Part shown: piece by piece, positions 1-64,000 of the stretch
Numbering within the stretch: the stretch's first letter is position 1
How the letters are laid out: each line of letters begins with the position of its first letter
Translations under genes and position numbers: made by a program
Origin: Coprinellus micaceus
Taxonomy: Eukaryota; Basidiomycota; Agaricomycetes; Agaricales; Psathyrellaceae
NCBI GenBank assembly: GCA_951394405.1
Contig: OX596335.1
Coordinates: forward strand, 4,092,001 to 4,156,000
Direction of reading: 5' to 3'
Length of the DNA stretch: 64,000 bases
The notes under the pieces: model-generated
Seen by the model: the letters and a program-made list of their open reading frames with translations, nothing else
Databases searched by the model: none
Told to the model about the DNA's origin: nothing

Positions 1-365
1 GCTGGTGGTAGGGAAACGAGTGAGGGCGAGGGTGGGTGGAAGATGAGGGCGTGGGCGAAGGAGAAGTTGCCTTCGCCGACGAGGAGGATTCGGTCGGTGG
101 GTTTGAAGGGGATGATGGGTCGTTGGGTTGCCTGGGTAGGCTTTTCTTTCTCTTTGCCTGTTGCTTTCGCAATTCCGGGGAGATGATACCCTTTTGGTAG
201 AGCCGCTTTTGAGGACGACGCGAGTGCAGCCTGTTCCTGCTGCCGATGCTGTTTCTTCACCTTCGCCTGAGTAACCTGCGCAGCCTGTTCCGCCTTTTGC
301 TTGTTCTTCAACCTCGACTGCTGCGACTGAAGCGCCGATTTCAGATGACCTCCCTTCTTTCCCAT
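1..365 (-). CDS. BMT5: BMT5-like 25S rRNA uridine-N3 methyltransferase, N-terminal part
   Basis: The frame opens with ATG at 365 and runs off the left edge, giving about 121 residues. It starts MGKKGGHLKSALQSQQSR. A Lys/Gln-rich basic stretch over the first ~60 residues suits a nucleolar RNA-binding protein. It is followed by PTDRILLVGEGNFSFAHAL, the first beta strand and SAM-binding loop (GEGNFSFA) typical of the BMT5-like (DUF2431) domain. In yeast Bmt5 makes m3U in 25S rRNA. No intron is seen in the visible part. The gene is divergent from the RAMP4 gene, with about 260 bp between the two start codons. The domain assignment is firm, but the exact substrate is inferred from the family. Confidence 0.82.
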   Translation of the reverse strand, partial: MGKKGGHLKSALQSQQSRLKNKQKAEQAAQVTQAKVKKQHRQQEQAALASSSKAALPKGYHLPGIAKATGKEKEKPTQATQRPIIPFKPTDRILLVGEGNFSFAHALIFHPPSPSLVSLPP

Positions 366-625
366 CTTGCCTCTACGTCCCTATCGTCTTGAGTAGTTTT
401 AGATGTAGAGGAGTATGAGAGTGAAGCAGAAGCAATATTCCAAAAATACACCCGCACAGTGATGATGATCTCCCTGCCAAGCCCAACCAAACTCTTGGCA
501 CAGATCACATAGGCGCGCGAGTGCCACGTTCACATTTCAGAGTTTCACCGCAACGCTACACGCTCTTTCCAGCACCACCACAGCTCCTTCATCGTCTTCG
601 CTTCCACTTTAACCTATAACCAAAA

Positions 626-1104
626 ATGGTGCGTCGGACGACTTGGGGCGGGTAGAGATCGTGTAGCTGACCACGACTCTGATACTCCCTCGGACAATCT
701 TAATTGACCCTTCCCTCCTCCCCACCCTCCTTCGACACTCTCCGATCCTCCCCCTCCACCCCGCGGCACCCCACACCCAACGCACCCAACGCAACGCCCC
801 GCCAGCCCACCGAATTCGAGATGCGCCGCCGCAACGAAAAGTTCGCCAAGGACGTCCGGGAAGGCAAGAAAGCGACGCACACCTCCCGCGCAGAGAAGCT
901 TGCGCACAGGAGCCCAGTCAGCGCTTGGGCCTTGGGCGTGGTTATGTTTGTTGTCTTTGGTGGAGGTGAGTCTCCCTGCCATCTATCACCGGTCACCTGC
1001 ACCGAGGCGGAATGTGGTGTGTCGATTCATTGGTGCCATGAGATCTGACGATCGCGTTTGGTTCAGTGGTCTTCGAGCTGGTCCGGATTATGTTCCTCGG
1101 CTGA
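626..1104 (+). CDS. YSY6: RAMP4/SERP/Ysy6 ER stress-associated membrane protein
   Basis: A tail-anchored ER protein of 66 residues that associates with the Sec61 translocon. I read three exons: 626-628, 806-965 and 1067-1104. The joined product begins MPTEFEMRRRNEKFAKDV, has a basic cytosolic half (EGKKATHTSRAEKLAHRS), and ends in one hydrophobic span from SAWALGVVMFVV to the terminal MFLG. That is the RAMP4 layout and length. Splice sites are canonical (gtgcgt...cag, gtgagt...cag) and phases close exactly. The first coding exon is only the ATG itself, so a 177-nt intron separates the start codon from the rest. Confidence 0.88.
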
Positions 1105-1426
1105 GGACAAGGGTACCCTTCCCCAGCCAACCAAAACAAACGACCCTCGACCCCTTCCCGCCAACACCGACCACCCAAACACCAAACCAGCCGCCCCAAC
1201 GAAGCTGAGACGCAGGGCTTCGACACGCCATAGGGGCCCCTGCCTGCTTCCTGTATCCATATGCTCGATGATACTTGTACCTGTACCGGATACCTAATTT
1301 ATAACCTCAAAACATCATCCCGTTTCCTTCTTCACACTTTGCCGGACGGGAAACGGAAAAGCACATTACAATTCATGAAAGCAACCAACCAGACCCACAC
1401 TTCGGCATACAGCGCATCGAACCCAC
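1105..1426. other. convergent 3' intergenic stretch
   Basis: This is the shared 3' region between the RAMP4 gene (plus) and the WD40 gene (minus). I see no supported gene; short frames here have no recognisable content. Confidence 0.6.
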
Positions 1427-3178
<1,752 letters not shown>

Positions 3179-3745
3179 GTTGCCTTCTTGGTGCTTTTAC
3201 GCGTAGCTTTACGGCTGGATAGATGGGAGAGAAGGAGAACCGGTAGGACTCGGAGGTGGTGGTGGTGGTGTAAAGAAAAGCAGACAAAGAGGCGCTCAAA
3301 GTTCAAACGCGTCTGTCGCGACTGTTCTCACGGTTCAAGGAGCAGCATTTATCGCAAGCTAATCCGGGAGCGCCAGAGGACTCTCAAGGCCTATTTGTGT
3401 GAGGACGGAGGGGGGCCCTGAATGTCGTGGAGAAGGAAAGGATATCGTCCCATGAACCTCAGCTCTAATGTACATGGAATCCAGGATATCAGGAACCTCA
3501 CGGGAGTCCGTGTCCGTGGCCATTAGCTGGCACTGGTGTCGAGATGCAAGGTTTGCCTTTACTTCATCTCTCGAAGATGCTACGACCGGAAGGGGTGACG
3601 GGCTCATCTATAAGAATACGAAAACAAGAGGTGTCCTTGCGGGTGGTCGCAACACAGTGCAACGCCAATGCGAGGGAGCGGGGTGCATGTGCCTATGCCA
3701 GTGGGTGGTAGGTGTAGGTGCAAGGGGGATATCGATTGGATTAAA
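3179..3745. other. intergenic, no supported gene
   Basis: This lies upstream of the WD40 gene and downstream of the ATP synthase e gene. Overlapping small frames on both strands show no family signal. It probably holds the promoter and 5' UTR of the WD40 gene. Confidence 0.5.
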
Positions 3746-4201
3746 TTATGAGGCCTTGTCCCAGGAGGTAAGGAGCTTCTCGAGGTCGAATGCGGGGTGC
3801 TCAGGGTCCGAGATGACTTCCGAGGGGGCAGCTACGGGTACATAAGGGGGAAGGAGGGAATCACCGGTTTCGTTAGCCTCGAAATGCACATTCAAACGGA
3901 TGTAAACGCAAGACTCACCACCTGCAGCCCTCTCCTGCTTCTGCTTCCATGCAGCCTTCGCCTCAGCGATCAGTTTTTGCTGGTGGTGGGAGGCGCTGTC
4001 GATGTTGGACTTGGCAGCCTCGGTCTTGAGCGTTCGGAGGTGGTACCAGCCATAGAAGACACCCGAGAAGAGCGCGGTGTACCGGACAACCTATAATCCA
4101 TAGTCCCACCAAGGTCATAGGTTAGCATAGGCTCAAAGCACGCAGCCCATCGAACCAGGGCTGGACACGGGACAACGCACGTTGACTGTTGAGGAGACCA
4201 T
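3746..4201 (-). CDS. ATP21: mitochondrial F1Fo ATP synthase subunit e
   Basis: A small inner-membrane Fo subunit that promotes ATP synthase dimers and cristae shape. Exon 1 (4201-4181) encodes MVSSTVN. Exon 2 starts at 4090 and reads VVRYTALFSGVFYGWYHLRT, the single membrane helix carrying the GxxxG-like face, then a basic helix (LIAEAKAAWKQKQERAA). The C-terminus ends DPEHPAFDLEKLLTSWDK, the classic subunit e ending. Between ERAA and DSLLPPY lie about 20 residues (GGESCVYIRLNVHFEANE) that begin with a perfect gtgagt donor, yet the stretch stays in frame and the only following AG gives the wrong phase. I therefore keep it as coding. Divergent from the RCC1 gene. Confidence 0.85.
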
Positions 4202-4446
4202 GGTGAAGGATTGACGCTCTCGACCGGTATTACAACTCTAGGGTCGGGGTGTGGGCGTCCGTCGAGAAGGACTATACGAGATAGTCAGTGTATTGAATCT
4301 GGCTATAGAAAGCGGTATACTGACCTGGATTTTAGGGTACAAGTGGGAGCGTGAGGAGTTTGCCACCGTGACGGAGAAATTCGCGATCGGTAGGTGATGT
4401 GTCAGCAAATTGATCCCAGGCTTGGCTCTCGACCACCACCACGACG

Positions 4447-5832
4447 ATGCCTCTCCAGCTCCTCTCTTCTGGTTCGAATGCCCATGGGCAACTGGGCCAC
4501 TCGGAAAATGAAGACTCGGATACGTTTATACCCTGCAGTTTTCTCGGATACCCTGCAGGCGCACTGCCAGCCGGCGCGATGGACATTGCCCAAGTTGCGA
4601 CTGGCGCCAATCATACCGTCGTGCTGCTCTGCTTTTCTCCGCTCGAAGGTCAAGGGAAGCCTTATACCGAGGTTTGGGGCTGCGGGGATGGACGTGCTGG
4701 ACAGTTAGGCGAGTGGTACAAGAAAGAGGTCCATCTTAACCCCAAACCCACCAGGACGGACGTTTTTCGCAAGTTGCAATTTCCTCTCAAGAAGTGCAAC
4801 CTTGAGGGCTACCAGTGCAAGCTAGTAGCCGCGGGATGGGAGGCGACCTACCTCGTGCTTTCTCCCCCTTCGGACGCCGCATCCCACTCGAAAAGCGACG
4901 TCGTGATCTCGATGGGCAACAACGATTGGGGCGACCTTGGGGTGGGTCCAGCGAAACCTCAGCCAGAACGATCAAAGACGGGAATGACTTACACCCCAAA
5001 CGATTTGAATATTGTCTCTTTCGACCACATCCTCATAGACGGCTCCCCTTTGGTTTCTCAAGGTCCGCTCAAAGTCGAATATCTCGCCGCCAATCAACAC
5101 CATGTCCTTGCACATCTTCGCGTGGAAGGACCAGAACGCACAGGCTTCGTTGTGGGATGGGGTGCTGCTAGACATGGCCAGATTTCACGGCTGGTAGCAA
5201 CGTCGTCACTTTCTAGTGCCGTTCCTTCCAAACGTCCGTCAGTTTTCGATACCCCCCAGCTCATTTGTGTCGAAGACCCGGACGATCCATTCGTGAAATG
5301 TGCTGTTGGGTCCCAGCACTCAGTCCTTCTGAAAGCATCTGGCACGCTCTTGTGCCTTGGCTCGAATCGAAAGGGCCAGCTGAACATCTTGGGGTCGAGT
5401 GGAACGAGGGCAGTGGACTGTACGTGGAACGGTACCTTTACTTCCACTTTCGATGCAGAGAACGGTTATGGGATTTGTGCGACCGGGAGTAACACGCACG
5501 GTCAGTTGGGATCTGGGAGTTTGGAGCTGAGTTCACGGGAGTCTGCAGATGGCGTTCGACCCGTCTTCCCAGAAAGATTTCGAGAGACCAAACTTTTGAA
5601 GGTGGCCTGTGGGACGGAGCATGTTTTGACGGTGTGGGAGACCCAGGACTCCCGTCGTGAATTGTGGGCATGGGGGTGGAATGAACATGGAAATCTCGGG
5701 CTCGGGACGACCCAGGATGCTCATTCTCCTGTTACTATTCCTATTTCCGTGGAGGTGCGCGATGTTTGGGCTGGTTCTGGTACGAGCTGGATACTTTGTG
5801 ACGCGCCTGCACCAGTGATTGAAGTGGAATAA
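4447..5832 (+). CDS. RCC1-repeat beta-propeller protein (Ats1-like)
   Basis: An intronless 461-residue protein made almost wholly of RCC1 repeats. Seven blade motifs are visible: GSNAHGQLGHS, WGCGDGRAGQLG, GNNDWGDLGVG, GWGAARHGQIS, CLGSNRKGQLN, ATGSNTHGQLGSG and WGWNEHGNLGLG. This fits a single seven-bladed propeller with no added domain. Length and simplicity resemble yeast Ats1 and the human single-propeller RCCD1/SERGEF types rather than the chromatin exchange factor RCC1 itself. Its partner is unknown. About 245 bp separate its start from that of the divergent ATP synthase e gene. Confidence 0.83.
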   Translation: MPLQLLSSGSNAHGQLGHSENEDSDTFIPCSFLGYPAGALPAGAMDIAQVATGANHTVVLLCFSPLEGQGKPYTEVWGCGDGRAGQLGEWYKKEVHLNPKPTRTDVFRKLQFPLKKCNLEGYQCKLVAAGWEATYLVLSPPSDAASHSKSDVVISMGNNDWGDLGVGPAKPQPERSKTGMTYTPNDLNIVSFDHILIDGSPLVSQGPLKVEYLAANQHHVLAHLRVEGPERTGFVVGWGAARHGQISRLVATSSLSSAVPSKRPSVFDTPQLICVEDPDDPFVKCAVGSQHSVLLKASGTLLCLGSNRKGQLNILGSSGTRAVDCTWNGTFTSTFDAENGYGICATGSNTHGQLGSGSLELSSRESADGVRPVFPERFRETKLLKVACGTEHVLTVWETQDSRRELWAWGWNEHGNLGLGTTQDAHSPVTIPISVEVRDVWAGSGTSWILCDAPAPVIEVE

Positions 5833-6056
5833 ATGTGCATTTGTGGACCATGTTAAAGAAGATTGAAACAACGAGAATACCCCGGTGGCGAAGCGCCCAA
5901 TGACGTTGAGGCGAAAGTAGAGATAAGATAAGATCTAGTACTAGATCTATTTGCCATCGATCGATCCAATGTGTTCACTCACCCAGACTGGCCATTGAAT
6001 TTTCTACGTTTTGCTTCCCCACCACCACACACCTTCTCTATACGCACTCCCCAAAA

Positions 6057-7346
6057 ATGTCTGCCCCCACCTACCAGCTTTTCTGCATGGGTAACCCCCT
6101 CCTTGACATGCAGGTCAAGGACAGCGGTGCTCTCCTCGAGAAGTACGGGTTGAAGGCCAACGATGCCATCCTCGCTGAGGAGAAGCAGTTCGGCATGTGA
6201 GATTGCTCTCTATCTTGTACGGCTCCCCACAGGTGTTGACAAGATCGGTGGGATAGCTACGATGAGGTCAAGCAGAACCCTGATGTCACCTATGTCGCTG
6301 GTGGTGCAGCTCAGAACGCTGCCCGCGGTGCTGCAGTAAGTCAATGAACACGTTCCCTGTCATCGTACCATTCTCAGTTTAACCTTTGGAACAGTACGTT
6401 CTGCCCCCTGGATCTGTTGTCTATGCCGGATCTGTCGGTGACGACGACCTCGCTGAGCAGCTCAAGATCGCCAACAAGCGCGAAGGTTTGGACCAGGTCT
6501 ACCAGGTCACCAAGGGCGAGAAGACCGGTGCCTGCGCCGTCGTTATCACTGGCCATCACCGGTACGCACACCCCAACCCCCCTCCATCGATCCACGTTCC
6601 GACCCAACCCCACCCCAAACTCATTTCACACACAGATCACTCGTCACGAACCTCCGCGCCGCCGAGAAGTTCAACAAGGCCCACCTCTCCTCCCCCGCCG
6701 TCGCCACCCTCGTCGAGGCTGCCAAATTCTACTACGTCGAAGGCTTCTTCCTCACCCACGGAGTCGAGTCTGTTCTCGAGTTGAGCGGCAAGGCCGCTGC
6801 CGCTGGCAAGACCTTCATCCTCAACCTCTCCGCCCCTTTCATCACACAGTTCTTCGGCGCCCAGCTCCAGCAGGTCATCCCCCACACTGACGTCCTCATT
6901 GGAAACGAGGCTGAGGCCGAGGCTTGGGCTACGGCGAACGGTCTCCCAAACCCCAAGGACCTCGCGGCTGTCGCGAAGCACATTGTTGCTCTCCCCAAGA
7001 CCAACGCTTCCCGCCCTCGTATTGTTGTCTTCACCCAGGGTGCCGAGTCCACCATCGTCGTTACGTCGGACAAGGAAGAGCCCAAGTGGTACCCCGTCAC
7101 TGCCCTCTCGGACGACCAGATCGTCGATACTAACGGTGCTGGTGACGCCTTTGCCGGTGGTTTCATCGGCGCCCTCGTTGCTGGAAAGTCCCTCGATGAG
7201 GCCGTCGAGGCCGGCCACAAGCTCGGTTCCCTTTGCGTCCAGCTGGTAATGCTTACCTTCCTTCTCGATCCCTCCCACCATTGCTAAATCTCTCCTTTTC
7301 TTAGGTCGGCCCCCAGTATAAGTGGCCCAAGGTCCAGATCCTGTAA
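6057..7346 (+). CDS. ADO1: adenosine kinase
   Basis: Phosphorylates adenosine to AMP, salvaging adenosine released by the methyl cycle. Five exons: 6057-6196, 6257-6335, 6395-6561, 6636-7245 and 7305-7346. The product starts MSAPTYQLFCMGNPLLDMQV, the PfkB substrate-binding strand. It continues with VAGGAAQNAARGAA, the ribokinase GG signature, and YVLPPGSVVYAGSVGDDD. It ends with the catalytic anion-hole motif VDTNGAGDAFAGGF, whose Asp is the general base, and finally QYKWPKVQIL. Length (about 345 aa) and order match eukaryotic adenosine kinases. The neighbouring carboxylesterase is convergent. Confidence 0.94.
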
Positions 7347-7608
7347 AGGATTCTCCGATGACGTAGACGAGCGCTTGTTTTCAACGAACGCGATACCACC
7401 CTACCCTCTCTCAACAGGGGCTCCATCGCTGCTCTCAACAGTGGCCTGCGCTGCGTCCAGCGGCGGGTCCGGTTGTACTCTCTCCTATCTCTGTCGCTTA
7501 AAATGTGTAGCTAAGGTAGAATCTAGATGGTCGGACATGTATTTGTTTTGCTCGAAATTTGTATATCATTTGGATGGACATTGTTCAGTAAAACGTAGCG
7601 CTCGTTGG

Positions 7609-9933
7609 TTAGATGGGATACTGGAGTGAAAGGTTGGTGAGGATTTGCATGGGTTCCTGTCTGTAGGTGTCCTGGGTGATCTCGATGTCGTCATCCCGGT
7701 CAAGGAACGTGTACATCGCCAGTGAGTCGTTGGTGTACTGGGGCCAGTTCGCCCCCGAGCCTGTGTTGGGATCGAGGTTGTTGGCGAAGTAGATTACGTA
7801 GTCGTTCATGAGGTTCAGGTACAGGTCTGAGCCGTGGAACTTCAATGAAATCGGGTCAGTCCCAACTCTGTCCCGACTCGACGAGTGGGGGACTCACAGA
7901 ACCCAAGACAGGCACAAACTTCAACCTCCTAGAAACTACACGGTCACCTCGTCAGCCCCTCTCCACTCTTCCAAAAACCTCAAGGAAGGCACTCACCAAA
8001 CCCCCAAATGGGCTGCTTCCCAACCCTATGGCGCATAAAGTACCGCCTGGGCGCCTGGAACACTGCGTCGCCCTGGAACGCCGCGATGCGCTTGTACTGG
8101 CCGGTGATGGCGCTGGCGATGGAGGTGTTGAAGGGGGACCCGTCGGAGGGGTCGGAGGGGTAGGCGTCGAATAGTGGGGAGAGTTGGGCGTCGGTGGCGT
8201 TGGGGAGCCAGAGTGTTTGGATGTAGGTGTGGAATTCGCCGTCGTTACTGTTTAGGTAGATTGTAAGTATGTCGAACATGGTTGTCGATGAGTAGGATGA
8301 GGAGAAATTGGATATGGAAAAAGGCGGAGGGGGACTGACGTTACGTTCGTAGAGGACTGAGAGAATAGGGTTCCTTCGTCGTCGCAGTTCCCTGAGACCA
8401 TGGGGATCCGGGCGACCTTGTCGGCGCTGACGAGCTTTTGGGGGTGGTCAGTGAGGAAGACGCCATCGGCCCGGGGCATCCAAGCTAGAACGAGCGACTA
8501 CGTGCGGATATGTTAGCTGTCGTATATAATGTGCCGGGCGATTGGAAGCGGAAGCGGAAAATACCTGATACGACCAGAGCCCGGGTGACTGCTGTATGGC
8601 TGAAGTGAGGGTGTCGAGTGAAGCGGAACGAAGGCATGATAGGGTGTCGTTCTGCCCTGTACAGTTTGTATTGTGGACTAGTTGGTCATACCATGGCTAA
8701 AGGGAAGCAGTTCCGTAATGTAGACTGTGGCACAGACCAAATATACTCGACGTACCTGCCCTTGAGACATATCACCAACGGGAATCGGGGCTCCGGACTG
8801 CATGAATGCCCCGTGGAAGAGGTCCCCTGCGTTCCCATCGTAGGCGAGCATCTGTAAACTCGCCGATATGGCACCAGCGGACTCTCCCCAGAGAATAATG
8901 CGAGAGCTGTTGCCACCGAAGGAGCCAATGTATTTCTTGACCCAACCAAGTGCGGCTCGTTCTGCTCGATGAATTGATCAGAACCTGGTGAAGTGAGGGA
9001 GGGAGCAGGGGAGCCGTACGGTCGTAGAGGCCTATATTTCCGACACCTGCTTGTTGGACTTCTTGGCTGGCGATGAATCCGAACGCGGTCGCTCTGCTAG
9101 AGTTGAATATACTGCCGGTCAAAGGGGTAGGTACAGCACCTGTAATTCATGGAAACGAAGATGACGGGCTTGCCAACTTCTATGGATCGTTGGACCACAG
9201 TGGTACTCATGTTATCATAGCTGAAGTCGCATGAATCAACTGAGACTTCAATACAGCTACCATTGGCCAGCCTACCTAATAGTAGAGCCAGACTCAAAAC
9301 CGCCTGTTTAGCATTCGTTGTAAGATTTAGACGAGGGGAATTAAACCTAACACCAACCTCCGTAGATCCACTAGCTCTTGGTCAGACTAATATTTCCGAA
9401 GGAGGGAGTCCATGCTTACCACAAGCACCGGAAGGGACGAGTCACTCGTCGCATTGGAGGGTCTCACAACGTTGAGAGTAAGACCTGGATAGAGGCTGAA
9501 CAGGGGCAACCTCGAATGGCGCTCGTAGACTCACAATCCTCAGATTGAGGTGTCGTCGGCTCGTCGTCGTCTCCAAAGAGGTAGCCTATAATTTTGCCCA
9601 CGGTTTTCACGAGGCTTGAAGAGACCGTCGAGTTCTGACCGACACAGGTGAAGCCGTACTGCGTTGCATCAAAGCTCTGGTTGTACGACGATATGTTCAC
9701 GGGTAGTCGGAATCGCAGGTCAGCAACCCTGCGGCCGTAGATTGCTCAGGAGCTGTGGCATTTCCTGGGGAAGGATGTGCTCACGGGGGACTGGCGAATG
9801 GGATACCGAGGAACTTGTCAAGGGTCCCATTCTGGATCCCTGTGACCGTTGAGTTGTCCAGGGTAGCATTCGGTGCAGCTAGAACAGTCGCCGCAGAAAG
9901 ACCTAGCAGGAGAGAACTTTCCAGGAAGCGCAT
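7609..9933 (-). CDS. secreted type-B carboxylesterase / lipase (Candida rugosa lipase family)
   Basis: An alpha/beta-hydrolase with a signal peptide (MRFLESSLLLGLSAATVLAA) and the family opening TVTGIQNGTLDKFLGIPFA. Catalytic features lie in the expected order on the minus strand. The nucleophile elbow GESAGAIS is near 8890. The acid appears as NCDDEGTLFS near 8380, with Glu as in CRL-type lipases. The His is in MKFHGSDLYL near 7840. GQNSTVSSS near 9630 and other NxS/T sites suggest N-glycosylation. The gene is broken by many short introns, so exact exon borders are only partly resolved. The likely substrate is an extracellular lipid or ester; specificity cannot be read from sequence. Confidence 0.85.
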
Positions 9934-10185
9934 GTCGAGGAACTGAAGCAAGCCATGGAGCTCAGTGAGAGGTCATTATAGCATTAGGTCTCGGACGGCG
10001 TGGTTTACTCGTTCTCCACTAGAAGTCTTGGTGGCCGCAATAGAAGAGTGACGTCAAAGCGCGACGCGTTATTTGTGCGTGTGTGGCCGGAGGTTGCCGG
10101 CCGAGATGCCGGTCCTGTACAGTTGTTGATGGGGCTTGGGCAGGCCGAAAATGGAAATCCGTGGACGTCGACCAACCTCTTCGCC

Positions 10186-11149
10186 ATGTCGTCCGATCTC
10201 CAGTGGCTCCTCCTCCGAGTACGTCGACGAGCAGACACGTTCCAGGCGACCCGCTGACCCCATATCTCCAGTCAAACAGCTCCTTCATCGTGAAGCGAGT
10301 CGTCGAGGGCCCCGTCTTCAACAAGGAGCCGGTAAATATCACTCGACCGCGATGAGGAGCCTCCCAGATTCACCCGTCTCGTTACGATAGGGCAACCTCC
10401 GCAACCTCAACTCGTACAAGTTCTCTGGACTTGCCAACGCCAAGGTGCGTGTTGGAGCGGCTCTGATCGGGGTGGATTTGGACTAAGGAGAGATGAACAG
10501 TCCATCGACGTCTCTGAGACTCCCGCCGGCATCACCATCACCACCCGCAAGCCCAAGGCTTCTAGCCAGGCCGTCGCCTCCGCCCAGGCCAAGACCGTCG
10601 TCCGCCCCCGCTCTGGAGGCCGTCGCGCTCTCGGTGTCGCTTCCACTGTCGTCAAGCGCGGATACCGCACTGACCTCCGCACTGTGAGTACTCCTCCAGG
10701 CCTGGTCGTTTTATTCCCTTCTCCTTCTCGACGAACCCTGTTATTTCGCTTGGACCGGACGCATTCTCGTTAGAACCCACTGGACCACCTCTGGTGAATG
10801 AAGGCTGGGCGTGGACATGTTTGCAAGATGAAGCCGACCCCCTTGGAGCCGATCAAACTTCATTGGGGTGGCACCTAGTCGCTATCGGAAACCGTTGAAT
10901 GTTAGCGGAAGTGCCGACTCTATGGTGCCGACAACCATCCTTCCTGCCTTTTCCTTCTTCCTACTGCCTATACCTTATCTTGGATTCGATCCAACATCAT
11001 CTTAACTCGTGTTTGCTCGAGTATGTATGCTAACTGAATGATCTCCTTAGGCCCTCCTCGCCCGTGTTTCCGCCCTCACCGCCGCCCAAAAGGAGCCCAA
11101 GCCATCGCCTCCCAGGAAGACCCGTGGCAAGAAGGCACTGACCGCCTAA
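10186..11149 (+). CDS. RPL28: 60S ribosomal protein eL28
   Basis: Large-subunit ribosomal protein. Five exons: 10186-10218, 10272-10331, 10391-10444, 10501-10683 and 11051-11149. The product begins MSSDLQWLLLRSNSSFIVKR, continues FNKEPGNLRNLNSYKFSGLA, and ends in a basic tail (PPRKTRGKKALTA). This is the eL28 family, present in most fungi but absent from budding yeast, where the name RPL28 denotes uL15. Introns 1-3 are 53-59 nt, whereas intron 4 (10684-11050) is 367 nt. A CTAAC branch point lies 12-20 nt before its acceptor. Confidence 0.93.
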
Positions 11150-11363
11150 ACGCCCGTCTCATCTACCCTTCCTATGTGCATGTATTCGTATGAACCCGCC
11201 TATGATATGGAGTTCGAAGCATATGCATGGTATCCTGTCGATTCGAACTGCACGAAACGGAAGGGGACGATATGATTCACAGATACAAGTACAACCCAAC
11301 GACATAGGGCGAGTTCTTGGTTACGATGACGCGAGAACAGAACACGATGTGGTCTTCTAGCCT

Positions 11364-11773
11364 CTAAAGTCCTAGTCCCTTCCCGGCTGGCTGGCCGATA
11401 CGGCCACCTGCGAACGCCTTGAAGCCGCCCTGCGCATCGCGAGTGGGGCGGTTAGGGTCTGCCTTCCTCTGTGTGTGCTTATCGAAATTGTTCTTCTTGT
11501 CTTTCTTTGGTGAATCGTCCTCTCTCTCGTCGGTGGGCGATTCTGCTGTTTCACTACCGCATTGCGTAGTACGGAGGTTAGAATGTCCTATAACGTTGTT
11601 CAAGGGAGGCGGAGAGGGACGTACGGCTGGGCTTGTGGCTTGGGCCTGTTGGATACGGATAGGCGACGACCACCGACCTTGACTTCACAGGTGTTTCAGA
11701 GCGCGCTCAGCTACCGCAATCAAAGAAGGCACTCACCAGCTGGGGGATGAGGGGGATGGGCGGTCTCGACCAT
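11364..11773 (-). CDS. small basic disordered protein, unknown function
   Basis: Three exons assemble into a protein of about 94 residues. Exon 1 from 11773 gives MVETAHPPHPPA. The next gives VKVGGRRLSVSNRPKPQAQ. The last gives PETAESPTDEREDDSPKKD, then DKHTQRKADPNRPTRD and a Gly-rich ending FKAFAGGRIGQPAGKGLGL. Splice sites and phases agree. The composition (Pro, Lys, Arg, Asp) points to intrinsic disorder. I do not recognise the family; the clean exon phasing and the structured-looking C-terminal motif argue that it is real. It converges with eL28. Confidence 0.6.
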
Positions 11774-13024
11774 GGCTATGTGAGATTAGGATTGGGTGCG
11801 GGGGGATGATTGGTGTGTCAGGGAGGGGTGTGGGCTGATATCTGGAGTTGTACCCCTTGTTTGAGAATAGCGCAGGGACCCTGTGCCTATTATATGTTTG
11901 GGGCGCAGACAGATCGGTCCCGGTGACCAGTGACCCAGTTCGAGAGTTGTCTTGAACTCGACGGATCTAGACGTGCACGTGGACATGGTCTTTGGATTCG
12001 TCTTCTCTTTCTCCAAGAGAGGTCTCGGGCGTTGGGAGGCCGGGTGATAGATGACGACGGTTCTCGTTTCCAGATTTTAGGATGAAGAACGCAACTGTTT
12101 CTCTGGAAGTGTGGTGTTTACGGTAGGTTCTGGTATCACCGAAGTCTGCCGCTTCGTCCGTTCGCGACATGACCTAGCCTTCGAAAGATGTGTGTCTTAT
12201 TGCGCAACTTCCGTGTTCTCTTCTCTGGAATTCTCGACTCGACGAAGGGGAACCTCGGTGCACCTAAGAAGGCTTTGAAACGATGGAAGACCTCGGGCTA
12301 TTCGATGGTGATAGGGGACAAACCGGTACGTGAGCTCACGACTTGTCAGGAGACCCAATCCGCAGGTTCTGTGGTCAGGCGACCAGTTCGCCCCGGTCTC
12401 GTGGATGAGGTGACTCCTGAAGCGTGTTCATGTCCCGGTGTAAGGGGTTTTCGCTTCCTTTCTTCACCGTGTGGCCGCCCGAGCTGAAAGGACCGGTGAC
12501 AACCATTCCAGGCTCCGGTGATTAATCTAATACCTTCGTGTGTTCACCAGCTATCACAGTCACAGTGCTTCTAAGATCCGCAGCAAGGGTGGCGTTTAGG
12601 CGCCAAATGCTACAAGCGCTCGGAAATACCTTCTACATGCTGTTTTCATTGGACCAATTTCCGAGTGCCACCCCCTCCGCAGCCGTATTACCCGTGAGAA
12701 TTGTGAATTAAGCGCCCAACCCAGCGACACCCAGCAAGCTGAATTTGAAGTCAATCGCCGTCGATGGATCTTGCTACCGCTATTCATCAGCCAGGCCGTC
12801 TGTCCGAGTGATGCAAAGAGGGATGGGGTATATGTCGTGCATTGAATAGACAGAAATGTGGAGTAAGTGTACAGCGAGGAATCCAGCCCGTGTCATAAGG
12901 AGGTTAGGAGATCAGATGTGGGGAATGTAGTAGATGTTCGTCCGGGTCGTAAGATATGCGTGAAATATTCAGAGAGTGAGTGTTCATAACGGAAATGGGA
13001 GAGAAGAAGAGGAAGAGAGGATCA
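11774..13024. other. 1.25-kb intergenic stretch, no supported gene
   Basis: Short frames exist on both strands (for example 11967-12170 minus and 12188-12487 plus). None shows a domain, a credible exon chain or coding-like composition. It probably contains the promoter of the minus-strand small basic protein gene. Confidence 0.5.
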
Positions 13025-13333
13025 TCAACGGCCCCTCTGAGCCAAATTAAACGGTGACTTCAGAGGCGGCAAACACAACGACGAGCCAGGCATAAGCGGG
13101 TCGCACGGAACCTTGGGATTCAAGGTTTGCAGCTTCTCCAAGCTACAGTCGTGCATTTTTGCAATCTTCCAGCACGAGTCCCCAGGCTGGACATAGTATA
13201 GGTCAGTTCCCGCTGGACACGGTGGGGACCCGGGGAAGATGGCGGGGGAGAGGACGAGGCGGTAGATGAGGAGAAGGACCACGGCGATGATGAGGAAGAA
13301 GGGGAAGAGTGCGCGGTAAGGGTTAGAGTCCAT
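13025..13333 (-). CDS. membrane-anchored single-LysM protein
   Basis: An intronless frame of 102 residues. After MDSNPYRALF comes one strongly hydrophobic helix (FFLIIAVVLLLIYRLVLSPA), then a short Pro/Cys linker. A single LysM module follows: YYVQPGDSCWKIAKMHDC through LEKLQTLNPKVPCDPLMPGS to LCLP. LysM binds N-acetylglucosamine polymers such as chitin. Four Cys in the module could pair as in fungal LysM proteins. The helix lacks a clear cleavage site and could be a signal anchor holding the LysM at the surface or in the secretory path. Fungal LysM effectors are usually fully secreted, so anchoring would be a difference. Confidence 0.75.
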   Translation of the reverse strand: MDSNPYRALFPFFLIIAVVLLLIYRLVLSPAIFPGSPPCPAGTDLYYVQPGDSCWKIAKMHDCSLEKLQTLNPKVPCDPLMPGSSLCLPPLKSPFNLAQRGR

Positions 13334-14275
13334 GGGGTGCCGTGAGTATGCAAGGGGAGTATCCTGGTGACATTCGAAGAACGTGCGATCAGATGTAGCC
13401 GGCTAATACGAAGCCATGTGCGAGACGTACAGGGTCTGCTGAGAGCAGCTGGTAACCGCCCTGTCGTTGGGCCCTCGGCGATGCCTCAACGTCGTCGTTA
13501 GCGGCGTTTTGTCCAGCTATCGATGCAGGAGCTTCCGAGACTACATATTCGAGATAATCAGCGACTCTGCCTTGAATAGTACCCGGGCGCCTTGCGGCGG
13601 GGACATACCTTTACTGAGCTCCCCATACTCGGTACCTTCAGCACCCCTCCATATCGAGCCGTCCGAGTCTCGAAAGTAGTAGCGCCTTTCGTCAGAATCA
13701 TAGCCAATCCTTTTCATGCCCTCCGGAAGCCTGTAGTCGTCCTAGGGTTCCAATCATCAAAGTTAGGGCCCAGGGGGACAATTGTGTGGTGCGCTGGCTA
13801 ACACACCTCGTCAAACTGCGTCCATGGTCCCATTTTTGATTCACCAGCCAGCTAGCTACCTGGGAAGGAAACTAAAGTTGGGGGTGGTATACAAGTTGTG
13901 CGCCGTGCGGGGACCTGGACGTTGTGGTCCAACCTGTGGTATGTGCACTGCATCAGCGAATGGAGCAATGAGCGCCGGCTAGATAGGAAAACCCTAACCC
14001 CACCTAGAGATCTAATCTTATCGCGCCTGTCTCTTTTGAACCTTGCGTTCGCCAATGGGAGACAAGTAATATCGGGTATGTACTGTTCATCTCAGCGATC
14101 TCAGAGCTGAGGAGCTGCTCTCTCGCAAGATTCGACAGATTTTGGGTCGAGAAGTATCTTTGCAGCACGATTCCGGCGCTTATGCACCTGGGTTAGATCG
14201 AAATCAATTTGAAATTGAAATGACTTCTATGCAGGTGTGATATGAATGCTTGGTACTGTCTAGTCTATGTGTGCT
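13334..14275. other. 0.94-kb intergenic stretch, no supported gene
   Basis: This lies between the LysM gene and the 3' end of the first ABC gene. Three small plus-strand frames (13592-14110) have no recognisable content, and I see no RNA gene. Confidence 0.5.
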
Positions 14276-16997
14276 CTATGAGAGGAAGTCTTCGACCTGC
14301 ATGTTCCAGAATTTTGCGTACTCCCCGTCCTTCTTCATCAGCTCGACATGATTACCTGCCTCCATGAGCTCACCCTTCGCAATATAGCTACACAGCGGGA
14401 CGGTCAGCATCTTCTCCTATGCTTCAAGGAAGCCGACTTTACGACGTACATAATGAGGTCGGCATGACGCGTCAATTTGCCGAACCGATGGGACGAGAAG
14501 ATCATAGTCTTGCTGCCGCGGAGCTTGCGGAGGCGGATGAAGAGGTCGTGCTCCGCCTTTGGGTCAAGGGCGGCTGAAGGTTCGTCGAAGAGAAGGAGCC
14601 CAACAACGTTCTCTGAAGATATAATTGACTTCATAAACGTCCGGGAGCTGAGCGACTGTTAGTCCCACGATATCAGTTTTGAGCTTGAAGAAACATACAG
14701 TGCTATCCGCTGTTTCTGACCACCACTCAGATCCGATTCGCCATCGTCAAGCTTTAGGTTTTTGAAGTCGAACTCCTTGCCTGCGTATGCCGAGTGTTTC
14801 GAAGGCTCAGGGTCCCAACGATCACTGACTGGTCGCGAAAGGTAAGTGCTGTATTTATGGGGTAAATCCTCGATGAAATCGGAAGCGCCGCCTAGTTCAG
14901 CTGCTTGCCGAATCTTGTCCATGTCTTCCAAGCTACTGGGGTCACCCAACCCAATGTTCTGTGCGAACTGAGATGACCCAGCGATCAGTCTAAGGGTGTG
15001 TTAGAGAGTGCTATCAGACTCACCGGTAAGGGGAAGATGGTGTATTCCTGATAGAGGACTGCAACTGCCTTTCTCACATCTGACAGCCTCAACGTCCGAA
15101 TGTCGTGCCCATTGAGGAGAATCTGCCCTTCTGAGATGTCATAAATCCTGGTAAGCAAAGTGAGGATAGTGCTTTTTCCGGAGCCATTCTCTCCGACGAT
15201 CACCTATCGTCCACGGAAAACTCGTCAGCGACTTCGACAGAGTGGGCTGAAAGGGGAGCCTTACACAAAGTTGGCCTTGCTCTATCTTGAATGAGAGATT
15301 GTTTATGACGTTCTGCCCCGTCCCATCGGGGTATTTGAAGGATACGTTCTTGAACTCGACCGAGATGCCACTGGACAGATCAAACTCATTCTCCGGGAAG
15401 GGGGTCGAGCCATCCGGTATCTTGTTGGGCATGTCTACGGTCTCGTAGTATCTGCGTATTTGTAAGACGTCGTCCGAGATGCCTTCAATAGACCGTCCGA
15501 GTGACGACAACTGATTGTTCAGGCTGGACACAGTGCTGGTGACAAGGTGCAGCGTGGAGAGCGAGAATGGGGTCGAGGATGTCGAGTTAACCACTTGCAG
15601 GCAGGTGTAGATCTGGCAAAAGACGTCGAAGGGGCTTTCTGCGTGGTCCAGGATTAATTGCCACGCCTTTTCGAGTCCTGCAACCGCATCGATGCGGTGG
15701 AGGTCGGTCGGTTTGTCACCGATGTTGCGCATTCGTCTGTCGTATTCTGCATTATAGAAGAAAGTTGAGAGCTTTAATCAGGGCGAATATTTAGTAATAC
15801 TCACGCTGCGATAGCACATCGCCCAAGCCACCAGCGACGAGATCTTTTCGGTAGCTATCCTGACCGACCATGTCCTCTAGACCGGATTTCTGGAGATAAT
15901 CATCGTCAATTGTCTTCGATGCGTAAGCTAGATGATTGAGGCGTCAGTATGGGTAGGCTAGCTTCAAGTCGACCGAGAACTCCATACCTCCCCTTCTCCG
16001 GTAACGGGATCGCGAAGGTCCTGCATCAGCTGCCATATCATAGAGCAATCGGAGGACGCCGACCACAATCAAAAATTGCGCGCCTTCATAGTGGCCTTGA
16101 AGCACGCTGAACAGGACACCGCACTGTGTTGCGAAATTGACAGCATCAGAGAATAGCTGCACCACGTTTCTCGAACCCCTCGTCAAGGGATTCTCGTCGT
16201 AGTAGTACAGAGTGTCGATAGTTTGTCGAACGGCAGAGTCTCCATGGGTAGGAACATCGAGCCGCGCAGCCACACGGAAGGCTCTCGAGGCGAACTTGCG
16301 GCCCACGCGCTTGTCAAAACGTTCGTCCAAGTGGTTCCCAAGGCTCCTCAATGCCTTCTGCAGAACAGAAACAATAACCTGTCCCCCCGCAATGCGTAAT
16401 AGGGCGTCCTTGTTCACCGTCCGGGTTTCCACCGTGGTCTCGATCTACGACCGCAGCTCAGTCAGGAATAATATTTACGTTGGGAAAACCAGAGGGACTC
16501 ACCATTCGCAAGAACTGGCTGTTATACCAGAGGTCGAGAGAAGGCAGGACGGAGCTGAGCATGTTCATGATGAGATAGAAAGTGAAATAGACCCTGCTCC
16601 CCTCCACCGTCGCCATGTCAGTAAGCATCCGTCGCACATGAGGCCACCCCTGGTAGACATCCCTGGGGACTTTTATCTTCGCCGCGATGGTGTGGGGTAG
16701 CTGCAGCTTGAAGAGAGATGTGGGGGCAAGAGATATGTCTTCCCAGTGGTCCCATACTCCGTATTTGGTGTACCGAGCCATCGAGGGATCGTCTGGATCG
16801 AAGAGGACTTGCTCCTTCTCGTCTGGGTCGGAGCCTGAGTCTGATTCAGAGGCGAGTAGAGGAGCAGACTCTGCACCCGTGGCATCGCCATTGGGCTCAA
16901 GCAGAGGGATGTGACGTTTCTCTGTGCACCCTGAGGAAGCAATCGAGGATTCCATGAGTGGCAGAAGAGAGGGAGCTAGGGATAGCGCTGATAGCAA
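14276..16997 (-). CDS. ABC half-transporter A (ABCB-like exporter)
   Basis: First of three tandem paralogs. Order: a Ser/Asp-rich N-terminus, the shared motif VLFDPDDPSMARYTKYGVWD, several hydrophobic helices (for example VYFTFYLIMNMLSSVLPSLD), then one nucleotide-binding domain. The NBD has Walker A IVGENGSGKSTILTLLTRIY, Q-loop VLYQEYTIFPL, signature LSGGQKQRIAL, Walker B LLLFDEPSAALDP and switch His in MIFSSHRFGKL. All catalytic elements look intact. The C-terminus ends AKFWNMQVEDFLS. Multiple short introns are present, one falling immediately before Walker A. The start could be Met at 16997 or at 16955 (MESSIASSG). The fold implies an exporter working as a dimer; the substrate is unknown. 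Confidence 0.82.
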
Positions 16998-17149
16998 GTG
17001 GCCTTTGGCTACTTGTTAAATATGCCGCCCTCTCGCTGTCGTCGGGGCCGGTATAGTAACGAGGCCGAGCGTTGCGAGTGCCATCGTGGGCGTCACGGTT
17101 CAAGCTTTGGTGACCGATCAATTCCTTGGACCACAGCATTCAAGTTGGC

Positions 17150-17292
17150 GGGCATTTGCACGCCAAAACCAGAAGCGCCTAAGGTTCATGATCATTTACG
17201 CGCCTGACCGAGTCACTTGTACAATTGCGGGTGATGGTTCGAGTCATAGGGCGGGGTCCGCGAATTCGACTCGTAAATGTGTTCATTTAGGC
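17150..17292. repeat. direct repeat R1, upstream of ABC gene A
   Basis: A diverged copy of R2 (19822-19940). Shared blocks in the same order and orientation are CCAAAACCAGAAG / CCGAAACCAGAAG, CACTTGTAC, GGTGATGGTTC, AGTCATAGGGC and AAATGTGTTCATTTA. R1 and R2 flank the protease gene on both sides. Confidence 0.7.
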
Positions 17293-17604
17293 TGCACGGA
17301 CGGGCAGCTAAAACAAAGACAAACATTATGTATGTTCATTCTAGTTACAAGAACTGTTGTATTTACGAGAAACCCTCAGAAACCCCAAGAAACGAAGGGT
17401 GCAGGTCCGTTTAAGAGCTAAGCGCTAGACGTCAAGATTGTCAGCTACCAGCATGAAAGGATAAGAAAAGGGACAAATGTTCACAGCGAATCAACCGTAG
17501 AAACACGCGTCTGGACCAACGACCAAGAAGCAGATGAAAGACAGTCAACAAAAGACGAGGAGAAAGACAGTGAGGGAGGGGAAAGAAGATGGTTGTGTTC
17601 GCGT

Positions 17605-19434
17605 TTAACCGGAGACAAAGAAGGTCGTCTGGTTGAAGTCGGCGTGGGGGTATTGGATTTTGAGTTGCTCAATGACCCACCACGCAGGAGCGCCAAAGGT
17701 GACGTGGCTACTCAGACCTTTGGGCATACCGGAGTGGAGGATAGCGAGCATACGACCATCACCAGTGAAGATGAGTGAACCCGAGTCGCCCTTTGCGGAG
17801 AAGTTGCCAGACGTCTGACTATAATTGTAGACGGCCACTTCGATAGACTCCTGCCCAAATTTATCGCAAAGATAAGCCTCCAGTCCGGAATAGCGTCCGA
17901 TCGTAAGGTCGGTGGTGCTGCCGCCTTTCCCCACAATGTAAATGGGATATCCGCTCTCGTCGTAACAGTCGGGATTAGCTAGGAGCTCGCGCGTAACAAC
18001 ACCCTGGATCTTGAGCAGGCCATTGAAGGGGAACTTCGTCCCAGGCGGATTGGAATTGTTCGGCCAGAACATCGTGTTGAGTTCGTAGGGCGTAAATTTA
18101 TTTCCTGAAGGTTATTCTTGTTAGGCGAGATAGATGTTCATGAGAGAAATGAGACAAAATACACCAAGGTCAACGACGTTCCCCTGGAAGTTATCCTTGA
18201 ACTTCTGCGAATCAAGCTCGACCGTGCCGATGTCCCGAGTGTAACAGCTATCGTCGGTGTCGATGGAGATGTGGGGTGCCCAGTCAACGAAGCCGATGGT
18301 TCGGCGCGCAATATCGTTCCATTGAGTGCTGGTCTCTTTGAAGAACGCCTGGAGCTTGGCGTTGTTCTTGTTCACCTTTTTCAAATCAGTCTTATAAGTC
18401 TCCAAAGCGTCCTCGTCCTCCCCCGCCTTCTCCGGGTCGTCGCTCCTCGGCTTCGCCTCCAATCGCACAATTTCTTCAGCCGAACAGACGGCCTCAGCGA
18501 CGTTCTCGGTGACCAAGGCTCTGGTCTCGTCAAGGGCGCGCTGGAATCGACGGAATCCACAGACCCGGACGAATTGGCGAGGTGCGCCAGTGCCCGTGAA
18601 CTGGTAATCCACGGTCGTATCCTCGCGGAGGACATGCTTGTTGCTGACGGCGAGGACCCTGGCACTAGGCTCGCCATCCTTACCCGTGTTCTCGTGGAAA
18701 AAGAAGGAGACGGTACCTTGGGCATCTACTCCCTCCCTCTCCCCCGTAGCGATAGGCATTCCCAGCGCGGCTGTGAACGCGCGACGGACGTAGTGGGTTG
18801 GGTTGATTTTGTCGGCGACGCGCATAAGGGCCGGACCCGACAGCTGCTCCACGGAGCCCTCGTACCATTCGACGACGGCACCCTTGACTCCATGGTCCTC
18901 GAGAATACGCAGAATGCCGGGCGAAGCGTCATGGGCGTCCTCGGCGCTGGTGGTGTTGGGGTGCGTGGCGATCCAGATGACAATAGGGCCTAAAGTTGTC
19001 TTCCCATCGTCAGCGTCACGGGTAGAGAAGCGAACTGTCTTGAGGGCAGAGTACCGAATGCAGAGTTTCTTGAACAAGGCGATTATTTTGGGAGCAACGA
19101 TATGCCAGACATCGTTGAGCGGTGTCCCGAAGACACCTTCGGCGGTCTTGACAGGGAGTTTAAACCATCTGGTCCCAAGGGGAGGAACCGGGAAGGGATT
19201 CGACTCGAGATCAGAGCGGTAAAGAAGCTCAGGAGGGTCGATAGAGATACCGTGCCAGTAGTGGACCCTCTCGAACTCGGAGATAAGATGTGGAGTATCT
19301 GAACTGATGCTACGCTGAGAGACCAGCGTCGCAGCATCGCTCAAGGCGGGGGAGGTAGGGGCCTTAATAGGAGCTTGTTGTTGTGCCCAGAGGCTTTGAC
19401 ACTCAAGCATGAACCAGGTCAGCCCTAAATACAA
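17605..19434 (-). CDS. trypsin-fold (PA clan) serine protease-like protein with long N-terminal region
   Basis: Two main exons, joined across a short intron at about 18120-18070 (VVDLG|NKFTPYELNT), give roughly 590 residues. The C-terminal third carries a chymotrypsin-fold triad. A candidate His is in VLAVSNKHVLRED (about residue 267), a candidate Asp in RDIGTVELD, and the Ser in SAKGDSGSLIFTG. Before it lie about 240 residues of unknown fold and a charged helical insert (KAGEDEDALETYKTDLKKVN). No clear signal peptide is seen, so it may act inside the cell. It resembles fungal S1/S64-like peptidases, but the family is inferred from the motifs only. Met at 19410 is an alternative start. It sits between two ABC genes, flanked by direct repeats. 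Confidence 0.72.
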
Positions 19435-20025
19435 AGGTGTAAGTGGGATACACGCGGAAGGAATCGGAGAGACTCGCCGGCTAAAAGTTCGGGGTTTGCC
19501 CTCGCAGCCGCGATGTTCTGTTTAACGGGCCAAAAAGCACCTACAAGGAGGATTATAAGTGAGGGATAGGATGTGCACAATGACCAAGGGACTCGCCATC
19601 ACCGAGGAAGCCAGCACTGATCAGGTCGTCGTCGCTAAGTTCGATAAGTTCCACAAAATTTGCTCAACGCTCGTAACTGGAACAGACAAGGGGAAAGACT
19701 GGCAGCACTCACTCTTATCTTCTATGTCAGACATATTCATGCGAGTGACAAGAAGGTCGTAAATGGGGATGAGACGCAAAGTGGTTTGGGGGATGAGGAA
19801 ACGAAGATAGACCAGTGACGTCGCCGAAACCAGAAGAGCGCCCAAGGATTACGCGCATGTCTCACTTGTACTTGCAGGTGATGGTTCCAGTCATAGGGCA
19901 GGGTTCGCGGAATTCTACTCGCAAATGTGTTCATTTATGTACATGCAAGCAGAGGGTCCTCGTTCTGTTCATGGCCAGGCGCACTATCGTTTCTACGTAC
20001 ATGACACATATGTATGCCCTGGGAG
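19435..20025. other. intergenic between protease and ABC gene B
   Basis: The protease promoter region and the 3' flank of ABC gene B. It contains direct repeat R2. No coding signal is seen. Confidence 0.5.
19822..19940. repeat. direct repeat R2, downstream of ABC gene B
   Basis: Partner of R1 (17150-17292), with the same block order and small gaps. It lies about 100 bp beyond the stop codon of ABC gene B and 400 bp upstream of the protease start. Confidence 0.7.
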
Positions 20026-22559
20026 CTACAGAAAGTCTTGAGCTTGGAGATTCCAGAACTTTGCGTATTCACCGTCTTCTACTTTCATGAGATCCCTGTG
20101 GTTTCCCGACTCAATTACCTCGCCTTTACGAATATATCTGATCCAAAACAGGAGTCGTCAGCATCTCTAGTTGATATGGCGGCTAGACGTAAGATACGCA
20201 CAGGATGAGGTCGGCGTGGCGGGTAAGCTTCCCAAACCTATGAGAGGAGAATACCATCGTCTTGTTGCCACGAAGCTCGCGGAGTCGGGTGAAGAGGTCG
20301 TGCTCGGCTTTTGGATCGAGGGCGGCGGATGGTTCGTCAAACAATAGCAGGCCAACCTTGTCTTGGGAAGAGACGAGGGACTTCATAAATGTGCGAGACC
20401 TATCCACCAATCCGGACGGTGTTAGGTGCTCGAAAATGTGCCCGAAAGAGTACAGGACACTCACAACGCTATCCGCTGTTTTTGGCCGCCGCTGAAGTCT
20501 TTTTGGGCCCCGTTCAGGTTGAACTTTGAAAAGTCGGTCTTCTTTCCGACAAAGATAGAGTCTCCAGTCGGTTCGTCATTGCTATAGTCGTATACCGGGC
20601 GCGAAATGTGAGTGTCGTATTTATGCGGCAAGACCTCGATGAATTCGTCGGCGCCCCCGAGTTTTGCTGCTCGCTGGATCTTCTCCATGTCAGCGTAGTT
20701 CTCTGGATCCCCGTACCCGATGTTCAGACCAAGCTAGAACAAAAAAGAGAATCTAGATGAGACGATATCATTGTAGGGCAGAAACGACGGGGAAGACGTA
20801 CATTTACGGGGAATATGGTGTATTCCTGGTAGAGAACAGCGACCGCTTTGCGGACATCCGCTAGTTTCAATGTGCGGATGTCAATGCCATTGATTAGAAC
20901 TTGACCCTCCGTCACGTCGTATATCCGTGTAAGCAGAGAGAGAATTGTGCTCTTGCCAGATCCGTTTTCCCCGACGATTACCTGAGAGCACTGAATCAGT
21001 TCTCGTCGTGTTGGCAGAGCGATGGTACTCACGCAAAGCTGCCCCTGTTCAATCTTGAAGGAGGCATTCTTGATGACCAGTTCGTCCTTTTCCGAGTATT
21101 TGAAAGACACATTCTTGAACTCGACCGAAATGCCCAGCGAGATGTCAGCCTGGTTTTCGGGGAAGGGAATAATGCCGTCCTGGATCTGGTTGCCGCAGTC
21201 GAGTAGGTCGTAGAAACGGCGGACCTTGTCGATCAGCTCCGAGAGGTTCTCGAGTCGGCTGGTGAAGGAGGTGAGGAGTGTGTACAAGCTGGACATTGAA
21301 TTGTTCACGAGCTGAACGGTGGCCAGTGAGAAAGGTACCACAGCTGGAGACCTGACGATCTTGAAGCAAGTGTACACCTGGCCGAGCGCTTCGACGGGAT
21401 CACGAAGGTAGTCGCAAATCAAAGCGAGCCAAGATTGCTGCCTGTTCATTATAACGGCCCACGGATCGTCAAGCCTGTCGTCTCCCAAGACCGTGGCAAG
21501 TCGATTGAATTCTACGTGGAGGGATGGCTAGATGAGGATCCGGATCAAATGGGTAGGCTAGGAAGGCACTCACCTTTCCCCAGGAACTCGCCTAACCCCC
21601 CGGCAACGATGTCTTTGCGATACTCTTCGGCGTTCGCCATACTCTCCAAACCTTTGCTGTGTACGTAGTCCTCGTGGGTGCATTTGCAGACGTAAACTGC
21701 ATGAAAAACGGTCAGAACGTTGACCGCGGGTTGGCGAGAGAAGATCCTTACCTCCTTCAAAGAAGAAATTACGGTGAGCGGCACCCAGGGCGTCCAATAC
21801 AATCCGAACTGCGGTCGTTCCCACCAAAAACGTTGTTTCTTTGTGGCCCCTGAAAACGCTGACCAGGACCGTAAACTGGGAGACAAATTGAATGGCCCAT
21901 GAAACCATATCGATCAGGTTTGAGAAGATGTTCCAAGTCATTTCGGAATACCCCCGGTAGCGCAGCAAATCGAAGGAGCCTTGGACGTTGGGGTCTTTGA
22001 AGGTCACAACGTCTAGCCTGGAGGATACCTGGAAGGCTCGCATTGAATAGTAGGTTTCGATCCGTTTGTGGATGCGAATTTGCAAGTGAGAAACGGCGTC
22101 CATGAGTATGCGGGAGACTAGTGGGGCGAGGACGCGGCCGATTGCTACCCGTACCAGGGCATCTGTGTTCACTGAGCGGGTCTCCACCGCAATTTCCACC
22201 TGCAAGAGTCAGAACCCATCGTAAGAATACAGTTTGCGACTCACCATCTGTAAGAGCTGGCCACTGTACCACAGGCTAACAGCGGGTATGAAAGCGAGGA
22301 AAAGCTTGACAATGAGCCAAAGGACGAAGTGCGTCCAGCAGTCTTCGATGGAAGCGATGTCCTTGACCATGCGTTTAATGACTGGATAGCCCTTGTACGC
22401 CTCCATGAGAGACCTCGCTTTGGATACGAAAGGTATGTTGAACACCGTCTTCGTCCCTGACACATCTTCGTAGAGATCCCATGGTCCGACCCTGGTGTGC
22501 TTGGCCATCGAGGGGTCATCTGGGTCGAAGATTACCTTCTGTCGTTCTGGTATGGGCAT
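20026..22559 (-). CDS. ABC half-transporter B (ABCB-like exporter)
   Basis: Second tandem paralog and the closest relative of A. It starts MPIPERQKVIFDPDDPSMAK, without A's Ser-rich extension, followed by WDLYEDVSG. Membrane helices include FVLWLIVKLFLAFIPAVSLW and MVSWAIQFVSQFTVLVSVF. The nucleotide-binding domain shows Walker A IVGENGSGKSTILSLLTRIY, Q-loop VLYQEYTIFPV, signature FSGGQKQRIAL (Phe in place of the first Leu), Walker B LLLFDEPSAALDP and switch His FSSHRFGKL. It ends AKFWNLQAQDFL. One membrane-domain half plus one NBD means it must pair, with itself or a neighbour. Exons are similar in layout to A, as expected after tandem duplication. Confidence 0.83.
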
Positions 22560-23426
22560 GATCGATGGTTGGGGGCCCTTGAGGCTTTACTGCGTGTACC
22601 CAGCCCATCGACCGTGTCCTTTATATACCTTGAGGCACATGGCGATTGTCCCTGCAGCCTGGCGACATTCGCAGCCACTGAATCAACACGAGTCGACAAG
22701 GAGGCGAGGAACGCGGAGATTATAGACCGACAGTGAGCATCGGGCGCTCAAACAGCATCTGTGCTGTGCAAGCGCGAGGCGGTTCGGGGAGAAGAATTAT
22801 TTCAACTGTCTTGAGCGCCCAGGTGACTCAACCGTTGGCCGCCAAAGGGCTGTGATGGGGCATACATAATTGCGGCCGGTTCCGGTGGCTGAGGGGTTCG
22901 GGTTTACTCTGATCAAACGGGCCCGAACGGAGTGGTCTTCTTGCAAAAGCACGTTTGGGCGCTTAGCCGGACGGTCAATATTGTGTGTGCAAAGAGCGGT
23001 GCCAGGGGCGCCTAAAGTGGAAGTATTAATATTATTTTTTAGCATCCAGGCGCCGGCATGTGACCCTGACATCTAACTTCGGGGTTCGTCTGCCCCCAAA
23101 GGAAAGAACAGTGCTTCTCTTCCCAAAGCTCCGCAAGCAGACCTCCGAGTCAAGAAAAGCAGTTACGTCATTCCAAGAAATAAACTACACAATGAAGGAC
23201 GTGTCGTGTTTCAAACTACATACAGCAAACAGAAGAGCAAAAAAAGGGAGGAGGTATCGCATTGCATCCAAAAACACAGCTCGTTAGTAGATATAGCGTA
23301 AGAGATGGTCCGTCGTAGGTGGGGATAGACGATAGATATGAATAGTCTGGAAGTCTAAGTTCCTGTACGCCTAAGTTCATTGATTTGACCGAGAGCACCG
23401 CCGTTTCGTCGAGGTTCGTTCTTTGT
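22560..23426. other. 0.87-kb intergenic stretch between ABC genes B and C
   Basis: Promoter side of gene B and 3' flank of gene C. TTTATATACC near 22619-22628 could be a TATA-like element for gene B. No supported gene is present. Confidence 0.5.
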
Positions 23427-25827
23427 TCATAGATATGCCTGAGCCTGCAGGTTCCAGATCCTGGCGTAGTCCGAGTTCTCCTTCTTAAGGAGAGATTCGT
23501 GGGTGCCCGTTTCTTGGATGACCCCGTTAAGAATGTATCTGGTGGGTACAAAATCAGTCAGTTTCATATGGGGATTTGGACGAGTGGGGAATGGAAGACA
23601 CACATAATTACATCTGCGCTTCTGGTCAGCTTCCCAAACCTGTGCGTAGAGAAGATCATGGTCTTAGAACCGCGCAGCTCCCGGAGCCGTTCAAACAGCT
23701 CTGAGCATATTGTGAGCTCAATGAGTGGACAAGGTGAATGATGATAGCTTACCATGCTCAGCCTGTGGATCTAAACTCGCGCTAGGCTCATCGAAGAGCA
23801 ACAGTCCTACTGCGGGCTCGGGGGCGACCAAAGAGCGCATGAATACTCGTGACAATGCAACCCTCTGCATCTGACCACCGCTTAGGGCATTCTTGCCCTC
23901 AGAAAGACCCCTGCCAGCCCTCTTTCCACTGAGCTTCCTGATCTTGGAGTGACTGACTGGCCTCCCAAACAATTTACTTGTGCCTGCAGGCAAGTTGCTG
24001 TAGATGTCGTTGACGGGCCGCTCAAGGTACGAGTCGAATTGGTCGGGCATTTTGTCGACGAACTCTTCCGCTCCACCAAGTCTGGCAGCTTCACGAATGC
24101 GGTCGATGTCATACGCGTTGGGAGGATCTCCGAAGCCAATGTTCTCTCCAATCGTCAAGGGGAAAAGGGAGTAGTCTTGGAAGAGGACGGACATCGCACG
24201 ACGGAGGTCAGCGAGCCTGAGGGTTCGGATATCCATGCCGTTGATGAGGATCTGGCCTTCAGTGGGGTCGTACAGACGCGAGAGGAGCTTCAGGATCGTG
24301 CTCTTTCCGGAACCGTTATCGCCAACAATAACCTGTTTAACATAAGTGACAGGACTGCATAGCTTGCAAGTTATGGGGACATACGCAAAGATGACCTTCT
24401 TCCAACTTGAAGGACACGTTATCCAGAGCCCAAGCTTCATTTCCGGGGTAGCGGAACGACACCTTCCTGAACTCGATTTCGAAGCCCGGGGTAAGGGTGT
24501 GCTGCTTCTCGGGGAAGGGAAGGTGGCCATCTTCAACCTTGTTCGGGACAGCAGAAACGTCGTAGAGCTTTCGCACTGCTTGCAGTTTCTCGGCGACTCG
24601 GCTACTCTTTTGGACAAGCTCGAATAGGGAGCTGCTGAAGCTTTGCACGGTCGACGTGATGAGTTGCAAAGAGGTGAGGGACATGGGGATGGAGGCGGGA
24701 TACTGCACTGCGCGCAGGCAGAAGACGATTCGGGGGAGTTCGCCGAGGGGGTCTTGAAGGAACTGGATGAACATGGTTTGTTGACGCCTTTTTTGGAAGT
24801 ACTCCTCCCAGAAGTCCGTGACCTTGTCTCCCAAGCGTTCGGCGCGTTTCTTGAACTGGTGCCAGAGGTGCTCGCGGAGGCCCATCGCGACAATTTCTTT
24901 TCGGTAAGCCGATGAGCTTACAATGCGCTTCAAGCCCTCGCTGGTGACGAAGTGCTGGTTTTCGGTAGTCGCGGCCCAAACTGTTGGGATTGTCAGAACA
25001 GGAATTGGCAGACTATGAAACTGACGCGCCTCCACTGCGTTGGAGCATAGCATGATAGTTGCCCAACCACTCGACGAAGAGATGGGCGAACGTGAGCAAA
25101 AGCAAGAGGCTTGCGTCCCTCTGCTCCGACAGGACACCGGCGAGAACCGCGACCTGGGCGATCAAACGCATGGCGGAGGACCCTATCTTCAAAAAAGTGG
25201 AAACCACGTCCCAGGCGATGCTTGTACGCGTCGAATGGGAGACGGATTGCTGCAGTTGCTGTTGAACCACGTCATCTTCGAAAGTTGGGACGTCCAGACG
25301 CGCCATGGCCCAGAAGGTTCGGAGGGCATAATACCGCTTGATGCGCAGGTTCAAGGGGACTTGGACGCGTTCTTGAACGTATGTGAAGAGTCGAATTGAA
25401 AAGATGGTGAGGCATCGTCCAATGGCAATGCGAATGAGAAACTCCTTGTCGACGACTCGCTTCTCCACTGCGGTTTCAACCTATGAAATCGTTCAGCCAC
25501 ACGACCGATCTGTGAGAGGTCGCGACGCACCACTTGTAACAGTTGCCCAGAGTACCACACTCCCAACGCTGGCAGCAGCGACAGCCCAATCTCCAACACG
25601 ATGTACACGCCGAGATACGTAAGGCATCCCTGAATGGCGGCGATGTCCTTGAACATTCGCCAGACGTATGGCAAGCAGTCGAGGCTCTCCCAGAGAGTCT
25701 CTAGGTTGGCGAGCATGGGTATTTTGGTGAATTTCCCGCCCACATCCTCGTAGAGGTCCCATACTCCGACTTTGGAGCGCTTCACAGAGGAGGTGTCCTC
25801 TGGATTGAATGTTCGTGGCATGGGCAA
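23427..25827 (-). CDS. ABC half-transporter C (ABCB-like exporter)
   Basis: Third tandem paralog, more diverged than A and B are from each other. It starts MPMPRTFNPEDTSSVKRS (Met at 25821 is also possible), then VGVWDLYEDVGG. Helices include LGVYIVLEIGLSLLPALGVW and ASLLLLLTFAHLFVEWLG. The NBD reads RYPGNEAWALDNVSFKLEEG, Walker A IVGDNGSGKSTILKLLSRLY, Q-loop VLFQDYSLFPL, signature LSGGQMQRVAL, Walker B LLLFDEPSASLDP and switch His IFSTHRFGKL. It ends ARIWNLQAQAYL. An insert rich in Gly/Lys/Ser precedes the signature. It is divergent from the zinc-finger gene with about 200 bp between them. Confidence 0.83.
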
Positions 25828-26025
25828 GTGCTGGTGCGTGGAAGAGAGGGAGCGCTGGACTTGAACCGTTCGCCTAAAGGGGATGGGCTTCCAAAAACGG
25901 ATGGGCTGCCGATACGGGCGAGACGGCGACCGCGCCTCTGAGCTCGACGTTCCCCACGACGCTCACTGTCTGCCTCCAGGGCTCGACGACGCCGGCCGCG
26001 TTCCCCCACAGGCTGGGCTCTCACC

Positions 26026-27418
26026 ATGGCTCGGACGGACACCCCCAACGTCGCGGTGAGTATTCCGTATTTCTGCCACCTGATGCACCAGCCAACAAGG
26101 TGTCCAATAAGCGGTTGGAAGAGAAGAAGGACTCGCCTTCGACGAGGAAGACCTGGGACAAGAAGAAGGCCGGCAACGCTGCGGTCTGGCCCTGCACCAT
26201 CGATGGCTGCGACAAGCAGTTTGCGCGCGAGGCCGACCTGAAGCGCCATCAGAGGACGACGAAGACGCACTCGATGCCCAGCTTGTGCGTTATTCCACCG
26301 TCGTTTAATGTCGGAGAGCGTTTAATCACAGCACATCCAGCGCATGTCCCCAGTGCCATGCGACGTTCACCAGGGTCTGTACTTCGCTCTCCGCGCTCCG
26401 TTCAACGATCCTGATGTTGGCCACTGCAGACTGATGCCCAACGACGCCACCAAAAGTCAAGGTCTGTGCGCACATGGTCAACGTCTGTTGAGGTGGCGGT
26501 AATTGACTCGAGGCATTCCAATCAGACACAATGGCGTTGTTATTGAAGGCAGCCCGTCAGCAAGTCCGACCTCAAGTACTTCCCCATCCACCGACGCGCC
26601 ACAATTCAAAGGTAAGTCCACGGATGATACCATAGCCCCGGCGGCGCCGCCATACTCTGGGGGGAGCAGCAGCCAATCGAGCAGTGCGGTGGGCAGCAGT
26701 AGTAGCTCTAGAAAATACTACAGAGAGGACACTGGCGGCTTCGCCCGTATGTTCCTGCCACTCCCACCTGTGATCAATGTCTGACTCCACGCCTCCATCA
26801 GCAACGTATTCCCTCTACCCAACAAGCACTGCAAGGCATCCCGGTTGGGCGCCTGCAAATTGGCCGACGGCGAATCCCCATTACGCCCCATCGCCGTACT
26901 ATCGGTCCTCCACCTCTTACACGCGGGGGCCGACTCTTCCCCCGCTGACCTGTTCAGCCGACAGCGACAGCTCCTTCTCCGAATCTCCCAGCTCTACTCC
27001 GATCAGTCCCACTGTCCCCTCACATCCGGGACACTACTCTCGACATTCCATGGAACCCTCAATAACGCGCCCCGAGCCTCCCCAGCACGGGGGAACACCG
27101 GAAGAGATTGAGCTGACAATGAAGGCCGTTATGAGGTACGTCGAGGTCGACTCAGCGACCCGACACACAGGCGGAGTCCCTCCCCAACATGATAAGCATA
27201 GTCGCGAATCGATCACTCCTAGTGACGAGAGGGATCAGAGCCTTCCTCTCGAGGATATCATCCATCACTACGACTCTCCTGTGCACAGGCCTGGCTCTTT
27301 GCAAGACATCTTGACAGAAGATTGCGAGCCCATATTCCACTCCTGTGAGTCATTCCGCGCTTCGGTGTTTGGAGTACATGTTGATGGATTTCTAGCCTCC
27401 ACGCCCCGCGAGTCTTAA
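26026..27418 (+). CDS. C2H2 zinc-finger transcription factor
   Basis: A split gene: exons 26026-26055, 26100-26284, 26341-26374, 26430-26461, from 26526, and from about 26804. Two adjacent C2H2 fingers appear once spliced. The first is WPCTIDGCDKQFAREADLKRH followed by RTTKTH. The second is CPQCHATFTRTDAQRRHQKS followed by RH, and it is spread over three exons. A Ser/Pro-rich, disordered region follows (PSSTPISPTVPSHPGHYSRH). The last part may hold one more 51-nt intron (gtgagt...ttctag near 27343-27393), after which it ends STPRES. It probably binds DNA in the nucleus. Sharing a short promoter with ABC gene C makes a local regulatory link possible but unproven. Confidence 0.8.
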
Positions 27419-28134
27419 CGACTCCCCATCCCGTCCGGCGCACTTGGGCGACACCTCTGGACTGTCTTTCTCTTCGGACATCAGGGACATTGATATTCAT
27501 CATACCATACCACATTCAAGCCTCGAACACTCTTTTGGAACCCATAATCTTATTCCTTCTTTTGTTATTTGTCACCTTCAGTCGCCGTCTGTCCCCTTCC
27601 CCCTTCCCGCTAGTTTTAGTGACGGACCCCTTGTTTTGTTATCGTTACATCGCACTACCTACCAACCTTCCTTCCGTCTTTTGGGTTCTTCCGGACATGT
27701 TGTGACTCGTTATGTTTGTTAGCTTGCTCTCTGACCGTTGAAGCACATTGTTCTCCCTTATTCTGTGGACACATTGTACTTTGCTATCCCCGCTAGCCCC
27801 CTCTATCCAGTATTGCACGCTATGTACGTACACGGCAGCTTTACCTGTCCGGACACTGAGCCACCTACTAGTTATTTCGTTTTTATCATGGCATAATAGC
27901 GTCACCGTTCTGCTTCGTTGTTGTTGTACTTTACCTTACCCTAGCCCTCCTTCTAGTACCCTTAATCCGATGGACACTCTCCATGGACAGTCTGCCTTTC
28001 GGGTATCGAAGAACTTTTGGCATAGAGCATATAGCGTATGAAGACAACGACGAGGTAAAGTAAGGTATATAATAAACTATAATCAACCCAAGAACATAGC
28101 GGTAAGATAGTATGTCGATGCGCCGGCTCGCATC
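27419..28134. other. convergent intergenic stretch
   Basis: Pyrimidine-rich 3' flank of the zinc-finger gene and 3' flank of dynactin. Small frames only, with no recognised content. Confidence 0.5.
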
Positions 28135-31100
28135 TCACAGTGAGCTAATTAAACTCGCTCTCTCCATTAACCCATGCACCCTCCTGCTCAGCCTCTCACC
28201 TACCATCTTCCTCTCCAACACCTGTTGTGCCGGCATCTTCTTCTTCGGCATCCATACCCTTGTGCTCTTCGCCTCCTGTCTCTTTCTATTCAGCTCGCTT
28301 AAATCCACAACCTTGGGCGACGACGAGAACGTGATCACATCCCTATACAACATCTTGGTCTCGGTGGCCAGCGTGCGCAAGGATGGTGGGGTTGCAGGCG
28401 ACGACACAAGTTCGTCAGGGTCTGACTCCTCTTCGGTATCCGAGTGGCCGGACGCAACGAGTGGGGGAGTTGGGGGCGGGCGCCGTCTGATCGGGGGTGC
28501 AACGGCTGGAGTGAGCGCCTCGATCTCGCGGATGAGGTCTTGACCCTTGAGGAAGTTATTCTCGCTTCTGAGGAACCTGACCGTCCCACGGAGAGCTTCG
28601 ATCTGTTCCAGCAGGTATGATGTCTCAAGGCTGCCTTCCACAGGGACCGAATCTGGCTGGTCGACGGGTTGGGTACCCGTGGCTTGCTTCTCCTGACCCG
28701 CAACCACGACCTTGAGTTTAGCGTTCTCCTGCTCGGCCGTGTCCAAGTCCGTCTGTAGCTGTTCGATCGCTTCTTCGTACGCCCGCTCCTGCTTCTTGAT
28801 CTTGGTCAACTCTGTCTCCAGATCCACGATCATCTCCGCTTGCTTCTTCGCCGCCTCCATGCGCCGCTCCATGAGTTGAATCTTAACAGTAGACTCCTGG
28901 ACTGATTGGTCCTTGGTGCGAAGGGACCGAGCGAGGCCCTGGATTTCTTCGTTGAGTTGGGCAACCTTGCGCTCAGCCTCGACGTTGACGGCGAGCGCGG
29001 CCTTAATCTCAGAGACGCGGGCGACCCAAGGTGCAGTACCGGTAACTGTACGTAGGCGTTAGAGACTGGGGGACGACGGGGGAAACGAAAGGCTCACTCT
29101 TTTGAACGTTATCGTTCTCGAGCATCAATGGCAATAGCTTGTTACCCTCCTCCATGAGCTGTGACACGTATTGGGAAATCGACTCCCAAACCGAAGCGCC
29201 CGGCTTCAAGTCCTTTGCAACACTCGCTGTCGCAGTCTGCTTGACGATACCGAGGATGGTGGCCAGCTGGAACGGTGACTTGGCTGAGCGGACATCGCTG
29301 AGGTGGGGCATGACCGCTTGAGCAAGCTGTATTAGAAGAATGTTTAGGCGCAACGACGGGGACGGGAAGAATACACCGACCGAGATACCGAAGTTGAGCA
29401 GTTCGTCCACATTATCGGCCAAGCCCTTCATCTGAGGGATTAGGTGTGCTTTGACAGCGGCAGAGTCGACAGCAAGGTCCTCGACGCGCTTGATCAGCTT
29501 CCTGGAGAGGTTCTTCGCGTGCCTGCATTGGTCGACAACCTTCTGCAAGGGTTGGAAGAACGCCTGGTCAACGTCATAGCCGCCCATATCCAGAACGGAA
29601 TCTACGAAAGCACATCAGTCGGCGTAGTTTACTCGAAGGCCGTCGAAAGCATACCTTCATCCTGGACGATGGCATCAATGGACGTCTTGGTCAAACCGAG
29701 AGAAGCTGTGCAAGTATCCAGGTCATGGTCCAAGGCCAATACGTATCCAAGCTCCCGCTCCGCAAGGTCAGTCTCAAACCCATTGAAGTAAGTCTCTGCA
29801 AGGTGGTCGAACTGCGCCTGAATCTTCACAACATCGTTGACGCACTCCATATCCCTGAACTCGTCCCTTCTCAACAAATCGATGTGCATATCGAGCCTCT
29901 TTTCCAGCGGCGCAATGTCGGGGTATATACGGCCAATGGTGAGGAACGTCTCAACATCAGCGCGGCGCAGAATCGCAGCGAAGCGTTTGCAGAAGGTTGA
30001 GAGCCCGGAAATGCGACCGCGCATCTCGCATACGCCCACGAGGCCTTCGGTGACAGAGCCGTTGAGAGACTCGGGAAGGCCGTGACCTTGGGCGACGATG
30101 GTGTTGATCAGATCCGCTTTGGCGCCCAGGCGTTGGAAGAACAGGTAGCAGCTAGTCGCGTCGGTATCCGTCTCAACGTACAGTTGAGGGAGATAGGGCT
30201 ATTCGACAAATATCGTCAGCATGCTCCGTGTTTAAAGACACAGTTCCGCGTACCTGTACGATGCCCAATAGCTCCCGGGCCTCCTTGGACTCGAGCCTCT
30301 TCACCTCAAGCTCGATGCTCCTTGCCTGGTTCTTGGATGCCGTGCTCTGTAGCTTCAAGTTCAAGCTCATCATCGCGGCCGCCTGGCTGGCCGCTGTGGC
30401 GACATCACTCTGCGCGGTCTGCGTCTGGTTCCTGAGTTGATCGAGCTCGGTTTGGAGCTGCATGACGAGTTCACGGAACTGAGAGATGGTGTTCTCGTAG
30501 TCTTGGCACGCGTCGTTGAGGGAACTGATCTTCTGGGTCAGGTTGTGGACTTCCATTTCCTTGGTCTCGAGGTCCCCGTTGAGTTTCTTCTCGGTTTCTT
30601 GGTAGTGGGCCTCGAGGTCGTTGTTGACCTCCATGAGCATTTCATACTCTTCGATCGTAATCCTCATGCCTTCTATTTTCTAGCGCAAGAGGACTGGGTC
30701 AGCGCGATGTTAAATGCAAAGAGATCGGGCCACACAAACCTCGCCAAGTTCGAGGTTCCTCTCCGTGAGTTGGACGAGAAGGTCTTCGGCACCGAGCGCA
30801 TCGTCAATTTGGAGCTTCAGGCCCTCGATCTCTGATTCAGCGTTCGACAGCTTAATCAACGACTCCTCGTATTGCGCTAAAGATATCATTAGAAGGAGTT
30901 AGCTGATACTCATACAATCACCAACCTTGGACCTCATCGAGCGTGGCGACGTCCTTCTCCATTTCTGCTATTCGATGTCGTTGATCTTGCTCTGTCTCTT
31001 GCGAGATATCTCGAAGTCTACCACAGTCCATGAGATGCGCATAGCCCATAGTACTGACTGTAAGACTCACCGGATGAGCGCCTCCTTCAAGCGTTCGTTC

Positions 31101-32335
31101 TGCTTCTCCAGCTGGATGAAGGCTAGTGAGTCCTTGATAGGGTTATCGCCAGAGTCTCCTTCCGCCGCATTCTTCATGTGCTCGCTCTCCACCTTCAGCA
31201 CAGCCAACTGTTCTTTCAACTCTTCCACAGTCGCCTCTGCGATCTCCGCCCTCTCTTCCGCAACTTCCTTGTCCAACATGGAAAGCTCCAATTGGTCTTG
31301 GGAATCGGCAATCCTGTTTTCGGCGAGTTGGGCGAGTTGTTGGGCATCTGCGAGCTCGCGTTTCGTCGCATTGAGTTCGGTCTGCTGTGATTGGAGTTTT
31401 GCTTGGAGTTTGGGGCGTAGAGAGACAAAGTTCTCAGCATCTTGGAGGCGAGTTTCAAGCTCACGGACGTGTCTTGAATCGTCTGCGCGTCGAGCTTCAA
31501 GAACACGAATCTTGGTGCGGAGTTCTTGAAGTTCTTGCTCGTCATGAGGATGGTGCTACGACAAAGGGTCAGAACGTAAAGGTGAGGCATCACAATGCTG
31601 AACATACGACAGGAGAAGCCGACCTGGAAGGTGGTTTGACGCCCGCCGAGGTGATCGCCGCTTGGATGGACGGCGGTGACGCAGATATTGGAGGTTGTGC
31701 GAGGGGAGAGGATGGCCGCTGGGCTGCTAAACGCGATTCTGGGGGCCCGCCGGAAGGTTGACGCGAACCAACAGTGGGTCTTCGACCGAGAGTCGAAGCA
31801 GAAGCCGGGGTTGGAGGGGCTAGGTTGACAGATCCGCGTTTCGTAGGTGATGATACTCCTGGGCGAGCGCTTTGTCGTGGAGTTGCCGGGGTTGGGAGGG
31901 GCTTTGCAGGACTCTGAGACCTGGGAGATGAAGTTGAGGACACTGAAGCTGAGGATACTTGACTCCGTATTGAGTTTGTTCGCAGGAGATTTGAGGCACT
32001 TGGTGTCCGTTGGTGACCAGCTGGTCGCGAGGCGGCTTGGCGTGGTGGGGGCTGGTACTGTTAGGCGCCTGACGACGACGACGAGAATGAAGCCTGCTCA
32101 CCATGTCCATCTCAGAGCCATGGGTCGATAGAATCTTACTCGGGCGAATGAAGACTCCATGGTTTGGCCGACACGGAAAGTAGTGTACACCTTGGACAGT
32201 GCCATCGTTCTTGCCGATGGGCTCATCGAGCTCGATGCCGACCCATTTGCCTACTTGAAAGGAGGTGCTGCCGACGAATCTGATTACTCCACGTCCTTGG
32301 GGACAGGTGACGATGGTCCCAAGCTGTGGATCCAT
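28135..32335 (-). CDS. DCTN1: dynactin p150Glued-like subunit (CAP-Gly, coiled coil)
   Basis: The largest dynactin arm subunit, which links dynein to microtubules for nuclear and vesicle movement. The start chosen, 32335, gives [20 protein letters not shown] and a CAP-Gly domain containing [17 protein letters not shown] and the [19 protein letters not shown] tubulin-binding motif. A Ser/Thr/Pro basic linker follows, then long heptad coiled coils (for example [20 protein letters not shown]). The globular dynactin region follows, and the tail [20 protein letters not shown] matches the conserved dynactin C-terminus. Multiple short introns are present. An upstream in-frame Met at 32494 adds 53 acidic residues that look non-homologous. 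It is divergent from KOG1. Confidence 0.87.
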
Positions 32336-32659
32336 GGTCGGTGCTATGAGGACATGGACGCTGTGAGGGACGAGTTTGGCGTTGTGTACTGAGTCGATTT
32401 CAGGTTCCGTTGACGCGTCTGATCGACCCTTCACACCGTCACTCAGCTGCTCCTCACCGTCATCATCGACGACGACGACCTCCTCCACGTCCATGTCAAC
32501 GCCCAGCCCGCTGCTCTAGCTCTCCATACACTCCCCATTCTGCACGTAGCTTCGGCTGCGTTTGCAGTTGAGCTATCTCTCCCCGCCGGATCCTGGAGCT
32601 CCCACCGCTCGCATATCTTATTTTAGGGAACCAACACTGCGATCGAGCACCTCTGAAGT

Positions 32660-35600
32660 ATGGCCACCCAGCAAGATAGCGTGCGGTCACGAAGGAGCGC
32701 AAAATTCACCACTGGCGGTGGGTGTAGTACCACATATCTGTTTCTCCGGCCCTAACATCACCCAGGTCCCAAGGACTGGGCAAAATCTCACTCGAGGAGC
32801 AGCCGAGGCCACAGCACAAGTTCAGATTCTGAAACCGAACGAGAATACCAAACCCATTCACGGTCCGACCCCTCTTCCCAGTCGAGAAGTCGACGCAACG
32901 GCCACACATCGGGTCACTTTCAGCGACATCTCAACGACGAATCTGTCAATGCAGGAAGTCCAGAACCTGCTCCCTCAATTCCATATTGGTCCGCCAAACG
33001 GCACTTGACGTGCGGAAACCCCACCCCCAATCCTCCTTGGTCCCAGAAGCAACCGCCATGGCGAGGAGCAGCACCAGGCCGACTCAAAACAGCGGCAGCA
33101 GCGCTCGTCATGTGCCTGAACATCGACGTCGATCCCCCAGATGTCGTCAAGACCAACCCTTGTGCCGTTTTGGAATGTTGGGTAGACCCTCACACGATGC
33201 CGTCTCACAAGGCTTTGGAGGCCATTGGATCGAATTTACAGCACCAATTTGAAGGATTGAGCCTCAAGATTCAGTACAAACCCATATTGGATCCGTCTAT
33301 TGAAGATCTGAAGCGCTTTTGCACTCAACTGCGACGTCAAGCAGGAAACGACCCCGTCCTGTTCTACTACAATGGACATGGTGTGCCCAAACCGACAGCG
33401 AGCGGGGAATTGTGGTGCTTCAACAGAAATTACACGCAGTATATCCCTGTTTCGTTGCAGGAGCTGCAAACATGGTTGGGCGCCCCTGGGGTCTTCATCT
33501 GGGATTGTTCTTCCGGTGGCCACCTCCTTCAGAACTTCAACACCTTTGCAGAACGGCGCGACAAGGAAGCGGGCACATACGTCGATGGGAAGCAGCCCTT
33601 CATGAATTCCCTCCAACTCGCAGCATGCGGCGCAAACGAGACCCTTCCAACCTGCCCCGAGTTACCTGCCGACGTCTTCACCAGCTGCCTAACCTCGCCG
33701 ATCGATATCGCGCTTCGATACTTCCTAATGACTAACCAACTCCCCTACAAGATCTCATATGACATGCTCACCCAGCTTCCTGGGGATCTCAAGGATAGGC
33801 GAACGCCGCTGGGGGAACTCAACTGGGTTTTCACAGCTATCACAGATACTATCGCATGGACCACCTTTTCCCCCGAAATTTTCACCAAACTCTATCGGTC
33901 TGACCTTTTAATCGCCTCTCTTTTCCGGAACTTCCTCCTCGCAGAGCGGATCATGAAAAACTACAACTGCACGCCCCACACATGGCCGCCACTCCCGTCA
34001 ACCAACACCCACCCCCTTTGGTCGACCTGGGATCTCGCGGTAGATGCTTGTCTGCGGCAACTCCCTGAAATGCTCTTCAAGGGTGGACCTAACCCCGCCG
34101 GTGACCGCAGCCTAGTGTCGAATGCTGGCACCCAACCTGGGCCGATTGGAGGGACTAAGCGTCCGGACCCCAACGCCCAACAAGTCAAAGTTGGGGAGAA
34201 GCCTCACGTATACGCTCCCAGCCGCTTCTTCACCGACCAACTAACCGCTTTCGAGGTTTGGATCTCGCGTGGCGGGTCTGCGCTGACCCGTCGAGGACCC
34301 CTTTCCCTTCCGACAAACGACCACTCGAGCAACAGTCCAACTACGGCTGGGGCTGGCCCACCTCCCATTGTTCCCAACCCTCGAAGTGAATACGACGGTG
34401 TTCCAAGTCATCTTGTTCCTCGTAAGCCACCTGACCAGCTCCCCATCGTCCTCCAAGTCCTCCTCTCCCAGCCTCATCGTCTTCGGGCGCTTATTCTCCT
34501 TTCCCAATTCGTCGATCTTGGTCCATGGGCAGTCCATCTTGTCTTGACCATCGGTATCTTCCCCTACATCTCCAAACTCCTCCAAGCTGCTGGCCAGGAC
34601 CTCCGCCCAGTTCTCATCTTCATTTGGGCTCGCATCCTCGCCGTTGACCCCTCCGTCCAGGTCGACCTCCTCAACACTGGAGGTTACAAGTACTTCGCGA
34701 ATGTTTTGGCGATCAAGAATGATGACCTTCTCCCGAATAGTTCTGAACACAAGGCGATGTGCGCGTTCATCCTAAGCGCTATATCTCGGGACTATCCGCA
34801 TGGGCAAGGCGCGTGCTGGACAGAGGGCGTGTTCGACAACTGCTTCGACCGCCTTGAAGAGTCCGATTTCCTTCTGCGCCAATGGACCGCTTTGTGCATC
34901 GCTCAGATGTGGGATGGTCACGACGAGATCAAGGTCTATGGGGTGGAGAATGGCACGCAGGACAGGCTCATTACCGCACTGGGCGACGACAGCGCGGAGG
35001 TTCGGTGCGCAGCCTTGTACGCTCTGGGTACTTTCATGGGCGCGAGCGGAAGTTCCGACCCGCAGAAGCAAGGCGGAGGTGGCAGCGGGACCATGTATCA
35101 GTTGGAGGAGAAGATCCACTTCAGGATGGAGGTTATGGTCGCCACTGGCGCGACCTTGCGTATCAAGGACGACGCCAGTCCCATGTGTCGCAAGGAGCTC
35201 TTGGTAGTCATCAGTGCGCTGGTGAAGGAGTGGAGGGGATGGTTCGTGGTTTGTGCGTGGCTCTACTGGGAGGAGGATCGCAAGTGGAGGATGAACGGCG
35301 GTGGACCTGGGCTTTTGGGCGGTGGTGGTGTCTTCTCCCATTCGGGCATGAACTTCGAAGACGAAGTTACCTCTCAAGCCGTTGCAGAGTGGCTAGACAA
35401 CTTCCCCGAAGAAGACGGCGTCAGAGAGGAGAACAGGGTACTTTTATCCTCGTTCTTCACCATCTTCGTCGCCCTCCTCGAATTGTCGGTCGATCCTTAC
35501 CACGAGATCGCCACCAACGCGCAAACCATCGTCGACTACGTTATGGCTCTGCTGCTCGAATCCCCCTTTACCCGCCTCCCCAGCAACACCATCAACTACC

Positions 35601-37830
35601 CTCCATCGACAAACGAAGAGCCCCGCGGGTCGCCTCCATCGAGTATCTCGGGACGCAACTATTCTACCCCACCTCCCTACCCCGCCTCGCCAAGCCGCCC
35701 CGAGCGACCTGGCCTCGTTCGAGCTGATACCATGTCGAGTACTCTTTCTTCTGGTGTGACCAACACCCTCCGGCGCACCTCCTCTTTTGCCAACGCTCTC
35801 AAGTCGCTTGCCAACGGCATTGCCTTCCCTTCCGTAACGACCACACCTACCGAGGACGGACGCAACTCTCCCGCCATCCCGTACCCGAAGCGCGAAAAGG
35901 AGTACCCCTCCGTTGACCTCTCGAGACCACCATCGCCCAACCTCAATGTCGCGACGTATGCTTCCCCATACTCAAGACCCTCTACACCTCCAAATTCCGA
36001 CAGGTATCCTGCGTCCTATGGTAGCCTCACACCTCCTTCCACGTACGCCAGCTCGTCCTACCAGCAGGAGGCTGACCAGGCGCCAGGGAGCTTCATGGCG
36101 TTGGATGTGATGGAGGCTCTTATGGAGGAGGACATGGAGCGGTTACGAGCCAGGCGGCGTACTGGCGCTCAGCCAACTCGCCGAGGAAGGGCAAGTTCGG
36201 GAGGTCATAATTATGGGGGAGCACCGAGTCCGAGCAACAGTACTTTCTCGATGGACTCGAATGGGAGTAGCGTGGTTCTTGGACTCGGAACGGGCGCGGG
36301 TATCAGGGACACTTTGCCGTTGAAGAGCACATACTATGATTGGTGCTGTGAGTACTTTAAGGAGCCGCAGATGAGGGTGCGCATTTCGCTCTCCATCTGC
36401 GAGGCGATTGCTAACAGACTCTGTGGTTACAGCAAGCTGAGCCAGACGAACCTGGGAGCGTCCAATACAATCATCAACTTTGGAGGCAACAGCGAAACGA
36501 ACAGGTCACAGTGAACACACAGACCCAGATTCCCTTTGCTGGTACGTCTTACATCACCGGATAGCATTGGCTCTCTCTAATTCGCCTGAGCAGAGGTCTC
36601 GCGATGGGACAAACCTGTGGCCACTCTGCATGTCGCTGGTCACCCTCTGACCATGACCTTTCATTCATTCGACCAGCACCTTGTTGTGGCCAACGAGCAC
36701 GATATGATCTCGTCAGTATCCTTGTCTCACTATACGACCCAGAAAAGAGCTAATTGTCCATCAGCGTGTGGGATTGGGGTCATCGCAAGCGTCTAAATTA
36801 CTTCTGCAATGGCAATCCCAGGGGTACATCTATCACCGGGTTGGAGGTTATCAACCAGGAGAGTGGAGGTATCATCCTTTCGGGTTCGTCCGATGGTATA
36901 GTGCGGATGTACCGCAACTACGATCCAACAGCCGAGCAAGGCCCGCTGCAGATGGTCAGCGCTTTCAGAGCGTTGTCAGAGGTTGTGCCCATTAGGCAAG
37001 GCACAGGTATGGTCATCGATTGGAGGCAGGGTGCTGGCTCGCTCCTTGTGGGAGGAGACTCGAGGGTGATCAAAGTTTGGGACGCCCAAACGGAAACTCA
37101 GGGTTTGGTAAGACGCCATCCATGCACAGTCTTACCCCATGGTTCGCTGACTATTACGTTTCTCTCAGAAGGATCTAGACACGAACTCGGAGAGCCCTGT
37201 CACGGCCATCTGCTCTGATCATATCTCGAACCAGACCTTCATCGCCAGCTTCGCCGATGGGACTGTGAAGGTATTTGACCGTCGGCTAGAGGAAGAAGAT
37301 GCTATCGTTAGGACCTACTCCGAACATGGAAGCTCTGTTCAGAACGTCCGATGGCATCCACGGTATGGGTCGCGATTCTTGTCCGCCAGGTAAGCCATTG
37401 CTTCTCCAGGAATGAATAGAATCATTAACGGCCTTCCAGCACCGATGGTGAAGTCAAGATCTGGGACCTTCGAGGACCCGACCAATCGACCGAGACCATG
37501 TTCCACGGCGACAAGTACGGTCTCTCTCACTTCGATGTCCACCCAACCACCTGTGTCTTCGCCAAGTCTTCCGCAATCATGCCTTCGCGCTGGAAGACCC
37601 AGCGCGTCTCAGTGTTCCACACTGACAAGGGCGAGACCCCTCTTTCCTCCATGGACCTCGCTACAGGCCTTGCTGCCTACCCAATTCGCCCATTGCCTTC
37701 GTCGTCTATACCCCGCTCCTCTTCGATCGCTTTCCACCCTACGGAAATGTTGTATAGCGTTGGCCTGCCAGATGGTTCAGTCCGCGTCATGGGTTGTAAA
37801 ATCGACCCTCCAGAGCTTCCTTCTTGGTAA
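32660..37830 (+). CDS. KOG1: TORC1 subunit Raptor/Kog1/Mip1
   Basis: Scaffold and substrate-recruiting subunit of TOR complex 1. Seven exons: 32660-32717, 32766-36376, 36433-36541, 36594-36711, 36765-37107, 37169-37389 and 37440-37830. It starts MATQQDSVRSRRSAKFTTGG. The raptor N-terminal caspase-like domain follows ([37 protein letters not shown]). HEAT-like repeats come next (PHRLRALILLSQFVDLGPWA, LLNTGGYKYFANVLA), then a long Ser/Pro-rich linker and RQAEPDEPGSVQYNHQLWRQ. A seven-bladed WD40 domain (WDWGHRKRLNYF, KVWDAQ, VKIWDLRGPDQ) ends ELPSW. The first exon is short and its 48-nt intron has a CTAAC branch point. All phases close. Confidence 0.95.
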
Positions 37831-38166
37831 TTTGTGTCTCGGCCTTTCCCCGGTCCCTTCTGAGCATCTTTCCACTCCATGAACTTTACTTCTTCACCCT
37901 TCTAGAGCTATAGATATCCGGGAATTTGACCATGCTACATCCGGTCATGTTGCTTTTCTATGCACACCATTTACTAGAGTACTAATCACTCTATTCTTCC
38001 CCTTTCTTGTCTCTTGACGATCTAGTCTCTGAATCGGGCTACGCCCCTCATTGTAGCAGTACATACCTTTTCCCCTTCGGTTAACTTTGCAACTATGTAG
38101 ATCCCTATCTCACTCACTATTGACGGATCTCCCCTTCCTCGAGCGAAGTTACAGCAAACACTACGA
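37831..38166. other. convergent 3' flank, no gene
   Basis: T/C-rich 3' untranslated sequence between KOG1 and the RNA repair gene. Nothing else is seen. Confidence 0.6.
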
Positions 38167-40806
38167 TTAACCGCTCTCCACTACGAGGTCCAGGCCGTTT
38201 GGACGAACACCGCCCCTGGTCCAGTGCTCATTCCCAGCAATGAAGTCGCTCCGAACGACCTTCGCGCGATACACGACACTCCCTCCCCTCTCGATCTTGA
38301 CGTACACTCCTTCCACGCGCCCTTCGTAAAACAAAGATTCCCTCTGTACCAACGCCTTCAGCTCCACATCCGACGGCACAGTGTCACCTTCTTGCATGAC
38401 GGGGACTGAGCAAATCGAAGTCTGCGACAGCATCGTCTTCAGGGCCTTCGTTCCCGTCCACCTTCCTGTTGACCGGTCGTAAAAGTCGTACGCAATGAAA
38501 TAATCCGGAAGGCGAGTGTAAGGTATCGAATGCGTTGCGTACATCCACTCCCCGTAGAGGATGTAGCGTTCAGGGAAGTAGGGGTCCCGGTCGAGAAGCT
38601 TAATCAATTCTTCCTTGTGCCTCTCAATCCATAGCCCTAGCTTCTTGAACTGCTCGTGTGTGGAAGAGTTAACATAGTGGGAGCGGTTCTGGACGACGAT
38701 TTGTGACCTGTCATTTGAGAGGGACAAGCCCATGTTCGCTCCGTCGATTTTCTCGGTGATGACGACGCGCCCTTGGATTGCAGCGAGAGCGCTGATGTCC
38801 GCTCTAACGTCATCATCCGTCACAGCGCCGAGGTCTAGAAGGTGGGGTGTGCGAGGGAACTTCGAGATAGTAACTGGGGGAGAGAGCCATGCGACGAACT
38901 CTTGTGCTGCTTGGAACGACCGGATGGTGATTACCGCCTTGAAGCCTTCGTCCAACGATGGCCGATCGAAAGTCTTCGACATCTGGTCTATGGCGTTTCG
39001 TACGCGGCTCCCAGGTGGTAGAGTGGGATGCCCAGCGCGGAGTTGGGCACGCGATTCACAAAGCTCGGGTTCATAGTCAAACCACACGCACATTGGAGAC
39101 GTAGACCAGCTGGAGGCCAAGTCGAGCCACAGCTTCCTGTCGGCAGCGGAGACGTTGCACCGGTCGAGGAGGACTCGTTTGCCTCCAGCCACTCTCCCGA
39201 TTGCGGACTCGCATAGAGCGCGGCTCCCACATTCGTCTTGCGATATATGGACCCAGTGAGAGGGGTCCCGGGCCAAGAGGGACTTGGATGCCCAGGACTT
39301 TCCGGAGCCGGGAAGGCCAACGAACATGAATAAGTCTCCATCCTTGCCCCGCGCGCCTTCGGTAACCATTGGGCATGGAAGTGGTTCCGAAGGGAGCTCG
39401 GGAAGTAATGATTGGCGTTTCCAAATCGTACTACACCATTTGTGCACGAATGCCTCCTGCTGCGAGGTTTCAATACTCCCAGGTCGCAGCGACCGGAGCA
39501 AAGAGATGGCGTCCGACGCAGGGAGATCGGGTTGCGTTCGGTCGTAGGTTGGGAGTTTGAATCCGCAGGCGGACATGTAACACGCTGCGACTGTCCCCGC
39601 TCGGCCTTTGCCTCCTCCACAATGCACCAACAGGGGCAAGTTCCCCTCTTCGAGGAACAACCTCATGACGAGGTCCATCTGCTCTAGGGATGGAGGGTGG
39701 AAGTTGGGGATGGGGAGAAATGTGTTGGATATTGGCTTGCCTTGGAACCAGGATTCGTGTAGAGGCGTTTCTTCTGTCAGGGTGAGGACTCGCCGGATTC
39801 CGAGTGCAGGGGATACTAAGGCGTGGACGTCATCTTCGTGCCGCGGGGTAGACATAATGGCAAGGCGGAAGGGAATAAGCCACCTGAAAAACCGGGGGAG
39901 CTTATACAAGGCCTCCTTGCCAAACCGCGTCGATGACGCAATCGATTTAGGGATGAATAACGCATCCCTGGGCTCTAGCGTCAGGCTGGGAATGGGTGCC
40001 TCATCAGCCAAAGCTTGACGCAAGGCTGGAGACCAGGGAGCGACCAAATAGTGGGCAATTCCGGTTGGAATCTGAGATGCTTCCTCCTCTTGAAAGACTG
40101 CCCCCCACTCTGTGTGTGCGGAGCAGGCAATGAGCTTTTTCATACAGTATGCTCGCAGCTTCGGATCGTCCGCCCGATCGTAAGTGCAGCCGTACGAGAG
40201 CATTGCCAGCTTGAACGTCCCGGAAACCAGCGCAGCGTCTGCGAGCCGAAGAAAACCTTTTTGGCCCTCCGGGGAGAGCGTGACCATATCGATGCTGTAG
40301 CTCCGGGCCTCAGGATCGTCTCCAAAGCAATGCAGAGTAAACGTGAGGTGGTCGAGGAAGTCAAGAGTTGGCGTCTTTGGAAATTGACCTGCAAATAGGG
40401 AATGAATTGACTTGTCCATGTCGTGGTCGTCCTTGAGAGTCAGAGTGATGTGAAAGTGCTTTGGAGGTAGCCCTAGTTGCTTGCGTAGTTGCTGGCCGGC
40501 TGCCCAGATTATGACCAGGTAGAGGACACCTGCATGTTGGTTGCCACCAACCCCCACGCAATGCAGATGGCGAGCGTCTGCCTTCCCTGGCTGAAGGAGT
40601 CGTGACACTTTGGCCTCACCAATAGAGCGAGCCTCTGCTTTAGAGAGGAGGGTGACATGATACCCAAAAGATGGGTCGTATTCTGGAATAGGGAAGGGAA
40701 GGGAGTCGGGAAGCGCCCGTTGCAAGGCGGTGCGAACGAGGAGGGAGATGTCGTCCCCAACGAGTGCAATTGCTCCTCTGAATTTACTCAGGGTGATGTC
40801 AGCCAT
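38167..40806 (-). CDS. four-domain RNA repair protein: 2H phosphoesterase, DSP phosphatase, polynucleotide kinase, RNA ligase
   Basis: An intronless 879-residue frame. Residues ~1-230: 2H phosphoesterase with both HxT motifs (H50-V-T52, H119-I-T121), predicted to open 2',3'-cyclic phosphates. Residues ~280-465: dual-specificity-type phosphatase with the Cys-x5-Arg loop HCGGGKGRAGT (C396, R402). Residues ~490-645: P-loop kinase with Walker A GLPGSGKS (497-504) and DRCN (548-551), as in T4 Pnkp-type 5'-OH kinases. Residues ~650-879: RNA ligase nucleotidyltransferase with motif I EKIDGAN (K686), YGEW (751-754), EGVYVKI (832-838) and YRAKVV (K849). All active-site residues expected for each module are present. 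The domain set overlaps fungal Trl1 tRNA ligase, but the order is reversed and a phosphatase is added. It resembles the multi-domain 'Swiss Army Knife' RNA repair proteins. The substrate is unknown. Confidence 0.88.
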   Translation of the reverse strand: MADITLSKFRGAIALVGDDISLLVRTALQRALPDSLPFPIPEYDPSFGYHVTLLSKAEARSIGEAKVSRLLQPGKADARHLHCVGVGGNQHAGVLYLVIIWAAGQQLRKQLGLPPKHFHITLTLKDDHDMDKSIHSLFAGQFPKTPTLDFLDHLTFTLHCFGDDPEARSYSIDMVTLSPEGQKGFLRLADAALVSGTFKLAMLSYGCTYDRADDPKLRAYCMKKLIACSAHTEWGAVFQEEEASQIPTGIAHYLVAPWSPALRQALADEAPIPSLTLEPRDALFIPKSIASSTRFGKEALYKLPRFFRWLIPFRLAIMSTPRHEDDVHALVSPALGIRRVLTLTEETPLHESWFQGKPISNTFLPIPNFHPPSLEQMDLVMRLFLEEGNLPLLVHCGGGKGRAGTVAACYMSACGFKLPTYDRTQPDLPASDAISLLRSLRPGSIETSQQEAFVHKWCSTIWKRQSLLPELPSEPLPCPMVTEGARGKDGDLFMFVGLPGSGKSWASKSLLARDPSHWVHISQDECGSRALCESAIGRVAGGKRVLLDRCNVSAADRKLWLDLASSWSTSPMCVWFDYEPELCESRAQLRAGHPTLPPGSRVRNAIDQMSKTFDRPSLDEGFKAVITIRSFQAAQEFVAWLSPPVTISKFPRTPHLLDLGAVTDDDVRADISALAAIQGRVVITEKIDGANMGLSLSNDRSQIVVQNRSHYVNSSTHEQFKKLGLWIERHKEELIKLLDRDPYFPERYILYGEWMYATHSIPYTRLPDYFIAYDFYDRSTGRWTGTKALKTMLSQTSICSVPVMQEGDTVPSDVELKALVQRESLFYEGRVEGVYVKIERGGSVVYRAKVVRSDFIAGNEHWTRGGVRPNGLDLVVESG

Positions 40807-40946
40807 GAGGGAGGTAGAGAAGGTGATATCTTGAAGATGTGAGTCGAGTCTCAGCAGTGGCTTATCTAGTGAAAGGTATTACTACCCACATCCTCGTCAA
40901 ATGACTCGAGGAATCAAGTCGGTTCTCGGTCCAGCAGTCTTGGCGT

Positions 40947-40954
40947 GGGACAAA
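40947..40954. repeat. left 8-bp target site duplication
   Basis: GGGACAAA, identical to 41638-41645 on the other side of the element. Confidence 0.85.
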
Positions 40955-41637
40955 AGGACCCCCAGATATGCCTAGCTATGTCCGATTTGAAAATGGCCAA
41001 AATGGGCCATTTTCGTCGCCCGATTTTCGGCACACTTTGTCCGCATAAAAATCGGGACCTCCGATTTTCGCTCAACTTAGTCGCATGCCCGATCGTACCT
41101 CCGAGACGGCGCATTTCGTCGCATAGCACCAGTTTTGTGGAATTCAAGGGAGAGGGTAACGAAATAAGTGAGACTGAGACGTAAGGTGCGTAATACTATC
41201 ACAGGCGAAGTCAGCAACACGGCGGTTGAGAGCAAATTGAAGTGGAAGCACGCTCCCATCAATTACTGGTACCGGTACCCAAAGCAGGTCTCGGTAGAGC
41301 ACTCCTCCGCTCCCTCACCCTCAAGTTTGCCGCGATTCAGAGATACCTTACCCCTCCCACCCCCCGCCCGCTGACAGAGACCAGGAGCTGGGCCAAAGGA
41401 AGTCACATCATGTCCCAACACCTACCACTTTCCCTCTGGCTCGACCTCCGGCCAGCTGGCTTCCGTCCGCATAAAAATACGACATCGCCCTGGACGAAGT
41501 CCATTTTGGTGCATAAAAATCGGGCCTCCTCCGCATTTTTGGACCGAACGTCCGCACAAAAATCGAAGGTGTGCGGATTTTTGGCCCCATTTTCGTCGCA
41601 TGAAAATGGGACATAGGTCGGGATATCTGGGGGTCCT
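40955..41637. mobile_element. non-autonomous hAT-like DNA transposon (MITE-like)
   Basis: A 683-bp element with terminal inverted repeats. The left end reads AGGACCCCCAGATATGCC and the inverted right end AGGACCCCCAGATATCCC. The similarity then continues imperfectly through CTATGTCC and into AAAATGG. Both ends abut the 8-bp duplication GGGACAAA. Eight-base target duplications are characteristic of the hAT superfamily. Subterminal motifs of the form GTCCGCAtAAAAATCGG occur near 41039, 41467, 41510 and 41550 and could be transposase binding sites. No frame resembles a transposase, so it would move only in trans. The TIR-TSD structure is seen directly; the superfamily is inferred from TSD length. 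Confidence 0.8.
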
Positions 41638-41645
41638 GGGACAAA
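41638..41645. repeat. right 8-bp target site duplication
   Basis: GGGACAAA, the copy on the right side of the element. Confidence 0.85.
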
Positions 41646-41809
41646 GGGTTGATTGCTTTGACCGTGAGGCTTGAGCGCAGTACTACCTGGCTCGTGAAAC
41701 CTCTCCCCACCTCTCCTCTTCAGTCTCTCTGGGGATCCACCAAAAAGAAAGGTATAGACGCCTCAATTAAAGATGAGGGGATAAGGTAAAAGCTTATGAA
41801 GGGCTGATG

Positions 41810-42640
41810 CTATGGGAATCCTCGATTCGCATTCTGCTGCGCCTGGATCCTATTCCGCCTCCTCTTCCAAAACCCAGCTCCCAAAGCGGCCGATACTACT
41901 CCCAACAACGCAACGACGATCGGAACCGCGACATCTTTCGTCTTATCAGGCTTGGGGGTCGGTGCTGGTATATTGTTGACGATAATCGTTGGTGTGATCA
42001 CAGCCTGAGTCGACGAAGGCGTGGTGGATGTCTGACTCTCTTCTGTGGTCGAACTTCTTGTGGACGTCTTCTCAGTGCTGGGCGTGAGTGTCGTACTCGA
42101 AGTCGTTGTCGAGGAAGACGTGATACTCGATGTCGACGTCGTTGTAGTTGACGTCGTTTGCTGCCTAGTGAGGTCATAACACCCGTCGCTCACTCTCGTT
42201 GGCCCCCCTATCACCACGCACGCAGGGCTCCCATTGAATACGTTATCCGCTGCGACGTTTGTGCAGATCGTATAGAGCACCCCATTCCCCGCCGGACCAC
42301 TGGCGCAAAGCCGGATGACCCCCACCGCTCCTGTGACATTGTATTCCGACGCTCCACCCAACCGTCTGTTGCTCGCCCCGTCGTAATAGGCGATAGCTAG
42401 GTCTTGAGATAGGTGTTCTACCAACACTGTTTGGAAGTCGACCGCTGGTCCTACGCAAGAGGTTGTCGTTGAATCGCGTGCAACAGCGACGAAGCACCAC
42501 GAATCTGTGCCGGTACTGCGTTGGATACATCTCTGTGTTCCTGGCCAGCACGCTCCCTCTGTGAAGATGGATAGAGCCTGGTGGGAGAGTAGTAGGATGA
42601 CGAAGATCAAGAGGCTTGCATGGCAAAGGCGAGGGGCCAT
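41810..42640 (-). CDS. secreted cysteine-rich cluster protein 1, with Thr/Ser stalk and C-terminal TM
   Basis: Most diverged member of a five-gene tandem family. The start at 42640 gives a signal peptide (MAPRLCHASLLIFVILLLSH). The family core follows: EGACWPGTQRCIQRS, a Cys in SCVGPAV, LAIAYYDG, VIRLCASG, YTICTNVAADN and VSDGCYDL. Unlike its neighbours it then has a Thr/Ser-rich stalk (about 60 residues, likely O-glycosylated) and a genuine transmembrane helix (VAVPIVVALLGVVSAALGAG) followed by WKRRRNR, so it is a type I membrane protein instead of a GPI-like one. Function unknown. Confidence 0.75.
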   Translation of the reverse strand: MAPRLCHASLLIFVILLLSHQALSIFTEGACWPGTQRCIQRSTGTDSWCFVAVARDSTTTSCVGPAVDFQTVLVEHLSQDLAIAYYDGASNRRLGGASEYNVTGAVGVIRLCASGPAGNGVLYTICTNVAADNVFNGSPACVVIGGPTRVSDGCYDLTRQQTTSTTTTSTSSITSSSTTTSSTTLTPSTEKTSTRSSTTEESQTSTTPSSTQAVITPTIIVNNIPAPTPKPDKTKDVAVPIVVALLGVVSAALGAGFWKRRRNRIQAQQNANRGFP

Positions 42641-42902
42641 TGACGATGCCAGGATCCCAGTGTGGGGAGTGGGCGGACTCCAAGGCCACCCATGCACCCC
42701 GTCAAGACACAGCAAGCCTCCCGGTATATCAATGTATGTGTCAAAAAGGAACGTGCCCTCAACGGCGAATACACCTGACCAAAGGAGTCGCTAGCGGCGA
42801 GTGCACGTACAAATTCCGAAACACTGCAGCAAACCGATGGAGGTGAACAAAACGGACGATAAAGGGTAAATATAAGGGAGGGTTTTGCCCAACGCTGTGC
42901 TA

Positions 42903-43484
42903 CTATTCGCCACCTTGCCAAAACTTCTTCCCCGTGCACCATTCTTCAGCAAACCTGCTGGTGTGGTTCCGTTGGGCGAGATCGAGTCCACGGTTGGCGG
43001 TGGAGGGTAACAGCCGTCGATGACGAACTGTTGACCGAAGTTTACCGAACACCACCCAGCGTAGGATGGAAGTGTTGTCGGAGACCGCGTTCACGCAGGT
43101 ATTGCGGTAGATGATGTCTGTTCCCAATCCCGTCATGCAAAACCTCACAACCCCAGGATTATCCGGAACTGGCCAGTCGACGCCATCCAAGAGCGTGTGG
43201 TTAATTCCAGAGCAGTATCCTATTGATATGGTTTGCTGGAGATGAGCACGCATAGCAAGCCTGAAGTCGGAGGCTCCGTGCCCATCGTCTGCGGTCGAGC
43301 AATTGGTTTTGGCGTAGCTGGCTTTGAACCCATCGGTGGGGGAGTAGCCCGTGCCGTTTTTATTTCGCTTGATGCACTGGTCGGGGGTAGTATCTGGCCG
43401 GCAAGTCTCGAGGTTGAAGCGCCCAAGCACTTGTACGACGCAAGCGAAAAGGAATGGATAGGCCAGTAGTACCAGGTACCGCAT
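42903..43484 (-). CDS. secreted cysteine-rich cluster protein 2, probably frameshifted
   Basis: It starts MRYLVLLAYPFLFACVVQVL (signal peptide), then RFNLETCRPDTTPDQCIKRN, LAMRAHLQQTISIGYCSG, DGVDWPVPDNPGVVRFCMTG and VNAVSDN. After that point (near 43070) the frame departs from the family. The conserved block GQQFVIDGCYPPPPTVDS and a hydrophobic tail continue in another frame down to about 42791. A single-base indel after the DN codons explains this. Whether the break is real or an assembly error cannot be told here. Upstream family cysteines are kept, except that the expected Trp-Cys after NGTG is lost (NGTGYSPTDG). Confidence 0.6.
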   Translation of the reverse strand: MRYLVLLAYPFLFACVVQVLGRFNLETCRPDTTPDQCIKRNKNGTGYSPTDGFKASYAKTNCSTADDGHGASDFRLAMRAHLQQTISIGYCSGINHTLLDGVDWPVPDNPGVVRFCMTGLGTDIIYRNTCVNAVSDNTSILRWVVFGKLRSTVRHRRLLPSTANRGLDLAQRNHTSRFAEEWCTGKKFWQGGE

Positions 43485-43714
43485 CGTTTGCAAGGGACCG
43501 CCGATAGCACAGGTATGGGGGAAAGTTGGAAAGGCCGCCCCTCATGTCGCAAACCCATCGGGCGCTTACCGCAAACTCTCCTGGAACGTCAAGGTGAGCG
43601 ACACCACGAATTTAACACGCCTTCACTATCTAATTGAGTCTTTAGCGGTGTATTCAGCTACAACGTCCGACCATATCGATATCTTTCGATAACAAGGGTC
43701 CCGAGTCCCGACTC

Positions 43715-44368
43715 TCAGCAGAACAGAAGATAGGAGGCCAAAAATGCGAGGTCGGAAAGCACCATCACCAACAATGCGCTTGTACTGGACACCCTGACCC
43801 AGTCCACCCTTTCTGAGGCCCCATTCGCCTGTATCAGATCGTCTGACGTTGTTCCGTTGGGTGAGACCGAGTCGACAGTCGGTGGTGGAGGGTAGCAACC
43901 GTCTGCGAGGAATTGCTGGGCGTAGTTCACGGTGCAGGCGGGGGTCCCGGACTGTAGCATATTGTCGGCGATGGGGTTGACGCAGGTACTGCGATATATG
44001 CCGTCCGTACCCAACCCCGTCATGCACAGCCTGACGTTTCCCGGGTTCTCTGGAACTGGCCAGTCGGTACCTCCAAGCAGCTCAGTTCCTAGGTAATATC
44101 CTATGGAAATGGTCTGCTGGAGGTGCGTGCGCATTGCGAGTCGGAAGTTGGAGGTTCCTCGACCGTTGTATTCCGAGGAGCAGTTCATATTGAGGTATTC
44201 GATCGTGAATCCACCTCCCGGATAGAAACACCACCCTCTACCATTCGGGTTCCTCTTGATGCACCGCTCTGGGATGACATTTGGCCAACATGTGTCGAGG
44301 TTGAAGCGCCCGAATGCCTGGATGGGGGAAGTGAGGAGGAGGTAGGCCAGCGGTAACCCACACCGCAT
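43715..44368 (-). CDS. secreted cysteine-rich cluster protein 3, GPI-like tail
   Basis: Intact 217-residue family member. Signal peptide MRCGLPLAYLLLTSPIQAFG; core RFNLDTCWPNVIPERCIKRN, NGRGWCFYPGGG, SNFRLAMRTHLQQTISIGYY, LLGGTDWPVPENPGNVRLCM, TGLGTDGIYRSTCVNPIADN and FLADGCYPPPPTVDSVSPNG. After NGTTSDD the C-terminus ends in a hydrophobic segment (ALLVMVLSDLAFLASYLLFC) with no charged tail, the pattern of a GPI signal. Eight or so conserved Cys could form disulfides. Related to the neighbours on both sides, same strand, about 140-230 bp apart. No known domain recognised. Confidence 0.78.
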   Translation of the reverse strand: MRCGLPLAYLLLTSPIQAFGRFNLDTCWPNVIPERCIKRNPNGRGWCFYPGGGFTIEYLNMNCSSEYNGRGTSNFRLAMRTHLQQTISIGYYLGTELLGGTDWPVPENPGNVRLCMTGLGTDGIYRSTCVNPIADNMLQSGTPACTVNYAQQFLADGCYPPPPTVDSVSPNGTTSDDLIQANGASERVDWVRVSSTSALLVMVLSDLAFLASYLLFC

Positions 44369-44509
44369 CGTCTTCTTCGGTTTGGTCGTAGCAAGGTCTT
44401 GAGGGGGGGCGTCGTGAACAACATCCCCAATTCATCAATCAACATCCTCCGCTCATAACCCATTAAGTGCTCAACGGTGAAGCGCAGGCATGCTATTATA
44501 TTTCCAGTC

Positions 44510-45163
44510 TCAACATGATAGAAGGTATTGAATTATCAACGCCATCGTGCTGTAGACAGCCGCTCTCCCCGACACTCCTGCGAGACCCACCAAGGCCCCA
44601 TTCGGAAACCTGGCTATAATATCTCCTGCCGTCGTTCCGTTGGGAAATACCGAATCCACAGACGGTGGTGGCGGATAGCAGCTATCCGTAAGATACTGCT
44701 GGCCATAATTCACCTCGCACCAGTGTCGGCTGGTTTCAAGCGTGTTGTCGGGCTGTGCACTCATGCAGAGAGTGTGATACACCCCCTCCGTCCCCAATCC
44801 CGTCATACACAAGCTAATATTTCCTGGATCGTCGGGTACAGGCCAATCGACCCCACCCAGAAGGTCGCCTCCCATGTAGTACCCTATCGACATGCGTTGC
44901 TGCAGATGGGCGCGGATCGCGAGCCTGAAGTTGGAGGCGCCATGTTTGTTGTAACCCCCTGGACACTCGATTTCGAGGTATTGAGGACTGAATACGCCGG
45001 TGGGGTAGTAACACCACCCTGTACCGTTCTTGTTCCTCTGGACACATTGTTCTGAAGGGAAATTCGTGTTGTCTCGCCAGCAAGTATCGAGAGTGTATCG
45101 CGCGAATGCAGGGGAAACGTATGCGAAGAGGACCGTATAAACCAGCGAGAGTTGGTGCCACAT
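44510..45163 (-). CDS. secreted cysteine-rich cluster protein 4, GPI-like tail
   Basis: Family member of about 217 residues from Met at 45163 (MWHQLSLVYTVLFAYVSPAF, signal peptide). An upstream in-frame Met lies at 45202, but the shorter start puts the signal peptide at the N-terminus as in its paralogs. Core: RYTLDTCWRDNTNFPSEQCV, NGTGWCYYPTG, FRLAIRAHLQQRMSIGYYMG, LLGGVDWPVPDDPGNISLCM, TGLGTEGVYHTLCMSAQPDN, HWCEVNYGQQY and DSCYPPPPSVDSVFPNGTT. It ends hydrophobic (AAVYSTMALIIQYLLSC). Closest in layout to protein 3. Confidence 0.78.
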   Translation of the reverse strand: MWHQLSLVYTVLFAYVSPAFARYTLDTCWRDNTNFPSEQCVQRNKNGTGWCYYPTGVFSPQYLEIECPGGYNKHGASNFRLAIRAHLQQRMSIGYYMGGDLLGGVDWPVPDDPGNISLCMTGLGTEGVYHTLCMSAQPDNTLETSRHWCEVNYGQQYLTDSCYPPPPSVDSVFPNGTTAGDIIARFPNGALVGLAGVSGRAAVYSTMALIIQYLLSC

Positions 45164-45438
45164 CTTCTGCAAGGGTTGCACCGTCAACATTGCAGAGGGC
45201 ACAGGAAGGGATGCTCGCGCTTACCTCTCATGGGCCAGGTGGGGAGGATACCGAACGGGTCAGCAGGAGGGAGTCTTAGGAGATGGCAGGAATGCTCGCG
45301 ACCGTCCCTTGTTCTGGGAGGTAAAAGGTGTTTAATTCATGCCGTGTATCGTATTTCCCAGCATGCGGAATGACTATCCTGGGAGTCAGCGACGATAAAA
45401 AGAGACACGAGCGGAAGGGTGTTGTCCATGCCATGGTA

Positions 45439-46152
45439 CTACAACAAATAGAAGTGATATACAAGGATTCCTAGAATACCAAGAATCACAGTAGTGTCTG
45501 CGAGAGAAACCGTACTTCCGAGGGGCGGCGTCTCTAAACCTGCAGCGTTGGGGTAGCCTCGCGAGGTGGCGACAATGTGTGTGGTACTTGGAGTATCAAC
45601 AGTCGTCGGAGTCGTTCCATTGGGTGATATCGCGCCTGCAGTAGGCGGTGGTGGATAACACCCATCCTGAACATTTACTTGTGCGAAGTTGACTGAACAA
45701 AATGGCGGACTCCCCCCGCTTCCAATGGTATTGTCGGCCGCCGCATTGGTGCACGAAGTCCGATAGAACCCATCCCTCCCCAACCCCGACATGCACATGG
45801 TCGTAACACCCGGCACCGCTGGGACTGGCCAATCCACACCTCCTAGGAGTTTGTTGTCCCCAGAATAATACGCGACGGATAGGTATGACTGGAGGTGGGC
45901 CCTCATGGCTAGTGTGAATCCGGAGGCTCCGTCGGAAGAGCAATTGGTGAGGGGGTATGTCGTGGTTAGCCCTTTACTGACGGAGTAACACCAGGTGCCC
46001 TGGTCGTTCCTCATAACGCAGTACTCCGGATCATTTGGCCAGCAGGTTGGGAGGTTGATGCGAGCGAGCGCTTGGTACGGCCCGCATGCCCACGCGAGGA
46101 GGATGAAGAAGGCCACTGGCAAGGTTTGTCGCGGTTTCATCCTCTTTTGCAT
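45439..46152 (-). CDS. secreted cysteine-rich cluster protein 5, GPI-like tail
   Basis: Family member of 237 residues (Met at 46140 is an alternative start, MKPRQTLPVAFFILLAWACG). Core: RINLPTCWPNDPEYCVMRND, QGTWCYSVS, FTLAMRAHLQSYLSVAYYSG, LLGGVDWPVPAVPGVTTMCM, SGLGRDGFYRTSCTNAAADN, PFCSVNFAQ and DGCYPPPPTAGAISPNGTT. A longer Thr/Ser-rich linker (TTVDTPSTTHIVATSRG) precedes a hydrophobic end (TTVILGILGILVYHFYLL). It lies at the upstream edge of the array; beyond it there is 1.3 kb without genes. Confidence 0.78.
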   Translation of the reverse strand: MQKRMKPRQTLPVAFFILLAWACGPYQALARINLPTCWPNDPEYCVMRNDQGTWCYSVSKGLTTTYPLTNCSSDGASGFTLAMRAHLQSYLSVAYYSGDNKLLGGVDWPVPAVPGVTTMCMSGLGRDGFYRTSCTNAAADNTIGSGGSPPFCSVNFAQVNVQDGCYPPPPTAGAISPNGTTPTTVDTPSTTHIVATSRGYPNAAGLETPPLGSTVSLADTTVILGILGILVYHFYLL

Positions 46153-47478
46153 TCATCAGCCGAGAGCGAGCGCAAAATTAGCCAAAAGGCCTCAACTCAC
46201 CTTGGCAGGGGAGTCCGTAAGGGACTGAGTGAAGCGACAGGCACGCCACATAACCATAAACTTGGAGAGGTTGACATATATGGCCGCCTCATGTCTGCGT
46301 AATTCAATGAAGGACTTCGGGCTGTGCAGGTCGTCCAAGTGTCATCGCTCCAGCCTACCCTTCTGACCAGGAAGGTCTCGGGAACGTCTACAAAAGATAG
46401 TATTCAATGGAACTGTACATCACTTAGAATCGCGTGAGGGGCTATCACGCAGGAACGACCTCGATCGACAGGTACGCAAACAACCAAGCCATCGTAACCA
46501 GACAACCAATCCGACTAGGCACTTGGAGTTAGCCTCTGGCAAGTACTAATGAAGAGTCTATAGCAATGTGAAGGACATCAGCGGAAATGAACCTAGGTAG
46601 TAAGCTGACGATCGAAGGATAGATAGGGGCTCTAATGAATCGCAACGCGAACGCGTAAATGCGATCGAAGCTAATAAGCGCCAAAGCTAATTGACGTGTA
46701 ATGAGGCCGTCGCGTCAACTGGGAAACGAACACGAAAGCAAGGTCTCGCTCGTTGATTTTATGAAACTATTGGGGTTACTGAAGGGACACATGGGCAACA
46801 GGAAACAAGAAGGTCTGGGGGAGCACAGAAGACAGATTGAGAAACGAGTACTTTTGTGAAGGCGTGGGGTTATGGAATTCGAAGGAGGTTGTGTCGTGAA
46901 GTTCTGGATATGCTGCGAAGTAGCGTGAAGGCATGGGAAGTACACAAGGTGAGGGCGGAGAGGAAGCGCTGGAAAAGCACTGTGCGGATTGATGAAGGAG
47001 AAAGCGGGTTCGAGAAGGTTGAGATATCGCAAGGAACCATCGAAGGGAAGTAAATGGTAGTAGGGACACGCAAAAAGGTAAAATCAAGACGTGGATGGTA
47101 TCTTTTTCGTCAATGGGATATCGATGCGGTGTGTGTATGTATGCGTAGCAGGGTGGTGTGGTAGTGTGCTTGTGGAGAAAGATGAAGTGGGATGTGTGGG
47201 GGTGAGGTGATGCAGGGTCGGGGGAAGGGAGGAATAGAAGTCAAACCCAGGGGTATACGTCAGAAGACGAGAGCGGATACATGGTGGGTGTTCTAAAGAC
47301 GCTAAAAGAGTTCCAATTACTACTCAAACACGTATAGCAACGTCTACCTTCCCCGCCCACCGCCAGGCCCCATAGGCCTCAACACTTACTCCTCCACGGT
47401 GCAAAGATTTTTCATGTCGTCGAATGATCGTATACGTGAGCCCCAGGGTAAAGGAAGGTTGAGAAGCAAGTCGAGGGA
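46153..47478. other. 1.3-kb intergenic stretch, no supported gene
   Basis: Promoter side of cluster protein 5 and 3' flank of the homeodomain gene. Minus-strand frames at 46715-47087 have no domain or signal; the sequence reads as untranslated. Confidence 0.5.
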
Positions 47479-48557
47479 TCAGGCGACGACTCGACGCCCA
47501 GCACCTAGACCACATAGGGCTAGTGCGGCCCTCATCATGTCATCGTCATCCACGACCACTGGGGTTGCTGATGATGGGTAGGTAGACTTCTTCATCCCAT
47601 GACTGGATTCCGGCCCACTCCACCTGGGATCATCGCGTCCCCAAGTACTTGGAGGCGTAATAGCCTCGTCCGACTCGCTGTCCGTCAGCTCCAAGTCCAT
47701 AGGGATCCCCTTTGGCGTCACTTCCGGGTGTGAGTGGGGTTCATAAACCTGACGGTGGACGACCCGATGCCTATTGTGCGACGACGGTGTTGACGCGGAA
47801 TGATGTGATGAATAGTGGTGTGAGGGGAGCGAGTCGCGGTGTTCCCGGTGGTTGTGGTTGTGGTGGCCTCTATGCGAAGTGTGGTCCTTGTCAGCGACGC
47901 GCGCGGCGGCACAAGCCCATTCCAGTGTCCGTTTCGACCGCGCATTCTTGGTGTAGTCAATGTACTCGGTCGCGGCGGGGCTCACGGGGACCAGGGGAGA
48001 CGAGGGCATATGATCCCAGATAGCATTGGTGCTGAACATCCCATCGCCGCTGGTCGTGTGGCGCCGCGTTGGCGTTCGTGGGTGGTTGCGCAGCTCTGTG
48101 CGGGACGCGATGCGGTCGAGAGACGGACGCGACCCCAGGGCCGATGCACAGCGACCTGAGCCCCCGGTTCCCGAACTGAACGAAGGTGACGCGGTCCTGC
48201 TGTTCGCTGCGTTCTCGCGGTTAGCAGCCGACTTGCGTTCTGTCTGGCGCTTGTTCTGGAACCATATTGTCACCGACTTGATTTCCCTGTACACGGTGAC
48301 GAGGCGAGTCATTAGACGCATGTTTAGGGGCCAGGAACGTGTCGGACGTACATTTGGCCAGCCTTGGCGACTGCCTCGCGTTCTTCGCGCGACGGATGTG
48401 AGTTCCGGTGGAAGAGGGTCTCGAGCATGGTGAGCTGGACGTTGGTGAAGCGTTTTCGTGTACGTCGAGAGGCATTAATGGCGCTGGGAGTAATGTCGTC
48501 GGTCGACGAGAAGGAGGCTGCGGAGGACGTGCGGGACAGCGAGGAGAGGGAGTCCAT
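47479..48557 (-). CDS. homeodomain transcription factor
   Basis: Two exons (48557-48352, then from 48286) give about 330 residues. A typical 60-residue, non-TALE homeodomain lies near the N-terminus: SRRTRKRFTNVQLTMLETLF, then HRNSHPSREEREAVAKAGQM and, after the intron, EIKSVTIWFQNKRQTERKS. Recognition helix residues W, F, N and R are intact (IWFQNKR). The rest is low complexity, with a His/Ser-rich run (HRGHHNHNHREHRDS), an acidic patch (DLELTDSESDEA) and a C-terminal AALALCGLGAGRR. It is likely a nuclear regulator of development. The N-terminal homeodomain position and lack of a partner gene argue against a mating-type HD1/HD2 gene. Confidence 0.87.
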
Positions 48558-49094
48558 GGTGGCGGGGGTGATTATGGGGTCGGGGGCAAAATCAAAAGAC
48601 GCGACCCAGCTTTATGTCAATCAAGCAGCACTGCTGATCTCACCGAATTTAAACGGACCTGCAAGCGCGTTCTGCCATCACGTGCACGCGCCACTCCCAC
48701 ACAATTTTCCACCCCGTTCTCATGCCTCCAATCATGACATTCCGGCGCTCTGGCGGCGAAGAAGTCCATCTCGTTCAGACTATTTTTGAGGAATTTTACG
48801 ACTCAAGTTGCATCGTCGCTGCTGCACGACGCGTGGTTGTTTGGGGGTCTGTGCGCGGCGCGCATTGCCGACATGGGCTACTTGTATGTAATTGTTTTCG
48901 GCCCTTTGAATTCCAGCGAAATGAGAAACTAACAGTCTTCTAATTAGATTTCAATCATTGACAAGCTCATGACAGAATGAAGCTAGGCCGCTCCCCCCTA
49001 TCGAACACAACATTTACCCGCTGGACCCCTATTCCCGGGTGGACCCTCAGCACCGAAATGCAAATTCTAGAGGCTCGCCGCCGGCGAGGAGTGG

Positions 49095-49109
49095 AGTCGC
49101 GAAGACGCG
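49095..49109. repeat. left target site duplication of retroposed insertion
   Basis: AGTCGCGAAGACGCG; the same 15 bases occur at 49373-49387, just after the poly(A) run. Confidence 0.75.
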
Positions 49110-49327
49110 TCCTCGTACACCATCTATGCAGGAAACTGACAGTTGGAAGCTTCGGCGATCATGCGGGGGCAAAGGTGACTGCCCCTGGCTTCGGGCTCGG
49201 GCCGTGGTTTGGACGGAGGGCTGATGAGAGGGTAGTTTAGGTGTAGCCTCCCTCGGGGACACTGCCATCGTGCGTCTTTTGTGTATGTATCGAATACACA
49301 CCCCCGACGAATTGTCTGAGGGGGATG

Positions 49328-49372
<45 letters not shown>
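49110..49372 (+). mobile_element. poly(A)-tailed retroposed insertion (SINE-like or truncated cDNA)
   Basis: About 220 bp of unique sequence ending in a run of 40 or so A (49333-49373), bounded on both sides by the 15-bp direct repeat AGTCGCGAAGACGCG. Poly(A) tail plus a direct repeat of this length is the signature of target-primed reverse transcription by a LINE machinery. The body has a frame ending at 49239-49240 and then a 90-bp tail, so it could be the 3' end of an mRNA copied and 5'-truncated, or a SINE. I do not recognise the source. Confidence 0.65.
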
Positions 49373-49376
<4 letters not shown>

Positions 49377-49387
49377 GCGAAGACGCG
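49373..49387. repeat. right target site duplication of retroposed insertion
   Basis: Second copy of AGTCGCGAAGACGCG, sharing its first A with the poly(A) run. Confidence 0.75.
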
Positions 49388-50663
49388 AGCCGGAGTAAGT
49401 ATGTTGAAGCGCGCGCTTGAGGCGTTATGTGACCTCTGCACCCGGTGTGTCAATCAAAAGATGGTCTGACCACACAACAGAGGGTAACGACATTCGACTG
49501 ATATTCGTACGCCCCCATTATTTCCAGACAACAACCCAGCTCATTTAGCGGCTTGGCTTGCCGTGTCAGGCAGCCTGTTTCTTCCCGAGTACAGTCTAGT
49601 ACGTGTCGACATCCAATTCAAAACCTTGTCCCAAATGAGACCCCTAAACACAAAAGGGCGTCGGGAATGGCAGGGCTCTGGTCGAGACACGTCACGCTAA
49701 TGAGCGTGTCGAAGAACCTCGTTAAGGTTCAGGGGGCAACGGAAGTATCACCTCTAATTACGGCGTGTATCATATTCCACGCGGTCCCCCGGTCCAACCT
49801 CACGGAAAGGTGTCGTTGCGCCGCCCATGCAGGTCCTCGCATGTTTGTTTCCTCCTCACACTTCTTCAATTCCATAAGTTGTTAGACGCCGACCATCAAC
49901 GGAACCTAAGATACGTTTGTCCTTCTCCCGGGCAGCATGCCCGGGGGCCGACAGGAAACAAAAAAGTCAGTGTCCGCGCCCCCCAAGTCGAGCCAGGTAT
50001 CCCCAAGACAGAGAGAAGGGTAAGCTGTCGTCCTTGTAATTAACTGACGTGCCGCAGGTTGAATAAAAGGAGGACCGGGAGTGCCTGCCGAATTGGCGGA
50101 CGTGACTGTTCGTCACTGCGCCGCCGAACTCCTTCTGATTTACATCACAGCTCCTAATGACCCATTTACGCCTTTAGTCAGCCTTTAGTGGATTCCAAAC
50201 CCACCAACGTGAAGGGTCTGTGGACATGGGCTAGCCAGGCAGAAAGAGAGTGGCGTTCAGAGGCCACTTGAGCCACCCCACGATGGCACAAGCGCGAACC
50301 TGCGTAAATGGTCACGGGCGCTAAACTAATTAGGTCGCGGAAACACCCGGGCGCTCAATCAAGTGGCTAATTTATCGAGCGCCACTCCCGCTATTAGTCA
50401 GGGTCGGTTCTATGGAGTGGCTGGGCGTGCCTCATGGCAAAGGGGAGTACTCAGATGAAAGGGGTCTGGTCGTTGAAGCGGGTAGAAGGACCCAACGGTT
50501 CGCTTCTGGGCCAACCGCCACAAGAGTGCGCAAAAGTAATCGTATACACGACACTAGATGATGTTACATTTGCAGAGTTGGTATCGTACACAGCATGATG
50601 ATGGTATGCCCCTTTATTTTGACTTCACACCTCTCTAACAGACACACACCCGCTCCTCGACGC

Positions 50664-52285
<1,622 letters not shown>

Positions 52286-52372
52286 GACGGATGGGTGAGG
52301 GATGAGGGAGAGATGAAGAAGGGCGAAGGAGCGCGAGTTATCTCTTGATCTCTATGTACTCATCCAACTTTC

Positions 52373-52762
52373 TCACGGGCTAACGAGGGTACAGGCACAG
52401 GGTGGAAAAGTTTTTGCGGTGACCTGGGCCCAATCACCGCGTCTCATCTCCCCAAACTTGATAGCCTCCGAATATCTTCGAGTATCTTCCTCGGAGACAC
52501 GTTCTGACAAACATACTATCGCTCGGGCAAACCTATTAGTATAACACAAACGTTCCTGTCGCTCGCTGAGGGCCTGCGGAGGAGGTCGGGTATCGTAGTT
52601 CTTACTAGCCTGGAGCAGCTCGCCCAGAAGGTTCGAGGCGTTAGATAGTCTACCTATGACGACAAATGTACGATACCTGCCCAAAAGCAAACGGCCATCA
52701 GATAAACACTCGGTGTTGGCCGCTCCGTCACTTACCGCGGCTCGCTTCGCGTCGTCGGACAT
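52373..52762 (-). CDS. possible small gene between enolase and NOG2
   Basis: A frame from MSDDAKRAA at 52762 to a stop at 52373. GCG|gtaagt directly after KRAA is a perfect donor, so the true product is probably spliced. Later parts read [20 protein letters not shown] and [18 protein letters not shown], which could form helices. I do not recognise a family and cannot fix the exons. It lies wholly in the 500-bp gap between two genes of the same strand, ending about 90 bp before the enolase start, so it could instead be 3' UTR of NOG2 or enolase promoter. Confidence 0.3.
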
Positions 52763-52785
52763 CGCGAACGGTCCAATAAGATAAA

Positions 52786-55139
52786 TTACTTTTTCTGCTT
52801 CTGTTTCCGCTCGGTGCGTTTGCCGACTGGCAACGAGCGCAGCAGCGCCGCCTTGGTGCGGTTTTTGTTCTTGACATTCGCCTTCGAGTAGAAGTTTTCT
52901 GCCTTTTTCTGTAATCGATGAAGCGTTAGAGATCGGCCGCGCGATAAACCGCCACAAGAAGCGTACCTTGCCCGTCGTCATACGAGCGTCCTTCTGGGGC
53001 TTAGTTTCCTGGTCGGAAACGTCGGCCTCGTCTGTGAAGGTATGAGATAGGCTAATTTCGACCGATGTTGAGAAAAACGCACCTTCGTCGCCACCGGCGG
53101 ACTCTTCCTCGTCTCCATTCTCGTCGCCACTGTCTGATGGGGGTGCATCTTCCGAAGGCTCCTCGGACGCGTTGATGCCTTCAAACACGTCACCCCACTT
53201 GAGCTCAGCCTCCTCGACCTCCTCCTCGCCGACAGCATCCAGCTCGTCATCCGTCTCTCCCTCGGCGTCCTCGTCGCCCTCTGCATCCTCATCCTCTTCA
53301 TCAAGAGGCTGAATATCCTCGGGGACGAAGGTATTCTTTTGCATAAGCGTCTTCAAGTTCTGCCTTACGTGCAGCTCGCTGTTATTCTCCTCCACGGCCT
53401 TCCCCTTACCCTTGGCATCCGCCACCTTCTTCTTCTTCGCCTCGGCAGCGTTGAGCTCATCCGGTCGCTCAGGAGGAGAAACGAAGAAGGGTATCCGGCC
53501 CCGAACCCAATCGCTGAGAATGATCTTCGAAACGGCTTCACGATCAGGCTCACCGTGCTTCAACAGACGGCCCTTCATCCTGGCCATCTTGTCGAGCAGG
53601 TCCTCAGGTTTCCATGCTTCAGAGGGGTCGTCGGGGTTGGGAAGGGGGATACCGTAAGTTCTCGAGAGGTAGATGGGCTTCACTCGCTGCATAAGCTCAG
53701 CAATGTGATCGGAGGGAGTCGGGAGGGCTTCGACACGAACGACACCCTTCAGCACGGTAGCGGTCTCGGTATCGTGGGCGGAGGTGGGAACGATTCCAGG
53801 GCAGTCGATGAGGTAGATCCTTCGAGTGAGGGTGATGTACTTCCAGACCTTGGTCTCACCGGGAACGGGAGCGACGGTGCAGACCTTTCCGCTCTTCAGG
53901 GTGTTGATAACACTACTCTTTCCGACGTTAGGGTATCCCATGAAACCAACAGAGATTTGCTTCTTGTCAGCATGAAGCTGAGCGAACTGCCTGAGCAGCT
54001 GGATGAGAGTTCCCTTGCCGAAGGAGTGGTTGGGAGATGCGTGGAATGCGATGGTGGGGTATCGAGGGGTGAGATGCTGAATGTAACGGGCCTACAGAAA
54101 ACCGGATGTTAGCTGCAATACGCAGAATTTCAAGGCTGAAGATTGAACATACAGTGACCCAGTTGGGGACCAAATCGCACTTGTTGATGACCAGCACGAC
54201 TTGCTTGTGCGATTTCTCCTTCTTGATGTAATCCAAGATAGACTGGCAGATGGTACCCATGGGGTCACGGGCATCGAGAATGTGGAGGATGACATCTGAA
54301 GAGTCAATGACCTTGTACAACTCTCCATATATCCGCTTTGAGGTTCCCTTGGCGTAGATGGGCTCGTGATAGTCGGCGTGAGTTGGTGCGTCGAGGACCT
54401 CAGAGGCGAGTTGCTCTAAGTAGACGGTAAGGATGCGTGGAGATCGCAGTTAGGATATTCCTCGCACCAATCGAAGTGGTGCCCTTGGCCTCCTCCCTCT
54501 CCTCAATAGCATCGTCCGCAGCCTTGCTCAACTCCTCGAACGTTCCAACCTCGATCCTGGGCCTCTTGCGTTGAGCCTTGGGTCCGAACGTATCAGAGAA
54601 CGGCTCGGTTTCGACGATATGTGGGCGCTAAATAGAGCCAGTACCACGTGAGATTGCGGTGTGATTGAGATGTGGGGCGAGTGTTACTTTACGACTATGA
54701 GGATTCTGAGCATCATCAAGCAACGCCATGGGTAGCTTGTTCCTCCTCAACAACACAGAGTACGGGTCATCCTTTTTGGCGCCCAAGCTCGTCCTGAAGT
54801 GGTCCAGAGCAGTCTGCGAGATAACCCTCGTGTTGCCTAGAATAATATATCCTCGTCAATACAGTGCTCCAAGACCGCACCCCGAGAATCGAGCGCACCG
54901 AACCACCGCCTATCAGGCTGCACTCGGCCAGGCAGAGTCTCATCTTCTCCCTTCTGGAACGCAGCAGCCTTGATGATCTTCCCGTCCTTATCCCTGACCG
55001 CCTTCCCTCCGTTCAGCATCTTGAGCCTCGAGGCTGCCTTGGCATCGCGGTAGAAATTTTCGCCCTTGACTCGCTTCAGGTTCACCGACGAACCAGACGA
55101 TCCGGAGGCCTTGCCCCCCGACTTCTGGACTGGAGCCAT
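52786..55139 (-). CDS. NOG2: nucleolar GTP-binding protein 2 (Nog2/Nug2/GNL2)
   Basis: Circularly permuted GTPase of pre-60S ribosome assembly. The start at 55139 gives [20 protein letters not shown], then the NGP1 N-terminal region ([36 protein letters not shown]). Permuted G motifs follow: DARDPMGT (G5-like), [12 protein letters not shown] (G4), [17 protein letters not shown] (G1), APVPGETK (G2) and LIDCPGIV (G3). After the GTPase come [13 protein letters not shown], a long acidic stretch ([20 protein letters not shown]) and a basic end [20 protein letters not shown] ... RKQKQKK. Several short introns; the stop is at 52786-52788. All nucleotide-binding motifs look intact. Confidence 0.93.
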
Positions 55140-55353
55140 GATAGAGGTAGATGAGGAAGGGTAGTGGGAGTACGATTTAACCAACCGTCTGACTCTGGAG
55201 AGAGAACCCCTCTCCAAAAAATGTGATAGAGTTCTCACGACGCTTTATTGCTTCCGCATCGAGTACGCGAGTCGCGCTGCAGCGCGTGTTGAACTCGCTC
55301 TTGACTCCCTACCACCTCCTTCTCTCAATCCTGTACCACGGCTGGAGGGTACG

Positions 55354-57228
55354 ATGTCGGCGCTTGGATACTTTCAGGTTGGAGGATTCGGTGGCGACAT
55401 CAAACCGTACGTTTTCTTGCACTGCCCACGGCCATCTGGGCGCCTAATCAATGCAACTCAAGGCGGGACTACGGCGAGAAGGCGCTCGCGCAAGAGTTGC
55501 TAGGCTCCAAATCTCCTCTGAGAGCCCCAGGTGATGCACATGGACCTATTGAATTGGTTCTCGGTAAGCTACGCGACTATGAGCATAATGTAGGACTCTG
55601 ATCATGACCTTGTGAAGGCATCCAACCCTCAGGGGCCTCGAGTCTCCTCATGACGATTGACGAGACACATAAATACGAAAGGTTGTTCAGAGCGAACATC
55701 AGAAGCCGCCCACTCCGCCCGAGTGACTTTACTTCTCTGTCTCCCGTCCAATTTGAGACGACAGAGGAATTGACAAAGAAATTGGCCGCCTTAAAGCCCC
55801 GCAAAGGGGGAAGGGATACCAGTCAAGCAAATTCGAGGTTCTCTGCAGCTAACCCCGGGCGCAACGCCGGTTTGGGAGTCAATGCGAGCTCAGAAGGCCA
55901 CAAGCGAGGTGAATACGAACTCAACCGGTGAGCGTTCTGTATCCAAAGCTCCGTTCAACGTCCGCAGCACAATTCGTTGCCTAATCTTTGCTCAACAGGG
56001 TGTTCTATCGCCTAGCCAAAGGAAACTTGGACAAGGCCAAGTACTCACTGCCCAATGACTTGAGGCTCCCTGCTGGCACACGAGTCTGCGTTTTGACGTT
56101 CACCGTCCACAACAAGATGTTCGATACGCGAACAGATACAGAGCGACTGCAAGAACCCAAGCTTCTCGACGTCGGTTTCGCAGAAGCCAGCCCCGAGTCA
56201 TTTGACTTAAAGGCCGACACTATTCAGCACTTTCTAGTGCAAGAGAATAAGAATCTCGGTAACAAAGTCCCCCGCACGGTAAGATAACCCACCTATCCCC
56301 TGACTCGCAACTAACCAAGGAGAAGGAAGTACCAGGGGTCAACCCCGAGACTCTCAGGCTGGAAGAGATTGGCACCCACCTTTCTAGCTTCCTCAAGCGG
56401 GGCACTGGCCCTACCCTCCTCATCGTCTACGACAAGGAGGCGACACAAGGGGTCCTACGACGACTCGGCTGCCAAGTCCCCCTTGCCTCTTCAATGCGGG
56501 ATGTATTCCTGCCCTTGGCTCGAAATTCCCAGGTAGCTACTTCGTTGGCCCCTCGAGCACGAATTTAACTAACTCCCTGCTAGGCACCCACCGACGACAG
56601 GAACCGCCGTGATCGAGGACACGGCGGGCGTAGGTCGAGGTCAAGATCGCGCTCCCCGACGCGTAACGGCGATCCAAGGCAACGGCGAACGGACTCGTCT
56701 CGCTCTTGCCGGGACAGAGAAGACGATTCCGCCTCAGGTGCTGGGAAGTTTGTTTACGCTGACGTCCACGCGCTGTATCACGCTATGAGCACGATGTACT
56801 CAGCATCCGGAACGCGTACCTTGGATATCTCTGGGGCCTTGGGCGTATACCAGAGGCTGTCGCCGTTTGATTGGGGCGCGAGTTTCGAGATTGGGTACGC
56901 ACAATCATCATGAATATTTACTGATCGACTAACGAGCTTTAGTATGCTCTTGAACTGCTGGAAAGCAATGGCTTCCGGACTCGCCATCGACGAACAATGC
57001 GCCATCCTGCCTTCATTACGGTCGCCGGGGGCATCAACACCACTACCCAACTCTCAGCCAGCTGTGGGGGGCGAGGAAGACGAATACGACGAGTACGACG
57101 AGGACCGGGACCCCAACGACGACATTGAAGAAATCCAAGACGCCGCTGTGAGAGTCGAGGCTACCAAGATGATGAAATCATACACCCAGGACCCCGATTA
57201 CTTTTCGGATGAGGAGGACGAGTATTGA
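55354..57228 (+). CDS. Gfd2/YDR514C-like RNase H-fold protein with RS-rich insert
   Basis: Exons begin 55354-55406 (MSALGYFQVGGFGGDIKP), and several further short introns close in phase (for example gtaaga...ctaaccaag near 56281-56323). The mid-region PAGTRVCVLTFTVHN, KLLDVGFAEA and DTIQHFLVQENKNLGNKVPR matches the strand-helix core and 'HF.V.E...L.N' signature of Gfd2/YDR514C-type RNase H-like domains. The usual DEDD acidic residues are not obvious. An Arg/Ser-rich segment (RRSRSRSRSPTRNGD) interrupts the fold before FVYADVHALYHAMSTMYSA, and the C-terminus is very acidic (EEDEYDEYDEDRDPNDD). It is probably an RNA- or mRNA-export-related protein without nuclease activity. The family call is tentative. 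Confidence 0.62.
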
Positions 57229-57584
57229 TAGTAGTGGGCGAGGCAAGCGGTTGAACGCTGAGGTGCGTGCAAGCGAAGGGAACCAAATGGCGGTTAAAAT
57301 GTACAATGATCATGTATGTATGCTTTAGAATTTGAAGCTTTGAAGAGAAGTCCATGTCAAAATGTTGGCTAATCGTCCAAGCAAACAATCGACTCCAAGT
57401 TTGCAGAGCGCCCCTGACGAAGTTCCCAATTGATGACCGGGAATTGCACCCGTCGATCGACTGTCCCGGGCGCTTTTATACGCGCCGGAAACGTCGAACT
57501 CACTCTCGACTCTTCTCGACTCCGTACCCCCTCCTTCACTACAATCTTGCACCACATCTGAGGGCCATTGGCTCAATGGGCACG

Positions 57585-57756
57585 ATGACAGAGCTTGGGT
57601 ACTTCCAGGTTGGAGAATTTGGTGGTGACTTCAAACCGTAGGTCTTCCTGCACCTCCCACCATACCCACTGGGCGCCTAATCAATGCGACTCAAGGTGGA
57701 ACTACAGCGCGCTCGCGCAGGAATTGTTAGGGCCTACGTCTCCTTTGCGCGTTTGA
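57585..57756 (+). pseudogene. collapsed tandem copy of the Gfd2-like gene (5' end only)
   Basis: Repeats exon 1, intron 1 and the start of exon 2 of the gene at 55354. MTELGYFQVGEFGGDFKP matches MSALGYFQVGGFGGDIKP, the intron is alignable with both splice sites kept, and ALAQELLGPTSPLRV matches ALAQELLGSKSPLRA before a stop at 57754. Upstream, 57474-57584 matches the parent's 5' flank. Downstream, 57865-57937 matches the parent's 3' UTR (57259-57358). So a full duplicate lost its middle. A spliced 37-residue product remains possible. Confidence 0.72.
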
Positions 57757-58032
57757 GGTGAATTTTAACAGCTGCGGAAACGATGGATATGAAGATAACA
57801 ACGACAACGTGTGTACAGCGGGTCGGGCAAGTTGCAACATTATAGTGGTACATGTATGCGGATGAGGTGCAAGCGAAGGGAAGCGACTGGTGGTAATAAT
57901 GTACAATGACTATGCTTTAAGAATTCGAAGAGAAGTCCGTGTCGGGGTGGTTACAATTACATACAATCCTTCAGCAAGCTGCGGCAAGTCCAAGGTATGC
58001 TCGACGGCTCCTCCAGCCGTCGTCTTGATTTT

Positions 58033-61000
58033 CTATTGCACAAAGGGGGCGACCCTTGAGAGAACTGATTGGGCCCCGACGGGGCACTCAAAGCGCATAG
58101 CCAGGCTAACAAGGTCCATGAGCACGAGTCCCCTCGCAGAAAGTGATGAAAGAGTACCCACCACGACATGCCTCCCACTCGACGTCGAAACCACCGAAGT
58201 CCTCGAATCAGAACTCGTCCTGCCCCCACCCTTGGCCTGGGACTCGGGCTGGTCGATGGCCAACAAGTCGTCGAAGGGGTTATCCAGCAGCTCCACTTTC
58301 TCCTCGGTCGAAGGTGCGACGTTCACTGGGTCTGCGAACGGGTCCAAGACTTGCGTTTGGAGGGCGACGGGGACCGCAGGGGCTGGTGCTGGTCCGAACA
58401 CGGGCATGGGGCCAATAGAGATGCGACGCGGAGGAGCAGGAAGAGGTTTCTCCTTCTCGTCCCACCACACAACCAGCTTCTTCCCTGTCTCGCCGTTAAC
58501 GCCATTCTTCCCAAACTCCTCGCCGGTAGGGCTAGACGCTGTCACGCTCTCCATCCCAAGCCTTGAAGGTACGAGCGCCGGATATGTCACCTTTTGGAAG
58601 ACTTTCGGCGTCGCGGTTGGAGCTGGGTCGGCGAATGGGTTCGCCGTATTCAGCGTCGTCGTAGTTGTCGTGGTCGTAGGCCGTTGTGCTTGAGGGTGCA
58701 ACGGCGGCGGGGGCACCCTCCGGACCGGATTCTCATTCACCGTCGCACTGTACGCCGGAGTAACAGAAGGACGCAACGGCTGTCCCGTCATCTGAGCCAA
58801 GGCGGCGTTGCGCTGCGCCGCAGTGTGCGTGGGGATGTAGTGCGAATTCGAAGGGGAACTTGAGGTGGGTGAGGTGGGGGATATGGGTGACTTGGGTTCG
58901 GGGGTGGAGACAGGGCTGTGGATAGAGAGAAGGTTAGGTTAGGTTAGGGAGGGATCAGCGATTGGGGTGGGGAAGGACGAGAGGGATTCGCTGCTTCGCG
59001 ACTTCGTCATTGACAAGCCAGTTACGTCGGGAGTGACGATGCGAAGCGAAGTAAGGAGGGAGAGCGTAACTTAAAGAAAGGAAGGAAGAAGGGAAGCCGG
59101 ACAGGGAGGGGTCGTAGCCTGACACCGAGAAACTCCCAAGAGAGAGAAATAAACGCCGAAAGAAACCACCCACCTCTCAAACAACCTCGCATGAACCGCC
59201 ATCTCCCTCCTAAACTTCCTCCTCCTCATCCACACCACGCCCACAAGCAGCGCGATAATCACAACAACTGCCGCAGCGACCGCCCCGCCAATCGCCCCTC
59301 GTGTCTTCCCGTTGGCGTTCCCACTGCAATTCGAAGTTCGTTAGTACTGTATACACTTTCACGACATGGACGTACTCAAAAGACCCTTTCGCCACCCCAC
59401 TCCCCCTCGGGCCAGGAACGACCGTGACGACCGTACTCGTCCCTACAACCCTGCTAAAGCTCGTCTCCACGCGCCCCTGCGCGTCCGTCGTCGTCGTAAC
59501 AGGGATGGAGGACGTGAACGTCGATGTTAGCGTCGATGTTACGTCCCCACTTCCCTCCCCTTGACCTCCTTCTGCTCCCCCTCCTCCTGGGCCTCCGTCT
59601 CCCGTTCCTCCATCGCCACCAGAGCTCGACTCCGAAGTACCCTGCGTGCCATCGGAGCTGGGAACTTGCACGACGGCGACCTGCCCCTTGCCTGGTATCG
59701 GACCGTCCGACGTCGAGCCAGTACCATTCTCTTCGTTCGTGGACGAACTACCCTCAGGTAAAGGAGGGTTGGGCTTCGAATGGGAGTTGGGGAGGTCGAT
59801 GGGGGTCTTGTCAGGTACGGGGACGGGGACGTCAGTGCTCGTAGGCGTCGGTTCTTCAGCACTTGGGAGGGTGGGGGAGGGGCTACCTGCAGCTGGAGGT
59901 GGAGCTGGAGTTGGGTCGGTAGGGGAACCGGAAGGGAAGACTTCTGGTGTGGTAGGAGTAGGCCCTGGTTTCGGAGTCGATGTAACGCTCGGGCCGTCCT
60001 CGCCCTCGCCCTCGCCTGAGGGAGCGGGAGGCTCCCCACTTCCACTTCCAGTCCCAGCTCCAGGCGGAGGGGTAGGCGATCCGACCGGGGTGGAAGGCGT
60101 ACTAGCAGCTGGCGTGGTGACATCAGGACTCGGGCTCGGGCTCGGGCTCGGGCTCGGGATGTTATTAAGCGCCTCGGAGGTTAATTCGCTTCCGCTTCCA
60201 GCGCCTCCCCCGTTAAAAGCGCTTGTCGTAGCAGAGCCACTCCCGAAGCCACTCCCGGTCCCACTACCGAGGTTTGCTGCGGTTGGGGGAAGGGTTGTAG
60301 TAGGGACCGGCGGTGAGAGCGATTGCGGATGAGATGCAGCCGTCTCCGATCCAGGCACAGGGGACGTAGAGAGGCTTTCTGTCAATGGGGCAGACGGCGG
60401 AGAACTCGCGTTCGGGTTCGTATTCGCACTACCGTTATCATTTCCATTTCCGTTAGACCCAGTCGGACTTGTCGTCAGAGGGTCATCCTCTTGTGTGGCC
60501 CGGGTAAACTGCACAGTCGCTTGAGCCGTAGTCGCAGTCGCAGTCGCAACAACACCGTTGGGTGAAGGAGGAGAAGAAGAGGAGAAAGAGGACGTAACGA
60601 CACCCCGAGTCGGAGACGCAGTCGTAGCCGTTGGAGTGCCAGGGGTGGGCGCTTGCGACACCCTCGGAACACCTGTCCCTGGCACCTCGGACTCGGATTC
60701 AGAGGCTCCAGGAGGAATAATGGGAGAAGGTGCGGATTCGGGTGCAGAGGCTCCAGCAGGTGTAAGTTGAATGGGAGAAGATGTGGATGTGGATGTGGAT
60801 ACATGCGGTGGAGGTGGAGTGACGGAAGGTGTAGATGTAGATGTGGGTTGGCCTTGGGGCGAAGGAGAATTCGAAAGAGAATTCGAAGGAGGGTTTGGCG
60901 GGGAGAGCGGAGTGTTGGTCGTAGCGGTGTAGGTGTTGGCGCCACCAGTTATTGTCGTAAGTGTGGCGCCTCCGGCCTGAGGTTCACTCAAGGTGCTTGT

Positions 61001-61714
61001 AGGCGCGTTTGTGGTGTTTGCATGTCCCTCTTGTTCCTCGGCACTGGGATTAGGACTTTCGCCTCCCTCGACGACGGGGTTCGGGCCGGCGTTTGGAGCA
61101 TCAAACGAGGAACTTGGAGCGTTTTGAGAAGGCTTAGCGCTGGCGACGGCGCTTGGACTTGTGGAACTTGGGGGACTTGGACTGGCGTCGGCGTCTGCCC
61201 TAGGCGACTCCGAGGAAAGTTCTGACGCGTCTGGGGTGACAGTTGGACGGTTGTTCGTTGCGGTGGTGGTGGTGGTGGCGGATGGCGTCGGCGGCGCGTC
61301 CGAGGAGGCGATCGAGGGTTGGGTGCCTGTTGGAGGGCCCGGGCTAGATGGGGTGGGGCGTATTCGTTAGCTTGATCGATGGAAGGATGCGAGGGATGGG
61401 GGAGACGTACACAGGCTCAGGATCGGCGCTCTGAGGAGGGGAAGAGTCTGTGGACGCTTCAAGGTCGCGTTTTGTCGTTTCTCTAAGGTTTTGGGTGGGT
61501 ATATGCGCGTTAGTTAGGCTTGGAAAGGTACGTACGATGTGTTGAGGGATGCGGCGGGGTGTGGGGGCGTGTTTTGGAACATGTGCGAGCGATCTGTCGA
61601 GGCGGTTAGTTCTTTCGAACCCTCCTCGCCACATTCTCAGGGGAGCTTGGAGTACTTGTACTTACTAGGCACCCCGAGCAGGTGCAGGCTGAGGATTACA
61701 GGTACAGGGGCCAT
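58033..61714 (-). CDS. Ser/Thr/Pro-rich single-pass plasma membrane protein with NPF-containing tail
   Basis: The start at 61714 gives a short signal-like N-terminus (MAPVPVILSLHLLGVP), then small exons (NRSHMFQNTPPHPAASLNTS, ETTKRDLEASTDSSPPQS). The ectodomain has over 500 residues of Ser/Thr/Pro/Gly, with SPSPSPSPSPD and Thr runs, presumably heavily O-mannosylated. One TM helix follows (AIGGAVAAAVVVIIALLVGV), then WMRRRKFRREMAVHARLFE. The cytosolic tail is Pro-rich with two NPF motifs (NPFADP, NPFDDL) and ends near LVLMDLVSLAMRFE. NPF is an EH-domain endocytosis signal. The layout resembles fungal wall-stress sensors (Mid2/Wsc-like), but I see no WSC domain. Exon borders at the 3' end are uncertain. 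Confidence 0.68.
60129..60157. repeat. hexanucleotide microsatellite (CGGGCT)n
   Basis: About five in-frame units of CGGGCT inside the membrane-protein gene, encoding alternating Ser-Pro on the minus strand. Copy-number change would lengthen or shorten the stalk without shifting the frame. Confidence 0.8.
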
Positions 61715-62808
61715 CGTGCATGAGAATGCCCAGCGAGGTGGTGGCGAAGAAGAAGGAAGAAAATCAGGACGAGTGGATGATTAAGTAGCGGGTCTAGTAT
61801 AGCGTATCGGAAAGCGGGTAACGACAGAGACAGACAGACAGACAGGCTTTGAAGCAGAGGAAGGATTCTAGACACCAGACAGACAGACTTTTACTTTGGA
61901 CCTTCGGGGGCGCAGCCTTGAAGGACGCTGACTCTGAGCTCAGAGTTTTGTGTGGGGATCTTGCGCTAGGCAATGTCAGTTGGACGGGCCTGCCGGTGTC
62001 GGTGTCGAGTAGAGGGGGAAGAAGCGAGAAGAGATGCGTCGATAATATAATACGCACTAGAAGAATAATAGTAATGCTGCTTGACAGGGAGCGTGGCTTG
62101 ACGCCTGTCGAAGGTCCGTGCTCGGCTTTGCCCGCGTCATCGACATCGAGGCTGCTGTGGTATTGTTGTGTGCACTCGGGCGTCTGTCCTTCTCAATTGT
62201 CTTCCGAGCATCTCGAGTACAATTGTTCCGTTGTGGGTGCTGATCTGCAACTGCAACCGCCCCAAAGAGCGCTCTCGATAACACCCAGCTCGTCGGTAGT
62301 CAAGGTGACTGGACAATCCCTTGGAAATCGGGGAGAAAAAGGGAATTCCATTTGTCGGGATACCGCCTTATAATACAGCTAACCCCAGGGCGCGCGTCCG
62401 GAGGGAGAGGTCTCCGACTCGGTGGGGGCCAGGAACCCTCAACAGCAGTAAAGGACGCTTCTGTGTAGAACAAGGGGTCAGAGGAAGCACACAGGATTCC
62501 CGCACCCAGCCGCGGTGGCAGCTCAGTACAGAAGACGGAGGCAGAGCGCGGGTTTGTTGAGTGGGAGAGGGAGCTGCCTTTCCAGCGACAAGGGTGTGTG
62601 TGGCTTCCTTGAAGAGCGGAGGGATCATGACAGTCACAATTGCATTTGGGCATATGCAGCGAGAGGGGAGAGGGAGAAACGCGGGGATTCGTACTCCGCC
62701 GGAAGTACGTGCTCACGTGGGCTGGATCATTGTCCCACGCGCGACTTGATGAAATGGGGCTCTGGAAATGGAATAGGGAGAGCCTTCAGTATCTGTCTGT
62801 CTCCCGCC
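61715..62808. other. divergent intergenic stretch, 1.1 kb
   Basis: Shared upstream region of the membrane-protein gene (minus) and the G-alpha gene (plus). It includes a (CAGA)n run near 61831-61850. No supported gene. Confidence 0.5.
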
Positions 62809-64000
62809 ATGCCCAAGCCCAAGTTCGACCATGGGCGCAGGAGGACATCCGATCCCCTCTCCGCCGCCATGCTGCCCCCCGCAAACGAGTCCCCCATCGA
62901 CCGCGAGAACAGGCTCAAGGCCGAGCAGGAGGCCCGCAAGGTCTCCGAGTCCATCGACGATATGTTGCGCCAGGAGCGGAAGGACAGGATCAGGACGCGC
63001 CCAGAGGTCAACGTCCTCCTCCTCGGCCAGTCAGAGTCGGGCAAGAGCACTACTCTCAAACGTGAGTCCTCGTTACCATGTCCGTTGCGACGCACATCTA
63101 CCCCCCACAGCCATCACCCCTGCTCTCTGAGCTCTCCTCGTTCTACCCACTTCACTGCATCCTCCCCGTCATCTCTGACCCGTCTGCCCAGAATTCCAGC
63201 TTCTACACGACTCTGCCGCTTTTCACGCGGAGCGAATCGCATGGAGGGCCGTAATCTACCTAAATTTGGTGAAATCTATGAGAAGGTCAGCTCGGTCCTA
63301 GTCCTACAGCCACCGTCTTCTTACTCCGCCTTACTGTCAATTACGCTTCATTGCATTCTCCCCGATCTCAGAATTCTCGAGTCTATCGCCCCAGAGACAG
63401 ACGCCTTCGACGACCACGACGAACTCGACGGCGCAGAGGCCGATGTCGTCATCGTAAGCGCCGACGGTCGTCCCCCCTCCGCTTTCCAGGGCACCAAGAT
63501 CCCCAACTACGACCTCTACCTCCAGAAACTAGAGCCCCTCGTCGAGCTCGAGGAACGCCTCATCCGCTTACTCTCCTCCCCCGACGGCGAGGAGGAGGCC
63601 ACGCACTTTGGACCATGGGGAAACTATCTCAGTCACTTTGACGGAAGCGAGAACCAGCCCCCACTCCTTAACGGCCACCACTCCGGCGGGGCACGCCCAT
63701 CACCCACGATCGTGATACCCCAGAAGAAGCAGAGCAGCACCCCCCAGTCTAACGGCTATCGGCACAATACTCAGAAAGAGGTCGCGGTGCATAGCACGAC
63801 GAACTGGAAGAAGAATTTCGCCCTCGGGGGCAGCTCCAAGAGTCCGAAGAGCGCTCACTCCGGTGAAATCGAAGGTTGGTGGGAGGATCCCGATGACCCC
63901 GTTCATGTTATAAACGCCTGTGCCCCTGTCATGATGGAATTGTGGCGGGATCGCAATGTCAGAAAGCGCCTGAGGGAGAAGCGAATGTTTCTAGAGGAGA
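62809..64000 (+). CDS. G-protein alpha subunit, expanded type, 5' part
   Basis: Heterotrimeric G-protein alpha subunit truncated by the right edge. Exons 62809-63061, 63192-63285 and from 63372. It starts MPKPKFDHGRRRTSDPLSAA. The P-loop is VNVLLLGQSESGKSTTLK (GxxxSGKST intact), then QFQLLHDSAAFHAERIAWRA and VIYLNLVKSMRRILESIAPE. The helical domain carries a Ser/His/Lys-rich insert of about 120 residues (NWKKNFALGGSSKSPKSAHS) before VINACAPVMMELWRDRNVRK, which matches the normal end of the helical domain. There is no Gly2, so the usual N-myristoylation site is missing. Switch regions lie outside the window. Confidence 0.88.
   Translation, partial: MPKPKFDHGRRRTSDPLSAAMLPPANESPIDRENRLKAEQEARKVSESIDDMLRQERKDRIRTRPEVNVLLLGQSESGKSTTLKRESSLPCPLRRTSTPHSHHPCSLSSPRSTHFTASSPSSLTRLPRIPASTRLCRFSRGANRMEGRNLPKFGEIYEKVSSVLVLQPPSSYSALLSITLHCILPDLRILESIAPETDAFDDHDELDGAEADVVIVSADGRPPSAFQGTKIPNYDLYLQKLEPLVELEERLIRLLSSPDGEEEATHFGPWGNYLSHFDGSENQPPLLNGHHSGGARPSPTIVIPQKKQSSTPQSNGYRHNTQKEVAVHSTTNWKKNFALGGSSKSPKSAHSGEIEGWWEDPDDPVHVINACAPVMMELWRDRNVRKRLREKRMFLEE

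Follow-up and report, generated by a model that had tools for sequence, protein, structure and literature searches.

RNA repair proteins of the Swiss Army Knife (SAK) kind unite a 2H-SAK domain, a PTP-SAK phosphatase, a kinase and an RNA ligase in one chain, as does the mushroom protein described here. The SAK names reportedly come from Burroughs and Aravind in 2016, and the kind itself is already known from comparison of genomes and sequences, two of its domains being called 'Swiss Army Knife' by Pfam. The fungal tRNA ligase Trl1 also combines the activities of a ligase, a kinase and a cyclic phosphodiesterase in a single chain. It has this set in common with the SAK protein and differs from it in its ligase family, in its domain order and in lacking the SAK phosphatase. 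The RNA ligase of Naegleria gruberi (titled nick-sealing), which we take to belong to the Rnl5 group, shares the nucleotidyltransferase domain and differs in the region before that domain, which in the mushroom protein is a kinase. Ligases of the Rnl5 type have an additional ligase-specific domain of their own. For the kinase module, the closest solved relatives by both sequence and fold are Rhizopus azygosporus 9d8a and Lichtheimia corymbifera 9drz (solved with GDP), which were solved as chains of 176 and 165 residues as against a module within 879 amino acids. Described relatives of the phosphatase, namely human DUSP23/VHZ, archaeal SsoPTP and TkPTP and engineered ShufPTP, use an Asp as acid where the mushroom protein has an Asn, and unlike them the mushroom phosphatase is part of a multidomain protein. 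Our literature searches found neither a paper on SAK domains in fungi nor one on the kinases 9d8a and 9drz; the part of one jumbo-phage paper that was available employs the SAK phrase.

We analyzed a stretch of 64,000 nucleotides (the window) from the Coprinellus micaceus genome, which comprises 50.3 Mb in 17 contigs. A preliminary description made from the DNA letters had placed a four-module RNA repair enzyme at 38167..40806. These coordinates were correct, and the gene lies on the minus strand, a detail absent from that description. The reading frame runs from an ATG at 40806 to a stop at 38167 with no internal stop and no intron, and the plus strand over the same interval is closed. The frame is conserved and not a chance opening, as indicated by a Met at the same start in 102 of 121 aligned rows and by four Pfam domains over cut-off. 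The gene is single-copy in the genome, where the sole further match is an 88-residue kinase-like stretch. Its convergent neighbor (window 33005-36514, plus strand) encodes the TORC1 subunit Raptor (Raptor_N, E 2e-63), and two adjoining minus-strand reading frames occupy 41810-43493. One of these, of 301 amino acids (41810-42715, minus strand), has a Ser/Thr-rich stretch and hydrophobic segments and no Pfam match at E up to 1e-5.

Table 1. Features of the SAK-type gene and its predicted protein, in window coordinates.
Feature	Position	Strand	Basis
Whole reading frame, Swiss-Army-Knife-type RNA repair protein, 879 aa	38167..40806	minus	reading frame, Pfam, homologs
2H phosphoesterase domain, residues 1-135	40402..40806	minus	Pfam 2H-SAK 34-128; pLDDT 93.5 (residues 1-300)
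2H HxT motifs, H50 and H119	40657-40659 (H50); 40450-40452 (H119)	minus	
All-helical TPR-like block, residues 140-275	39982..40389	minus	
PTP-SAK Cys phosphatase, residues 304-454	39445..39897	minus	
Phosphatase site: C396, R402, N368 (general-acid place), E446 (Q-loop)	39619-39621 (C396); 39703-39705 (N368); 39469-39471 (E446)	minus	
P-loop polynucleotide kinase domain, residues 490-640	38887..39339	minus	
Kinase Walker A GLPGSGKS, residues 497-504	39295-39318	minus	
RNA ligase nucleotidyltransferase domain, residues 645-872	38191..38874	minus	PF09414, profile match, Foldseek
Ligase motif I EKIDGAN with K686	38749-38751 (K686)	minus	

The Pfam scan matched 2H-SAK, PTP-SAK, AAA_33 and RNA_ligase, all four above their curated cut-offs and in one chain. 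The 2H-SAK domain (PF22547) covers residues 34-128 (E 4e-18, 66.2 bits against a cut-off of 27) and holds two HxT motifs, H50-V-T52 and H119-I-T121. PTP-SAK (PF22784) matched residues 304-454 along the complete model (positions 1-153 of 153; E 2e-55, 187.5 bits), and this module contains a CX5R phosphatase P-loop, HCGGGKGRAGT, in which C396 and R402 are present in 121 of 121 rows. AAA_33 matched in two stretches (E 3e-13) and RNA_ligase (PF09414) at residues 680-851 (E 3e-32). Both Pfam and the structural model bear out the order 2H-DSP-kinase-ligase put forward in the preliminary description, and H50/H119, C396/R402, the Walker A motif and K686 were found where it had placed them. Its contrast with Trl1 also holds, since the order differs and a phosphatase is added. 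The bacterial Pnkp equivalog TIGR04075, a whole-length kinase-phosphatase-ligase model, scored 25.9 bits against a cut-off of 750. A HAD-type SAK domain, PF10307, had no match in the genome, and control genomes were equally silent, so this result is uninformative.

Structure modeling, a check set beforehand, gave a confident prediction for the entire chain (pLDDT 91.9 and pTM 0.87, both whole-chain scores), with the first 300 residues modeled at a pLDDT of 93.5. Neither this check nor the domain and fold matches of the ligase part (see below) contradicted the preliminary description. The model predicts a TPR-like helical block between the 2H and phosphatase domains. Foldseek placed VHZ/DUSP23, PNKP-type kinases and RNA ligases nearest among solved structures, and no 2H protein was among the structural matches listed. 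A separate structure search with residues 1-300 returned mainly TPR proteins, all with E above 0.001.

To survey the family we searched 7998 scored candidates and obtained 388 homologs at E up to 0.001. Named rows among the matches listed belong to what we take to be mushroom genera and their kin, while many other rows are metagenomic; the nearest among the matches listed is from Coprinellus micaceus (85%), and the Coprinopsis cinerea protein is 63% identical. The protein matches used were the best 120 of 388, the best 120 of 250 and 27 of 27, making the observed spread a lower bound. By precomputed Pfam annotation, 118 of the best 120 of the 388 matches carry all four domains, the two exceptions (P0092 and P0098) being without 2H-SAK. 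We also assigned layouts to 264 proteins with our own domain profiles, which were built from 96 homolog rows and make this count partly circular: 2H-middle-PTP-KIN-LIG in 122, 2H-PTP-KIN-LIG in 13, PTP-KIN-LIG in 4, and 2H-PTP-KIN and LIG-PTP-KIN in 1 each. The remaining 123 have fewer domains (KIN-LIG 66, LIG 54, others 3) because one search admitted short proteins only. Two Pseudogymnoascus proteins have the full domain set. We found nothing that places the mushroom protein outside the SAK RNA repair proteins; its Asn/Glu phosphatase site, described below, marks a fungal type.

Catalytic positions of three modules are invariant in all 121 aligned rows: C396, R402 and E446 of the phosphatase, K503, D524 and D548 of the kinase, and K686, D688, E753, E832 and K849 of the ligase. 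The 2H site is more variable, H50 being conserved in 110 of the 121 rows and H119 in 114. At least one of H50, T52, H119 and T121 is altered in 20 rows, one of them truncated; at least one His is lost in 14 and both are lost in 4. Eleven of these 20 rows are named Mycena, Favolaschia or Roridomyces. In P0064, P0067, P0076, P0092, P0114, P0118, P0120 and others, from several Mycena and allies, 2H residues are changed although phosphatase, kinase and ligase are intact at the positions examined. Alignment or gene-model faults may lie behind some of the departures. Among 23 further proteins found with a split relative (see below), the 2H residues are kept in all 16 that align there with the usual order. 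This pattern suggests that the 2H step is the dispensable one in the family and that opening cyclic ends would not be essential; perhaps another enzyme opens them where 2H is lost.

A split version of the SAK protein was found on a 30.9-kb contig filed as viral in IMG/VR (IMGVR_UViG_3300024981_000137; L093:5938-8386). Here, a 565-aa reading frame with 2H-SAK, DSP/PTP-SAK and AAA_33 is convergent with a second gene, which encodes a 257-aa RNA ligase, and the phosphatase is of the Asp type. Neighbors include M13 peptidase, IMP dehydrogenase and methyltransferase genes, and the contig may be from a giant virus. We scanned the surroundings of further relatives with our own domain profiles (E up to 0.001), covering 80 of 367 bacterial relatives, many at short loci, and 69 viral-contig loci. 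The ligase stood alone in all 80 bacterial loci, with no partner domains in the available stretch. Of the viral-contig loci, some have a kinase near the ligase, and the 2H-phosphatase-kinase partner occurs only in L093. A viral scan with the split protein as query returned its own contig only, and one with an alignment as query returned the L093 contig again and at least 24 weaker matches, mostly to the kinase part.

The acid loop reads IPDF in DUSP23/VHZ and IPNF in the mushroom protein, so that the Asp general acid of classical PTP/DSP enzymes is replaced by N368. At this position Asn occurs in 119 of the 121 rows, Asp in 1 and a gap in 1. Together with the 23 further proteins (144 in all), Asn is combined with Glu446 in 122, Asp with Glu in 1, a gap with Glu in 1 and Asp with a non-acidic residue at 446 in 19, and 1 has neither part. 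Every one of the 122 Asn rows carries Glu at 446 and, outside the fungal type, 19 of 19 keep Asp without Glu; the two patterns track two groups of relatives, so that these counts may reflect one or two events and are not statistical proof. Other candidate acids are E345 (118 of 121 rows and 22 of the 23 others, with one gap) and E346 and E375 (each in 120 of 121 mushroom rows). Thus, E446 separates two phosphatase types in the alignment, yet would not be the sole candidate acid. According to the part of PMC12848742 that was available, typical D-to-N variants are set back by two to three orders of magnitude, and D63N in ShufPTP costs ~70-fold with acid catalysis still shown; the backup acids proposed there are the Q-loop residues E132 of TkPTP and E134 of VHZ and, on another loop, E40 of SsoPTP. 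The fungal type looks like a natural case of a backup Glu turned main acid, as judged from the alignment. Our literature search for such an Asn/Glu swap, in which subscription journals were thinly covered, found nothing.

We consider it probable that the gene encodes a single-chain heal-and-seal enzyme of the SAK type for RNA breaks with 2',3'-cyclic-phosphate and 5'-OH ends; the reactions, their order, the acid and the substrate are read from the domains. This reading draws on the four domains over cut-off, the like composition of 118 of the best 120 of 388 homologs, the 11 sites invariant in 121 of 121 rows, the confident whole-chain model, the nearest solved folds, and the L093 contig, where the four modules sit together as two neighboring genes. 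The departures at the 2H site, the lack of a 2H protein among the structural matches listed and the further candidate acids weigh against it. In such an enzyme the 2H domain would open the 2',3'-cyclic phosphate of the cut RNA, the Cys phosphatase would clear the remaining 2' or 3' phosphate, the kinase would phosphorylate the 5'-OH, and the ligase would join the 3'-OH to the 5'-phosphate. For the phosphatase step, the most likely proton donor would be the Q-loop Glu446 in place of an Asp, given its presence in all 122 Asn rows and the behavior of ShufPTP D-to-N and VHZ E134 in the available part of PMC12848742. The helical block may serve to keep the domains together or as a docking site for a partner. 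The route would need no Tpt1 or NAD+ and would work beside Trl1.

The preliminary description had proposed that the Cys phosphatase removes a 3' or 2' phosphate. The conserved CX5R module stands, whereas the chemistry cannot be assumed because the general acid is Asn in the fungal group; such a residue could point to low phosphatase activity or to a different substrate. RNA triphosphatases of the Cys-phosphatase fold without the Asp are known. We regard it as rather unlikely that the phosphatase acts away from the 3' end, on a substrate whose leaving group is good, for example a 5' triphosphate or another phosphoanhydride, with 3' ends healed by 2H and Tpt1 or not at all. The Asn in 119 of 121 rows, the decay of the 2H site where the phosphatase does not decay, and the Tpt1 matches in the genome would all fit that alternative. 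However, Glu446 accompanies every Asn, the corresponding Glu has been proposed as a backup acid in relatives (PMC12848742, available part), and the conventional Asp is present in the Asp-type proteins, which share the architecture.

As the preliminary description had suggested, we searched the genome for Trl1 and Tpt1, and both were matched. The Trl1-type ligase domain PF09511 occurs at two places (C6:3610742 and C7:966498), in copies 88.7% identical at the DNA level over 2668 aligned bases, each followed downstream by the Trl1-type kinase domain PF08303. No cyclic phosphodiesterase domain was found in a Pfam scan of three frames per copy. Tpt1 matches cover model positions 2-177 in two pieces at one place, and a second place is partial. 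Some of the Trl1 and Tpt1 matches run across stops, which we took for introns. In the 879-aa protein itself, a search for PF09511 up to E 1 gave nothing. With Trl1-type and Tpt1 matches present, the standard tRNA-splicing route appears to be filled and the SAK protein to be an additional system. Replacement of Trl1 and Tpt1 by the SAK protein is unsupported because of these same matches.

The same matches bear on whether the protein is a housekeeping RNA ligase, with a part, for example, in mRNA splicing of the endonuclease type or in tRNA maturation, as opposed to an enzyme of damage or conflict. Its single copy, its occurrence in many mushroom genera and a ligase tree that follows the kinship we presume for most mushrooms would suit a housekeeping role. 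We nevertheless find this account improbable: the standard route looks filled by Tpt1 and a Trl1-type ligase and kinase in two copies, and the oomycete, rotifer and some ascomycete sequences in the clade are more like an accessory gene. In the available part of a paper with desiccation data, the main ligase domain belongs to a different Pfam family, whose best matches are in bacteria or phages, and RNA ligase functions are without enrichment.

The ligase module is of the RNA type, in agreement with the preliminary description. It has a profile match to the Naegleria gruberi RNA ligase (E 5e-5), which Foldseek also returned (6vt4, E 1.7e-7, 16% identity); the nearest solved relatives are mostly RNA ligases, and weaker profile rows carry DNA ligase names. 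Similar to Rnl5-type ligases, the module has a nucleotidyltransferase domain with the motif I Lys (K686 in 121 of 121 rows). Pfam reports no Rnl5-type additional domain, and a kinase precedes the ligase. Homologs are often labeled 'ATP dependent DNA ligase' in source databases, and a DNA repair enzyme, in keeping with that label, the weaker profile rows and the mammalian DNA repair kinase PNKP as a fold neighbor of the kinase module, is very improbable, since the ligase is PF09414 with RNA ligases as best profile and fold matches and an obvious DNA substrate for the 2H domain is missing. A DNA ligase identity is rejected on these domain and fold matches.

We built a ligase tree from 34 chosen rows of this one short domain. 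Thirteen Agaricomycetes form one clade (100/97), much of it without resolution, together with two rows of Pseudogymnoascus, two of Phytophthora, one of Adineta and one without a name. Ceratobasidium is the partner of Phytophthora (84/90), and a clade made up of Agaricomycetes alone is rejected (p 0.020). In a quick tree of 80 rows, Aureobasidium (an ascomycete) and Ramicandelaber fall outside the mushroom clade. Inside the clade, the ligase pieces of P0210 (Adineta steineri) and of P0181 and P0209 (Phytophthora) share 44-55% identity with that of mushrooms. These rows may reflect transfer or, for Adineta, whose piece comes from a contig of 701 bases, perhaps contamination; those of Phytophthora come from contigs of 2.1 Mb and 50 kb. 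Taken together, the tree modestly favors movement between lineages.

The ligase of the window gene itself groups with Coprinellus and Coprinopsis, an ordinary placement. The preliminary description had read the missing intron as a hint of retroposition or transfer. The absence of an intron was confirmed; recent retroposition or transfer into the C. micaceus genome is unsupported because the gene is single-copy and its nearest rows are Coprinellus and Coprinopsis. Additionally, the contigs of 5 of 12 full-length metagenomic homologs exceed the coding length by only 167 to 788 bases, a weak hint that the family commonly lacks introns, unless the short contigs are transcripts.

A more far-reaching reading, which we hold as tentative and on balance doubtful, is that the fungal SAK phosphatase, having given up the Asp, would work as an RNA 2'/3'-terminal phosphatase on its Q-loop Glu alone, a residue described in PMC12848742 as a backup in VHZ, TkPTP and an engineered PTP, and that, with the other modules, it would form an NAD+-independent, Tpt1-free machine that spread between fungi, oomycetes and rotifers and is split in a large virus. 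If the heal-and-seal reading is right, mushrooms own a complete one-chain RNA repair kit beside the tRNA-splicing ligase, often filed as a DNA ligase. With one recombinant protein it becomes testable which phosphatase clears a 2' or 3' phosphate from RNA in the absence of Tpt1 and whether Glu can serve a Cys phosphatase as the sole acid, and the gene offers a concrete means of learning what cuts RNA in mushrooms.

In P0262, a metagenomic protein of 930 aa, the ligase comes first and is followed by phosphatase and kinase; the phosphatase has the fungal Asn/Glu site, and 2H has no match. Its ligase is divergent and sits on a very long branch in the 80-row tree, where its placement was disregarded. 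P0103 (1224 aa) and P0112 (1335 aa) are annotated with an extra PfkB sugar kinase domain, which may represent a fusion or a gene-model error.
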